NCBI GenBank assembly: GCA_019683805.1
Contig: JADGHQ010000018.1
Location: 1 to 40,458 of the forward strand
DNA: 40,458 bases
DNA from: Thermoleophilaceae bacterium
Lineage (GTDB): Bacteria > Actinomycetota > Thermoleophilia > Solirubrobacterales > Thermoleophilaceae
Direction of reading: 5' to 3'
The notes under the pieces are model-generated. The model did not search any database. It saw only the letters and a list, made by a program, of their open reading frames with translations, and had not been told where the DNA came from. Each line of letters starts with the position of its first letter. Position 1 is the first letter of the stretch. Shown here in pieces: positions 1 through 40,458 of this stretch. The translations under genes and the position numbers were made by a program.

Positions 1-1
1 G

Positions 2-1375
2 GGCGAGCTGCGCGCGCGCGAGCTGGTCGAGGAGGCGCTCCGGCGCATCGACGAGCTCGACGGGCGCCTGAACGCCTTCACCGTGGTGGACGCCGAGCGC
101 GCGCTTGCCGCGGCCGACGCGGTGCGGCCGGGCGACGAGCGGCCGTTCGCGGGCGTCCCGACCGCGATCAAGGACCTCGCGGCGCTCGCCGGCTTGCCGG
201 CCGCCCACGGCTCGGAGCTGTTCGGCGACTGGACGCCCGACTACGACGACCACGTCGTGCGCCGGATCAAGGACGCCGGCTTCGTGATCGTGGGCAAGAC
301 GCAGACCCCCGAGCTGGGCATCCTGCCCGTCACCGAGCCGCGCCGCTTCGGGCCCGCCCGCAACCCCTGGGACCCCGAGCGCACGCCGGGCGGCTCCTCT
401 GGCGGCGCGGGCGCCGCCGTGGCCGCGGGGATGCTGCCGGTGGCGCACGGCAGCGACGGCGGCGGCTCGATCCGCATTCCCGCCGCCTGCTGCGGGCTCG
501 TGGGGCTGAAGCCGGCGCGCGGCCGCATCTCGCGCGGCCCGCGCGCGGGGGACTCGTTCCTCGCGACCGACGGGATGCTCTGCCGCACGGTCGCGGACGC
601 GGCCCGCACGCTCGACGCGCTGGCGGGCTACGAGCCAGGGGACGCCACCTGGGCGCCTCCTCCGACCGAGCCGTTCGCCGACGCCGTGCGGCGCGAGCCG
701 GGGCGGCTGCGCGTCGCGCTCGTCACCGAGCCGCCGCTCCCCGCGGAGGTCGACCCCGTGGCGATCGCCGCCGTGCGGATCGCGGCCGAGCGCCTCGAGT
801 CGCTCGGCCACGCGGTCGAGGAGGCCGCGCCCCCCTGGGCGGGCTGGAGCGACCTGCCCCAGCTCTTCACCACCGTCTTCACGACCGCGATCGCGAGCGG
901 CGTGCTGCTCGGGGCGCGCGTGACCGGGCGCGAGCCCTCTCCCGAGCTCGTCGAGCCGCTCACCTGGGAGCTGTTCGAGCGCGTGTCGGCGGTCGACGCG
1001 CCGCACTACCAGGCCGCGCTCTCGCAGCTCCAGGCCCGCGCCCGCGCGGTGGTGGAGTGGGCGCTCCGGTACGACTTCGTGCTGACGCCGGCGCTCGCGC
1101 AGCGGCCGCTGCGGATCGGCGAGCTCGACCCCTGCGGCGACGCGCCGCTCAAGGCCTTCGCGGCCTCGGGCCGCTTCACGCCGTTCACCTCGGTCTTCAA
1201 CGTCACCGGTCAGCCGGCGGTCTCGCTGCCCGTCGAGATCGCCCCCGACGGGCTCCCGGTCGCGGTCCAGCTCTCCGGCAGGCCAGCCGGCGAGGGCGGG
1301 CTGCTCGCGCTCGCGGCCCAGCTCGAGCAGGCGCTCGGCTTCGACGCGCGCCCGCGCCCGCTAGAGGCCCGCTAG
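2..1375 (+). CDS. Amidase signature family hydrolase (5' truncated by window edge)
   Basis: This is an amidase of the Ser-cisSer-Lys family, which hydrolyses amide bonds to an acid and ammonia or an amine. The reading frame is open from base 2, and the residues before the first GTG (position 83) already read as a family N-terminus (RELVEEALRRIDELDGRLNA), so the true start lies upstream of the window. The catalytic Lys sits in GVPTAIKDLAAL, followed by the Gly/Ser-rich block GGSSGGAGAAVAAG (about 390-432) and then HGSDGGGSIRIPAACCGLVG, which carries the cis-Ser and the nucleophile Ser. The C-terminal part (FTSVFNVTGQPAVSLPV) is also typical. Substrate cannot be told from sequence; GatA is unlikely because there is no gatB or gatC beside it. 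It ends 63 bp before the P450 operator and is probably a separate unit. Confidence 0.93.
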   Translation, partial: GELRARELVEEALRRIDELDGRLNAFTVVDAERALAAADAVRPGDERPFAGVPTAIKDLAALAGLPAAHGSELFGDWTPDYDDHVVRRIKDAGFVIVGKTQTPELGILPVTEPRRFGPARNPWDPERTPGGSSGGAGAAVAAGMLPVAHGSDGGGSIRIPAACCGLVGLKPARGRISRGPRAGDSFLATDGMLCRTVADAARTLDALAGYEPGDATWAPPPTEPFADAVRREPGRLRVALVTEPPLPAEVDPVAIAAVRIAAERLESLGHAVEEAAPPWAGWSDLPQLFTTVFTTAIASGVLLGARVTGREPSPELVEPLTWELFERVSAVDAPHYQAALSQLQARARAVVEWALRYDFVLTPALAQRPLRIGELDPCGDAPLKAFAASGRFTPFTSVFNVTGQPAVSLPVEIAPDGLPVAVQLSGRPAGEGGLLALAAQLEQALGFDARPRPLEAR

Positions 1376-1394
1376 CCCCGACGGCCGAAGTCGG

Positions 1395-1426
1395 ATACTC
1401 TCCGGTATTCGGATACCTGCGAGTAT
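1395..1426 (+). promoter_or_regulatory. Tandem ATAC-N6-GTAT operator of the P450-tetR operon
   Basis: Two identical dyads follow each other: ATAC (1395-1398), six bases, GTAT (1405-1408), four bases, ATAC (1413-1416), six bases, GTAT (1423-1426). Their centres are 18 bp apart, close to two helical turns. The block ends 12 bp before the P450 ATG, where the promoter must lie; GAGTAT (1421-1426) could serve as a -10. The second gene of the operon is a TetR repressor, so it is the natural ligand (inference). Confidence 0.65.
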
Positions 1427-1438
1427 GCGAGGTGCGCG

Positions 1439-2806
1439 ATGACGGAGACGACCAAGACCCCGAGCCTCCCGCCCGGCCCGCGCTGGCCGATGGCCCTCTC
1501 GACGCTTGCCTGGTGGACGCGCCCGATCCCGTTCATGGCGCGCATGGCGCGCCGCTACGGCGACATGTTCACGGTGCGTATCGCGCACGAGGGCAACTGG
1601 GTGTTCGTCTCGCACCCCGACGCGATCAAGCAGGTTTTCACCGCGGACCCGCGCGTCGCGCACGCCGGCGAGGCGAACCGCATCCTCCTGCCCGTGCTCG
1701 GCCCGAAGTCCGTGCTGCTGCTCGACGAGGCCGAGCACATGCGCGAGCGCAAGCTCATGCTCCCCTCCCTCCATGGCGAGCGCGTGCAGCGCTACGGCGG
1801 CCTGATGACCGAGATCGCCCAGCGTGAGATCGCGAGCTGGCCGGTGGGACAGCGGTTCGAGGTCTGGCCGCGGATGCAGGCCGTGACGCTCGAGGTGATC
1901 CTCCACGCCGTCTTCGGCATCCGCGACGCACAGCGCCTGGCAGACCTCCGCCGGCTGCTCCCGCAGGTGCTCGCCTGGGTGTCGTCGTTCCGGCAGACCT
2001 TCTGGCTCGGCCTGGTCGGGCCGGAGCGCGCGAGCCGCAGCCGCGATCTGCGCGCGACGCTCGCGCCCGTCGACCGCATCCTGATCGACGAGGCCCGCCG
2101 CCGCCGCGAGGCGCCGGATCTCGAGGAGCGCGAGGACATCCTGTCGCTGCTCGTGCAGGCGCGGCACGAGGACGGCAGCCCGATGTCCGAAGACGAGCTG
2201 CGCGACGAGCTGATGACGCTGCTCGTGGCCGGGCACGAGACCACGGCCACCGCGCTCGCCTGGGCGGTCGAGCGCCTCGTACGCCACCCCGACAAGCTCG
2301 AGCGGCTCCGCGCCGAGGTCGAGGCCGGCGAGGACGCCTATCTCGACGCCGTCACCAAGGAGACGCTGCGGCTACGGCCGGCGCTCCCGATCGTGCTGCG
2401 CCGGCTCACCACCGATTTCGAGGTCGGCGGCCACCTCCTGCCCGCAGGCACCCGCGTGGCGCCCTGCATCTACCTCGTGCACAGGCGCCCGGACGTCTAC
2501 CCGCAGCCGCAGCGCTTCCTGCCCGAGCGCTTCCTCGAGCGCCCGGCGGGCACCTACACGTGGATCCCGTTCGGCGGCGGCGTGCGGCGCTGCCTCGGCG
2601 CCGCGTTCGCGGTGTTCGAGATGAAGGCCGTGCTGCGCGCGCTCGTCTCGATGGCGCGGCTGCGCCCGGTCGACCCGGCGCCCGAGCTCACGCGGCGGCG
2701 CGTGATCGTGCACAGCCCCTCGCGCGGCGGCGCGGTCATAGCCGACGAGATCCGCCGCGAGGCGCCTGCGGCCGTGCCCGCCGAGCCCGCTCCGGCGGCT
2801 GCGTGA
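1439..2806 (+). CDS. Cytochrome P450
   Basis: A 455-residue soluble bacterial P450, a heme monooxygenase using electrons from a ferredoxin. All family landmarks are visible: I-helix AGHETT at 264-269 (oxygen activation), ExxR at 308-311 (ETLRLRP), and the heme loop FGGGVRRCLG with the thiolate Cys at about 385. The N-terminus is proline-rich (PSLPPGPRWP) and has no membrane anchor. It resembles CYP135/CYP138-type actinobacterial enzymes from memory; the substrate is unknown. The ATG follows the tandem operator closely, and no good Shine-Dalgarno sequence precedes it. The stop codon overlaps the tetR start (TGATG), so the two are co-translated. No reductase is adjacent; a 3Fe-4S ferredoxin gene lies 20 kb away at 22944-23201. 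Confidence 0.97.
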   Translation: MTETTKTPSLPPGPRWPMALSTLAWWTRPIPFMARMARRYGDMFTVRIAHEGNWVFVSHPDAIKQVFTADPRVAHAGEANRILLPVLGPKSVLLLDEAEHMRERKLMLPSLHGERVQRYGGLMTEIAQREIASWPVGQRFEVWPRMQAVTLEVILHAVFGIRDAQRLADLRRLLPQVLAWVSSFRQTFWLGLVGPERASRSRDLRATLAPVDRILIDEARRRREAPDLEEREDILSLLVQARHEDGSPMSEDELRDELMTLLVAGHETTATALAWAVERLVRHPDKLERLRAEVEAGEDAYLDAVTKETLRLRPALPIVLRRLTTDFEVGGHLLPAGTRVAPCIYLVHRRPDVYPQPQRFLPERFLERPAGTYTWIPFGGGVRRCLGAAFAVFEMKAVLRALVSMARLRPVDPAPELTRRRVIVHSPSRGGAVIADEIRREAPAAVPAEPAPAAA

Positions 2807-3438
2807 TGGCGGCCGGAGCGCGGCTCACCCGGGCGCAGCAGCGCGCGCGGACGCGCTCGGCGCTGCTCGAGTCGGCCACGCGCGTGTTCGCCGAGCGCGG
2901 GCTCGAGCGCGCCTCGATCGACGAGGTGGCGGAGGCCGCGGGCTACACGAAGGGCGCGTTCTACGCGAACTTCGCGAGCAAGGCCGACCTCTTCCTGGCG
3001 ATGCTCGAGGAGCGCTTCGCCGAGCGGATCGAGGAGCTCGACGCGGTGACCCGCACCGACGAGAGCCCCGAGCTGCAGGCGCGCGAGGCGGGGCTCGACT
3101 TCGCCCGCTTCGCCGCGGGCGACCCCGACTGGCAGCGCCTGTTCCTCGAGTTCGCGGCCTACGCGACGCGCGACCCGGAGTTCCGCGAGCAGCTCGTGGC
3201 GCGCTACCGCCAGCTGCGCGAGCGGATCGCCGCGCTGTACGAGCGCCGCGCGCAGGAGCTCGAGATCGCGACGCCCGTCCCCGCCGAGCAGGTCGCGCTG
3301 ATCACGTTCGCGATGGCCAACGGGTTCGCGCTCGAGAAGCTGCTCGAGCCCGAGGCCGTGCCGGACGACCTCTTCGCGACGATGCTGTTCGTCTTCTTCA
3401 CCGGCCTTCGGACGCTGGCCGAGCAAGAGGCCGACTGA
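2806..3438 (+). CDS. TetR/AcrR family transcriptional regulator
   Basis: A 210-residue TetR-type repressor. The N-terminal HTH is clear: RSALLESATRVFAERG, then ASIDEVAEAAGYTKGAFYANF with the usual recognition-helix GxFYxxF pattern, then KADLFLAMLEERF. The C-terminal ligand-binding part is helical and unassigned. The ATG at 2806 shares its A with the P450 stop (TGATG); the reading frame is open further upstream, but that stretch is antisense-like noise inside the P450 gene. Because it is the distal gene of the P450 operon and a tandem dyad lies in front, it probably represses its own operon and is released by a P450 substrate or a related ligand (inference). Confidence 0.95.
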   Translation: MAAGARLTRAQQRARTRSALLESATRVFAERGLERASIDEVAEAAGYTKGAFYANFASKADLFLAMLEERFAERIEELDAVTRTDESPELQAREAGLDFARFAAGDPDWQRLFLEFAAYATRDPEFREQLVARYRQLRERIAALYERRAQELEIATPVPAEQVALITFAMANGFALEKLLEPEAVPDDLFATMLFVFFTGLRTLAEQEAD

Positions 3439-3445
3439 GGCCCGA

Positions 3446-3472
3446 GGGGCCGGCGTCGCGCGCGCCGGCCCC
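3446..3472. terminator. GC-rich hairpin between convergent genes
   Basis: GGGGCCGGCG (3446-3455) pairs perfectly with CGCCGGCCCC (3463-3472) around a 7-nt loop. It starts 8 bp after the tetR stop and lies 17 bp from the end of the convergent membrane-protein gene. There is no T-tract, as is common in high-GC actinobacteria. It probably terminates transcription from both sides. Confidence 0.6.
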
Positions 3473-3488
3473 CGGGCGCGAGGTGGCC

Positions 3489-4025
3489 TCAGCGCGGCGC
3501 GGTCGTGCCGGTGCCGGCCGCGGCGTGTTCGCGCTCTGTCTCCGAGCGCCCCGCGCCATAGCCGGCCGCTGTGGCCCTCGCCGCCACCGGCCGGGCCGTG
3601 AGCATGCCGTATGCGTACGACGAGAGCGCCGTGATGATCGCTCCGACGAGGTAGAACATGCCCAGCCACTCGATCGTGCGGCGGAAGCTGCCGAAGAGGG
3701 CCGGGCCCACGTCGATCGAGCCGTGGTTCCACAGCATGCTCGTGGTCGGCCCGATCACGAGCCAGATGCCGCCGAGCGCGGCGAGCAGCGCTCCCGTGCG
3801 CGCCGACGCGCGGAACGCGCTCGTCATCAGCAGCAGGCCGCCGAAGAAGGCGGCGGCGCCGGGCAGGATCTCGAGCCAGAGCCGATCCACCATCCAGAAC
3901 CACGTCTCGTCGTTGTGGATGGAGTAGTTGAAGTAGGGCCCAACGAAGGGGATGAGGGCCGCCCAGAGCCCCAGGACCATCACGATCAACCCGGTCAGGC
4001 CGCCTCGCGTCCTCGGAATCCTCAT
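3489..4025 (-). CDS. Small four-helix membrane protein of unknown function
   Basis: A 178-residue protein with four hydrophobic segments: GLIVMVLGLWAALIPFVGPYF, ILPGAAAFFGGLLLMTSAF, TGALLAALGGIWLVIGP and FYLVGAIITALSSYAYGML. Between helices 1 and 2 is a Trp-rich loop (DETWFWMVDRLWLE), and the C-terminal tail is hydrophilic and Ala/Thr/Gly-rich. The start at 4025 (MRIPRTRGG) is chosen because AGGGGAGGTGG lies 7-10 nt before it; a GTG nine codons upstream (4052) would place that ribosome site inside the gene. The layout resembles SPW-type small membrane proteins, but I do not recognise a named family. It is monocistronic, converging on tetR and facing away from the thr operon. Confidence 0.85.
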   Translation of the reverse strand: MRIPRTRGGLTGLIVMVLGLWAALIPFVGPYFNYSIHNDETWFWMVDRLWLEILPGAAAFFGGLLLMTSAFRASARTGALLAALGGIWLVIGPTTSMLWNHGSIDVGPALFGSFRRTIEWLGMFYLVGAIITALSSYAYGMLTARPVAARATAAGYGAGRSETEREHAAAGTGTTAPR

Positions 4026-4064
4026 GCTTGTACCACCTCCCCTGTAGTTCACCGGGAGTTTGCC

Positions 4065-4090
4065 CCCACGTCCCTGCCGCCTAACGTGGG
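4065..4090 (-). terminator. Hairpin downstream of the lysA-thrB operon
   Basis: CCCACGT (4065-4071) and ACGTGGG (4084-4090) form a perfect 7-bp stem with a 12-nt loop, about 60 bp beyond the thrB stop in the direction of transcription. No T-run follows. It could equally be a regulatory dyad of the membrane-protein gene starting at 4025, which lies just beyond it. Confidence 0.4.
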
Positions 4091-4149
4091 CGGCGAGGCT
4101 CCGCCCCTGCGGCCGGCCGCGCCCGCGCCGCGCGCCGTCGCGCCGGCGG

Positions 4150-5001
4150 TCAGATCGCGCGCACGCTCGCGCCCTCCGGCGCGAACGTCACCCGCCGCAG
4201 CTCGCAGTCCGGCGCCTGCGCCCGGAGGCGCTCGAGCAGCCCGCCGGTCTGCTCGAAGTGCGACCAGAAGAGGACGGTCGGCCCCGCTCCCGAGATCGTG
4301 GCGCCCAGCGCCCCCAGCTCGCGCGCGCTGCCGACGAGCTCCATCGAGCGCGGGTAGAGGCGCCGCCTGCGCGGTTGGTGGATGCGGTCCGAGAGGCCCC
4401 GCCGCACGAGGTCGAGGTCCGAGCGCGCGAGCCCGAGCATCAGCAGCGCGGTGCGCGCGACATTGTGCACCGCGTCTGCGATCGGCACCTCGGCGGGCAG
4501 CGCCGCGCGCGCCTCCTGCGTCGGGACCGCGTGCGGCGGGATCGCGAGCACGCCCTCGAGCTCGGGCGGCGGCTCGAGGCGCTCCACCCCCTCCTCGGCG
4601 CAGATCACGAAGCCGCCGTAGAGAGCGGCCGCCACGTTGTCCGGGTGCCCCTCTAGCTCGCCGGCCACCCGGTAGAGGTCGGCGTCGAGCTCGAACATGT
4701 GGTCGGCGGCGACGAGCCCCGCCACGATCGCCGCGGCGCTCGAGCCGAGCCCAGCGGCGAGCGGGATGTCCGAGCGGATGCGAAAGCTCAGCCCGTCGGC
4801 GGGGTGGAGGCGCTCGAACGCCCGCACGCAGAGGTTCGAGCGGTCGAGCGGCACGCCCGGCACGTCCGACTCGACAGAGAACTCGCCGCTCTCCTCGACC
4901 TCGAGCTCGAGGTGGATCGAGACGGCGGCGGCGAGCACGTCGTACCCCGGCCCGAGGTTGGCGGACGAGGCGGGGACGCGAACGAGCCTGCGCCGGTTCA
5001 T
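4150..5001 (-). CDS. thrB: Homoserine kinase
   Basis: A 283-residue GHMP-family kinase that phosphorylates L-homoserine with ATP, the step before threonine synthase. The N-terminus [20 protein letters not shown] is the usual substrate-side motif. The GHMP phosphate-binding loop is [16 protein letters not shown], followed by [14 protein letters not shown]; the C-terminal glycine motif is [13 protein letters not shown]. The ATG at 5001 overlaps the thrC stop as ATGA, so translation is coupled. It is the last gene of lysA-hom-thrC-thrB. Length and motifs are normal for the family. Confidence 0.97.
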
Positions 5002-5993
5002 TCCCCGAGCACGGCGCGCTCGACAGCCTCGATCTCGGGCTCGCACGGGATGACGGACGCCGCCTGCCGAAGCGCCGTCTGCGGGTCCTTGAGGCCGTGC
5101 CCCGTGAGGACGCAGACCACGCGCCCCTCGGCGCCGTACTTGAGCAGCCCCGCCACGCACGCCGCCGAGGCGGGCTCGCAGAAGATGCCCTCGCGGCGGC
5201 CGAGCAGCTCGTAGGCCTCGAGGATCTCCTCGTCGGTCACGGCGCGAATCGCGCCGCGCGACGCCGTGACCGCGTCCATCGCGTCCTCCCAGCGCGCCGG
5301 GTTGCCGATGCGGATGGCTGAGGCCACCGTCTCGGGCTCCTCCACCGGCCGTCCGTGCACGAGCGGCGCGGCGCCCGCGGCCTGGTAGCCGTGCAGCCGC
5401 GGCGCGACGCCGTACTCCTGGAAGCCGCGCCACCAGGCGGTGATGTTGCCCGCGTTGCCGACCGGGATGCAGAGCACGTCGGGGGCCTCCCCCAGCTCGT
5501 CGCAGACCTCGAAGGCGCCGGTCTTCTGGCCCTCGAGCCGGTACTCGTTGACCGAGTTGACGAGCGCGATCGGCCGCCGCTCGACCAGCTCGCGCACAAG
5601 CGCGAGCGCCTCGTCGAAGTTGCCGCGCAGCGCGATCACGCGCGCGCCGTGCATCAGCGCCTGGGCGAGCTTGCCGGTCGCGATCTTGCCCTCCGGCACG
5701 ATGACCGCGCCCTTGAGGCCCGCCTTCGCGGCGTAGGCCGCGGCGCTCGCCGCGGTGTTGCCCGTGGACGCGCACACGACCGCCTTCGCCCCCTCCGCGA
5801 CGGCCGCCGACACGGCCACGGTCATGCCGCGGTCCTTGAACGAGCCGGTCGGGTTCGAGCCCTCGAACTTGAGCCAGACCTCCGCGCCCACGCGCTTCGA
5901 CAGCCAGGGCGCGGGCGCGAGCGGCGTGTCGCCCTCGCCGAGGGTCACGTGCGGCTCAACCGGAAGCCGGTCGCGGTAGCGCCAGAGGCTCAG
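4998..5993 (-). CDS. thrC: Threonine synthase (probable CTG start)
   Basis: A PLP enzyme converting O-phospho-L-homoserine to L-threonine. Landmarks are GEGDTPL, the PLP lysine in [13 protein letters not shown] (about K53), [26 protein letters not shown] and [15 protein letters not shown]. The first ATG/GTG in frame is the GTG at 5948, but that would remove the family N-terminus [15 protein letters not shown], which is encoded upstream in the same frame. The only plausible start before it is CTG at 5993, which overlaps the hom stop as CTGA, the same geometry as the ATGA junction at the thrC/thrB end. With it the protein is 331 residues. The function is certain; the CTG start is an inference. 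Confidence 0.93.
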
Positions 5994-7204
5994 AACGTCT
6001 CCTCGATCACGCGGATCACGCGCGGCGCCGAGCGCATGAAGTCGAGCCGGCCGATCAGCTCGACGGCCTTCCGGAAGCTCGACTCGAGCACGGGGTGCAC
6101 CACCATCACGAGGCGCGCCTCGTCGCCGAGGCCGTGCTGGATCACGGACTTCACGGACACCCCCTGCCGGCCGAGGATCTCCGCCACCTGGGCCAGCACG
6201 CCGGGTCTGTCCGCCACCTCGAGGTGGAGGTAGAACGCGGACTCCACGTCGCGCACGAGCGGGACCTCGCGGGCCGGCGGCATCAGCGTGGGCGGCGGGA
6301 TCATCGCCGAGATGACGTCGCCGAGCACCGCGCTCGCGGTCTGCGGGCCGCCGGCCCCGGGGCCGGAGAGCGTGATCTCGGTGATCTTCGGCGACTCGAC
6401 CGTGACGGCGTTGAACGAGCCGTTCACCGACGCGAGCGGGTGCTCGCCGTACAGGAACGCGGGGAAGACGCGCACGGAGATGCCCGAGTCGATGCGCTCG
6501 GCCGTGCCGACGAGCTTCAGCGAGAGGCCGAACTCCTTCGCGTAGGCGATGTCGTCGCTCGTCAGCTGCTCGATGCCCTCGTACTGGACGTCGTCGAACG
6601 TCACGGCGGCGCCGAACGCGAGCCGGGCGATGATCGCCATCTTCGCCGCCGCGTCGCGCCCGGTCACGTCCTCGCTCGGGTCCGCCTCCGCGTAGCCGAG
6701 CCGCTGGGCGTCGGCGAGCGCCTGCTCGTAGGACGCGCCGGTGCGCGCCATCTCGCTCAGGATGAAGTTCGTGGTCCCGTTGACGATGCCGTGCACGCGG
6801 TCCACGTGCGCGGCGGCGAGCGTCTCCTGGATCACGCGGATCACGGGCACGACCCCGCCCACCGCCGCCTCGAAGCGGAGCTGCACGCCGGCCTCGCGCG
6901 CGGCGTCGAAGAGCTCCTCCCCGTGGCGCGAGAGCACGGCCTTGTTGGCCGTGACCACGTGCCTGCCGGCGCGCAGCGCGCGCAGCATGTGCTCGCGCGC
7001 CGGCTCGAGGCCACCCATCAGCTCCACGATCAGGTCGCTGCGCTCGAGGATGTCGTCGAAGTCGCCGCGGCTGCGGGTCAGCACGCCGGAGATCTCCGGG
7101 CGCGTGCCGACCTGCGCCTCGATCGCGTCGGCCCGCTCGTCGAGCAGCTCGTGGAACGCCGCCCCGACCGTCCCGTGGCCGAGGAGCCCGACCCTAAACG
7201 TCAC
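5990..7204 (-). CDS. hom: Homoserine dehydrogenase with ACT domain
   Basis: A 404-residue NAD(P)-dependent enzyme that reduces aspartate semialdehyde to homoserine, the branch point toward threonine and methionine. The Rossmann glycine motif is GLLGHGTVG (6-14); the catalytic domain contains [24 protein letters not shown] and [19 protein letters not shown]. From about residue 325 the sequence is an ACT domain ([19 protein letters not shown]), which in actinobacterial enzymes mediates threonine feedback inhibition. The start is GTG at 7204, overlapping the lysA end by 11 bp. There is no fused aspartokinase. Confidence 0.98.
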
Positions 7205-8480
7205 GGCGTGTCAGGTCCTCGTAGGTCTCGCGCCGCACGACGACGCGCGCGTCGCCGTCCTTGCAGAAGATCACGGGCGGGCGCGGCACGGCGTTGTAGT
7301 TGTTCGCCATCGCGTGGCCGTAGGCGCCCGTGGCTGGTATCGCCAGGATGTCGCCGGGCCGCGGCGAGTCGAGCCCGACGTCGCGCACCAGGATGTCGCC
7401 CGACTCGCAGTGCATGCCGGCGATCGTGCAGACGTCGGCGCCCCCGGGCCGCGAGGCGATCTCGGCCTCGTAGCGCGAGCCGTAGAGCATGGGCCGCAGG
7501 TTGTCGGACATGCCGCCGTCGACCGCCACGTAGGTGCGCACGCCGGGGATCTCCTTCACCGTGCCGACCGAGTAGATCGTCACGCCCGCGTTGCCGACGA
7601 GCGCGCGGCCCGGCTCGCAGAGGACCGTGACGTGCTCGGGCGCGCCGCGCACCAGCGTGTCGACGTACTCGTCGATCGAGGGCGGCTCGTCCTCGCGCGT
7701 GTAGGCGATCCCGAGGCCCCCGCCGAGGTTGAGCAGCGGGTAGTCGCCCAGCCTGGCGAGCACCTCGACGAGCTTCTCGTAAGGCTCGAGCTCGAAGATC
7801 TGCGAGCCGATGTGGGCGTGCAGCCCGCGCAGCTCGAGGTTGCGGATCGACTCGATCGCGCGCGGCACCTCCTCGACGGAGAAGCCGAACTTCGAGTCGA
7901 TCTGCCCGGTCTGGATGTAGGAGTGCGTCGAGGGCTTGATGCCCGGGGTGACGCGCAGCAGGATCCGCTGGCCGGGCGCGATCCGCTCGAGGCGCTCGAG
8001 CTCGTCGAACGAGTCGGCGACGATGTGCCCCACCCCCGACTCGACGGCGTAGGCGATCTCCGCCTCGCTCTTGTTGTTGCCGTGCATGTAGATCCGCGAG
8101 GGGTCGAAGCCGCCGCGCAGCGCGAGGTGCAGCTCGCCGCCCGAGGCCACGTCGCACGAGAGCCCCTCGGCCGCGAGCAGCTCGTAGGCGGCGGTGCATG
8201 GGAACGCCTTGCTCGCGTAGACGACCTCGAAGCGCTCCCGGCGCGCGCGGAAGGCGTCGAGGAAGGCGCGCGCCCGCGTGCGGATGTCGTCCTCGGCGTA
8301 CACGTACGCCGGCGTGCCGAACTCGCGCGCGAGCTCGACGAGGTCGCAGCCCCCGACCTCGATCCGCCCCGCCTCGTTGAGGCGCGAGCCCAGCGGCCAC
8401 ACGTGCCAGGGCAGGCCGTCGGCCGCCCCGGAGCCCGGGGCGTCCACGGACGCCACCTGGTCGCTGGCCGGCCCAGCCAT
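7194..8480 (-). CDS. lysA: Diaminopimelate decarboxylase
   Basis: A 428-residue fold-type III PLP decarboxylase that makes L-lysine from meso-diaminopimelate. The PLP lysine is in VVYASKAF (about K91). Further motifs are HGNNKSEAEI, the phosphate-binding loop LNLGGGLGI, CEPGRALVG, DGGMSDNLRPMLY and the active-site CESGD. The first 45 residues (WPLGSRLNEAGRIEVGGCDL) fit the actinobacterial LysA N-terminus. It heads the operon, so lysine and threonine synthesis are co-transcribed. A -10-like CATAAT lies 10 bp before the ATG, leaving almost no leader and no Shine-Dalgarno sequence. Confidence 0.97.
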   Translation of the reverse strand: MAGPASDQVASVDAPGSGAADGLPWHVWPLGSRLNEAGRIEVGGCDLVELAREFGTPAYVYAEDDIRTRARAFLDAFRARRERFEVVYASKAFPCTAAYELLAAEGLSCDVASGGELHLALRGGFDPSRIYMHGNNKSEAEIAYAVESGVGHIVADSFDELERLERIAPGQRILLRVTPGIKPSTHSYIQTGQIDSKFGFSVEEVPRAIESIRNLELRGLHAHIGSQIFELEPYEKLVEVLARLGDYPLLNLGGGLGIAYTREDEPPSIDEYVDTLVRGAPEHVTVLCEPGRALVGNAGVTIYSVGTVKEIPGVRTYVAVDGGMSDNLRPMLYGSRYEAEIASRPGGADVCTIAGMHCESGDILVRDVGLDSPRPGDILAIPATGAYGHAMANNYNAVPRPPVIFCKDGDARVVVRRETYEDLTRRDV

Positions 8481-8490
8481 GATCGGCGCG

Positions 8491-8496
8491 ATTATG
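8491..8496 (-). promoter_or_regulatory. -10 element of the lysA-hom-thrC-thrB operon
   Basis: On the minus strand this reads CATAAT (5 of 6 to TATAAT), ending 10 bp before the lysA ATG. A start site 6-7 nt downstream would give a leader of about 3 nt. I see no convincing -35. No leader peptide or attenuator precedes lysA. Confidence 0.5.
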
Positions 8497-8547
8497 AAGC
8501 ACGGCCGGTGCCCGCGCTCCCGCGAGGTCGCCGCGCTGACGCCCGGC

Positions 8548-9300
8548 TCAGGCGGCGGCCGGGAGCGGCTCGCGCCGCAGCGCGCCGAGCATGATCGAGC
8601 CGCCGACGATCATCGCGATGCTGATCACCTGCGGCAGCGTGAGGCCGAGCACGAGCTCGTCGTTGCGCCGCACGAACTCGACGAGCAGGCGCTCGAGGCC
8701 GGCCAGCACGAGGTAGAGCGCGAACAGCACCCCCGGCCGGACGCGGTCGCGCAGCTGCCAGAGCAGGAGCGCGACGAGCCCCATCGCGAGCGTCTCGTAG
8801 ACCGGCGTGGGGTGCACCGTGTCGGTGGTCGGGACGGTGCCGTTCGGATACGACATCCCCCACGGCAGGCTCGTGTGGATGCCGTAGTCGCCGTCGCCCG
8901 AGAGCTGGCAGCCGATCCGCCCGATCGCGTAGCCGCCCGCGAGCGGCACGGCGGCGGCGTCGAGCAGCTCGAGCCCCAGCCAGTGGCGGTACCGGGCCCA
9001 CAGGATCACCGCGAGCGCGCCCCCGAGCAGGCCGCCGAACCAGACGAGCCCCGACCCCGAGAAGACGCTCCCGGCGACGTCGTGCGAGACGTCGCTCCAG
9101 TTCTGCACGATGTAGTCGACGCGGGCGCCGACCAGCCCGCCGATGAGCGCGGCGAAGGTGCCCTCGTAGGCCCAGTCGACCGGGCGGCCGAGCTCGTGCA
9201 GGCGCTTGCCGAGGCTGACCCCGACGAAGAGGAAGCAGGCGGCGAACGCCAGGCCGAAGGTCTGGAGCGTGACCGGGCCGAGGTGCAGCTCGGGCGCCAT
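8548..9300 (-). CDS. lgt: Prolipoprotein diacylglyceryl transferase
   Basis: A 250-residue polytopic membrane enzyme that transfers diacylglycerol from phosphatidylglycerol to the lipobox Cys of prolipoproteins. The Lgt signature is visible as AIGRIGCQLSGDGDYG, followed by the HPTPVYE motif; the last part (LAGLERLLVEFVRRND) is also conserved in the family. About seven hydrophobic segments are seen. It is slightly short but complete. It lies 67 bp upstream of lysA in the same direction and 27 bp downstream of the M23 endopeptidase gene, so it may be co-transcribed with the latter. The putative lipoprotein at 24618-25781 is a possible substrate. Confidence 0.96.
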   Translation of the reverse strand: MAPELHLGPVTLQTFGLAFAACFLFVGVSLGKRLHELGRPVDWAYEGTFAALIGGLVGARVDYIVQNWSDVSHDVAGSVFSGSGLVWFGGLLGGALAVILWARYRHWLGLELLDAAAVPLAGGYAIGRIGCQLSGDGDYGIHTSLPWGMSYPNGTVPTTDTVHPTPVYETLAMGLVALLLWQLRDRVRPGVLFALYLVLAGLERLLVEFVRRNDELVLGLTLPQVISIAMIVGGSIMLGALRREPLPAAA

Positions 9301-9327
9301 GCCCCCTCAGCGTAATGCGCCGCCGGC

Positions 9328-10518
9328 CTAGAGGTAGTTGAGCGGGTTGGTGACCGAGCCGTTCACCCGCACCTCGAAGTGCAGATGGGGCCCGAAGCAG
9401 AGGCCGGTGCAGCCCGACAGGCCGATCACCTGCCCCTGCGAGACGTGCTGGCCGACGTGGACGTGGATCGAGGACTGGTGCCCGTAGCAGGTCGAGAGCC
9501 CGCCGCCGTGGTTGATGCAGGTGAAGTTGCCGTAGCCGCTCACGGGGCCCGCGATCGCGACGACCCCGGAGCCCGCGGCGCGGATCGGGGTGCCGCTCGG
9601 CACGCCGATGTCGATGCCCGGGTGGCAGCGCTCCCACGACCGGGTCTCGCAGAACGGCGAGGTGATCGGGCCGTTCACGGGCCAGATGAACTGCCCGGAG
9701 CCGCGCCTGATCGGGCCTGCCGGCAGGCCGCCCCCGCCGCCGCCGCCGGCGTTGAGCTGCGAGCGGATGCGGGCCTGCTCCGCCTCCATCGCGCTCAGGT
9801 CCTCCTCGATGCGGTGTCGGCTGTGGCGCAGCCGGGCGAGCAGCGTCCGGCGCCCGTCGCGGGCGCGCTGCAGCCGCGTGCGGGTGTCGACGAGCCTGCC
9901 CTTCGCCGCGGCGACCTCGTTCCGGCGCGCGGCGATCGCGTCGGCGGCGGCCTGAACCTGGCGGTCGAGGCGCGCCAGCTCGACGGCCTGGCTCGCCGCC
10001 TGGGCCTTGAGGTCCCGCACGGTCGTGATCACGCGGTGGTCCTGGTCGGAGATGCGCTGCATGAACGACGCGCGGTCGAGCAGGTCCTGGAAGCCGTTCG
10101 CCTCGAGCACGACCGTCACGAGATCGGGCTCGTCGGACTTGTAGATCTCGACGAGGCGCTCGGCGAGCACACGGCGCGCGCTCTCGAGCCGCGCGCGCAG
10201 GCGCGCCAGCCGGTCTTGCGCGGCCTGCAGCCTGTCCTGCACCCGCGCGAGCTCGCGCCGCTTGTCGTCGAGTTGCGACTGGAGCCTGCTCTGGCGCGCC
10301 TGGAGGCTGCGGATGTCGCCCTGCAGCCCGCGGATCTTCAGGTTGTAGGCCGAGATGTCGCTCGTGAGGACGCCCTCCTTGCGCTTCTTCTCGGCCACCT
10401 TCTGCCGCGCCTTCTCGATCCGCTGCTGGAGCGGCTCGGAGATGCCGGGCATCGGCAGCAGGAGATAGGCCGCGACGGCCAGGCAGAGTGAGACCCAGAA
10501 AGCTCTCTTCATTCGCAT
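9328..10518 (-). CDS. Secreted coiled-coil M23 (LytM) endopeptidase
   Basis: A 396-residue exported murein endopeptidase of the EnvC/RipA-like layout. Residues 1-28 form a signal peptide (KRAFWVSLCLAVAAYLLLP). Residues 30 to about 260 are two long Arg/Gln/Leu-rich coiled-coil stretches separated by a conserved block (LVEIYKSDEPDLVTVVLEA). A glycine linker leads to the M23 domain (about 285-396) with the zinc motifs CHPGIDIG (HxxxD) and GPHLHFEV (HxH), so it should be catalytically active and cut peptidoglycan cross-bridges. Synthesis is controlled by a c-di-AMP riboswitch directly upstream, which fits a cell-wall remodelling role. An alternative ATG lies two codons in (10512). Confidence 0.95.
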   Translation of the reverse strand: MRMKRAFWVSLCLAVAAYLLLPMPGISEPLQQRIEKARQKVAEKKRKEGVLTSDISAYNLKIRGLQGDIRSLQARQSRLQSQLDDKRRELARVQDRLQAAQDRLARLRARLESARRVLAERLVEIYKSDEPDLVTVVLEANGFQDLLDRASFMQRISDQDHRVITTVRDLKAQAASQAVELARLDRQVQAAADAIAARRNEVAAAKGRLVDTRTRLQRARDGRRTLLARLRHSRHRIEEDLSAMEAEQARIRSQLNAGGGGGGGLPAGPIRRGSGQFIWPVNGPITSPFCETRSWERCHPGIDIGVPSGTPIRAAGSGVVAIAGPVSGYGNFTCINHGGGLSTCYGHQSSIHVHVGQHVSQGQVIGLSGCTGLCFGPHLHFEVRVNGSVTNPLNYL

Positions 10519-10528
10519 CGCGCGGAGC

Positions 10529-10650
10529 CGCTTACGGGGTTAGCTGTCGGGCTCGCGCTCGCGCGCTACGCCGCTCTCGGGCGGCGACTCGCCCCGGATG
10601 TGGCAGGTCGGGTCCCCCGTTTCCCTGAATCTGCAGGGAATTCAGCGTTC
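10529..10650 (-). promoter_or_regulatory. c-di-AMP riboswitch (ydaO-yuaA class)
   Basis: Read on the minus strand this leader carries the conserved blocks of the ydaO-yuaA riboswitch in order. These are CGCTGAAT (about 10647-10640), a stem CTGAATTC...GATTCAG, ACGGGGGACCC (10620-10610), GGGGCGAGTC (10595-10586), a GC-rich stem, and the 3' signature CCCGACAGCTAACCCCG (about 10551-10535), closed by AAGCGG pairing with the 5' CGCT. It ends 10 nt before the ATG of the M23 endopeptidase. The class is known to bind c-di-AMP, usually turning expression off at high ligand, and in actinobacteria it often precedes cell-wall hydrolase genes. Confidence 0.96.
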
Positions 10651-10764
10651 CGACCGGGCGAAGATATCAAGGCCCGCAACGGGTTCGTGCGCCGTGCAAG
10701 CGCTCTTGCAGCGGGCGCGGGCCCGCCGCGGCGGGCTGCCCGCGCCGCCCGCTCCCCCCGCAAC

Positions 10765-10770
10765 TACAAT
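10765..10770 (+). promoter_or_regulatory. -10 element of htpX-pspAB
   Basis: TACAAT (5 of 6 to TATAAT) is followed by six bases and the htpX ATG at 10777, so transcription should begin at or beside the start codon. There is no Shine-Dalgarno sequence. This supports 10777 over the longer upstream reading frame. Confidence 0.6.
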
Positions 10771-10776
10771 CGGGGC

Positions 10777-11691
10777 ATGGCTCGACCCAAGGCAGCTTTC
10801 GGGCGCGACACCGGCCTCCAGTTCCGGATGCTGCTCACGATGTTCCTGCTAGGGCTCGTCTACGCGGGCTTCGTGGGCATCCTGTTCGCGGCCGGCGCCG
10901 GCGCCGTCACGATGGTCGTCGTCATCGGCGCGCTCGTCCTCGCGCAGCTCTTCCTCTCCGACAAGCTCGCGCTGGCCTCGATGGGCGCCAAGGAGGTCTC
11001 GCCCCAGGAGGCGCCGGGGCTGCACGCGATGGTGGAGCGCCTGTGCATCCAGGCCGACCTGCCCAAGCCGCGCGTCGCGGTGGCCGACACGCCGGTCCCG
11101 AACGCCTTCGCGATGGGCCGCTCGCAGAAGACCGCGATCGTCTGCTGCACCACCGGCATCATGAACGCGCTCGAGCCTCGCGAGCTCGAGGCGGTGCTCG
11201 CGCACGAGCTAACGCATGTGAAGAACCGCGACGTGATGGTCATGACGGTCGCGAGCTTCTTCGCCTCGATCGCCGCGATGATCACCCAGTTCGGCTTCTT
11301 CTTCGGCGGCTGGGGCGGCGGCGACGACGATGACGGGGCGCCCGCGTTCGCGGTCGTGCTGCTCGTCTCGTTCGCCGTCTACATCATCAGCTTCTTCCTG
11401 ATGCTCGCGCTCTCGCGCTACCGCGAGTACGCGGCGGACCGCGGCTCCGCGCTCATCACCGGCAACCCGAGCGCGCTCGCTTCGGCGCTTTTGCGCATCA
11501 GCGGGGAGATGCAGCGCGTGCCCGACCGCGACCTCCGGGCGGTCGGACGGATGAACGCCTTCTTCATCGTCCCGACGAGCGTGAAGGAGACGGTGGCCAC
11601 GCTGTTCATGGACCACCCGCCGATCGAGAAGCGGATCGCGCGCCTCGAGCAGTACGAGCGCGAGCTCCAGGGCGCGGCCGTCGCCGCCTAG
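10777..11691 (+). CDS. htpX: HtpX family membrane zinc metalloprotease
   Basis: A 304-residue M48B protease that degrades misfolded or surplus membrane proteins. Two N-terminal membrane helices (MLLTMFLLGLVYAGFVGIL and AVTMVVVIGALVLAQLFL) are followed by the zinc motif HELTH within LEAVLAHELTHVKNRDV, two more helices, and the third zinc ligand in RYREYAADRGSAL. The cytosolic-side insert WGGGDDDDG is acidic. The start at 10777 (MARPKAAFGRD) is chosen because TACAAT precedes it; the upstream in-frame extension to 10600 reads like non-coding sequence and would overlap the riboswitch on the other strand. pspAB follows 3 bp after the stop, the actinobacterial HtpX-PspAB pairing. Confidence 0.97.
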   Translation: MARPKAAFGRDTGLQFRMLLTMFLLGLVYAGFVGILFAAGAGAVTMVVVIGALVLAQLFLSDKLALASMGAKEVSPQEAPGLHAMVERLCIQADLPKPRVAVADTPVPNAFAMGRSQKTAIVCCTTGIMNALEPRELEAVLAHELTHVKNRDVMVMTVASFFASIAAMITQFGFFFGGWGGGDDDDGAPAFAVVLLVSFAVYIISFFLMLALSRYREYAADRGSALITGNPSALASALLRISGEMQRVPDRDLRAVGRMNAFFIVPTSVKETVATLFMDHPPIEKRIARLEQYERELQGAAVAA

Positions 11692-11694
11692 CGG

Positions 11695-12267
11695 GTGGGC
11701 CTGCTCGACGCACTGCTTGGGGGCCGCCGGAAGCTCAAGCAGCCGGCGCCCGACCGGCTGTTCGCGATGACCACCGCGCAGATCACGCTCGAGACGGGCC
11801 TCGGCCTCGTCCACCGCAACGTCGCGGGCATCGTGTTCCAGCCGCTCGCCACCGGCGACTTCAAGCAGATCGTGCAGGAGACCGAGGAGCTGCTGCGCTC
11901 GGCGGCGCGCGACACCGGCACGACGGTGGAGACGGCCGACGACGAGTTCGGCTACCGCTGGATCGTCCTGCGCGACCAGGACTTCGAGGACCTCGTCGTG
12001 TCGATGAACGTGGTGTCCGGCCAGCTCGAGGCGGGCGGCTACGGCGACCGGCTGCTCGCGGCCGTGTTCGTGTTCGAGGAGGACGGCCGCCGCGTCTACT
12101 TCATCTACAACTTCAAGCGGGGCGCCTACTACCCCTTCGTGCCGACGGGCGACAAGCAGCGCGACACCGAGCGCGAGCTGCGGCTCAAGGCCCAGCTCGC
12201 CGGCGAGCTGCCGCTCGAGCAGGAGCTCGAGCGCTGGTACCCGCTCTGGGACATCCCGCTCGGCTAG
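11695..12267 (+). CDS. pspAB: PspA-associated protein PspAB
   Basis: A 190-residue soluble protein of the PspAB family, named for its genomic link to PspA and HtpX. It begins MGLLDALLGGRRKLKQP from a GTG three bases after the htpX stop and shows the family blocks TLETGLGLVHRNVAGIVF, DDEFGYRWIVLRD, YFIYNFKRGAYYPFVPTG and LERWYPLWDIPLG. Its biochemical role is not established; it is thought to belong to the envelope-stress response. Together with htpX it forms one operon, and pspA-pspAA lie 4 kb downstream on the other strand. The call rests on the memory of the family plus the neighbourhood. Confidence 0.88.
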   Translation: MGLLDALLGGRRKLKQPAPDRLFAMTTAQITLETGLGLVHRNVAGIVFQPLATGDFKQIVQETEELLRSAARDTGTTVETADDEFGYRWIVLRDQDFEDLVVSMNVVSGQLEAGGYGDRLLAAVFVFEEDGRRVYFIYNFKRGAYYPFVPTGDKQRDTERELRLKAQLAGELPLEQELERWYPLWDIPLG

Positions 12268-12393
12268 CAGCCAGCGCCCCGGAGCACGCTCGCGGACGCG
12301 TCGCGCAGGCCTCCCCCGAGCGTGGGCGCGCCAGCCTGAGAGCCGCGCGCGCGGGAGGCTAAAGCTCGCGCCGCCCATGTCGAGTGAGCAAGT

Positions 12394-13071
12394 GTGCGAG
12401 GTCTTGGCTCGAAGCTCCTGGCAGGGGGCCTCTCGGCTGGAGTGATCCTGCTCTGGTGGCCCACCCTGTTCCCCTCCGACACCCCGGTGTCGTGGCTCAC
12501 CCGCGGCGTCGTCTGGACGCTGATGTTCGAGGTGCTCGTGCTCGCCACGATGCCGTTCGAGCTCGCCCTCTGGGGCACGAGCAAGGGCGAGCGCATCACG
12601 CGCCGGCTGCACGTCGCGCGCGAGCGCCTCGAGCCCGAGGACTCGCAGCGGCGGCTGGGCGTGCGCGGCGGCTTGGCCGCGGGCGCGCTGGCGCTGCCGC
12701 TCTTGCTGCTCGGCACGGGCGCCCATGCGCACCTCTGGGAGCTGTCGGCGAGGCCGAAGCCCGTCACGCACGTCACGAAGGTCGTGCGCGTCGTGCGCCC
12801 GGTGGAGGTCCGGCGCGTGGTGACGCGCGAGGTGGTCACGGCTCCGGCGCCGGTGGCCGCATCGGGCGCCGCCGTGCCGTCGAGCCTCGGCTCGGGCGCC
12901 GCCGCCCCGGCCGCGCGCTCCGCGCCCGAGCCTCACCGCCCTCCAATCCGCGAGGCGCCCCGGGCGACGACGAATCAGCCGAGCGCCGAGCACCGCGCCA
13001 TGACTGCGCCCGAGTCGCGCTCGCCCGGCGGCGACACCGGGGCGGCCCCGGGCGGGTCGACCGGCAGCTAG
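12394..13071 (+). CDS. Membrane protein with basic/Val-rich and Pro/Ala-rich tail
   Basis: A 225-residue protein of unknown function. Three hydrophobic segments occupy about 8-28 (LLAGGLSAGVILLWWPTLF), 35-60 (VVWTLMFEVLVLATMPFELAL) and 88-110 (GLAAGALALPLLLLGTGAHA), with a basic loop (RRLHVARERLEPEDSQRR) between the last two. The rest is presumably extracytoplasmic: a Val/Arg repeat-like stretch (VTKVVRVVRPVEVRRVVTRE), then a low-complexity Ala/Pro/Ser/Gly tail. The GTG at 12394 is preceded by a weak GAGTGAG. The gene runs convergently into tetR, overlapping its end by 4 bp (13068-13071). Cell-surface attachment or signalling is possible, but nothing proves it. Confidence 0.75.
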   Translation: MRGLGSKLLAGGLSAGVILLWWPTLFPSDTPVSWLTRGVVWTLMFEVLVLATMPFELALWGTSKGERITRRLHVARERLEPEDSQRRLGVRGGLAAGALALPLLLLGTGAHAHLWELSARPKPVTHVTKVVRVVRPVEVRRVVTREVVTAPAPVAASGAAVPSSLGSGAAAPAARSAPEPHRPPIREAPRATTNQPSAEHRAMTAPESRSPGGDTGAAPGGSTGS

Positions 13072-13913
13072 CCCCGGCGCGGCCGCTTGCGGGGCGCCCT
13101 GGCCGCGCTCGCAGCGGCGGCGAGGCCGGCGAGGATCGCGTCTAGCCCGAACTCGAAGCGCTCGTCCATGTCGCCGCGCGTCAGCTCGTCGGCGAGGTCG
13201 GCGATGTTCGGGAAGCGCTCTCGGGGCAGGGCGTGGAAGTGCGCGTGTATGCGCTCGAGGATCTCCTCCGGGCGCGCCTCGCCTTCCGGCGTCTTCAGGC
13301 CGGTCTGGGTCTCGAAGGCGAAGGCCGTGAAGTACGTCGTGAGCAGGTGCACGCCCCACGCCGCCTCGCGGTCCGGAACGCCGCCCGCGCGCAGGATCGC
13401 GAGGACCCCCTCGGTCCACTCGAGCGCGTTCGGGCCGACCGGGAAGCGCCCGATCGAGATCTCGGCGATGTAGGGCCGCTCGAACAGCACGTCGAGGGCG
13501 CGCCGGGCGATGTCCTTGACCTGCTGCTGCCAGCGTGCGGGCTTCGGCGCGGGCAGGGGGAGCTGCTCGCCGATCAGGCGGTCGAACACGAGGTCGAGCA
13601 GCTCCTCCTTGTTGCGCACGTGCCAGTAGAGCGACCCCGGCCCGGTGCCGAGCTCCTCGCCGAGCCGGCGCATGCTGAGCGAGTCGAGGCCCTCGCCGCG
13701 GTCGAGCAGCCGGACGGCCGCGTCCACGATCGCGTCGCGCGTGAGCGGCGCCTGGCGGCCGCCGCGCCTCGGGGCCGACCACCAGGGAGGCTCGGGCACC
13801 GCCCGCCGAACCTCCTCCCGAAGCGCCCGGGCGGCCTCGCGGGCGGCCTCCCTGGCGGCCCGCTTGGCCGCGGCCTTCGCCGCCCGCGTCGGCCACTGCA
13901 TCTCCTCGGACAT
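13068..13913 (-). CDS. TetR family repressor, divergent from ABC exporter
   Basis: A 281-residue regulator. The HTH is at about 58-105 (LTRDAIVDAAVRLLDRG ... MRRLGEELGTGPGSLYWHV), and the C-terminal half resembles the tetracycline-repressor type ligand domain (about 125-265). In front of the HTH is an unusual 55-residue extension with a regular Ala/Arg/Glu helix (RAAKAAAKRAAREAAREAAR) and a Pro/Trp linker. It is divergent from the two-gene ABC exporter with a 67-bp gap full of inverted repeats, so it most likely represses both itself and the exporter and is released by an exported compound (inference). The last 4 bp overlap the convergent membrane-protein gene. Confidence 0.93.
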   Translation of the reverse strand: MSEEMQWPTRAAKAAAKRAAREAAREAARALREEVRRAVPEPPWWSAPRRGGRQAPLTRDAIVDAAVRLLDRGEGLDSLSMRRLGEELGTGPGSLYWHVRNKEELLDLVFDRLIGEQLPLPAPKPARWQQQVKDIARRALDVLFERPYIAEISIGRFPVGPNALEWTEGVLAILRAGGVPDREAAWGVHLLTTYFTAFAFETQTGLKTPEGEARPEEILERIHAHFHALPRERFPNIADLADELTRGDMDERFEFGLDAILAGLAAAASAARAPRKRPRRG

Positions 13914-13917
13914 GACA

Positions 13918-13967
13918 GGAACAGTGTACTGTGCTAGAACACCGTTCGAGTTCTGAAACGCAGTTCC
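13918..13967. promoter_or_regulatory. Operator region between tetR and the ABC exporter
   Basis: Several dyads are packed here: ACAGT-GT-ACTGT (13921-13932), AGAAC-N9-GTTCT (13936-13954), and an outer GGAAC (13918-13922) / GTTCC (13963-13967) pair. On the minus strand TACACT (13930-13925) lies 11 bp from the tetR ATG and could be its -10. The position between divergent genes is classical for a TetR-controlled exporter. Confidence 0.6.
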
Positions 13968-13980
13968 AAGCGAGGTAGGA

Positions 13981-15000
13981 ATGCAATCTCCCCCTGACGG
14001 CGCCGGCGCGCCGCCCGCGATCGAGGCGACGGACCTCGTGAAGACCTATCCCGGCGGCGTCCGCGCGCTCGACGGCCTGAGCTTCCGCGTGCCGGCCGGC
14101 ACGATCTTCGGCCTGCTCGGGCCGAACGGCGCAGGCAAGTCCACCGCCGTGAAGGTGCTCACCACGCTCACCCGGCCGGACTCGGGCAGCGCCCGCGTCG
14201 CGGGCCGCGACGTCCTGCGCGAGCCCGCGGCGGTGCGCCGCAGGATCGGCGCGGTGGCGCAGAAGGCGGGCTTCGACCGCGAGCTGACGGGCCGCGAGAA
14301 CCTGGAGCTCCAGGGCCAGGTCTACGGCCTGCGCGGACGCGAGCTGAGCGGCCGCATCGACGAGCTGCTCGAGCGCCTGCGGCTCGCGGACGCGGCCGAC
14401 CGCCTCGCGCGCACCTACTCCGGCGGCATGCAGCGCCGGCTCGACATCGCGATCGGCCTCGTGCACAGGCCCGAGGTCCTCTTCCTCGACGAGCCCACCA
14501 CCGGCCTCGACCCGGAGGTGCGCGCCGAGATGTGGGAGGAGATCACGCGCCTCCAGCGCGACGAGGGCATCACGATCCTGCTCACCACCCACTACCTCGA
14601 GGAGGCCGACGAGCTCGCGTCGAGCCTCGCGATCGTCGACCGCGGGCGCGTCGTCGCCGCCGGCAGCCCCGAGCAGCTCAAGGGCGAGCTCGAGGGCGAC
14701 GCGCTCCACCTCGAGCTCGAGCAGCCGCTCGACGACGGGATCGTCCGGCGCGCGCTCGAGCGGGTCGGCGCGGTCCGCGAGCTCGCGCTCGACGGCCGCC
14801 ACCTGCGCGCCCGCGTCGACGACGGTGCGCGGGCGCTGCCGACGGTGCTCGCGGCGCTCGGCGAGAGCGGCGTGGCGGTGGCGTCGGTCACCGTCTCGCG
14901 CCCCTCGCTCGACGACGTCTACCTCCGCTACGCCGGCCGCGAGTTCGCCAAGGCGGAGGCCGAAGCCGACCAGAGAACAGCCGAGGAGGTCCGCCGATGA
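13981..15000 (+). CDS. ABC transporter ATP-binding protein (DrrA type)
   Basis: A 339-residue ATPase that powers an ABC-2 type exporter. Walker A is GPNGAGKST (about 42-50), the Q-loop region AVAQKAGFDRELTGREN, the ABC signature YSGGMQRRLDIA, Walker B VLFLDEPTTGLD and the H-loop TTHYLEEAD. After the ATPase core there is a C-terminal regulatory domain of about 100 residues ending in SLDDVYLRYAGREF, as in DrrA (daunorubicin resistance) proteins. The ATG follows GAGGTAGGA closely. The stop overlaps the permease ATG (ATGA). Probable role: drug or metabolite export under control of the divergent TetR. Confidence 0.96.
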   Translation: MQSPPDGAGAPPAIEATDLVKTYPGGVRALDGLSFRVPAGTIFGLLGPNGAGKSTAVKVLTTLTRPDSGSARVAGRDVLREPAAVRRRIGAVAQKAGFDRELTGRENLELQGQVYGLRGRELSGRIDELLERLRLADAADRLARTYSGGMQRRLDIAIGLVHRPEVLFLDEPTTGLDPEVRAEMWEEITRLQRDEGITILLTTHYLEEADELASSLAIVDRGRVVAAGSPEQLKGELEGDALHLELEQPLDDGIVRRALERVGAVRELALDGRHLRARVDDGARALPTVLAALGESGVAVASVTVSRPSLDDVYLRYAGREFAKAEAEADQRTAEEVRR

Positions 15001-15773
15001 CCACCACGCTCGCGCACACCTGGTTCATGACGAAGCGCCAGCTGCGCTTCCTGATCCGCCAGCCCGTCTGGATCTTCGTGACGCTGACACAGCCCGTCAT
15101 CTGGCTGCTCCTCTACGGCGCGCTGTTCAAGAAGGTCGTCGAGATCCCGGGCTTCCGCGGCGGCAACTACATCGAGTTCCTGACGCCAGGCGTGGTCGTC
15201 ATGACCGCCTTGTTCTCGGCCGGCTGGAGCGGCATGGGGCAGATCGACGACATCGACCGCGGGGTGCTCGACCGCTTCCTGATCAGCCCGGCGCGCCGCT
15301 CCTCGCTGATCACGGGCAGGCTGTTCCATACGACCATCTCGGTGTCGATCCAGTCGGCGATCATCCTCGTGCTCGCGCTGATCACCGGCGCGACGTTCGA
15401 CGGCGGGGTCGGCGGGGCGCTCGTCCTGATCGCGATCTCGGCGCTGCTGTCGTTCGCGGTCGGGGCCGCGTCGAACGCCGTCGGCCTGCTGGTGCGCAGG
15501 GAGGAGACGCTGATCGCGCTGATGCAGTTCCTGCTCCTGCCGCTCACGTTCCTCTCCAGCGCGTTCATGCAGAAGAGCCTGATGCCGGGGTGGATGCAGA
15601 CGGTCTCGGACGTGAACCCGGTCAACTGGGCGATCGAGGCCGGCCGCGGCGCGCTCGGCGGTGACTGGGACTGGGGCCTGATCGGCTCGCGGGCCGGGCT
15701 GCTGCTGGCGCTGTCGATCCTCGCCGGCCTGTGGGCCGTGAGCGCCTTCCGCACCTACCAGCGCACCGTGTGA
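14997..15773 (+). CDS. ABC-2 type transporter permease (DrrB type)
   Basis: A 258-residue permease with six hydrophobic segments, partner of the preceding ATPase. The N-terminus (HTWFMTKRQLRFLIRQPVWI) and the first helix (LTQPVIWLLLYGALF) are typical of DrrB proteins, as are FLTPGVVVMTALFSAGWSG, the cytoplasmic loop GVLDRFLISPARRSSLITGR, and the block LLPLTFLSSAFM ... VNPVNWAIEAGR. The ATG at 14997 overlaps the ATPase stop as ATGA, and GAGGAGGTCC lies just in front. It converges on pspAA with a 69-bp gap. Confidence 0.95.
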   Translation: MTTTLAHTWFMTKRQLRFLIRQPVWIFVTLTQPVIWLLLYGALFKKVVEIPGFRGGNYIEFLTPGVVVMTALFSAGWSGMGQIDDIDRGVLDRFLISPARRSSLITGRLFHTTISVSIQSAIILVLALITGATFDGGVGGALVLIAISALLSFAVGAASNAVGLLVRREETLIALMQFLLLPLTFLSSAFMQKSLMPGWMQTVSDVNPVNWAIEAGRGALGGDWDWGLIGSRAGLLLALSILAGLWAVSAFRTYQRTV

Positions 15774-15787
15774 GCGCGGGGCCCGCG

Positions 15788-15800
15788 CGGACGGCGTCCG
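15788..15800. terminator. Small hairpin between convergent ABC and psp genes
   Basis: CGGAC-GGC-GTCCG forms a short stem 15 bp after the permease stop; further GC-rich imperfect dyads follow up to 15840. The stem is short and lacks a T-run, so this is a weak call based mainly on position. Confidence 0.25.
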
Positions 15801-15842
15801 GGTAGCGGCCTGCGATCGGCGGGCGGCCGGTACGGACCCGGC

Positions 15843-16121
15843 TCAGTCCGGGATCAGCCCGTCCCCGGAGAAGTCCGCGCGGGCCTCCTGGAACGTGATG
15901 TCGGGCGGCGGCAGGATCACGGTCGACTCGACGAGCTCGTCGTCGGCCAGCTCGCGGCCGTCGCGCCGGACGATCTCGAGCATCTGCTGCCAGAGCTCGC
16001 GGAAGCGCTCCTCGTCCCCCGCCTCGACGGCGGCCACCGCCTGGTTGTCGAGCTCGTTGAGGCGCTCGGCGTCGGCGTCGGGCAGCTCGTACTGGCCCTC
16101 GCCGGACAGCCGCACGATCAC
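15843..16121 (-). CDS. pspAA: PspA-associated protein PspAA
   Basis: A 92-residue acidic soluble protein of the PspAA family. It starts MIVRLSGEGQYELPD and continues LNELDNQAVAAVEAGDEERF and LVESTVILPPPDITFQEAR, blocks I recognise from PspAA partners encoded directly after pspA in actinobacteria and archaea. Its ATG overlaps the pspA stop by 4 bp, so the two are co-translated. The molecular role is unknown; it is thought to modulate PspA assembly or signalling. Confidence 0.88.
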   Translation of the reverse strand: MIVRLSGEGQYELPDADAERLNELDNQAVAAVEAGDEERFRELWQQMLEIVRRDGRELADDELVESTVILPPPDITFQEARADFSGDGLIPD

Positions 16122-16870
16122 TCGCCGCCTCCGCCCTGGCCCAGCGCGGGCGACCCGCCGCCCGAGCCGAGCTCCGCCTTCATCTTGGCCAGCTCGTCCT
16201 CGACCTGCGACTGCTCCCCGAGCTGCGCGAGCTGGCGGTCGATGTCGTCCTGGGGCGGGCCGAGCTGCGTGATGTCGTCGAAGGTGCCCGCGGCCTGGAG
16301 CTCCTCGACGGCCTGCGCGCGGGCGCGCATCGCCTCGGTCTTGTCCTCCGCCCGCTGGATCGCGAGCCCGAGATCGGCCATCTGCTCCCCCACGCCGGTC
16401 GCCGCCTCGGAGATCCGCACCTGCGCCTCGGCGGCCGAGTACTGGGCCTTGATGACCTCCTTCTTGGTGCGGAAGGCCTCGATCTTGGCGCGCAGCTTCG
16501 CCTCGTTGTCGGTGAGCTGCTTCTGCTGCTTCTCGAGCTCCGCGACCTGCTGGTCGAGCGACTGGAGCTCGCCCTGCGCGACCGCCTTGCGCTCGAGCGC
16601 GGCGCGCGCGAGGTCCTCGCGGCCCTGGGCGAGCGCCTGCCGCGCCTGCGTGTCGAGCTTCACCACCTGCTGCTCGAGCTTCTCGCTCTGCATCTGGAGG
16701 CGCTTCTTCGACGTGGTGACGTCGGCGATCCCCTTCTTCACGTTCTGGAGCAGCTCGAGCTGCTTCTGGTAGCCGTACTCGAGCGTCTCGGACGGATCCT
16801 CCGCGCGGTCGAGGAGCTTCGAGATCTTGGCCTTGATCACTGTTGACATGCGGCCGGCCAACCCGGGCAT
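16118..16870 (-). CDS. pspA: PspA/IM30 family envelope-stress protein
   Basis: A 250-residue PspA homologue, an ESCRT-III-like coiled-coil protein that binds stressed inner membrane. The first 25 residues (MPGLAGRMSTVIKAKISKLL) line up with the amphipathic helix of Escherichia coli PspA, followed by the diagnostic AEDP. The rest is predicted long coiled coil (VTTSKKRLQMQSEKLEQQV and so on), with a short Gly-rich tail. The start at 16870 is supported by AGGAGG seven bases upstream and by the helix alignment; the later ATG at 16849 would cut the membrane-binding helix. It forms an operon with pspAA and is divergent from a thioesterase gene (56-bp gap). Confidence 0.96.
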   Translation of the reverse strand: MPGLAGRMSTVIKAKISKLLDRAEDPSETLEYGYQKQLELLQNVKKGIADVTTSKKRLQMQSEKLEQQVVKLDTQARQALAQGREDLARAALERKAVAQGELQSLDQQVAELEKQQKQLTDNEAKLRAKIEAFRTKKEVIKAQYSAAEAQVRISEAATGVGEQMADLGLAIQRAEDKTEAMRARAQAVEELQAAGTFDDITQLGPPQDDIDRQLAQLGEQSQVEDELAKMKAELGSGGGSPALGQGGGGE

Positions 16871-16926
16871 GGGAGCGCCTCCTTAGCTTTCGTTGGTCGG
16901 GAGCGGGCTTCTAGACTACCGCCGCC

Positions 16927-17421
16927 GTGCAGCCCCGCCGACCGTCCGACTCCGCGTCCGCGCTCACCCGCTGGATGGGGCTCGTGGATGCGAACAACGC
17001 AGGCAACGTGCACGGCGGCGTGATCATGCGCATGTGCGACGAGGTCGCGGGCCTCGCCGCGATCCGCCATTCGGGCCGCCGGGTCGTGACCGCGGGGATG
17101 GATCGCATGACGTTCACCCATCCCGTCTACGTGGGCGACCTCGTGACCGTGAAGGCGATGGTCAACGCCGCGTGGCGCACCTCGATGGAGGTCGGCGTGC
17201 GCGTCGAGTCCGAGGACGTCCGCACGGGCGAGCGCAGGCACACCTCGAGCGTGTACCTGACGATGGTTGCGCTCGACGAGCACGGCCGCCCGACGGCGGT
17301 GCCGCCGCTCGAGTGCGAGACCGAGGTCGAGCGCCGGCGCCAGCGGGAGGCGCAGCTGCGGCGCGACCTCCGCCTCGCCGAGCGCGAGCAGATCCGCGCC
17401 GCGCGCAGCAGGGAGGATTGA
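16927..17421 (+). CDS. Acyl-CoA thioesterase, hotdog fold
   Basis: A 164-residue hotdog-fold thioesterase of the YciA/BFIT type, hydrolysing acyl-CoA to free acid and CoA. Landmarks are MGLVDANNAGNVHGGVIMRMCDE cut here to its core NAGNVHGGVIM with the catalytic Asn/His/Gly region, GMDRMTFTHPVYVGDLV, and RRHTSSVYLTMVALDEHG. The C-terminus is a charged Arg/Glu-rich helix (VERRRQREAQLRRDLRLAER). The start is GTG at 16927; TAGACT lies nine bases before it, consistent with a leaderless or nearly leaderless message. It is divergent from pspA. Acyl specificity is not predictable. Confidence 0.9.
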   Translation: MQPRRPSDSASALTRWMGLVDANNAGNVHGGVIMRMCDEVAGLAAIRHSGRRVVTAGMDRMTFTHPVYVGDLVTVKAMVNAAWRTSMEVGVRVESEDVRTGERRHTSSVYLTMVALDEHGRPTAVPPLECETEVERRRQREAQLRRDLRLAEREQIRAARSRED

Positions 17422-17499
17422 GCGTCCCGACCGGGCCGTGCCGGGGCCGCACGCGCGCCAGCGTGCCATCCTACGACGCATTCGACACCAGGAGGCGGC

Positions 17500-17820
17500 A
17501 TGGCGAGCGAAGCAGCTCCGAGCGGGACGCTCACCCTCTACACCTGCCACATCGACCGCGGCGGGCCGCCGATCCACCCCTGCCGGCGCGCTCACGAGGC
17601 GCTGGAGGCGTCGGGCCACTCCTACGAGACGATCGTGTTCGATCGCAACCGGCCGTTCGGCCTGTTCACGAAGGGCAGGCGCCCGGAGCTCAAGCGGATG
17701 TCCGGCCAGGAGAAGCTGCCGGTGCTGCGGCTGCCGGACGGCACGACCGTGAACGGCTCGAGCGCGATCGTGAGGTGGGCGCGCTCGAACGCGCCCGCGC
17801 GCGCGGCGCAGGACGCCTGA
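17500..17820 (+). CDS. Glutaredoxin-like / GST N-terminal domain protein
   Basis: A 106-residue single-domain protein with a thioredoxin fold. Strand 1 (TLTLYTCHID) leads to GGPPIHPCRRAHEALEASGH, where HPC replaces the classical CPYC of glutaredoxins, leaving a single Cys. The cis-Pro motif is KLPVLRLPDGTTVNGSSAIVRW, as in GST N-terminal domains. A second Cys in the first strand (YTC) could also take part. The ATG follows AGGAGGCGGC. It lies 78 bp after the thioesterase and 67 bp before gntR. The substrate is unknown; a thiol-dependent oxidoreductase acting with a low-molecular-weight thiol is the best guess. Confidence 0.8.
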   Translation: MASEAAPSGTLTLYTCHIDRGGPPIHPCRRAHEALEASGHSYETIVFDRNRPFGLFTKGRRPELKRMSGQEKLPVLRLPDGTTVNGSSAIVRWARSNAPARAAQDA

Positions 17821-17852
17821 GCGGCCCCGAACCTTCCCGCGTGCCCCTCCGG

Positions 17853-17882
17853 TTGACGCCGCGATACTTGTATGCAAGTATC
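17853..17882 (+). promoter_or_regulatory. Promoter and perfect palindromic operator of gntR-pdhABC
   Basis: GATACTTG (17863-17870) and CAAGTATC (17875-17882) are perfect inverted repeats around TATG. The palindrome ends 5 bp before the gntR ATG. TTGACG (17853-17858) is a good -35; 17 bp later AAGTAT (17876-17881) can act as -10, putting the start site at the ATG. The operator would therefore cover the -10 and spacer. Such TTG-TATG-CAA cores are typical of FadR/VanR-type GntR regulators, so autoregulation is likely (inference). Confidence 0.75.
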
Positions 17883-17887
17883 CGAGC

Positions 17888-18586
17888 ATGACGGAGACGG
17901 GACTCGCCGCCGTTCGGCGGCCCTCAACGGTCTCGACGCACATGCAGGTCTACGCGGCCCTGCGCGACGCGATCGTCCGCGCTGAGCTCGCCCCCGGCCA
18001 GAAGCTCTCCGAGAACGAGCTCGCAGGCCAGCTCGGCGTCAGCCGCACGCCGGTCCGCGAAGCGATCGCGCGCCTGCGCGAGGATCGGCTCGTCGAGGTC
18101 GTCCCCCAGCTCGGCACGTTCGTCGCCCGCATCAGCACGCAGGCGGTCGCCGACGCGCAGTTCATCCGCGAGGCGCTCGAGTGCGCCGCCATCCGGCGCG
18201 CGGCCGAGCGGTGCGGCGAGGACGACGTGAACGCGCTCGAGGAGAACCTGCGCGCGCAGGAGCGCGCCCGCGACGCGAGCGACTTCGACGCCTTCTACGT
18301 CCTCGACGACGCCTTCCACCAGACCCTCTGCAACCTCAGCGGGCACCCCACCGTCTGGTCGATCAGCCAGCGGGCGAAGGGACACCTGAACCGGGTCCGC
18401 CGGCTGAGCCTCCCGATCGGCGACTACCTCACCTCGATGGTCGACGAGCACCGCGCCGTGACGGCCGCCGTGGCGCGCCATGACGCCGACGAGGCGGAGC
18501 TCGCCCTGCGCTACCACCTCCGCATGGTCCTCCGCGAGGTGCCGCGCATCCGTTCCCAGCACCCCGATTTCTTCGACGAGGCCTGA
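17888..18586 (+). CDS. GntR family regulator, FCD (FadR/VanR) subfamily
   Basis: A 232-residue regulator. The winged HTH is at about 20-85 (MQVYAALRDAIVRAELAPGQ, LSENELAGQLGVSRTPVREA, LVEVVPQLGTFVARI). The C-terminal FCD domain has the metal-binding pattern D..H..H..H: LDDAFHQTLCNLSGH, VDEHRAVTAAV and RYHLRMVL. Members bind organic acids, often through a metal. The stop overlaps the pdhA start (TGATG), so it is the first gene of the pyruvate-dehydrogenase-like operon and probably controls it in response to a 2-oxo acid or related metabolite (inference). The ATG lies at the predicted transcription start. Confidence 0.95.
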   Translation: MTETGLAAVRRPSTVSTHMQVYAALRDAIVRAELAPGQKLSENELAGQLGVSRTPVREAIARLREDRLVEVVPQLGTFVARISTQAVADAQFIREALECAAIRRAAERCGEDDVNALEENLRAQERARDASDFDAFYVLDDAFHQTLCNLSGHPTVWSISQRAKGHLNRVRRLSLPIGDYLTSMVDEHRAVTAAVARHDADEAELALRYHLRMVLREVPRIRSQHPDFFDEA

Positions 18587-19656
18587 TGACCACCACCAGC
18601 CCCCGCAAGCGGCGCACGAAGGACTCGGTGACCACCGACCGCTACGCGCGCATGCTCCTCATCCGCGAGCTCGAGACCGAGGCGGAGCGCCAGTACAAGC
18701 TCGCGCGCATCGGCGGCTACTGCCACCTCTCCTCCGGCCAGGAGGCGATCACGATCGCCGCGGCCGACGCGCTCGAGCCTGACGACGTGCTCGTAACCGG
18801 CTACCGCTCGCACGGCTTCGCGCTCGCGCGCGGGGTATCGCCCGAGGCGGTCATGGCGGAGCTGTTCGGGCGCCGCAGCGGCTGCGCGCACGGCCGGGGC
18901 GGCTCGATGCACCTGCTCGACGTGGAGAGGCGCTACTTCGGCGGCTGGGGAATCGTCGCCGGCCAGCTCCCGATCGCGACCGGCCTCGCGCTCTCGCTCG
19001 TGCGCCGCGGCAGCGAGCAGGCGGTGCTCTGCGAGCTCGGCGACGGCGCCGTGAACATGGGCGCCTGGCACGAGGCGCTCAACCTGGCCGGCCTCTGGCA
19101 CCTGCCCGTGGTCTTCCTGATCGTCAACAACGAGTATGGGATGGGCACGAGCGTGCAGCGGGCCTCGGCCGAGCCGGAGCTCTACCGCCGCGCGGCCGCC
19201 TTCCGCATCCACGGCGAGCGCGTGGACGGCGACGACCTCGAGGCCTCGCTCGAGACGTGCCAGCGACTGCTCGACCTGGCGCGCCGGGAGCGCCGGCCGG
19301 CCGTGCTCGAGGCGCTGACCTACCGCTACCGCGGCCACTCGGTGGCTGACGCCGGCCTCGCCTACCGCACCAGGGAGGAGATCGCCCGGCACGAGGCCGC
19401 GGACCCGCTCAAGCGGGCGCGCGCGGCGCTGCTCGATCAGGGGGTCGGCGAGGACGAGCTCGAGGCGATCGAGCGGCAGGCGCGCGAGCGCGTGGAGGCA
19501 GCCGTGGAGTACGCCCTGGCCGATCCGGAGCCGGAGGTGAGCGAGCTCGCCGTCGGCATGCACGCCCCCGGCAGCGCCGAGCAGTTCGAGCGCATGCGCC
19601 CCGGCAGCCCGTTCGGCGAGCTCGAGCTGACCTTCGGTGCGGGGTTGGGCCGATGA
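18586..19656 (+). CDS. pdhA: 2-oxo acid (pyruvate) dehydrogenase E1 alpha subunit
   Basis: A 356-residue thiamine-diphosphate enzyme subunit that decarboxylates a 2-oxo acid, most likely pyruvate, and acetylates the E2 lipoyl group together with E1 beta. The N-terminal block GGYCHLSSGQEAITIAAADA and VLVTGYRSHGFALARG are standard. The ThDP/Mg motif is GDGAVNMGAWHEALNLAG ... VNN, and the phosphorylation-loop region YRYRGHSVADAGLAYRTREE is of the PDH type. The ATG shares its A with the gntR stop; the end overlaps pdhB by 4 bp. An acetoin-dehydrogenase role cannot be excluded, given the dedicated GntR regulator and absence of an E3 gene. Confidence 0.94.
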   Translation: MTTTSPRKRRTKDSVTTDRYARMLLIRELETEAERQYKLARIGGYCHLSSGQEAITIAAADALEPDDVLVTGYRSHGFALARGVSPEAVMAELFGRRSGCAHGRGGSMHLLDVERRYFGGWGIVAGQLPIATGLALSLVRRGSEQAVLCELGDGAVNMGAWHEALNLAGLWHLPVVFLIVNNEYGMGTSVQRASAEPELYRRAAAFRIHGERVDGDDLEASLETCQRLLDLARRERRPAVLEALTYRYRGHSVADAGLAYRTREEIARHEAADPLKRARAALLDQGVGEDELEAIERQARERVEAAVEYALADPEPEVSELAVGMHAPGSAEQFERMRPGSPFGELELTFGAGLGR

Positions 19657-20699
19657 GCGCCGCAACCGCAGCAGCAGCCGCCGCCGCCGACGCCGCCCCC
19701 GCCGGCGTAGAGACGATGACCTACCGCGAGGCGCTTCGCCTCGCGCTCCGCGAGGAGCTCGCGCGCGACGAGCGCGTGTTCGTGATGGGCGAGGAGGTCG
19801 GGGTCTTCGACGGCGCCTACAAGGTCACCGCCGGCCTGCTCGACGAGTTCGGACCCGACCGCGTCCGCGACACGCCGATCTCCGAGGAGGGGTTCGTCGG
19901 CGCCGGCGTGGGCGCGGCGATGCTTGGCGAGCGGCCGGTCGTCGAGATCATGACGCTGAACTTCCTGCTCGTCGCGATGGACCAGGTGGTGAACCACGCG
20001 GCGAAGATCGGCGCGATGTTCGGCGGGCAGGTGCGCTGCCCGCTCGTGATCCGGACGCCGAACGGCGCCGGCAACCAGCTCACCGCCCAGCACTCGCAGT
20101 CCTTCGACCAGTACTTCGCGCACGTCCCGGGGCTGAAGGTGGTCGCGCCGGCCACGCCGGCCGACGCGAAGGGCCTGCTCAAGTCCGCGATCCGCGACGA
20201 CGACCCGGTGCTCGTGCTCGAGAACCTGCGCATCTACACGGAGAAGGGCGAGGTGCCGCTCGACCCCGAGCACCTGACCCCGATCGGCCGCGCGCGCGTG
20301 GCGCGCCAGGGGCGCGACCTGACGATCGTCGCGCACTCCTACGCGGTCGTGCGCGCGCTCGCTGTGGCCGAGAAGCTCGCGCGCGAGCGCGGGCTCGAGG
20401 CAGAGGTGATCGACCTGCGCTCGCTGCGCCCGCTCGACATGGAGACCGTCGCCGCCTCGGTGGCCAAGACCAACCGCGCCCTCTGCGTCGAGGAGGGCTG
20501 GCCGACCTACGGCGTGACCGCCGAGCTCGCAGCGCGCGTCCAGCACGCCTGCTTCGACGACCTCGACGCGCCGGTCGAGCGCCTCGGCATGGCCGAGGTG
20601 CCGCTCCCCTACGCCAAGTCGCTCGAGACCGCGGCGCTCCCGAACGAGGCGCGGCTCGAGCGCGCCGCCCTTGCGACGCTGGAGCTCGTGCCCGCATGA
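19653..20699 (+). CDS. pdhB: 2-oxo acid (pyruvate) dehydrogenase E1 beta subunit
   Basis: A 348-residue E1 beta subunit. After an Ala-rich leader of about 20 residues come MTYREALRLALREELARD and VFVMGEEVGVFDGAYKVTAG (ThDP-contacting Glu), then DTPISEEGFVGAGVGAAM, the conserved QLTAQHSQSFDQYFAHVPG, VLVLENLRIYTEKGEVP and the transketolase C-terminal domain (VIDLRSLRPLDMETV). It overlaps pdhA and pdhC by 4 bp each as ATGA. The EnrIYTEKGEVP type and QHSQS motif favour pyruvate over branched-chain substrates. Confidence 0.95.
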   Translation: MSAATAAAAAAADAAPAGVETMTYREALRLALREELARDERVFVMGEEVGVFDGAYKVTAGLLDEFGPDRVRDTPISEEGFVGAGVGAAMLGERPVVEIMTLNFLLVAMDQVVNHAAKIGAMFGGQVRCPLVIRTPNGAGNQLTAQHSQSFDQYFAHVPGLKVVAPATPADAKGLLKSAIRDDDPVLVLENLRIYTEKGEVPLDPEHLTPIGRARVARQGRDLTIVAHSYAVVRALAVAEKLARERGLEAEVIDLRSLRPLDMETVAASVAKTNRALCVEEGWPTYGVTAELAARVQHACFDDLDAPVERLGMAEVPLPYAKSLETAALPNEARLERAALATLELVPA

Positions 20700-22030
20700 C
20701 CGAGGTCGTGATGCCGCGGCTCTCCGACTCGATGGAGGAGGGCACCGTCGTTCGCTGGCTCGTCGCCGACGGCGAGCGGGTCGCGAAGGGCGAGCCGCTC
20801 GTCGAGATCGAGACGGACAAGGCCACCATGACTTACGAGGCCGACGCCGACGGCCTCGTGCGACACGTCGCCCGTGAAGGCGACACGCTGCCGATCGGCG
20901 CCGTCATCGCCCACCTCCTCCTCGAGGGCGAGACGGCCACCGCGCCGGACGGCACCCAGGCGCAGCCTGCGTCCCGGCAGGCAGAGCGCGGCGAGGACCG
21001 CCCGACCACCCTCCCCGCGGCGGTCCTCGCCGCAGCGCCTGAGCGCGGTCGCGAAGCGGGTGTCCGGCTGAAGGCGTCGCCCGTCGCGCGCCGGATCGCG
21101 GCCGAGCACGGCCTAGACCTCGCGGCGCTGTCCGGGAGCGGGCGCGACGGGCGGATCGTGAAGGCGGACGTGGAGGCGGCGCTCGCAGCGCGCGCCCAGC
21201 CCGGGGCCGAGGCCGCCGCGGCCGCCGCGCCCGGCAACGGCGGGTCGGCCGAGGCTGGGCCGTCTCCGGCGGCCCCGGCCCCGCAGACCACCGGCGGCAA
21301 CACGGCGCCGTCCCCGGCCCCGACGCCGCCGCAGCCCGCGGCCGCCAAGGGCGAGGTGACCTTGACCGAGCTCACGCGCCTCCAGCAGGTCGTGGCGCGG
21401 CGCATGGCGGAGTCGCGCGCCACCGTGCCCGCGTTCACGGTCGAGGCGTCGGCCGACATGGAGGCGGTGATCGCCCTGCGCGAGCGGCTCAAGGAGCTCC
21501 CGGGCGTGACCCCCTCGCTGAACGATTTCGTGCTCAAGGCGTGCGCGCTCGCGCTGCGTGAGCAGCCGAAGGTCAACGGCGCCTATCGCGACGGGAGGTT
21601 CGAGCTCTACGGGCGCGTGAACATCGGCGTGGCGGTGGCGGCGGAGGACGCGCTCGTCGTGCCGACGGTGTTCGACGCGGACCGCAAGAGCATCGGCCAG
21701 ATCGCCCGCGAGGCGCGCGCCCTCGCGGAGCGCGTCCGCGCGGGGACGATCACGCCGCCGGAGCTGAGCGGCGGGACCTTCACGGTGTCGAACCTCGGCA
21801 TGTACGGCATCCGCTCGTTCGAGGCCGTGATCAACCCGCCCCAGGCCGCGATCCTCGCAGTGGGCGCCGTCGAGCAGCGGCCCGCGGTTCGCGACGGGCG
21901 GATCGTCGCGCGCCACCTGGTGGACCTGCGGCTCTCCTGCGACCACCGCATCCTCTACGGGGCCGAGGCTGCGGAGTTCCTCGCCCGGGTGGTGCGCCTG
22001 CTCGAGAGCCCGCTCGCGCTCGCGCTCTAG
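20696..22030 (+). CDS. pdhC: Dihydrolipoamide acetyltransferase E2
   Basis: A 444-residue E2 core subunit. An N-terminal lipoyl domain (about 1-80) carries the lipoyl Lys in EIETDKATM (K42). A linker leads to the E1/E3-binding domain (about 122-160, KASPVARRIAAEHGLDL ... GSGRDGRIVKADV), followed by a second Ala/Pro/Gly linker and the catalytic domain (about 220-444). The catalytic motif is CDHRILYG: the His is present, but the Asp of the usual DHRxxDG is Tyr. The ATG overlaps the pdhB stop. No E3 (lipoamide dehydrogenase) follows, so E3 is supplied from elsewhere. Confidence 0.95.
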   Translation: MTEVVMPRLSDSMEEGTVVRWLVADGERVAKGEPLVEIETDKATMTYEADADGLVRHVAREGDTLPIGAVIAHLLLEGETATAPDGTQAQPASRQAERGEDRPTTLPAAVLAAAPERGREAGVRLKASPVARRIAAEHGLDLAALSGSGRDGRIVKADVEAALAARAQPGAEAAAAAAPGNGGSAEAGPSPAAPAPQTTGGNTAPSPAPTPPQPAAAKGEVTLTELTRLQQVVARRMAESRATVPAFTVEASADMEAVIALRERLKELPGVTPSLNDFVLKACALALREQPKVNGAYRDGRFELYGRVNIGVAVAAEDALVVPTVFDADRKSIGQIAREARALAERVRAGTITPPELSGGTFTVSNLGMYGIRSFEAVINPPQAAILAVGAVEQRPAVRDGRIVARHLVDLRLSCDHRILYGAEAAEFLARVVRLLESPLALAL

Positions 22031-22055
22031 CGGGTGCCCGCGCGCGGCCCTTCGC

Positions 22056-22874
22056 TCACGCGGTCGGCGCGGGCTTCGCGGCCTGGCGCTGCTGCTCGTC
22101 GAGCCGGTCCTGCTCGCGGGCCGCGCTCCAGAAGAAGAAGCTCAGCGCGAACATCATCACGAGCAGGTCGAGCCCGAGCATCATCCCGCCGCCCACCTGC
22201 TGGTCGGTGAGCGGCGAGAAGCCGTGCTCGCGCGGCAGGTCGCCGTAGGCGTGGTACCACGGGCTGCGCGAGAAGATCAGCGCCATCGCGAGGAACATGC
22301 TCACCAGGCGCGCGCCGAGGATGTAGCCGATCTTCCAGAGCTCTCCCGGCATGTGGCGGCGCTGCGGCTCGATCGCCGACCACCACACGAGCATGCTCGC
22401 CCCCACGAACGAGATGTGCTGGAGGGCGTGCAGGGAGTCGTGCCGGAGGGCTGCGTCGAACGGCGCGGCGAGGTGCCAGCCGTAGAGCACGACCATGAAG
22501 ATCGGGATGGCGACGAGCGGCCTGCGCGCGAAGCGGAACACCCGGCGCAGGGCGTGGAACCGCGCGAGCGGAACGAGGAGCTGCCGCGGCAGGAGGAAGA
22601 CGAGCACGGGCGTGCGCATCCCGAACAGGAGCAGCGGGCCCCCGATGTCGGCGATCAGCAGGTGCTCGCCCATGTGCGCGGTGAAGAGCTCGTCGGCAAG
22701 CGCGTCCGGCGGCCCGAGCAGTCCGACGGCGAGGCAGGCGACGCCCGCGTACCAGCACGCCTGCTGGCCGCGCGGAACCTGGTACCCGCGCCGGCCGAGC
22801 ACGCGCACGGCCCGCTGGTAGAGGCCGATCGAGATCGCCAGCACGGCGATCACGCCCGGGTCGAAGACGACCAT
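22056..22874 (-). CDS. Cytochrome c oxidase assembly factor CtaG/caa3 family membrane protein
   Basis: A 272-residue polytopic membrane protein of the caa3_CtaG family, linked to copper insertion into cytochrome c oxidase in Gram-positives. About seven helices are visible. Family landmarks are AHMGEHLLIADIGGPLLLFG (His pair, possible metal ligands), VVLYGWHLAAPFDAALRHDSLHALQHISFV (His-rich; given here in pieces: YGWHLAAPFDAAL and HALQHISFVGASML), and the late FFFWSAAREQDRLD. The C-terminal tail is hydrophilic. It converges on pdhC with a 25-bp gap. No oxidase genes are nearby, so the call rests on the family alone. Confidence 0.88.
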   Translation of the reverse strand: MVVFDPGVIAVLAISIGLYQRAVRVLGRRGYQVPRGQQACWYAGVACLAVGLLGPPDALADELFTAHMGEHLLIADIGGPLLLFGMRTPVLVFLLPRQLLVPLARFHALRRVFRFARRPLVAIPIFMVVLYGWHLAAPFDAALRHDSLHALQHISFVGASMLVWWSAIEPQRRHMPGELWKIGYILGARLVSMFLAMALIFSRSPWYHAYGDLPREHGFSPLTDQQVGGGMMLGLDLLVMMFALSFFFWSAAREQDRLDEQQRQAAKPAPTA

Positions 22875-22943
22875 CGACCTGATTGTGACGCCTCACCGGC
22901 CGCGCGCCGGTGGGTCGCCCCCGGACGCCGGCGACGGCCCGCG

Positions 22944-23201
22944 CTAGGGGTAGAGCTGCTCGCCCGTCTCGGGGTCGGTGATGACGATCGCGTCGACCGG
23001 GCAGTCCTGCGCGGCGAGCATGATCGTGTCCCTGTCCTGCGCGTCGGGGTCGACGACCACCGACTTGTTCTCGTCGTCGAGCTCGAAGACGTTCGGGGCC
23101 GAGTCGACGCAGTCGCCGAACCCGAAGCAGAGCTCGCGGTCGACCTCGATCGCTATGCCGTTGCGCTTCGAGAGCGCGGGGCCCGCCTGGACGTCGCTCA
23201 T
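22944..23201 (-). CDS. [3Fe-4S]-type ferredoxin
   Basis: An 85-residue electron carrier. The cluster ligands are C25 and C31 in CFGFGDC and C67 in DCPVDAI. The middle Cys of a 4Fe-4S motif is replaced by Phe (CxxFxxC), which marks the single-cluster 3Fe-4S ferredoxins that commonly feed electrons to P450s in actinobacteria. SAPNVFELDDENKSVVVDP is also typical. The ATG has GGAGG seven bases upstream. It lies 19 bp after an acyl-CoA dehydrogenase gene and is co-transcribed with it, which is an unusual pairing because acyl-CoA dehydrogenases normally use ETF. It may also serve the P450 at 1439-2806. Confidence 0.93.
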   Translation of the reverse strand: MSDVQAGPALSKRNGIAIEVDRELCFGFGDCVDSAPNVFELDDENKSVVVDPDAQDRDTIMLAAQDCPVDAIVITDPETGEQLYP

Positions 23202-23220
23202 GCGCTTACCTCCGTGTCGC

Positions 23221-24486
23221 TCATGCGCCTGCCTCCACCGGCTCGCCGGTCGCCTTCGCCGCCGCCTCGGCGACGGCCTTACGCCGCTCCGCGTACTCCT
23301 GGCGCTGCATGCGGGAGATCACAAGCCGCTGCACCTGGGCGGTGCCCTCGAAGATCTGGTAGATCTTGGCGTCCCTGAACCACTTCTCGAGCGGGCACTC
23401 GCTCGACTGGGCGTAGGGCCCGACGAGGTCCATCAGGGTGGTGGTGACCCACATCGCCACGTCGCCGCCCTTGAGCTTCGACATCGAGCCCTGGCCGCCG
23501 GTCATCGGCACGCCGTTGCGGCCCATCCAGGCGGCGCGCCACACGAGCAGGCGGGCGGCCTCGATCTCCGTCGCCACGTCCGCGAGCGTCTGCTGGATGC
23601 GCTGCTGCTCCATCAGCGGCTCGCCGTCCTCCTCGCGCTGCTCGAGGTGCTCGAGCGTCCACTCGTAGGCGGCCTGCGCGATCCCGAGCGCGGAGGCGCC
23701 GACGAACGGCCGCGTGATCTCGAACGTGGCGAGCGCGTTCGACGCCCTGCCGGTCGATTGGCCCGACCGCGCCCGCTCGAGCTTCGCGTTGAGCTTGTCC
23801 ATGCCGCCGAGCAGGTACTCGACGGGGATGCGGCAGTCCTCGAGCACGACCTCCCCGGTGTGGGAAGCGCGGATGCCGAGCTTGTCCTCCTTCTTGCCGG
23901 CTGAGAGGCCGGGCGTGCCCTTGGGGACGATGAAGGTCGCCTGGCCGCGGTGGCCGAGCTCGGGGTCGACCGTCGCCACCACGACGTTGACGTCGGCGAT
24001 CCCGCCGTTCGAGATGAAGATCTTGGTGCCGTTCAGGACCCACTCGTCGCCGTCGAGGCGCGCCGTGGTCCGCAGCGACTTGACGTCCGACCCCGCGCCC
24101 GCCTCGGTCACCGCGTAGGCGCCCAGTTTGATCTCGTCGCCGACGCCGTAGCACTCCGGCACCCACTGGGCGATCTGCTCGGGCGTGCCGGACGAGGCGA
24201 TGCCCGCCGCGGCGAGCGACGAGGCGGAGATCGCGAGCGCGATGCCGGCGCAGCCCCAGTGCAGCTCCTCGGCGTAGATCACGCCGAACAGCCCGCCCGG
24301 GTCGGAGGCGACCTTCTCGAGGTACTCCATCCCGTGCAGCTTCCAGCGCCGCGCCTCCCTCAGCACCTCCCACGGCGTGGACTGCTCGCGGTCGTGCTTC
24401 GCCGCGGCCGGCCGGATCACCTCACGGGCGAACCGCCGGCAGTACTGCTGCCACTCGATCTGCTCGTCGCTGAGTCGGAAATCCAC
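23221..24486 (-). CDS. Acyl-CoA dehydrogenase
   Basis: A 421-residue FAD enzyme that introduces the alpha-beta double bond into acyl-CoA. Landmarks are YAVTEAGAGSDVKSLRT, WVLNGTKIFISNGG (FAD and substrate binding), LGIRASHTGEVVLEDCRIP, and the catalytic Glu in YQIFEGTAQVQRLVISR. The middle GGQGSMSKLKGGDVAMW is also family-typical. The start is GTG at 24486 with AGAGG five bases upstream. It has a C-terminal Ala/Glu tail. It is the first gene of a two-gene unit with the ferredoxin and faces the divergent lipoprotein gene across an operator at 24542-24557 that is shared with the thiolase promoter region. Confidence 0.96.
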   Translation of the reverse strand: MDFRLSDEQIEWQQYCRRFAREVIRPAAAKHDREQSTPWEVLREARRWKLHGMEYLEKVASDPGGLFGVIYAEELHWGCAGIALAISASSLAAAGIASSGTPEQIAQWVPECYGVGDEIKLGAYAVTEAGAGSDVKSLRTTARLDGDEWVLNGTKIFISNGGIADVNVVVATVDPELGHRGQATFIVPKGTPGLSAGKKEDKLGIRASHTGEVVLEDCRIPVEYLLGGMDKLNAKLERARSGQSTGRASNALATFEITRPFVGASALGIAQAAYEWTLEHLEQREEDGEPLMEQQRIQQTLADVATEIEAARLLVWRAAWMGRNGVPMTGGQGSMSKLKGGDVAMWVTTTLMDLVGPYAQSSECPLEKWFRDAKIYQIFEGTAQVQRLVISRMQRQEYAERRKAVAEAAAKATGEPVEAGA

Positions 24487-24541
24487 CTGAGCCTCTTTCG
24501 CTGCCTGCCCGCGCCCGGCCTGTCCGGCACCGCAGAGCCGA

Positions 24542-24557
24542 TTGACTGACGAGTCAA
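24542..24557. promoter_or_regulatory. Fatty-acid-type operator, copy 1
   Basis: TTGACT-GACG-AGTCAA is a perfect 6-bp inverted repeat in the divergent region between the acyl-CoA dehydrogenase (minus) and the lipoprotein (plus). TTGACT doubles as a -35 on both strands. The same core, GACT-GRCG-AGTCAAC, occurs at 29745-29759, so one regulator probably binds both. The spacing fits a TetR-type beta-oxidation repressor (inference). Confidence 0.7.
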
Positions 24558-24617
24558 CGAACCGGAGGATACTGCCCCAGCCGGCGCTTCCGAGGCGCGC
24601 GTTATCGTCCGGGCGAG

Positions 24618-25781
24618 GTGGCTCGGCTCCTCACCATCGCCGTCCTTGTCTGCGCGCTCGCGCTCGCCGGCTGCTCGCTCAACGACGAGCAGGGCGGCAC
24701 GCCTGGCGCCGCCCCCACAGGAGGCGACGGCCAGGCCACCCGGCAGCTCGGCTTCCCAGCCGCGACGAAGAACACGACGCGCATCCCGGGCGCGGACCCG
24801 GCCGAGGACGCCGCGGGCGCCGCGAGCGCCGTCTTCCCCGCCACGAGCGCCGCGAGCAGGCCGCACGCCGTCGCGCTCGTCGACCGCTCGGACTGGGCCG
24901 GGGCGATCGCGGCCGCGGTGCTCATGGCGCGCCCGCTCGAGGCGCCGACGCTCCTTACGGACGGAGGCGGCGTGCCGTCGGTCACGCGCCGGGCGCTCGA
25001 ACGGCTCTCGCCGCGCGGCGCGGACCTGGCGCGGGGCGCGCAAGTGATCCGCGTCGGCTCGGACGTAGCGGCGCCCGACGGCTACCGCAGCACCGTCATC
25101 GAGGGCAGCGACCCGTTCGCGCTGGCCGCCGCCGTCGACCGCTTCGCCTCGGCCGTCCGCGGCAGGCCGACGAGCGAGGTGATGGTCGCCTCGGGCGAGC
25201 GGGCCGACTTCGCGATGCCCGCCGCCGCCTACGCGGCGCGCGCCGGCGTCCCGATCCTGTACGCGCGGCAGAGCTCGCTTCCCGCCGCGACCAGGCGCGC
25301 GATCCAGACCCACGACCGCCCCGACATCTATGTGATCGGGCCAGAGCAGGCGATCGGAAAGGCGGTCGAGCGGCAGCTCGCCGCGCTCGGCGCGGTCCAC
25401 CGCATCGAGGGCCCCACGCCGGTGGAGACGGCGATCGCGCTCGCGCGCTACCGCCACGCCGGGTTCGGCTGGGGGATCACCGTGCCCGGCCAGAACTTCA
25501 CGCTCGCGCGCGCCTCGCGGCCACTCGACGCGGCGGCCGCGGCCACGCTCGGGGGGCGCGGCGTGTTCGCGCCGCTGCTTGTGACCTACGGCGCGGCGAC
25601 GCTCCCCCGCCCGCTCGAGAGCTACCTGCTCGACGTCCAGCCCGGCTACCAGGACGACCCCAACGACAGCGTCTTCAACCACGTCTGGATCCTGGGCGAC
25701 GAGAGCGCCGTCTCGGCGGGAGTCCAGGGGCGGCTCGACGAGATCACGGAGCTCGTGCCGGTCCAGCTCGGCCGGCCGTGA
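24618..25781 (+). CDS. Putative lipoprotein with cell-wall-binding repeat-2-like domains
   Basis: A 387-residue exported protein. Residues 1-19 are a lipoprotein signal (LLTIAVLVCALALAGC) with lipobox LAGC, so Lgt should lipidate it. A Gly/Thr/Ala-rich linker follows. The rest resembles degenerate cell-wall-binding repeat 2 (CWB2) modules: VALVDRSDWAGAIAAAVLMA with APTLLTDGG, then MVASGERADFAMPAAAYAAR with VPILYARQ, IYVIGPEQAIGKAVERQLAA, and a final VWILGDESAVSAGVQGRL. The alternation of hydrophobic strands and Ala-rich helices matches that fold. The GTG start at 24618 was chosen because it begins the signal peptide. The family call is from memory and moderate; surface anchoring is better supported. 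Confidence 0.75.
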   Translation: MARLLTIAVLVCALALAGCSLNDEQGGTPGAAPTGGDGQATRQLGFPAATKNTTRIPGADPAEDAAGAASAVFPATSAASRPHAVALVDRSDWAGAIAAAVLMARPLEAPTLLTDGGGVPSVTRRALERLSPRGADLARGAQVIRVGSDVAAPDGYRSTVIEGSDPFALAAAVDRFASAVRGRPTSEVMVASGERADFAMPAAAYAARAGVPILYARQSSLPAATRRAIQTHDRPDIYVIGPEQAIGKAVERQLAALGAVHRIEGPTPVETAIALARYRHAGFGWGITVPGQNFTLARASRPLDAAAAATLGGRGVFAPLLVTYGAATLPRPLESYLLDVQPGYQDDPNDSVFNHVWILGDESAVSAGVQGRLDEITELVPVQLGRP

Positions 25782-25839
25782 GGCGCCGCGAGGCTCCTGC
25801 CCGGTCTCCCTCCGCCGCCCTGAGATACCCTGCCGGGCG

Positions 25840-26115
25840 ATGAGCGAATTCGAGCGACCCGACCGCCTCCAGCGCGAGCCGACCGTCGAGGACGTGCGCG
25901 AGCTGGTGGGCGCGTCCACCCCCCACTTCGCGCTCCACGTCCGCAACCGCATCCGGAACCTGATCGCGGGGCTGCCGGAGGATCATCCGGCGCGGGTCGA
26001 GGGCGAGCGCGAGATCGCCCGGCTCGAGCGGATCGCGTTCGAGGGCGAGCATCGCGGGCAGCCGTCCGCCCCGGGCGAGCGCCCGTTGCCGAGCATCGAG
26101 CTGCCGGCGAGGTGA
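25840..26115 (+). CDS. Small charged protein of unknown function
   Basis: A 91-residue acidic/basic protein with no membrane segment or signal. It starts MSEFERPDRLQREPTVED, and the middle (VRELVGASTPHFALHVRNRI) is probably helical and contains two His residues. The tail is Pro/Arg-rich. TGAGATACCC lies 8-11 bp before the ATG and may be an extended -10, again with a very short leader. Codon use is normal for the window, so I take it as real. I do not recognise a family. It sits 58 bp after the lipoprotein and ends before a hairpin shared with the convergent acyl-CoA dehydrogenase operon. Confidence 0.75.
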   Translation: MSEFERPDRLQREPTVEDVRELVGASTPHFALHVRNRIRNLIAGLPEDHPARVEGEREIARLERIAFEGEHRGQPSAPGERPLPSIELPAR

Positions 26116-26120
26116 GCTGC

Positions 26121-26150
26121 GGCCCCGGCGGGCGCGCCGCGCGCCGGGCC
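26121..26150. terminator. GC-rich hairpin between convergent genes
   Basis: GGCCCCGGCG (26121-26130) pairs with CGCCGGGCC (26142-26150), nine pairs with a single bulged C, around an 11-nt loop. It lies 5 bp after the stop at 26115 and 23 bp from the convergent acyl-CoA dehydrogenase end. There is no T-run. Confidence 0.45.
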
Positions 26151-26173
26151 TGGCGGAGCCTTCGCGGCGCGGG

Positions 26174-27193
26174 CTAGACCGCGGCGGTGTCGCGCGCCAG
26201 GCCGGCGAGCTCCGCGACGCGATCGCGGTGCTCGCTCGCGCTTCCGAAGAGCGTGCCGTTCGTGCGCGCGCGCTTGAGGAAGAAGTGCAGGTCGTGCTCC
26301 CAGGTGAAGCCGATGCCGCCGTGCACCTGGAGCGACGACGCCGTCACGCGCCAGCCCGCGTCGGCCGCGTAGGCCTTCGCCATCGAGGCGGCGAGCGGGA
26401 GCGTCTCGGGCTCGTTGTCGGCGACCCAGCCCGCGTAGTAGGTCGCCGAGCGCGCGCCCTCGGTCTCGAGCAGCATCTGCGCGCAGCGGTGCGACACGGC
26501 CTGGTAGGCGCCGATCGGGCGGTCGAACTGCTTGCGGTCCTTCGCGTACTCGACCGCCATCTCGAGCGCGCGCTGGCAGATCCCGACCTGCTCGGCGGCG
26601 ATCGCGATCTCGATCCGGTCGAGCGCCGGGCCGATCTCCCCCGGCAGTGCCTCTCCGGCCCCGTTGGGACGCACCGTCGCGTAGCGGCGCGTGGAGTCGA
26701 TCGTCTCGCGCGGCTCACGCTCGAGCGATGGCCCCTCGTGGAGGGTCGCGCTGTCGCCGTCGACGAGGATCACGACCTCGGCCGAGTCGCCGTCGGGGAC
26801 GAGCAGCGCCTCGCCGTTCCTGACGACGCCCACCGCGCCACGCGCCTCGCCGGAGGCGATCCCGGGCAGCCAGCGCTCCTTCTGCGCGTCGCTGCCGGCG
26901 TGTTGCAGGACGAGGCCGGCGGCGGCGTTCGAGAGGAACGGCGCCGGCGCGAGCGAGTAGCCGAGCTCCTCCATCACGATCACGAGCTCGACCGCGCCGA
27001 GCCCCTGGCCGCCGTGCGCCTCGTCGACGAAGATCCCGGGCCAGCCGAGCTCGGAGAGCTCGCGCCAGAGCGAGTCGTCGTACTCGCCCCGCTCGGCGAG
27101 CTCGCGCACCTTGTCCGGCCTGAAGCGCGAGGCGAGGAAGTCGCGCGCCGTGCGCTTGATCGCCTGCTGGTCGTCGGTGAAGTCGAAGTTCAT
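26174..27193 (-). CDS. Acyl-CoA dehydrogenase-like subunit, catalytic base not seen
   Basis: A 339-residue acyl-CoA dehydrogenase family protein, shorter than the usual 380-400. N-terminal (MNFDFTDDQQAIKRTARDFL) and C-terminal domains are clear: YAKDRKQFDRPIGAYQAVSH, MAKAYAADAGWRVTASSLQVHGG cut here to LQVHGGIGFTWEHDLHFFLK, and a final RTNGTLFGSASEHRDRVAEL. The middle beta domain is reduced (DGDSAEVVILVDGDSATL), and the usual EGTxxI catalytic Glu segment is absent. It is encoded 13 bp after a full-length acyl-CoA dehydrogenase. This matches the heteromeric actinobacterial pairs in which one subunit lacks the base (inference). Confidence 0.9.
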   Translation of the reverse strand: MNFDFTDDQQAIKRTARDFLASRFRPDKVRELAERGEYDDSLWRELSELGWPGIFVDEAHGGQGLGAVELVIVMEELGYSLAPAPFLSNAAAGLVLQHAGSDAQKERWLPGIASGEARGAVGVVRNGEALLVPDGDSAEVVILVDGDSATLHEGPSLEREPRETIDSTRRYATVRPNGAGEALPGEIGPALDRIEIAIAAEQVGICQRALEMAVEYAKDRKQFDRPIGAYQAVSHRCAQMLLETEGARSATYYAGWVADNEPETLPLAASMAKAYAADAGWRVTASSLQVHGGIGFTWEHDLHFFLKRARTNGTLFGSASEHRDRVAELAGLARDTAAV

Positions 27194-27206
27194 GCGGGCT
27201 CCTCGC

Positions 27207-28343
27207 TCAGCGCATCCGCGGCAGCCCGAGGACGCGCTCGGCGATGATGTTCTTGAGGATCTCGGTGGTGCCGCCCTCGATCGAGTTGGCGCGGGCGCGC
27301 AGGAAGCGGTAGGTCCAGTGCGAGTCGGCGAGCGGGGCCTCCTCGCCGCGGATCTCCATCGCGAGCTCGGTGAGCGCCTGGTTGATGTCCGACCACTGCC
27401 ACTTCGGCAGCGAGCCCTCCGGGCCGGGAATGCCGTGCTTCATCTGGTGGGTGAGGCCGCGGTAGGCGTTCAGCCGCAGCGTCTCCGCCTCGATGTAGAG
27501 CTGGCCGATGCGCTGGCGGATCAGCGGGTCGTCGGCCACGCCGCGCTCCTTCGCCAGCTCGATCAGCTCGCCGAGCGCGATCTTGACCGAGATCGCCGAG
27601 CCGAACGCGAGGCCGGCGCGCTCGTGCATGAGCGTCGTTATCGCGACCTTCCAGCCGTCGCCCGGCTGGCCGATCACGTTCTCGTCGGGGATCCGGGCCT
27701 CCTCGAAGAAGAGCTCGTTGAACTCCGCCTCGCCGGTGATCTGGCGCAACGGCCGGACCTGGACGCCCTCCTGCTCCATGTCGAGGATGAAGTAGGTGAG
27801 GCCCCTGTGCTTGGGCGCGTCCGTGTCGGTGCGGGCGAGGAGCATGCACCACTTCGCCTCGTGGGCGAAGGTCGTCCACACCTTCTGGCCCGTCACGATC
27901 CACTCGCCGTTCGACTTGACGGCCTTCGTCTTGAGCGAGGCGAGGTCGGATCCCGACTCGGGCTCCGAGAAGCCCTGGCACCAGATCTCGTCGGCCGAGA
28001 GGATCGGCTCGAGCCAGCGCCGCTTCTGCTCGTCGGTCCCGTGGGCGATCACGACCGGGCCGCCCATCACCAGCCCGAGCACGTTGGCCGTCATCGGCGC
28101 GCGGGCGCGGGCCATCTCCTCGTTGAAGATGGCCTGCTCGATCAGCGTGGCGCCGCGCCCGCCGTACTCCCTGGGCCAGCTCAGGCCGGCGTAGCCCGCG
28201 GCGTGCAGCTTCCGCTGCCACTCCCTGCGGAACTCGAAGGCGGCGTCGTCGCCGGACGGCTCGGGGCCGGGGTTGTTCTCCTCGAGCCAGGCGCGAAGCT
28301 CGTCGCGGAAGGCTGTCTCCTGAGGGGAAAGCGTCAGGTCCAC
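27207..28343 (-). CDS. Acyl-CoA dehydrogenase, catalytic subunit of a pair
   Basis: A 378-residue acyl-CoA dehydrogenase. It contains QGFSEPESGSDLASLKTKAV, WIVTGQKVWTTFAHEA, ITGEAEFNELFFEEARIPDE, and the catalytic Glu in SIEGGTTEILKNIIAERVLG. The start is GTG at 28343 (MDLTLSPQETAF), the normal N-terminus; the frame gives no better upstream start. It is the promoter-proximal gene of a two-gene unit with the shorter paralogue. Such pairs in mycobacteria act on sterol or branched side-chain CoA esters; substrate here is unknown. Confidence 0.95.
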   Translation of the reverse strand: MDLTLSPQETAFRDELRAWLEENNPGPEPSGDDAAFEFRREWQRKLHAAGYAGLSWPREYGGRGATLIEQAIFNEEMARARAPMTANVLGLVMGGPVVIAHGTDEQKRRWLEPILSADEIWCQGFSEPESGSDLASLKTKAVKSNGEWIVTGQKVWTTFAHEAKWCMLLARTDTDAPKHRGLTYFILDMEQEGVQVRPLRQITGEAEFNELFFEEARIPDENVIGQPGDGWKVAITTLMHERAGLAFGSAISVKIALGELIELAKERGVADDPLIRQRIGQLYIEAETLRLNAYRGLTHQMKHGIPGPEGSLPKWQWSDINQALTELAMEIRGEEAPLADSHWTYRFLRARANSIEGGTTEILKNIIAERVLGLPRMR

Positions 28344-28369
28344 GTGGCGGCCATCCTACACATCCGATA

Positions 28370-28397
28370 CACAAGCGGGTTGTGACTCGCGAGCGAC
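28370..28397. promoter_or_regulatory. Dyads upstream of the paired acyl-CoA dehydrogenases
   Basis: CACAA-GCGGG-TTGTG (28370-28384) is a perfect 5-bp inverted repeat. Overlapping it, GACTCGCGAGCGAC (28384-28397) matches the GACT-GRCG-AGTC operator in its left half and core but not in the right arm. On the minus strand TAGGAT (28358-28353) is a -10 candidate 9 bp before the GTG. A degenerate third site of the local lipid regulon is possible but weak. Confidence 0.3.
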
Positions 28398-28449
28398 GCG
28401 CCCGCTGGGCGGGCGGCGCGCGCGAGGCGCACGCCGCCGCTCCCGGCGG

Positions 28450-29652
28450 TCAGATCCTCTGGATGATCGTGCCGGTGCCGAGTCCGCCGCCGCAGCACAT
28501 CGTCACGAGGCCGACCTCCTTGTCGGAGCGCTCGAGCTCGTGCAGCAGCGTGGTGATCAGGCGCGCGCCGGTCGAGCCGAGCGGGTGCCCGAGCGCGATC
28601 GCGCCGCCGTTCACGTTCACGCGGTCCATGTCCGGGTCGAGCTCCCGGCGCCAGGCCGCCACGACCGACGCGAACGCCTCGTTGATCTCCACGAGGTCGA
28701 TGTCGGCCATGGTCATCCCGTTGCGCTCGAGCAGCTTCTTCGTGGCCGGGATCGGGCCGGTCAGCATGATCACCGGGTCCACGCCGACGGTCGTCTGGTC
28801 GACGATCCGCGCGCGCGGCTTGAGGCCGAGCGCCTCCGCCTTGCGGCGCTCCATCAGCAGCACCGACGCGGCGCCGTCCGAGATCTGCGAGGAGTTGCCC
28901 GCCGTGATCTTGAGGTTCTCCTCGCCCCCGACGTAGCTCGCGGCGGCCGGGAACGCGGGCTTGAGCTGCGCCAGCACCTCGAGCGTCGTGTCGGGGCGGA
29001 TGCCCTGGTCGGTCACGTAGGTGTCGCCGTTCACCGAGAACGGCACGATCTCGCGCTCGAAGCGGCCCTCCTCGGTCGCCCGCGCGGCGTTGCGGTGCGA
29101 GCGCACGCCGATCTCGTCGAGCTCGGAGCGCGGGATCTCCCAGCGGTCGGCGATCATCTCGGCGGAGATGCCCTGCGGCACGAGGTTGTAGCGGGCCATC
29201 AGCTCCTCGGGCCAGGGCGTGCCGACATCGTCCACCCACTTGAACCCGATGCCCATCGGGATGTGGCCCATGTGCTCGACGCCCGAGCCGATCACGCAGT
29301 CGTGCACGCCCGAGGCGATCAGAGCCGCGGCGAAGTTCACCGCCTGCTGGGCGGAGCCGCACTGGCGGTCGACGGTGGTGGCCGGCGTCTCCATCGGCAG
29401 GCCCGCCTGCAGCCAGGCGTTGCGCCCGATGTTGAACATCTGCTCGCCGTACTGCTGCACGCAGCCGGTGATCACGTCCTCCACCTCGGAGGCGTCGATG
29501 CCCGCCCGCGAGATCACCTCGGTGTAGGTCTTGCCGAGCAGCTCGTTGGGGTGCGTGTCCTTGTAGTAGCCCTTCTCGGGGTGCCCCCGCCCGATCGGCG
29601 TCCTGACCGCCTCGACGATCACGACCTCGCGGCCGTTGTCCTTCATCGGCAT
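28450..29652 (-). CDS. Thiolase (acetyl-CoA C-acyltransferase)
   Basis: A 400-residue thiolase that cleaves 3-oxoacyl-CoA with CoA (or condenses two acetyl-CoA). The nucleophilic Cys is C98 in VDRQCGSAQQAVNFAA. Further motifs are NSSQISDGAASVLLM, EINEAFASVVAAW, the His motif GGAIALGHPLGSTGARL, and the second active Cys in MCCGGGLGTG. The start at 29652 (MPMKDNG) is chosen because GGAGG lies six bases upstream; the upstream ATG at 29679 would bury it. It is divergent from 3-hydroxyacyl-CoA dehydrogenase with a shared operator between, and precedes the paired acyl-CoA dehydrogenases. Confidence 0.97.
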   Translation of the reverse strand: MPMKDNGREVVIVEAVRTPIGRGHPEKGYYKDTHPNELLGKTYTEVISRAGIDASEVEDVITGCVQQYGEQMFNIGRNAWLQAGLPMETPATTVDRQCGSAQQAVNFAAALIASGVHDCVIGSGVEHMGHIPMGIGFKWVDDVGTPWPEELMARYNLVPQGISAEMIADRWEIPRSELDEIGVRSHRNAARATEEGRFEREIVPFSVNGDTYVTDQGIRPDTTLEVLAQLKPAFPAAASYVGGEENLKITAGNSSQISDGAASVLLMERRKAEALGLKPRARIVDQTTVGVDPVIMLTGPIPATKKLLERNGMTMADIDLVEINEAFASVVAAWRRELDPDMDRVNVNGGAIALGHPLGSTGARLITTLLHELERSDKEVGLVTMCCGGGLGTGTIIQRI

Positions 29653-29743
29653 CTCGTTCCTCCGGAAGCTGTGTCTCAAGCCGGGTGGAGCGCTGCGCTC
29701 GGCGACACCGCACGCCGCGCCTCTTCTGGCTACTCTACCCGAC

Positions 29744-29759
29744 CGACTGGCGAGTCAAC
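29744..29759. promoter_or_regulatory. Fatty-acid-type operator, copy 2
   Basis: CGACT-GGCG-AGTCAAC, with GACT (29745-29748) and AGTC (29753-29756) as inverted arms, lies between the divergent thiolase and 3-hydroxyacyl-CoA dehydrogenase genes, 12 bp before the latter's GTG. Twelve of thirteen core positions match copy 1 at 24542-24557. On the minus strand TTGACT acts as a -35, with TAGAGT 15 bp further as a possible -10 for the thiolase. Confidence 0.65.
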
Positions 29760-29771
29760 CAAGGCTGACCG

Positions 29772-30554
29772 GTGGATAGAGCAAAGCTGACCGAGCGGTT
29801 GGGGATCGCGGGCAGCGGGGCGATCGCGACAGGCCTCGCGCGGCTCGCGGGACCCCACGGGGACGTCTCGCTGTGGGCGCGCAGCGACTCCTCCGCCGAG
29901 CGTGCGCGCGCCCGGCTCGACGGCGTGGCGAAGGTCACGACGGACCTCGCGGAGCTGGACGGCTGCACCATGATCGTGGAGGCGATCGTCGAGGATCCCG
30001 AGGCGAAGGCGGAGCTTCTGCGGAAGCTCCACGACCTCGCGCACGAGAACACGATCATCGCCTCGACCACCTCGTCGCTCTCGGTGACCGAGCTCGCGCA
30101 GGCGAGCGGCCGGCCCGAGCGCGTGGTGGGCCTGCACGTGTTCAACCCGGTCGAGAAGATGGCGCTCGTCGAGCTCGCGTTCCCCGAGCAGGCGAGCGAG
30201 GACACGCGCGCGCGGGCGCGGGCGATCTGCGAGGAGCTCGGCAAGACGGCGGTCGAGGTGCCGGACACGCCCGGCTTCGTGGTCAACCGCCTGCTCTTCC
30301 CCTACCTCTTCGATGCCGTGCGCCTGATGGACGAGACGGGCCTCGAGCCGAAGGCGATCGACCAGTGCATGAAGCTCGGCGCGGGGCACCCGATGGGGCC
30401 GCTCGCGCTGCTCGACTTCGTCGGCGTGGACGTGTCGATCGCCATCGGCGAGTCGATCGGCGCCGACGTGCCGGAGCGGCTGCGCAAGCTGCAGGCGCAG
30501 GGCAGGCTCGGCCGCAAGACGGGCGCGGGCTTCTACGAGTACGACAAGCGCTGA
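29772..30554 (+). CDS. 3-hydroxyacyl-CoA dehydrogenase family protein
   Basis: A 260-residue NAD-dependent dehydrogenase of the HBD/PaaH type that oxidises 3-hydroxyacyl-CoA to 3-oxoacyl-CoA, the step before thiolase. The Rossmann motif is GIAGSGAIATGLA. It is followed by VEAIVEDPEAKAELLRKL, IIASTTSSLSVTELA, the catalytic HVFNPVEKMALVEL, the conserved TPGFVVNRLLFPYL, and the C-terminal GAGHPMGPLALLDFVGVD with GRKTGAGFYEY. It is about 20 residues shorter than the usual form, mostly in the N-terminal domain. The GTG at 29772 has no clear ribosome site; the operator lies directly in front. Confidence 0.95.
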   Translation: MDRAKLTERLGIAGSGAIATGLARLAGPHGDVSLWARSDSSAERARARLDGVAKVTTDLAELDGCTMIVEAIVEDPEAKAELLRKLHDLAHENTIIASTTSSLSVTELAQASGRPERVVGLHVFNPVEKMALVELAFPEQASEDTRARARAICEELGKTAVEVPDTPGFVVNRLLFPYLFDAVRLMDETGLEPKAIDQCMKLGAGHPMGPLALLDFVGVDVSIAIGESIGADVPERLRKLQAQGRLGRKTGAGFYEYDKR

Positions 30555-30574
30555 GGCGCGGCGCGGCCCCGCCC

Positions 30575-30850
30575 CTACGCGCGCTTGCGCCGCGCCGGCC
30601 GGCGATCGAGCGCGCGCGACGGGCTGAGCCCAGCGGCGAGATCCCAGACGACGTCCGCCTCCCCGATCCCCTGCAGGCGCGCGAGCTCTGCGACCCGGTC
30701 CCAGTCGAGCTGCGCCTCGGGCAGCTCGTCCCAGCGCGCGAGCTCGAGCGCCTCGAGCGCGCCGGCCAGCGACGGGCCGACCTCCCCCTGCGCCTCGATC
30801 AGCGCGCGCACGGCGTCGCGCTGGGAGTCGCTGAGCCTGACTGACCACAT
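30575..30850 (-). CDS. Small helical protein downstream of the CBS membrane protein
   Basis: A 91-residue soluble protein of unknown function, MWSVRLSDSQRDAVRALIEA at the start, acidic in the middle (ALELARWDELPEAQLDWDRV) and basic at the C-terminus (ALDRRPARRKRA). The ATG at 30850 has AGGAGG eight bases upstream, one of the best ribosome sites in the window, which argues that it is real although it lies within a longer open frame of the opposite codon phase. It is 38 bp after the CorC-like gene in the same direction and converges on the 3-hydroxyacyl-CoA dehydrogenase with a 20-bp gap. Confidence 0.75.
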   Translation of the reverse strand: MWSVRLSDSQRDAVRALIEAQGEVGPSLAGALEALELARWDELPEAQLDWDRVAELARLQGIGEADVVWDLAAGLSPSRALDRRPARRKRA

Positions 30851-30888
30851 CGGCAAGACCTCCTGGGGTGCGATCTTGCCGAGCGAAC

Positions 30889-32235
30889 CTAGCCCTCCTC
30901 GCGGACGGACTCGCGCAGCCTGTCGCCGTTGCGGCGCTCGGGCTCGTGGTCGCGGATCCTGACCGCCTCGATGCGGTTCTCGCGCACCGACTCGACGCGC
31001 AGGGAGTAGCCGTGCGCCTCGACCACGTCGCCCCGCTTGGGCAGCCTCCCCAGCTCGCCGAAGACGAAGCCGCCGATCGAGTTGTAGGCCTCCGCGTCGA
31101 TCGGCAGGTCGATGCCGTAGTCGACCAGGTCGGTCACGGGGACGTGGCCGCGCACGTACCAGTCGCCGTTGGCGAGCCTGCGCACCGCGCCGCCGGCGGG
31201 GTCCGTCTCGTCGGAGATCTCGCCGACGATCTCCTCGATGATGTCCTCGACGGTCACGATGCCGGCCGTCCGGCCGTACTCGTCGACGACCACGGCCATC
31301 GACGCGCGCTCGTGCTGGAGGTCGGCGAGCAGGTCGTCGAGCGGCTTTGTCTCCGGCACGATCGGCGCGTCCTTGATCGCGGGCTCGATCGAGGCGTCGG
31401 GCCCGCGCGTCATCAGCAGGCGCGCGAGCGAGTTGTTGTGCACGAGGCCGCGCACGCGGTCGGTGTTCTCGTCCTCGGTGACGACGAGCCGCGTGTGCCC
31501 CGATTGCACGCAGCGCCGCAGCGCCGTCTCCACGTTCTCGGATACGTCGACCGTCACGACCGCGGGGATCGGCGTCATCACGTTGCGCGCCTGCTGCTCG
31601 TGCAGGTGGAAGACGCCGCGCAGCATCAGCGCCTCGCCGGGGTCGAGCACCCCGCCGCTCGCCGAGCGGGCGATGATCATCTTCAGGTCCTCGACGTTCG
31701 AGGTCTCCTGGAACTCGGCCTCCGGGTCGACGCCGAGCAGGCGCAGCATCCCGTTGGAGGCCTCGTTGAGCAGCCAGATGAACGGCTTGAAGGCCGAGCG
31801 GAACCAGCGCAGGGGGCGGGCGATCCGCCTGACCGTCACCTCGGCGTGCGTGATCGCGTAGATCTTCGGGACCTGCTCGCCCGCGGTGATGTGGGCGGCG
31901 GTCACGAGCAGGTAGGCGACCGTCACCCCCAGCGCCACCGAGGCGCCGTGCCCGAGGAAGCCCCCGAACGCGTCCCCGAGCGGCTCGCCGAGCGCGGTCT
32001 CGCCCAGGAAGCCGATGCCGATCGAGGCCATCGTGATGCCGAGCTGGCACGCGGAGAGGTACTCGTCGATGCTCTCGATCTCCTCGAGCGCGACGTTCGC
32101 GCCCGACGCGCCCTCCTCGGCGAGGGCCTCGATCCGCCCCTGCCGCGCGCGCACGAGAGCGAACTCAGCGGATACGAAGAAGCCGTTGAGGGCAATCAGC
32201 GCGAGGACCGCGACGATGAGCAGGAGGACGCTCAT
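30889..32235 (-). CDS. CNNM/CBS-domain membrane protein (HlyC/CorC family)
   Basis: A 448-residue protein of the family often annotated as hemolysin but related to Mg/Co transport proteins. The N-terminal DUF21/CNNM domain (about 1-180) has four membrane segments, with ALNGFFVSAEFALVRARQGR, LSACQLGITMASIGIGFLGE and TAGEQVPKIYAI. A CBS pair follows (about 200-330: VMTPIPAVVTVDVSE and MAVVVDEYGRTAGIVTVEDI with EEIVGEISDE), then the CorC_HlyC C-terminal domain (GDWYVRGHVPVTDL ... SIGGFVFGELG). The start is ATG at 32235. Likely role: divalent cation homeostasis. Confidence 0.95.
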   Translation of the reverse strand: MSVLLLIVAVLALIALNGFFVSAEFALVRARQGRIEALAEEGASGANVALEEIESIDEYLSACQLGITMASIGIGFLGETALGEPLGDAFGGFLGHGASVALGVTVAYLLVTAAHITAGEQVPKIYAITHAEVTVRRIARPLRWFRSAFKPFIWLLNEASNGMLRLLGVDPEAEFQETSNVEDLKMIIARSASGGVLDPGEALMLRGVFHLHEQQARNVMTPIPAVVTVDVSENVETALRRCVQSGHTRLVVTEDENTDRVRGLVHNNSLARLLMTRGPDASIEPAIKDAPIVPETKPLDDLLADLQHERASMAVVVDEYGRTAGIVTVEDIIEEIVGEISDETDPAGGAVRRLANGDWYVRGHVPVTDLVDYGIDLPIDAEAYNSIGGFVFGELGRLPKRGDVVEAHGYSLRVESVRENRIEAVRIRDHEPERRNGDRLRESVREEG

Positions 32236-32334
32236 CCGACGCGGTGCGGGTCGCTACTTCGAGGAGGCTCGTCGTCGCTCATCACAGGGCGAACGCGGGA
32301 AACGCTAGCAGCAGCGGCGGAGCGCAACGAGCGG

Positions 32335-32613
32335 TCAGGCGAGCGCGTCGATCCGGCGGGCCAGCTCGAAGTCGTTCTCGGTCAGCCCGCCCTGGGAGTG
32401 CGTGGAGAGCGTGGCGCGCACGGTGTTCCAGGAGATCGCGAGGTCGGGATGGTGGTTCATCTCGTTCGCCGCCTCCGCGATGCGGTTGACGAACGCGATC
32501 GACTCGTCGAAGTCGGCGAGCTTGAACGTGCGCTCGATCGAGTCGCCCTTGAGCTCCCACCCGCCGAGCTCCGCCAGGCGCCGCCTGACCTCCTCTTCCG
32601 CTAGAAGTGCCAT
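32335..32613 (-). CDS. phhB: 4a-hydroxytetrahydrobiopterin (pterin-4a-carbinolamine) dehydratase
   Basis: A 92-residue PCD/DCoH family enzyme that dehydrates 4a-hydroxy-tetrahydropterin to regenerate the cofactor of aromatic hydroxylases. The active-site motif is EMNHHPDLAISWNTV (two His and Asp), followed by LSTHSQGGLTENDFELA. Length is exactly that of the family. The ATG at 32613 is separated by only 10 bp from the ATG of the divergent BtuF-like gene, so its promoter must lie in that gene's 5' end; CATACG (32626-32621 on the minus strand) is a possible -10. No phenylalanine hydroxylase is nearby, so the role may be in moco or other pterin metabolism. Confidence 0.94.
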   Translation of the reverse strand: MALLAEEEVRRRLAELGGWELKGDSIERTFKLADFDESIAFVNRIAEAANEMNHHPDLAISWNTVRATLSTHSQGGLTENDFELARRIDALA

Positions 32614-32623
32614 CGTTAGACGT

Positions 32624-33535
32624 ATGAGGATCGCAAGTCTCGTTCCCTCCGCGACCGAGACTCTCTACCTGCTCGGCCTCGGCGACAGCGTAGTCGGGGT
32701 GACCCACGAGTGTGACTACCCGCCGGAGGCCCAGGGCAAGCCGCACCTCACGCGCAGCGTGATCCCCGAGGGCCTCGAGCCCGCCGAGATCGACGCGGCC
32801 GTGCGCGAGCGCACCGAGCGGGGCGAGGCGATCTACGAGCTCGACAGCGACGCGCTGCGGGAGCTCGAGCCGGACCTGATCGTCACCCAGGCGCTCTGCG
32901 AGGTGTGCGCGGTGTCCTACGACGACGTGCGCGCCGTGGCGAAGACGATCCCGAGCGAGCCGCGCGTGATCTCGCTCGACCCGACGACGATCGGGGAGGT
33001 GATGCGCGACGTGCGCCGCCTCGCCGAGGCGACCGAGGACGAGGAGGCGGGCGAGGGGCTGCTCGAGGACGCGGCCGACCGCATCGATCGCGTGCGCGAC
33101 GCGGTCGAGGGCGCCGCTCGGCCGGTCGTGGTGGCGCTCGAGTGGCTCGACCCACCCTATGTAGGCGGCCACTGGGTCCCGCAGATGATCGAGATCGCGG
33201 GCGGCCTCGACCCGCTCGGCATGCCGGGCGAGAAGTCGCGCACCGCCTCCTGGGACGAGGTGCGGGCGGCGCAGCCCGAGGTGGTGGTGTCGATGCCATG
33301 CGGCTTCTACGCCGAGCGCGCGGCGCACGAGGTGATGCGCCACCGCGCGGAGATCGAGTCGCTCGGCGCCCGGCGCGTGGTGGCGGTGGACGCCGCCGCC
33401 TACTTCTCGCGCCCGGGCCCGCGGCTCGTGGACGGCATCGAGACGCTCGCGCACATCCTCCACCCCGAGCGCGTCGAGCGGCCCGCGGTCGGCGAGCTGA
33501 TCGAGGTCGACCTCTCGCTGCCGGCGCGCCGCTAG
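32624..33535 (+). CDS. BtuF-like cobalamin-binding protein without signal peptide
   Basis: A 303-residue periplasmic-binding-protein fold (COG0614 type). It starts directly with the mature domain (MRIASLVPSATETLYLLGLG, then VGVTHECDYPPEA), with no signal peptide or lipobox. Other blocks are LEPDLIVTQALCEVCAVSY (the Cys pair typical of this group), EWLDPPYVGGHWVPQMIEIA and VVSMPCGFYAE. It is therefore probably cytoplasmic, unlike transporter-bound BtuF, and there are no btuC or btuD neighbours. The ATG at 32624 follows the start of the divergent phhB by 10 bp; the upstream in-frame extension overlaps phhB and is noise. The end overlaps the convergent rhomboid gene by 4 bp. Confidence 0.88.
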   Translation: MRIASLVPSATETLYLLGLGDSVVGVTHECDYPPEAQGKPHLTRSVIPEGLEPAEIDAAVRERTERGEAIYELDSDALRELEPDLIVTQALCEVCAVSYDDVRAVAKTIPSEPRVISLDPTTIGEVMRDVRRLAEATEDEEAGEGLLEDAADRIDRVRDAVEGAARPVVVALEWLDPPYVGGHWVPQMIEIAGGLDPLGMPGEKSRTASWDEVRAAQPEVVVSMPCGFYAERAAHEVMRHRAEIESLGARRVVAVDAAAYFSRPGPRLVDGIETLAHILHPERVERPAVGELIEVDLSLPARR

Positions 33536-34335
33536 GCGACCGCGATTGCGCCCGCGATCGAGACGACGCCGACGAGCGCGGCGAGCAGCGTCGCGAGCGG
33601 CGCCTGGATGCGCAGCCGGGGCGCCTCGAGCAGCGCGAGCCCCGCGAGCGCGCCCCCGACGAGGCCGCCGACGTGGCCGCCGATCGAGATCCCGCTGACG
33701 GTGAAGGTGAGCGCCAGGTTGAGCAGCAGCCAGATCCCGATGCCGCTCTCCAGCACGCCGATCCCGCGCGAGCGCATGATCACAAGCGACGCCCCCATCA
33801 GACCGAAGACCGCGCCGGAGGCGCCCACGGTCACCGCGTCGGGAGAGACGAGCAGCACCCCGAAGGAGCCGGCGAAGAGCGACGCCATGTACACGATCGC
33901 GAAGCGCAGCTTCCCGATCGCCGGCTCGAGCAGCGAGCCGAGCACGTACAGCGCGTACATGTTGAAGAGCAGGTGGAAGAAGGTGGCGTGCAGGAAGCCG
34001 CCGGTGAGGATCCGCCAGTACTCGCCGTCCGCGACCTTCGGCCCGAACAGCGCTCCCCGGCGCACCACATCGCCCCCGAGCGCCCCGCTCACGGCGCCGG
34101 CGCCGCTTGCGAGCTCGGCGAGGAACACGACCACGTTGATAGCGATCAGCGCGTAGGTGACGCGCGGCTCGTCGGTGAGCGTGCGGACGGTGCGGACCTT
34201 CGTCCGCTCGCCGGCGCACTCGGGGCAGCGCATGCCCACCGTGGTCGGCGTCATGCAGTCCGGGCAGATCGGCTTGCCGCAGTTCGAGCAGGAGACGCCG
34301 GTCTCGCGGTCGGGATGCCGGTAGCAGGTCTGCAT
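33532..34335 (-). CDS. Rhomboid intramembrane serine protease with N-terminal zinc finger
   Basis: A 267-residue protein. Residues 1-45 form a B-box-like zinc ribbon (CYRHPDRETGVSCSNCGKPI, CPDC, CPEC): several Cys pairs plus a His. The rhomboid domain has six helices. Its motifs are GEYWRILTGGFLHATFFHLLFNMYAL (in pieces: WRILTGGFLHA and HLLFNMYAL), the catalytic Ser in GASGAVFGLMGA, and the catalytic His in GGHVGGLVGGALAG. A final helix (LLAALVGVVSIAGAIAV) may be a seventh. It probably cleaves membrane-anchored substrates. The ATG is at 34335. It lies downstream of the sigma-factor unit behind a strong hairpin and is probably separately expressed. Confidence 0.95.
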   Translation of the reverse strand: MQTCYRHPDRETGVSCSNCGKPICPDCMTPTTVGMRCPECAGERTKVRTVRTLTDEPRVTYALIAINVVVFLAELASGAGAVSGALGGDVVRRGALFGPKVADGEYWRILTGGFLHATFFHLLFNMYALYVLGSLLEPAIGKLRFAIVYMASLFAGSFGVLLVSPDAVTVGASGAVFGLMGASLVIMRSRGIGVLESGIGIWLLLNLALTFTVSGISIGGHVGGLVGGALAGLALLEAPRLRIQAPLATLLAALVGVVSIAGAIAVA

Positions 34336-34378
34336 CGGCCGTCCACGATAGTGGCGGCCGCGGCGGGCGTTCTCGCCC

Positions 34379-34422
34379 GGGGCGCCGGCGGGGCCCGGCG
34401 GGCCCGGCCCCGTCGGCGCCCC
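34379..34422 (-). terminator. 17-bp GC hairpin after the sigma-factor unit
   Basis: Bases 34379-34395 (starting GGGGCGCCGG) pair with 34406-34422 (ending CGGCGCCCC) over 17 positions, one of them a G-T wobble, around a 10-nt loop. It starts 15 bp after the stop codon at 34438 and lies 43 bp before the rhomboid ATG. No T-run follows. It is the strongest stem in the window and most likely terminates the upstream operon. Confidence 0.6.
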
Positions 34423-34437
34423 GGCGCCCCGGCTCGA

Positions 34438-34764
34438 TCAGCGTCCCAGGCGGCGGCGCACGTCGCCCGCGACCTCGCGCATGCTCTCCTCGATCGCGCG
34501 CACGCCCGTGGTCGGCCGGCGCTTCTGCTGCTGGCGCGCGCGCACCAGCACGAGCGCGCCACCAGCGGCGACGAGCGCGCCGGAGGCGAGGATCGGGCGC
34601 AGCCAGTTGCGCGGGTCGCGCATCGCGTGCAGCTCCCAGTCCGCGAGCTCGTCGGCGGCGGCGCCGACCTGCTCCGAGAGCCTCCGCTCGAGCCGGTCCG
34701 CGAGGCTGCCGGGAGGGTCGACCGGGACGAGGGCCGACCGGAGCATCTGCTCGACGTCAGTCAT
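34438..34764 (-). CDS. Small single-pass membrane protein, possible anti-sigma partner
   Basis: A 108-residue protein with a cytoplasmic N-terminal part (MTDVEQMLRSALVPVDPPGS, then LADRLERRLSEQVGAAADEL), one membrane helix (about 58-76, ILASGALVAAGGALVLV) and a basic tail with a predicted helix (RAIEESMREVAGDVRRRLG). Its ATG overlaps the end of the ECF sigma gene by 8 bp, the usual place for an anti-sigma factor. No zinc-binding anti-sigma (ZAS) His/Cys motif is present, so an anti-sigma role is an inference from position. Membrane anchoring is well supported. Confidence 0.8.
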   Translation of the reverse strand: MTDVEQMLRSALVPVDPPGSLADRLERRLSEQVGAAADELADWELHAMRDPRNWLRPILASGALVAAGGALVLVRARQQQKRRPTTGVRAIEESMREVAGDVRRRLGR

Positions 34765-35293
34765 CGTTCCCCTCCTTCAGTGAGCGCTCGAGCTGCCTGA
34801 TGGCGCGGTGGATGAGCACCTTGGTCGCGCCCTCGGACCGCCCGAGGGCGCGCGCGATCTCGCGGTTGTCCATGCCGAGCGCGAAGCGCATGATGAGCGC
34901 CTCGCGGCGGTCGTCGGGCAGGCTCGCCACGCCGGCCAGCACCTCCCCCACCTCCTCGCGCTGCTCCACGAGCTCGGCCGTGGGGTGCGGCGCCGAGACG
35001 ACGGTCGCGTCGTCGAGCTGCGTCTGCGGCCTGCGCGAGCGGTCGCGGTGGTAGTTCGCGGCGAGGTTGTGGGCGATGCGGATCAGCCAGGGACGGAGCG
35101 GGCGGCCGTTGGCCTCCCGCTGCGCGCGCTCGAAATGCCGGTAGGCCTGCAGGAAGGTCTGCTCGGTGAGGTCCTCGGCGTCGTGGTGGTTGCCTACGCG
35201 GTAGTAGGCGTAGCTGTAGACGTCGCGCACGTGGGCGCGGTAGAGGTCGCTGAACGCGCTGTCGAGCTCGAGCTTGCCCTGGGTCGCGGACAC
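34757..35293 (-). CDS. ECF-type RNA polymerase sigma factor
   Basis: A 178-residue sigma-70 family protein. Region 2 is at about 10-80 (FSDLYRAHVRDVYSYAYYRV, DAEDLTEQTFLQAYRHF, LRPWLIRIAHNLAANYHRD); region 4 is at about 115-172 (GVASLPDDRREALIMRFALG, NREIARALGRSEGATKVLIH). The start is GTG at 35293, 9 bp after the PlsC-GpsA fusion gene, so the two may be co-transcribed. It directs RNA polymerase to an unknown regulon. The overlap with a small membrane-protein gene suggests membrane-linked control. Confidence 0.96.
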   Translation of the reverse strand: MSATQGKLELDSAFSDLYRAHVRDVYSYAYYRVGNHHDAEDLTEQTFLQAYRHFERAQREANGRPLRPWLIRIAHNLAANYHRDRSRRPQTQLDDATVVSAPHPTAELVEQREEVGEVLAGVASLPDDRREALIMRFALGMDNREIARALGRSEGATKVLIHRAIRQLERSLKEGNDD

Positions 35294-35302
35294 CCACGGA
35301 GC

Positions 35303-36988
35303 CTAGCCCCCGAGGCTTGCCTCCACCCGGCCGCGCCGGAAGCGCCCGCGCCGGCCGTGGACGGTCGCGGACCACTCCTCGGCGGCGATCGCCCCGCGCA
35401 CGAGCTCCGCGAGGCGGGCGGTCGCGCTCGCCTCGAGCCCCTCCTCGCCGAGCTGGCGGGCGAGCAGCGGCACGGTCTCGAGCGCCTCCGCTGTCTCGCG
35501 CAGCACCGCCGGGATCTCCCTGGCGGAGAGGCCCTGCGCGAGCAGCTCGCCCGCCCTGCGGTTGCGGCTGCCCTCCGCGAGCGCTGTCGCCACGAGGTCG
35601 CCCGCGCCCGCGAGCCCGGCGAACGTCTCCGGCCTCGCGCCGCGTTTGAGCGCGAGCCGCTGCGCCTCCGCGAAGACGCGCGCGGCGGCGGCGCCGGCGG
35701 CGTTCGCGCCGCGCGGCGCGGCGGCCGCCGCGGCGAGCGCAGCGGCGTTCTTCGCCGTGCCGGCGAGCTCGGTGCCGGTCACGTCGTCGGTCTGCTCAAC
35801 GTCCAGCCCGGCGTCCGCGAGCACGTTCGCAAGCTGCTGGCGCAGGTGCGGATCCTTGCCCGCGAGCACGACCGACGCGCCGACCTCGACTGCCTCCGCG
35901 GCGTGCGCCGGGCCGCCGAGCACGACGACGCCCCGCGCCGGCACGCGCTCGCCCACATAGGCCGAGGGCCGGGTGCCGAGCGGCGGCACGAGCCCCTTCG
36001 ACACGGCGAGCACGCAGGCGCGCTCGGGGATGCGCTCGCCGATCTGGGCCACGGCGGCGGGCAGCGCCGATGCGGGCACGGCGAGCGTGACGACGTCCGC
36101 CTCCTCGACGCTCAGCTCCTGCGTCGTCACGACCTTCACCGAGTCGGGCAGCTGCGTCCGCTCGCGCGCCGCCTCGACGCGCTCGCAGTCGGCCGCGGTG
36201 CGGCAGCCGAGCTCGACCTCGAGGCCGGCGCGCGCGAACAGCGTGGCGAGCGCGGTGCCCATCGGGCCGGCGCCCACGATCGCCGCGCGGCGCGCGGGCG
36301 GCAGGCCGCCGAGCCACTCCCACTGGAGCTGGATGCACGGCCACAGGCGCGCGGTGACCTCGCCGGCGAGGTGCGGCGAGGGGTGCTCGACGCGCGGGAA
36401 GGTGAGCGGGCGGCCGAAGCGCAGCCGCGCCTTCGCCGGGCGGATCCGCCAGCCCCGGCGCGCGTTCTCGGTGCCTGTCACGGCGACCGGCACTACCGGC
36501 GCGCCGCTCTCGAGCGCGAGGCGGCCGACGCCGCGCCGCGGCTTCCCGAGCGGGCCGCGGCGGATGCGCGTGCCCTCGGGGAAGATGACGACGGGCTTGC
36601 CCTGGGCGAGCAGCCGCAGGGCCGTCTCGACCATCTCCTCGTCGGACTCCCCGCGGCGCACGGGGAACGCGCCCACGGCGTTGAGGAGCCAGCCCTGGAG
36701 CGGCTTGTCGAACAGCTCGCGCTTCGCGACGAAGTAGATGGGCCTGCGCACGCAGACGCCGATCACGAACGGGTCGAGGAAGCTGCGGTGGTTCGCGGCG
36801 AGGATCATCGCGCCGCGCTTGGGGATGTGCTCGGTGCCGCGCGCGCAGACGCGGAAGTAGATGCGGATGAGGGGCTCGAGGACGGCCCTGACGATCAGGT
36901 AGACGACGGGCTGCACGCCGCGCCTGCGGATGCGCTCGTGGTGGCGCGACAGCGTGGCCGTGTCCGCGGGGGATTGGATCGACGGCAT
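35303..36988 (-). CDS. Fusion of acylglycerophosphate acyltransferase (PlsC) and glycerol-3-phosphate dehydrogenase (GpsA)
   Basis: A 561-residue two-domain protein in one uninterrupted frame. Residues about 30-228 are a PlsC-type acyltransferase: NHRSFLD (HX4D, H67 and D72), FPEGTR (136-141) and PVVPVAVTGT. Residues about 233-561 are GpsA: Rossmann AIVGAGPMGTALATLFARAG, SKGLVPPLG, GGPAHAAEAVEVGASVVLAG, the catalytic Lys region GTELAGTAKNAAALAAA, GLAGAGDLVATA and SRNR. All key residues of both parts are present. One enzyme makes glycerol-3-phosphate, the other acylates lysophosphatidate, so both feed phosphatidic acid synthesis. The ATG at 36988 is preceded by GGTAAT-N6, suggesting a leaderless start; an in-frame start 42 codons upstream would overlap the divergent gene. 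Confidence 0.95.
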   Translation of the reverse strand: MPSIQSPADTATLSRHHERIRRRGVQPVVYLIVRAVLEPLIRIYFRVCARGTEHIPKRGAMILAANHRSFLDPFVIGVCVRRPIYFVAKRELFDKPLQGWLLNAVGAFPVRRGESDEEMVETALRLLAQGKPVVIFPEGTRIRRGPLGKPRRGVGRLALESGAPVVPVAVTGTENARRGWRIRPAKARLRFGRPLTFPRVEHPSPHLAGEVTARLWPCIQLQWEWLGGLPPARRAAIVGAGPMGTALATLFARAGLEVELGCRTAADCERVEAARERTQLPDSVKVVTTQELSVEEADVVTLAVPASALPAAVAQIGERIPERACVLAVSKGLVPPLGTRPSAYVGERVPARGVVVLGGPAHAAEAVEVGASVVLAGKDPHLRQQLANVLADAGLDVEQTDDVTGTELAGTAKNAAALAAAAAAPRGANAAGAAAARVFAEAQRLALKRGARPETFAGLAGAGDLVATALAEGSRNRRAGELLAQGLSAREIPAVLRETAEALETVPLLARQLGEEGLEASATARLAELVRGAIAAEEWSATVHGRRGRFRRGRVEASLGG

Positions 36989-36994
36989 GCCCGA

Positions 36995-37024
36995 ATTACC
37001 CCTCGCGCGCGCGCGCGTTACGCT
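36995..37024. promoter_or_regulatory. Divergent promoters of plsC-gpsA and a membrane-protein gene
   Basis: On the minus strand GGTAAT (37000-36995) is followed by six bases and the ATG at 36988. On the plus strand TACGCT (37019-37024) is followed by four bases and tandem ATGs at 37029 and 37032. Between them is a CGCGCGCGCG run. Both genes look leaderless; I see no clear -35 elements. Confidence 0.45.
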
Positions 37025-37028
37025 GCGG

Positions 37029-37556
37029 ATGATGCCCTCGCGGAGGAGATCGAACGGCGCCCTGGCGGGGGCCGCGGCAGCCGCGGTGTGGGCGCTGCAG
37101 CAGCCGCTCGACAAGCGCGCCTTCCGCTGCGACTACGACGACGTGGAGCTGCTCGGCAAGGCCGTCTCTACCGACGACCGCGTGTGGCCCGCGGCGGGCG
37201 CCGCGCTGCACATCCAGAACGGAATGGCGTTCGGCGCGGTGTTCGCGCGCGTGCGTCCGCGCCTGCCGTTGAACGGCGTACTCGCGGGCGTGACCGCGGC
37301 CGTCGTGGAGCACGTGGCGCTTTGGCCGCTGGTCACGCTCACCGACCGCCTCCATCCCGCGCGCGACGAGCTGCCGAGGCTCGCGGGCAACCGCCGCGCC
37401 TGGTGGCAGGCGCTGTGGCGGCACGCACTCTTCGGCCTCGTGCTTGGGGTGCTCGAGCAGAGGCTGAACGCGGCCGAGGACGAGCGCGACCACGTCATCC
37501 CGGTCGACTCGAACGGCCACGGGGACATCGAGCGCGCGGCGGTTGCGTCGGGGTGA
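37029..37556 (+). CDS. Membrane-associated protein of unknown function
   Basis: A 175-residue protein with short hydrophobic segments (NGALAGAAAAAVWALQQPLD, AALHIQNGMAFGAVFARV, LAGVTAAVVEHVALWPLVTL, LWRHALFGLVLGVLEQRL). Polar conserved-looking patches are RAFRCDYDDVELLGKAV and NRRAWWQALWRHALF. The pattern resembles the uncharacterised actinobacterial proteins with amphipathic helices that follow lipid genes, but I cannot name the family. Two ATGs are in tandem (37029 and 37032); the -10 position favours the second for a leaderless message. It is divergent from plsC-gpsA with a 40-bp gap and precedes tRNA-Thr. Confidence 0.8.
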   Translation: MMPSRRRSNGALAGAAAAAVWALQQPLDKRAFRCDYDDVELLGKAVSTDDRVWPAAGAALHIQNGMAFGAVFARVRPRLPLNGVLAGVTAAVVEHVALWPLVTLTDRLHPARDELPRLAGNRRAWWQALWRHALFGLVLGVLEQRLNAAEDERDHVIPVDSNGHGDIERAAVASG

Positions 37557-37600
37557 TGGGGGCGTGCGGGACGCGCGCCGACCGGGGCTCGCCCCACCCG

Positions 37601-37629
37601 GTGATGAGGCCGCTCCCCGCGCCTAGACT
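37601..37629 (+). promoter_or_regulatory. Promoter of tRNA-Thr
   Basis: TAGACT (37624-37629) is a -10 candidate 9 bp before the tRNA 5' end; 17 bp upstream GTGATG (37601-37606) is a weak -35. The same TAGACT hexamer precedes the thioesterase at 16912-16917. Confidence 0.45.
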
Positions 37630-37638
37630 TCGCGGCGC

Positions 37639-37711
37639 GCCGGAGTAGCTCAGCTGGTAGAGCGACGCTCTTGTAAAGCGTGGGTCGGGGGTTCGAGTCC
37701 CCCCTCCGGCT
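37639..37711 (+). tRNA. tRNA-Thr (anticodon TGT)
   Basis: All arms fold perfectly. Acceptor GCCGGAG (37639-37645) pairs with CTCCGGC (37704-37710). The D-arm is GCTC...GAGC (37648-37663). Anticodon stem ACGCT/AGCGT encloses the loop CTTGTAA with anticodon TGT at 37672-37674. The T-arm is GGGGG-TTCGAGT-CCCCC (37687-37703). The discriminator base is T at 37711 and CCA is not encoded. It reads ACA codons, which are rare in so GC-rich a genome. Confidence 0.98.
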
Positions 37712-37978
37712 TGGGGACAGTTCTACGAACAGTTCGCAAAAGTCCACGAAAGGCCTGCAAATGCGGGCCTTTCGCGCGCAAGGCAACGGGTTCTCGCGAC
37801 GCGGCGGAGAAGGGCTCCCACACACCGGCGGCGAAAGCCCTGCAAATCGCGGAAAGCGCTGACGCGACCCGCTCGCGCACAGCCCACGCCGAGTTCCCAG
37901 CCAGGCGCCCTGCACCGCCCGGCCAGATCGGGCGCCCGGCGCTCAAAGGAGCGTCACCACGGACCCGATATAGTCGTC
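37712..37978. other. Intergenic stretch with no recognised gene
   Basis: Between tRNA-Thr and the MerR-type gene lie 375 bp without a convincing coding region. Apart from the hairpin at 37747-37774, it has short dyads (GTTC-TAC-GAAC at 37720-37730, overlapping GAAC-A-GTTC at 37727-37735) and a second, partial GCCCTGCAAATCGCG echo near 37838 of the loop region. The open frames on both strands have no family features, and those crossing the tRNA are antisense artefacts. Confidence 0.5.
37747..37774 (+). terminator. 12-bp hairpin downstream of tRNA-Thr
   Basis: CGAAAGGCCTGC (37747-37758) pairs with GCGGGCCTTTCG (37763-37774), all twelve positions with one T-G wobble, around the loop AAAT. It lies 35 bp after the tRNA and probably ends its transcript, though no T-run follows beyond TTT inside the arm. 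Confidence 0.6.
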
Positions 37979-38041
37979 GAAACCGTCTTTTCCGTCGGAA
38001 ACGTCAGAAACGTTGTTTCCGGCGATCAGAGCGGGTACGCT
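37979..38041 (+). promoter_or_regulatory. Promoter and GAAAC half-site cluster of the MerR-type gene
   Basis: GAAAC occurs at 37979-37983, 37998-38002 and 38007-38011, and its complement GTTTC at 38015-38019; GGAAAC (37997-38002) and GTTTCC (38015-38020) form an inverted pair. TTGTTT (38013-38018) and TACGCT (38036-38041) are spaced 17 bp like -35 and -10 elements. The half-sites therefore cover the -35 side, a plausible operator for the HTH protein encoded 46 bp downstream (inference). Confidence 0.55.
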
Positions 38042-38086
38042 GAAGTTGCCATCGCGTTGGCATCCATCCGAAGGGAGACGACCCAG

Positions 38087-38458
38087 ATGCTCAAGAGCAG
38101 CGACCTCGCCAAGGAGCTCCACATCTCGGAGGGGACCGTCCGCGCCTACGCCCGCGACGGGTTGATCCCGTTCGTCGAGACGCCCGGCGGTCACCGTCGC
38201 TACGTGCTCGAGGATGTCCGCGCCGCGCTGGAGATGGCCAAGAGCCATTCGCTCGAGCCGCTCGAAGAGGGCGATCAGACCCCGCGCCTGGATGAGCAGA
38301 CGCCGGCGGCGCCGCTGCGCCGTGGCCGCAGCCGTCGCCGCGGCATCACCCGCGCGGCGATCGCCGAGGCGCGCGCAGCGCAGAGCGAGACGCTGGCTCC
38401 GATCCCCTTCATCGGCGTGAAGGGCTCCAGCCGCTTCGTCGTTGGGCAGGGCGTCTAG
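38087..38458 (+). CDS. MerR-type HTH DNA-binding protein
   Basis: A 123-residue protein. Residues 1-52 are a MerR/BldC-like winged HTH: LKSSDLAKELHISEGTVRAY, RDGLIPFVETPGGHRRYVLE. There is no dimerisation coiled coil of classical MerR proteins; instead follows an acidic linker, a basic stretch (PLRRGRSRRRGITRAAIAEA) and a hydrophobic C-terminal patch (LAPIPFIGVKGSSRFVVGQG). The ATG at 38087 has GGGAG nine bases upstream; longer starts would lie over the promoter. It is followed 11 bp later by the SQDCDL gene, so both form one transcript. It could regulate that unit or act like an excisionase-type adaptor. Confidence 0.85.
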   Translation: MLKSSDLAKELHISEGTVRAYARDGLIPFVETPGGHRRYVLEDVRAALEMAKSHSLEPLEEGDQTPRLDEQTPAAPLRRGRSRRRGITRAAIAEARAAQSETLAPIPFIGVKGSSRFVVGQGV

Positions 38459-38469
38459 GAGCGGCCGGC

Positions 38470-39348
38470 GTGGAGCTCTCACACGAGCTGGACCCCCACG
38501 AGCTCAAGGCGCTCGTCAAGCAACTCCATCAAGGCGACGTGCTCGATGTCGCTAAGTCCGTGCGCTTGTACTCGCCGGATGCGCCCTCCTACCCCAACGA
38601 GGTCGCGGGCGTCCCCCACGACGAACCGGTCATGACGATGGAGACCCGGCTGCCCAGCGGCCTGTCCGTCATCGTCTCGCAGGATTGCGACCTGCGGCGC
38701 ATGCCCCATCTCGAGCCCTACGTCGTCGTCGCGCCGCTCACCGAGGTCGATGAGATCACCTACCGCGAAGCGGCCGACAACATGAGTACGCGCTTCTTCG
38801 CGTATCCCCCGATCGAGGGCCACGAGGACAAGCACAACCTCGTCGTCGACATGCGGGTCGTGTCCAGCCTGGAGAAGACCGCGCTGCTGTCCTCGCACAT
38901 CGAGCTGATTCCCTGCCCCCTCAGCGGCCCCAGGCGCGAGGACCTCCTGAACTTCCTCGGCGACCGCTTCGGCCGCAAACCCTTCCCCGACGAGATCGAG
39001 CGCCAGGTGATCCGGCCGATCGAGAGCGCTCTCAAACGTGTGCGCCAGCGCGAGGGCTTCGCCGGCGTCTTCTCGTCGGTCGTATTCGTCGGGCTGCGCT
39101 GGTCGCCCGGCAAGAGCTACTGCAGCCTCATGCTGCTGCTCGACCCCAAGCTCCGCGAGCGCCACAAGGTCGCCGACGACGACGTCGAAGCGGTCAAGGC
39201 CCGCCTGCAGAAGGCGCTCAACCACTTCACCCGCAACGGCGACTACTCGGTCATCCCGAACCTGCACGACGTGACCAAGGTCCAGGCCACCGTCGTCCTC
39301 TCGCACGACGAGATCCCCTTCGAGGTCGAGCAGCTCGAGCTCGACTGA
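38470..39348 (+). CDS. Unknown protein with SQDCDL motif
   Basis: A 292-residue soluble protein that I cannot assign to a named family. After an acidic N-terminus (MELSHELDPHELKALVKQLH) comes a beta-rich part with VIVSQDCDLRRM (S70-L75), then YVVVAPLTEVDEITYREAAD, a region with FFAYPPIEGHEDKHNLVVDM, and a helical C-terminal half (EIERQVIRPIESALKRVRQR, then KARLQKALNHF). The Cys/Asp of SQDCDL together with His residues in EGHEDKH could form an active or metal site. Codon choice has visibly more A/T-containing codons than neighbours, hinting at a different history. The GTG start at 38470 has AGGAGC upstream, 11 bp after the MerR-type gene. Confidence 0.8.
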   Translation: MELSHELDPHELKALVKQLHQGDVLDVAKSVRLYSPDAPSYPNEVAGVPHDEPVMTMETRLPSGLSVIVSQDCDLRRMPHLEPYVVVAPLTEVDEITYREAADNMSTRFFAYPPIEGHEDKHNLVVDMRVVSSLEKTALLSSHIELIPCPLSGPRREDLLNFLGDRFGRKPFPDEIERQVIRPIESALKRVRQREGFAGVFSSVVFVGLRWSPGKSYCSLMLLLDPKLRERHKVADDDVEAVKARLQKALNHFTRNGDYSVIPNLHDVTKVQATVVLSHDEIPFEVEQLELD

Positions 39349-39458
39349 CGCCGTGACCTAGCCTCACGCCGAAGCGGTGTGCGCGAACGGCGTACCTGCG
39401 ACGCGAGCGGGCTGGAGACATGTACGTACCTTTCCCGATGGACCAGGCTTTTGTCGCC
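39349..39458. other. Intergenic stretch upstream of the LuxR-type gene
   Basis: The gap 39349-39652 holds no long gene. This first part has ACATGTACGTAC (39418-39429) and short imperfect dyads but nothing I can name; the palindrome and small reading frame further on are listed separately. Confidence 0.4.
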
Positions 39459-39482
39459 GCGCGAACACCCGGGCGTTCGCGC
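39459..39482. repeat. 24-bp near-perfect palindrome
   Basis: GCGCGAACACCC (39459-39470) is followed by GGGCGTTCGCGC (39471-39482): a dyad of 24 bp with one mismatched pair and no loop. It lies 111 bp after the SQDCDL gene. It could be a terminator stem or a protein-binding site controlling the downstream genes. Confidence 0.5.
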
Positions 39483-39510
39483 CGCCGATGGGGCGAGTCG
39501 GGAGGAGCCA

Positions 39511-39579
39511 ATGGGCCTTCTGATCGTTTGCCCAGGCGCCGCAGTGAGCAGAAGCCGACCCTATGGTAAACAGTCTTGA
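39511..39579 (+). CDS. Possible 22-residue leader peptide or small protein
   Basis: A short frame, MGLLIVCPGAAVSRSRPYGK plus two residues, preceded by GGAGG five bases before its ATG, a better ribosome site than most genes here. The first half is hydrophobic, the second basic. It ends 73 bp before the LuxR-type ATG, and a candidate -35 (TTGACT at 39576-39581) overlaps its end. Coding potential cannot be judged from 22 codons. Confidence 0.35.
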   Translation: MGLLIVCPGAAVSRSRPYGKQS

Positions 39580-39652
39580 CTCCAAGGGCCGGGTGTGGTT
39601 CGCTACGCCTCGCAAGTTTTGGCCCCGGCGACGAGGGAGGGACGACGTCGAG

Positions 39653-40315
39653 ATGCCACAAGCTCGGAAGGCCAACGATACCCACAGCGGCCACCTCTCC
39701 GAGCGGCCGCCACGGTCGGAGCCGTCGGTGCGCCGCGTGCTCGTCTGCCACCGTGACGAGCTGACGGCCGACGGCCTCGCCCGGCGCGTCGAGCTCGAGG
39801 TCGGCGCGCAGGCGCGCACGGCCGTCTCGCTTGCCGACGCGGTAGCGGCGGTGGCTACGGCTGCGCCCCAGGTGGTCGTCTGCTCCGAGCGGCTCGGGGA
39901 GGGAGCCGAGGTGGCCGAGGTGGCTGCGCGCCTGCGCGCGGCGGGCAGCGCGGCGCCGCTGCTCGTGGTGGCCGACAGCCCAGCGGCGGTCGCCGCGGCG
40001 CACGAGGCGGGCGCGAGCGGGTTCCTCACGCTGGAGAGGGCGCCGCGGGAGCTGGCCGCGATGGTGAGGGCGCTCGCAGCGGGCCGGAGCATGCTCCCCG
40101 ACCCGTCGCAGGACGGGGCGAGCGCGCAGCTCACCGCCCGCGAGTTCGAGGTGTTGCGCGCCTTCCACCGCGGGCTCGCCGACAAGCAGGTCGCGCTCGA
40201 GCTGGGGATCGCGGTCTCGACCGTGAAGACGCACGCCAGGTCGCTCTACCAGAAGCTGGACGCGCACTCCCGCACCTCCGCCTTGTACAACGCCCGCCAA
40301 GCGGGCCTGCTCTGA
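39653..40315 (+). CDS. LuxR-type regulator with degenerate receiver domain
   Basis: A 220-residue protein laid out like a NarL/FixJ response regulator. The C-terminal HTH is intact (LTAREFEVLRAFHRGLADKQ, VALELGIAVSTVKTHARSLY). The receiver-like part (about 26-135) has lost its key residues: the phospho-acceptor Asp position reads VVVCSERL with Ser78, and the conserved Lys after strand 5 is missing (GASGFLTLERAP). It is probably phosphorylation-independent. The ATG at 39653 is chosen because GGAGG lies 12 nt upstream, and TTGACT (39576) with TTCGCT (39599) make a promoter that would otherwise sit inside the gene; ATG at 39563 is the alternative. No sensor kinase is adjacent. Confidence 0.9.
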   Translation: MPQARKANDTHSGHLSERPPRSEPSVRRVLVCHRDELTADGLARRVELEVGAQARTAVSLADAVAAVATAAPQVVVCSERLGEGAEVAEVAARLRAAGSAAPLLVVADSPAAVAAAHEAGASGFLTLERAPRELAAMVRALAAGRSMLPDPSQDGASAQLTAREFEVLRAFHRGLADKQVALELGIAVSTVKTHARSLYQKLDAHSRTSALYNARQAGLL

Positions 40316-40337
40316 GCGGGGGCAGATCGAGCGGCCG

Positions 40338-40355
40338 CTGGCCGCACACGGCCAG
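40338..40355 (+). terminator. Hairpin after the LuxR-type gene
   Basis: CTGGCC (40338-40343) and GGCCAG (40350-40355) form a 6-bp stem with a 6-nt loop, 23 bp after the stop. No T-run follows. Confidence 0.4.
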
Positions 40356-40379
40356 ATCCGCCGCTGACAAAGAGCGAGG

Positions 40380-40458
<79 letters not shown>

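Follow-up and report, generated by a model that had tools for sequence, protein, structure and literature searches.

A mobile two-gene unit of a BldC-like regulator and a predicted MazF-fold effector candidate in a Thermoleophilaceae bacterium: a probable, undescribed module of toxin-antitoxin or phage-defence type

BldC binds 9-bp direct repeats in a head-to-tail fashion, and in the BldC-DNA structures each subunit takes one 9-bp direct repeat, made up of an AT-rich tract and a C-G pair (PMC5859096). The catalytic pair of the toxin MazF consists of Arg25 and Thr48 (PMC7354611), and truncated MerR-like HTH proteins have been predicted to serve as antitoxins of PIN toxins (PMC2701414). In the open-access literature we found no paper that names TIGR04255, a BldC-like toxin partner or the pair described here. 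The pair lies in a stretch of 40,458 nucleotides from a Thermoleophilaceae bacterium (the window), in which a gene for a small HTH protein is followed by a gene for a larger protein, here called T. Since the core of T is MazF-like yet differs in the key residues, the two genes probably constitute a module, as yet undescribed, of the toxin-antitoxin or phage-defence kind, a judgement that draws on sequence comparison and on structural models. The features of the locus are as follows.

37639..37711, forward strand: tRNA-Thr (anticodon TGT), found by ARAGORN, which flanks the unit
37975..38019, forward strand: five 9-bp direct repeats, CGTCGAAAC CGTCTTTTC CGTCGGAAA CGTCAGAAA CGTTGTTTC, the predicted operator of the HTH protein
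38087..38458, forward strand: HTH gene, 123 aa, with a BldC/MerR-like wHTH (residues 1-50), a linker and a C-terminal tail
38396..38455, forward strand: the C-terminal tail of the HTH protein, its last 20 residues, APIPFIGVKGSSRFVVGQGV, a candidate contact with T
38470..39348, forward strand: T gene, 292 aa, GTG start, a two-domain effector candidate
38512..38979, forward strand: predicted MazF/PemK-like domain of T, residues about 15-170, from AlphaFold2 and Foldseek on the L045 fragment
38677..38700, forward strand: signature SQDCDLRR of T, residues 70-77, a candidate active site
39079..39339, forward strand: putative ferredoxin-like alpha/beta domain of T, residues about 204-290, from weak Foldseek matches

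Open reading frames and ARAGORN agree with the layout given in the earlier note, in which a 123-residue HTH protein is followed 11 bp later by a 292-residue protein, near tRNA-Thr. The HTH gene starts 375 bp downstream of tRNA-Thr(TGT). This tRNA and the membrane gene 5' of it are kept together in many relatives, most of which are without T, and T itself turned up in no more than 3 of the 41 relatives, which makes a gain of the unit here the most likely course. An att-duplicating insertion at the tRNA was rejected, because a search downstream found no copy of the tRNA 3' end; for the same reason the vicinity of a tRNA, previously taken to hint at acquisition, carries no weight. Foreign codon use was likewise rejected. 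A less GC-extreme codon choice had been claimed for the two genes, but GC3 is 0.90 in the HTH gene and 0.93 in the T gene versus 0.91-0.97 in the neighbours, and only the total GC of the T gene is lower (0.66 vs 0.73 for the window). Searches at the unit for a sigma-70-like promoter and for a terminator found neither. The window neighbours of the pair, as read from their sequence, resemble ordinary chromosomal genes. One ORF (35303-37114, reverse strand) reads as an apparent fusion of a PlsC-type acyltransferase and a GpsA-type glycerol-3-phosphate dehydrogenase, which would let a single protein carry out two steps of phospholipid synthesis. At the contig end (40380-40458) a long poly-G run gives way to sequence of G and C only, probably an artefact of sequencing or assembly.

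Among genomes sampled from the class T is present in 12 of 399, and among those sampled from the phylum in 6 of 396; it is also present on three actinobacterial plasmids. The window T (P0002), used alone as query, retrieved nothing related from either genome or viral contigs; a five-row alignment (A1) was needed to detect distant relatives, and with this query 69 T loci were found in species genomes, in Actinomycetota, Cyanobacteriota, Pseudomonadota, Myxococcota, Planctomycetota, Acidobacteriota and other phyla. The pair is a mobile, sporadically distributed unit. Its recurrence in distant actinobacteria and on plasmids is in line with the acquired HTH-plus-effector module that had been suggested, and conservation in vertical order in all relatives is not what we found. 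Across 84 distinct loci T lies, in nearly every case, directly behind an HTH gene, with a gap or overlap of tens of bases. Two arrangements account for most of them. Type A, the window's kind, joins a MerR/BldC-like HTH gene to T (14/84 loci, one of which, in G003, retains the HTH gene as a C-terminal remnant); type B is a three-gene unit, TIGR04255-HTH-T (58/84; for example L031:4179-6486), in which TIGR04255 was confirmed by NCBIfam (E 3e-52) and the HTH protein (HTH-B) is Xre-like and weakly similar to antitoxin HTH models. HTH-B and T occur without TIGR04255 at 5/84 loci, and the partner of T is unresolved at 7/84, which are mostly contig-edge, truncated or degenerate. TIGR04255 is absent from type A loci and from the window genome. 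The type-A T proteins, all from Actinomycetota, fall together on one side of a branch with support 94/89. The presence of two HTH types in the same slot suggests that T needs a DNA-binding partner.

Neither T nor HTH-B matched any PADLOC model. The genes that flank the T loci include some type I methyltransferases, resolvases and AAA/AbiEii-like ATPases; taken as a whole, the scan of these flanks returned mixed genes, mostly of ordinary metabolism, with no clear signal of a defence island, which had been put forward as a place to look for the pair. A few flanking proteins somewhere among the T loci (alignment A5) match mad2, mad3, mad8 or type I methyltransferases. A further type-B unit, outside the 84-locus count, lies on a prophage-like viral contig from IMG/VR (L147:3127-5690), directly behind genes that read from their sequence as endolysin-like and holin-like; the site beside lysis genes is a frequent position of prophage cargo genes. 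Two species of genus g4 (loci L002 and L003, genomes G003 and G017) each have a broken module, and the breakage differs between them. The DNA-binding part of the HTH protein and the promoter are deleted in G003, where T is intact, 86% identical to the window T and next to ArsR-type and metal-ATPase-like genes; in G017 only the last 85 codons of T remain. The flanks of the module in G003 and G017 are 99.5% identical.

T is a real coding gene under purifying selection: against the G003 relative dN/dS is 0.08/0.58 = 0.14, and codon positions 1, 2 and 3 are identical at 91, 94 and 68%, respectively. It has no match in Pfam, NCBIfam, PHROGs or PADLOC, and PemK is absent from Pfam scans of 57 members of the T family. 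Profile searches place T in no known family, housekeeping families included; structure prediction points to a MazF/PemK-like N-terminal domain. The SQDCDL motif, to which the earlier note had drawn attention, proved to be part of a family signature: the 57-sequence T alignment shows no variation at Q71, C73, D74, R77, P83 and R169 and almost none at D127 and K136. The His-rich EGHEDKH patch, remarked on alongside it, is not conserved in this alignment (the nearest relative has EGHEHQQ), and a metal site at the patch was rejected on that account.

A MazF/PemK fold was proposed from the order of motifs in T (QGD, VV.(S/T)Q.CD, VaPL and, later, D..V..V.K plus a helix) before any fold search. The AlphaFold2 model of the whole protein, built from the 57-row alignment, has a pLDDT of 82.8; Foldseek matched its C-terminal half only, weakly, with the MamM CTD (TM of target about 0.6, E 0.02-0.06), and MazF was not among the best 50 matches of this model. 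The N-terminal domain was therefore modelled alone, as a fragment of the type-B homologue L045, and it is this fragment, not the window T by itself, that provides the evidence for the fold. The isolated domain gave a pLDDT of 96.6, and 50 of 50 among the PDB matches listed by Foldseek belong to the MazF family (MazF/YdcE/MoxT), the best with E 1.6e-4, prob 1.00 and a TM of target of about 0.6. An HHalign comparison of T with 30 PemK proteins was colinear over the whole domain but fell short of significance, with P about 0.05 and a probability of about 1%, so that the relation between T and MazF rests on structure. Modelling in this way makes a strong case that the predicted N-terminal domain has a MazF/PemK-type fold. 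The positions aligned to the MazF Arg (of the RP motif) and Thr vary across the T family, the window T having G and T there, and in their place the family has the invariant motif Q-x-C-D-x-x-R. Since the MazF Arg and Thr are not conserved, RNase activity of T cannot be assumed.

The HTH protein (P0001) is of the MerR type, as had been proposed, with Pfam matches to MerR (1.1e-8) and HTH_17 (2.7e-8), both above cut-off. It matches the NCBIfam BldC model with E 2.8e-9 and 36.7 bits, below the curated cut-off of 77, and its sequence matches in the PDB are to 6ama/6amk (E about 0.006), which we take to be the crystal structures of BldC. All sequence and profile matches are confined to the wHTH; the protein is MerR-like and lacks the coiled-coil dimerisation helix. 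The non-standard C-terminus seen earlier is real, and type-A HTH proteins have a short C-terminal tail in common, most of the 14 aligned sharing the pattern ..LF..AR.VLV..G. We infer that this tail is a candidate for contact with T. The unit had also been credited with its own promoter carrying repeated half-sites; the repeats are real, and they are best read not as half-sites but as five 9-bp direct repeats. The 9-bp array was first spotted by eye in upstream sequences and then tested across the type-A loci. The self-match of the window promoter at period 9 has a z of 2.9, and the mean z over 14 type-A upstream regions is 2.3 at period 9, against 0.5 or less at all other periods from 5 to 15. 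Such arrays are present in most type-A promoters and absent in some loci (for example L006, L010 and L012). As far as sequence can tell, the HTH protein probably controls its own operon via the 9-bp array. The array units vary by module (L005, L007, L008, L022), being TGCAAAA/TGCAAAC in some and CGTGAAA/CGTC..AAA in others, which suggests that operator specificity is diverging among type-A modules.

Our best explanation, which we regard as evenly poised between right and wrong, is that of a TA-like module, in which a BldC-like regulator would control its own operon and restrain a MazF-fold effector. This explanation builds on the computed operon structure, recurrence of the pair, core fold of T, 9-bp arrays, purifying selection and mobile distribution. 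The BldC-like protein probably assembles head-to-tail as a multimer on the 9-bp array of its own promoter, and the bound multimer would repress the operon; the C-terminal tail of the HTH protein would bind T and keep it inactive. If the HTH protein were lost or titrated, for example under stress or on phage infection, T would be freed and could act on RNA or another core target, bringing growth to a stop. The short operon, with a small DNA-binding protein directly before the effector and conserved as a unit in the 84-locus census, argues for this explanation, as does the sporadic, mobile distribution over relatives, class, phylum, plasmids and the prophage-like contig, and the predicted PIN-MerR pairs (PMC2701414) set a precedent for MerR-like antitoxins. 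Against it, toxins are usually far smaller than T, a third gene is present in type B (TIGR04255, a named family of unknown function), the catalytic Arg and Thr of MazF are not conserved and the sequence similarity to PemK is not significant. Moreover, G003 keeps an intact T without the DNA-binding part of the HTH protein and without the promoter; an autonomously lethal T is hard to reconcile with this, unless the gene is silent there.

Phage defence is a close rival of the toxin-antitoxin reading and does not exclude it. It is possible, if on the unlikely side, that the pair acts by abortive infection, in that the HTH protein would keep the operon low, infection would induce it and T would stop phage growth; with the same tentativeness, TIGR04255 may act with T in type B, the actinobacterial pair being a reduced or parallel version. 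The type-B unit beside the lysis-like genes of the prophage-like contig, the methyltransferases, resolvases and AAA/AbiEii-like ATPases among some neighbours and the sporadic occurrence over many phyla all speak for an anti-phage role, but the neighbours of T loci are mixed and many are metabolic, PADLOC models match neither T nor HTH-B, and the genes around the pair in the window look like ordinary chromosomal ones. The lack of conservation of the MazF catalytic residues would also fit a regulatory pair, which we hold to be decidedly doubtful. Here T would bind a ligand or nucleic acid and, as a co-regulator, modulate the action of the BldC-like multimer at its own promoter, and would combine, with as little likelihood, a MazF-type barrel devoid of MazF activity with a ferredoxin-like sensor domain. 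The weak likeness in fold of the C-terminal domain of T to the metal-binding MamM CTD, and the T of G003, without the DNA-binding part of its HTH partner and beside ArsR-type and metal-ATPase-like genes, are consistent with such a role; however, the invariant Q/C/D/R cluster resembles an active site, and in type B the type of HTH partner changes and T stays. To our knowledge, regulators of this kind seldom travel as isolated pairs across phyla, which also counts against it. That the pair is an ordinary accessory one which is decaying and no longer serves any function in this genome appears very improbable: the loci of genus g4 are indeed broken in two different ways, but in the window both genes are intact, T has a dN/dS of 0.14 and the 9-bp array is present.

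A bolder reading is one that we advance tentatively and think rather unlikely to hold: T may found a class of its own among MazF-fold effectors, one whose active site is Gln-Cys-Asp-Arg and whose chemistry is not mRNA cleavage, employed across many phyla in an undescribed TIGR04255-HTH-T phage-defence or toxin system, of which actinobacteria would have a two-gene version with a BldC-like multimer on 9-bp repeats. If true, the MazF-type toxin fold would be extended to a new active site, and BldC-like proteins would gain a role as toxin-antitoxin regulators. In any event, T and the HTH partner of type B, both of them sets of proteins without a name, are joined with TIGR04255 into operons that recur in many phyla. 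T gains a predicted fold and a candidate active site, and the regulator a predicted, specific mode of DNA binding. The TIGR04255-HTH-T operon of most type-B loci merits a study of its own.

Among the described systems compared with the pair is MADS. The HTH domain matches mad1 (Mad1, PADLOC PDLC04133; E 6e-11), the generic BldC-like HTH being the sole part in common, and membership of MADS was rejected, as T matches no PADLOC model and the immediate neighbours look ordinary. The sporadic TIGR04255 family provides gene 1 of the type-B unit, with T as gene 3; type A and the window genome differ from type B in having no TIGR04255. The predicted PIN-MerR pairs (PMC2701414) are alike in that a MerR-like wHTH protein without the dimerisation helix, with a small extra region, is encoded next to a toxin-fold gene, as here, but their toxin is a PIN nuclease and their extra region N-terminal, whereas here a MazF-type barrel is predicted and the extra region is C-terminal. 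The BldC family (PMC5859096) resembles the HTH protein in the sequence of the wHTH, in the 6ama/6amk matches and in the 9-bp promoter arrays; in contrast to BldC, the HTH protein has about 70 additional residues with the shared C-terminal tail, adjoins one dedicated partner gene and scores below the curated BldC cut-off. Finally, the MazF/PemK/Kid mRNA interferases (PF02452; MazEF type II TA) have, according to the models, their fold in common with the N-terminal domain of T. The order and spacing of GD.., VV.(S/T)., VaPL. and the C-terminal D..V..V.K-helix are the same in both, and in each case the gene is second in its short operon, after that of a DNA-binding protein. Unlike MazF/PemK, T shows no significant sequence match to that family and has an extra, putatively ferredoxin-like domain; it carries the invariant Q-x-C-D-x-x-R and does not conserve the catalytic Arg25/Thr48 pair of MazF (PMC7354611), and its partner is a MerR/BldC or Xre-like HTH protein, not an antitoxin of the AbrB, RHH or Phd kind.
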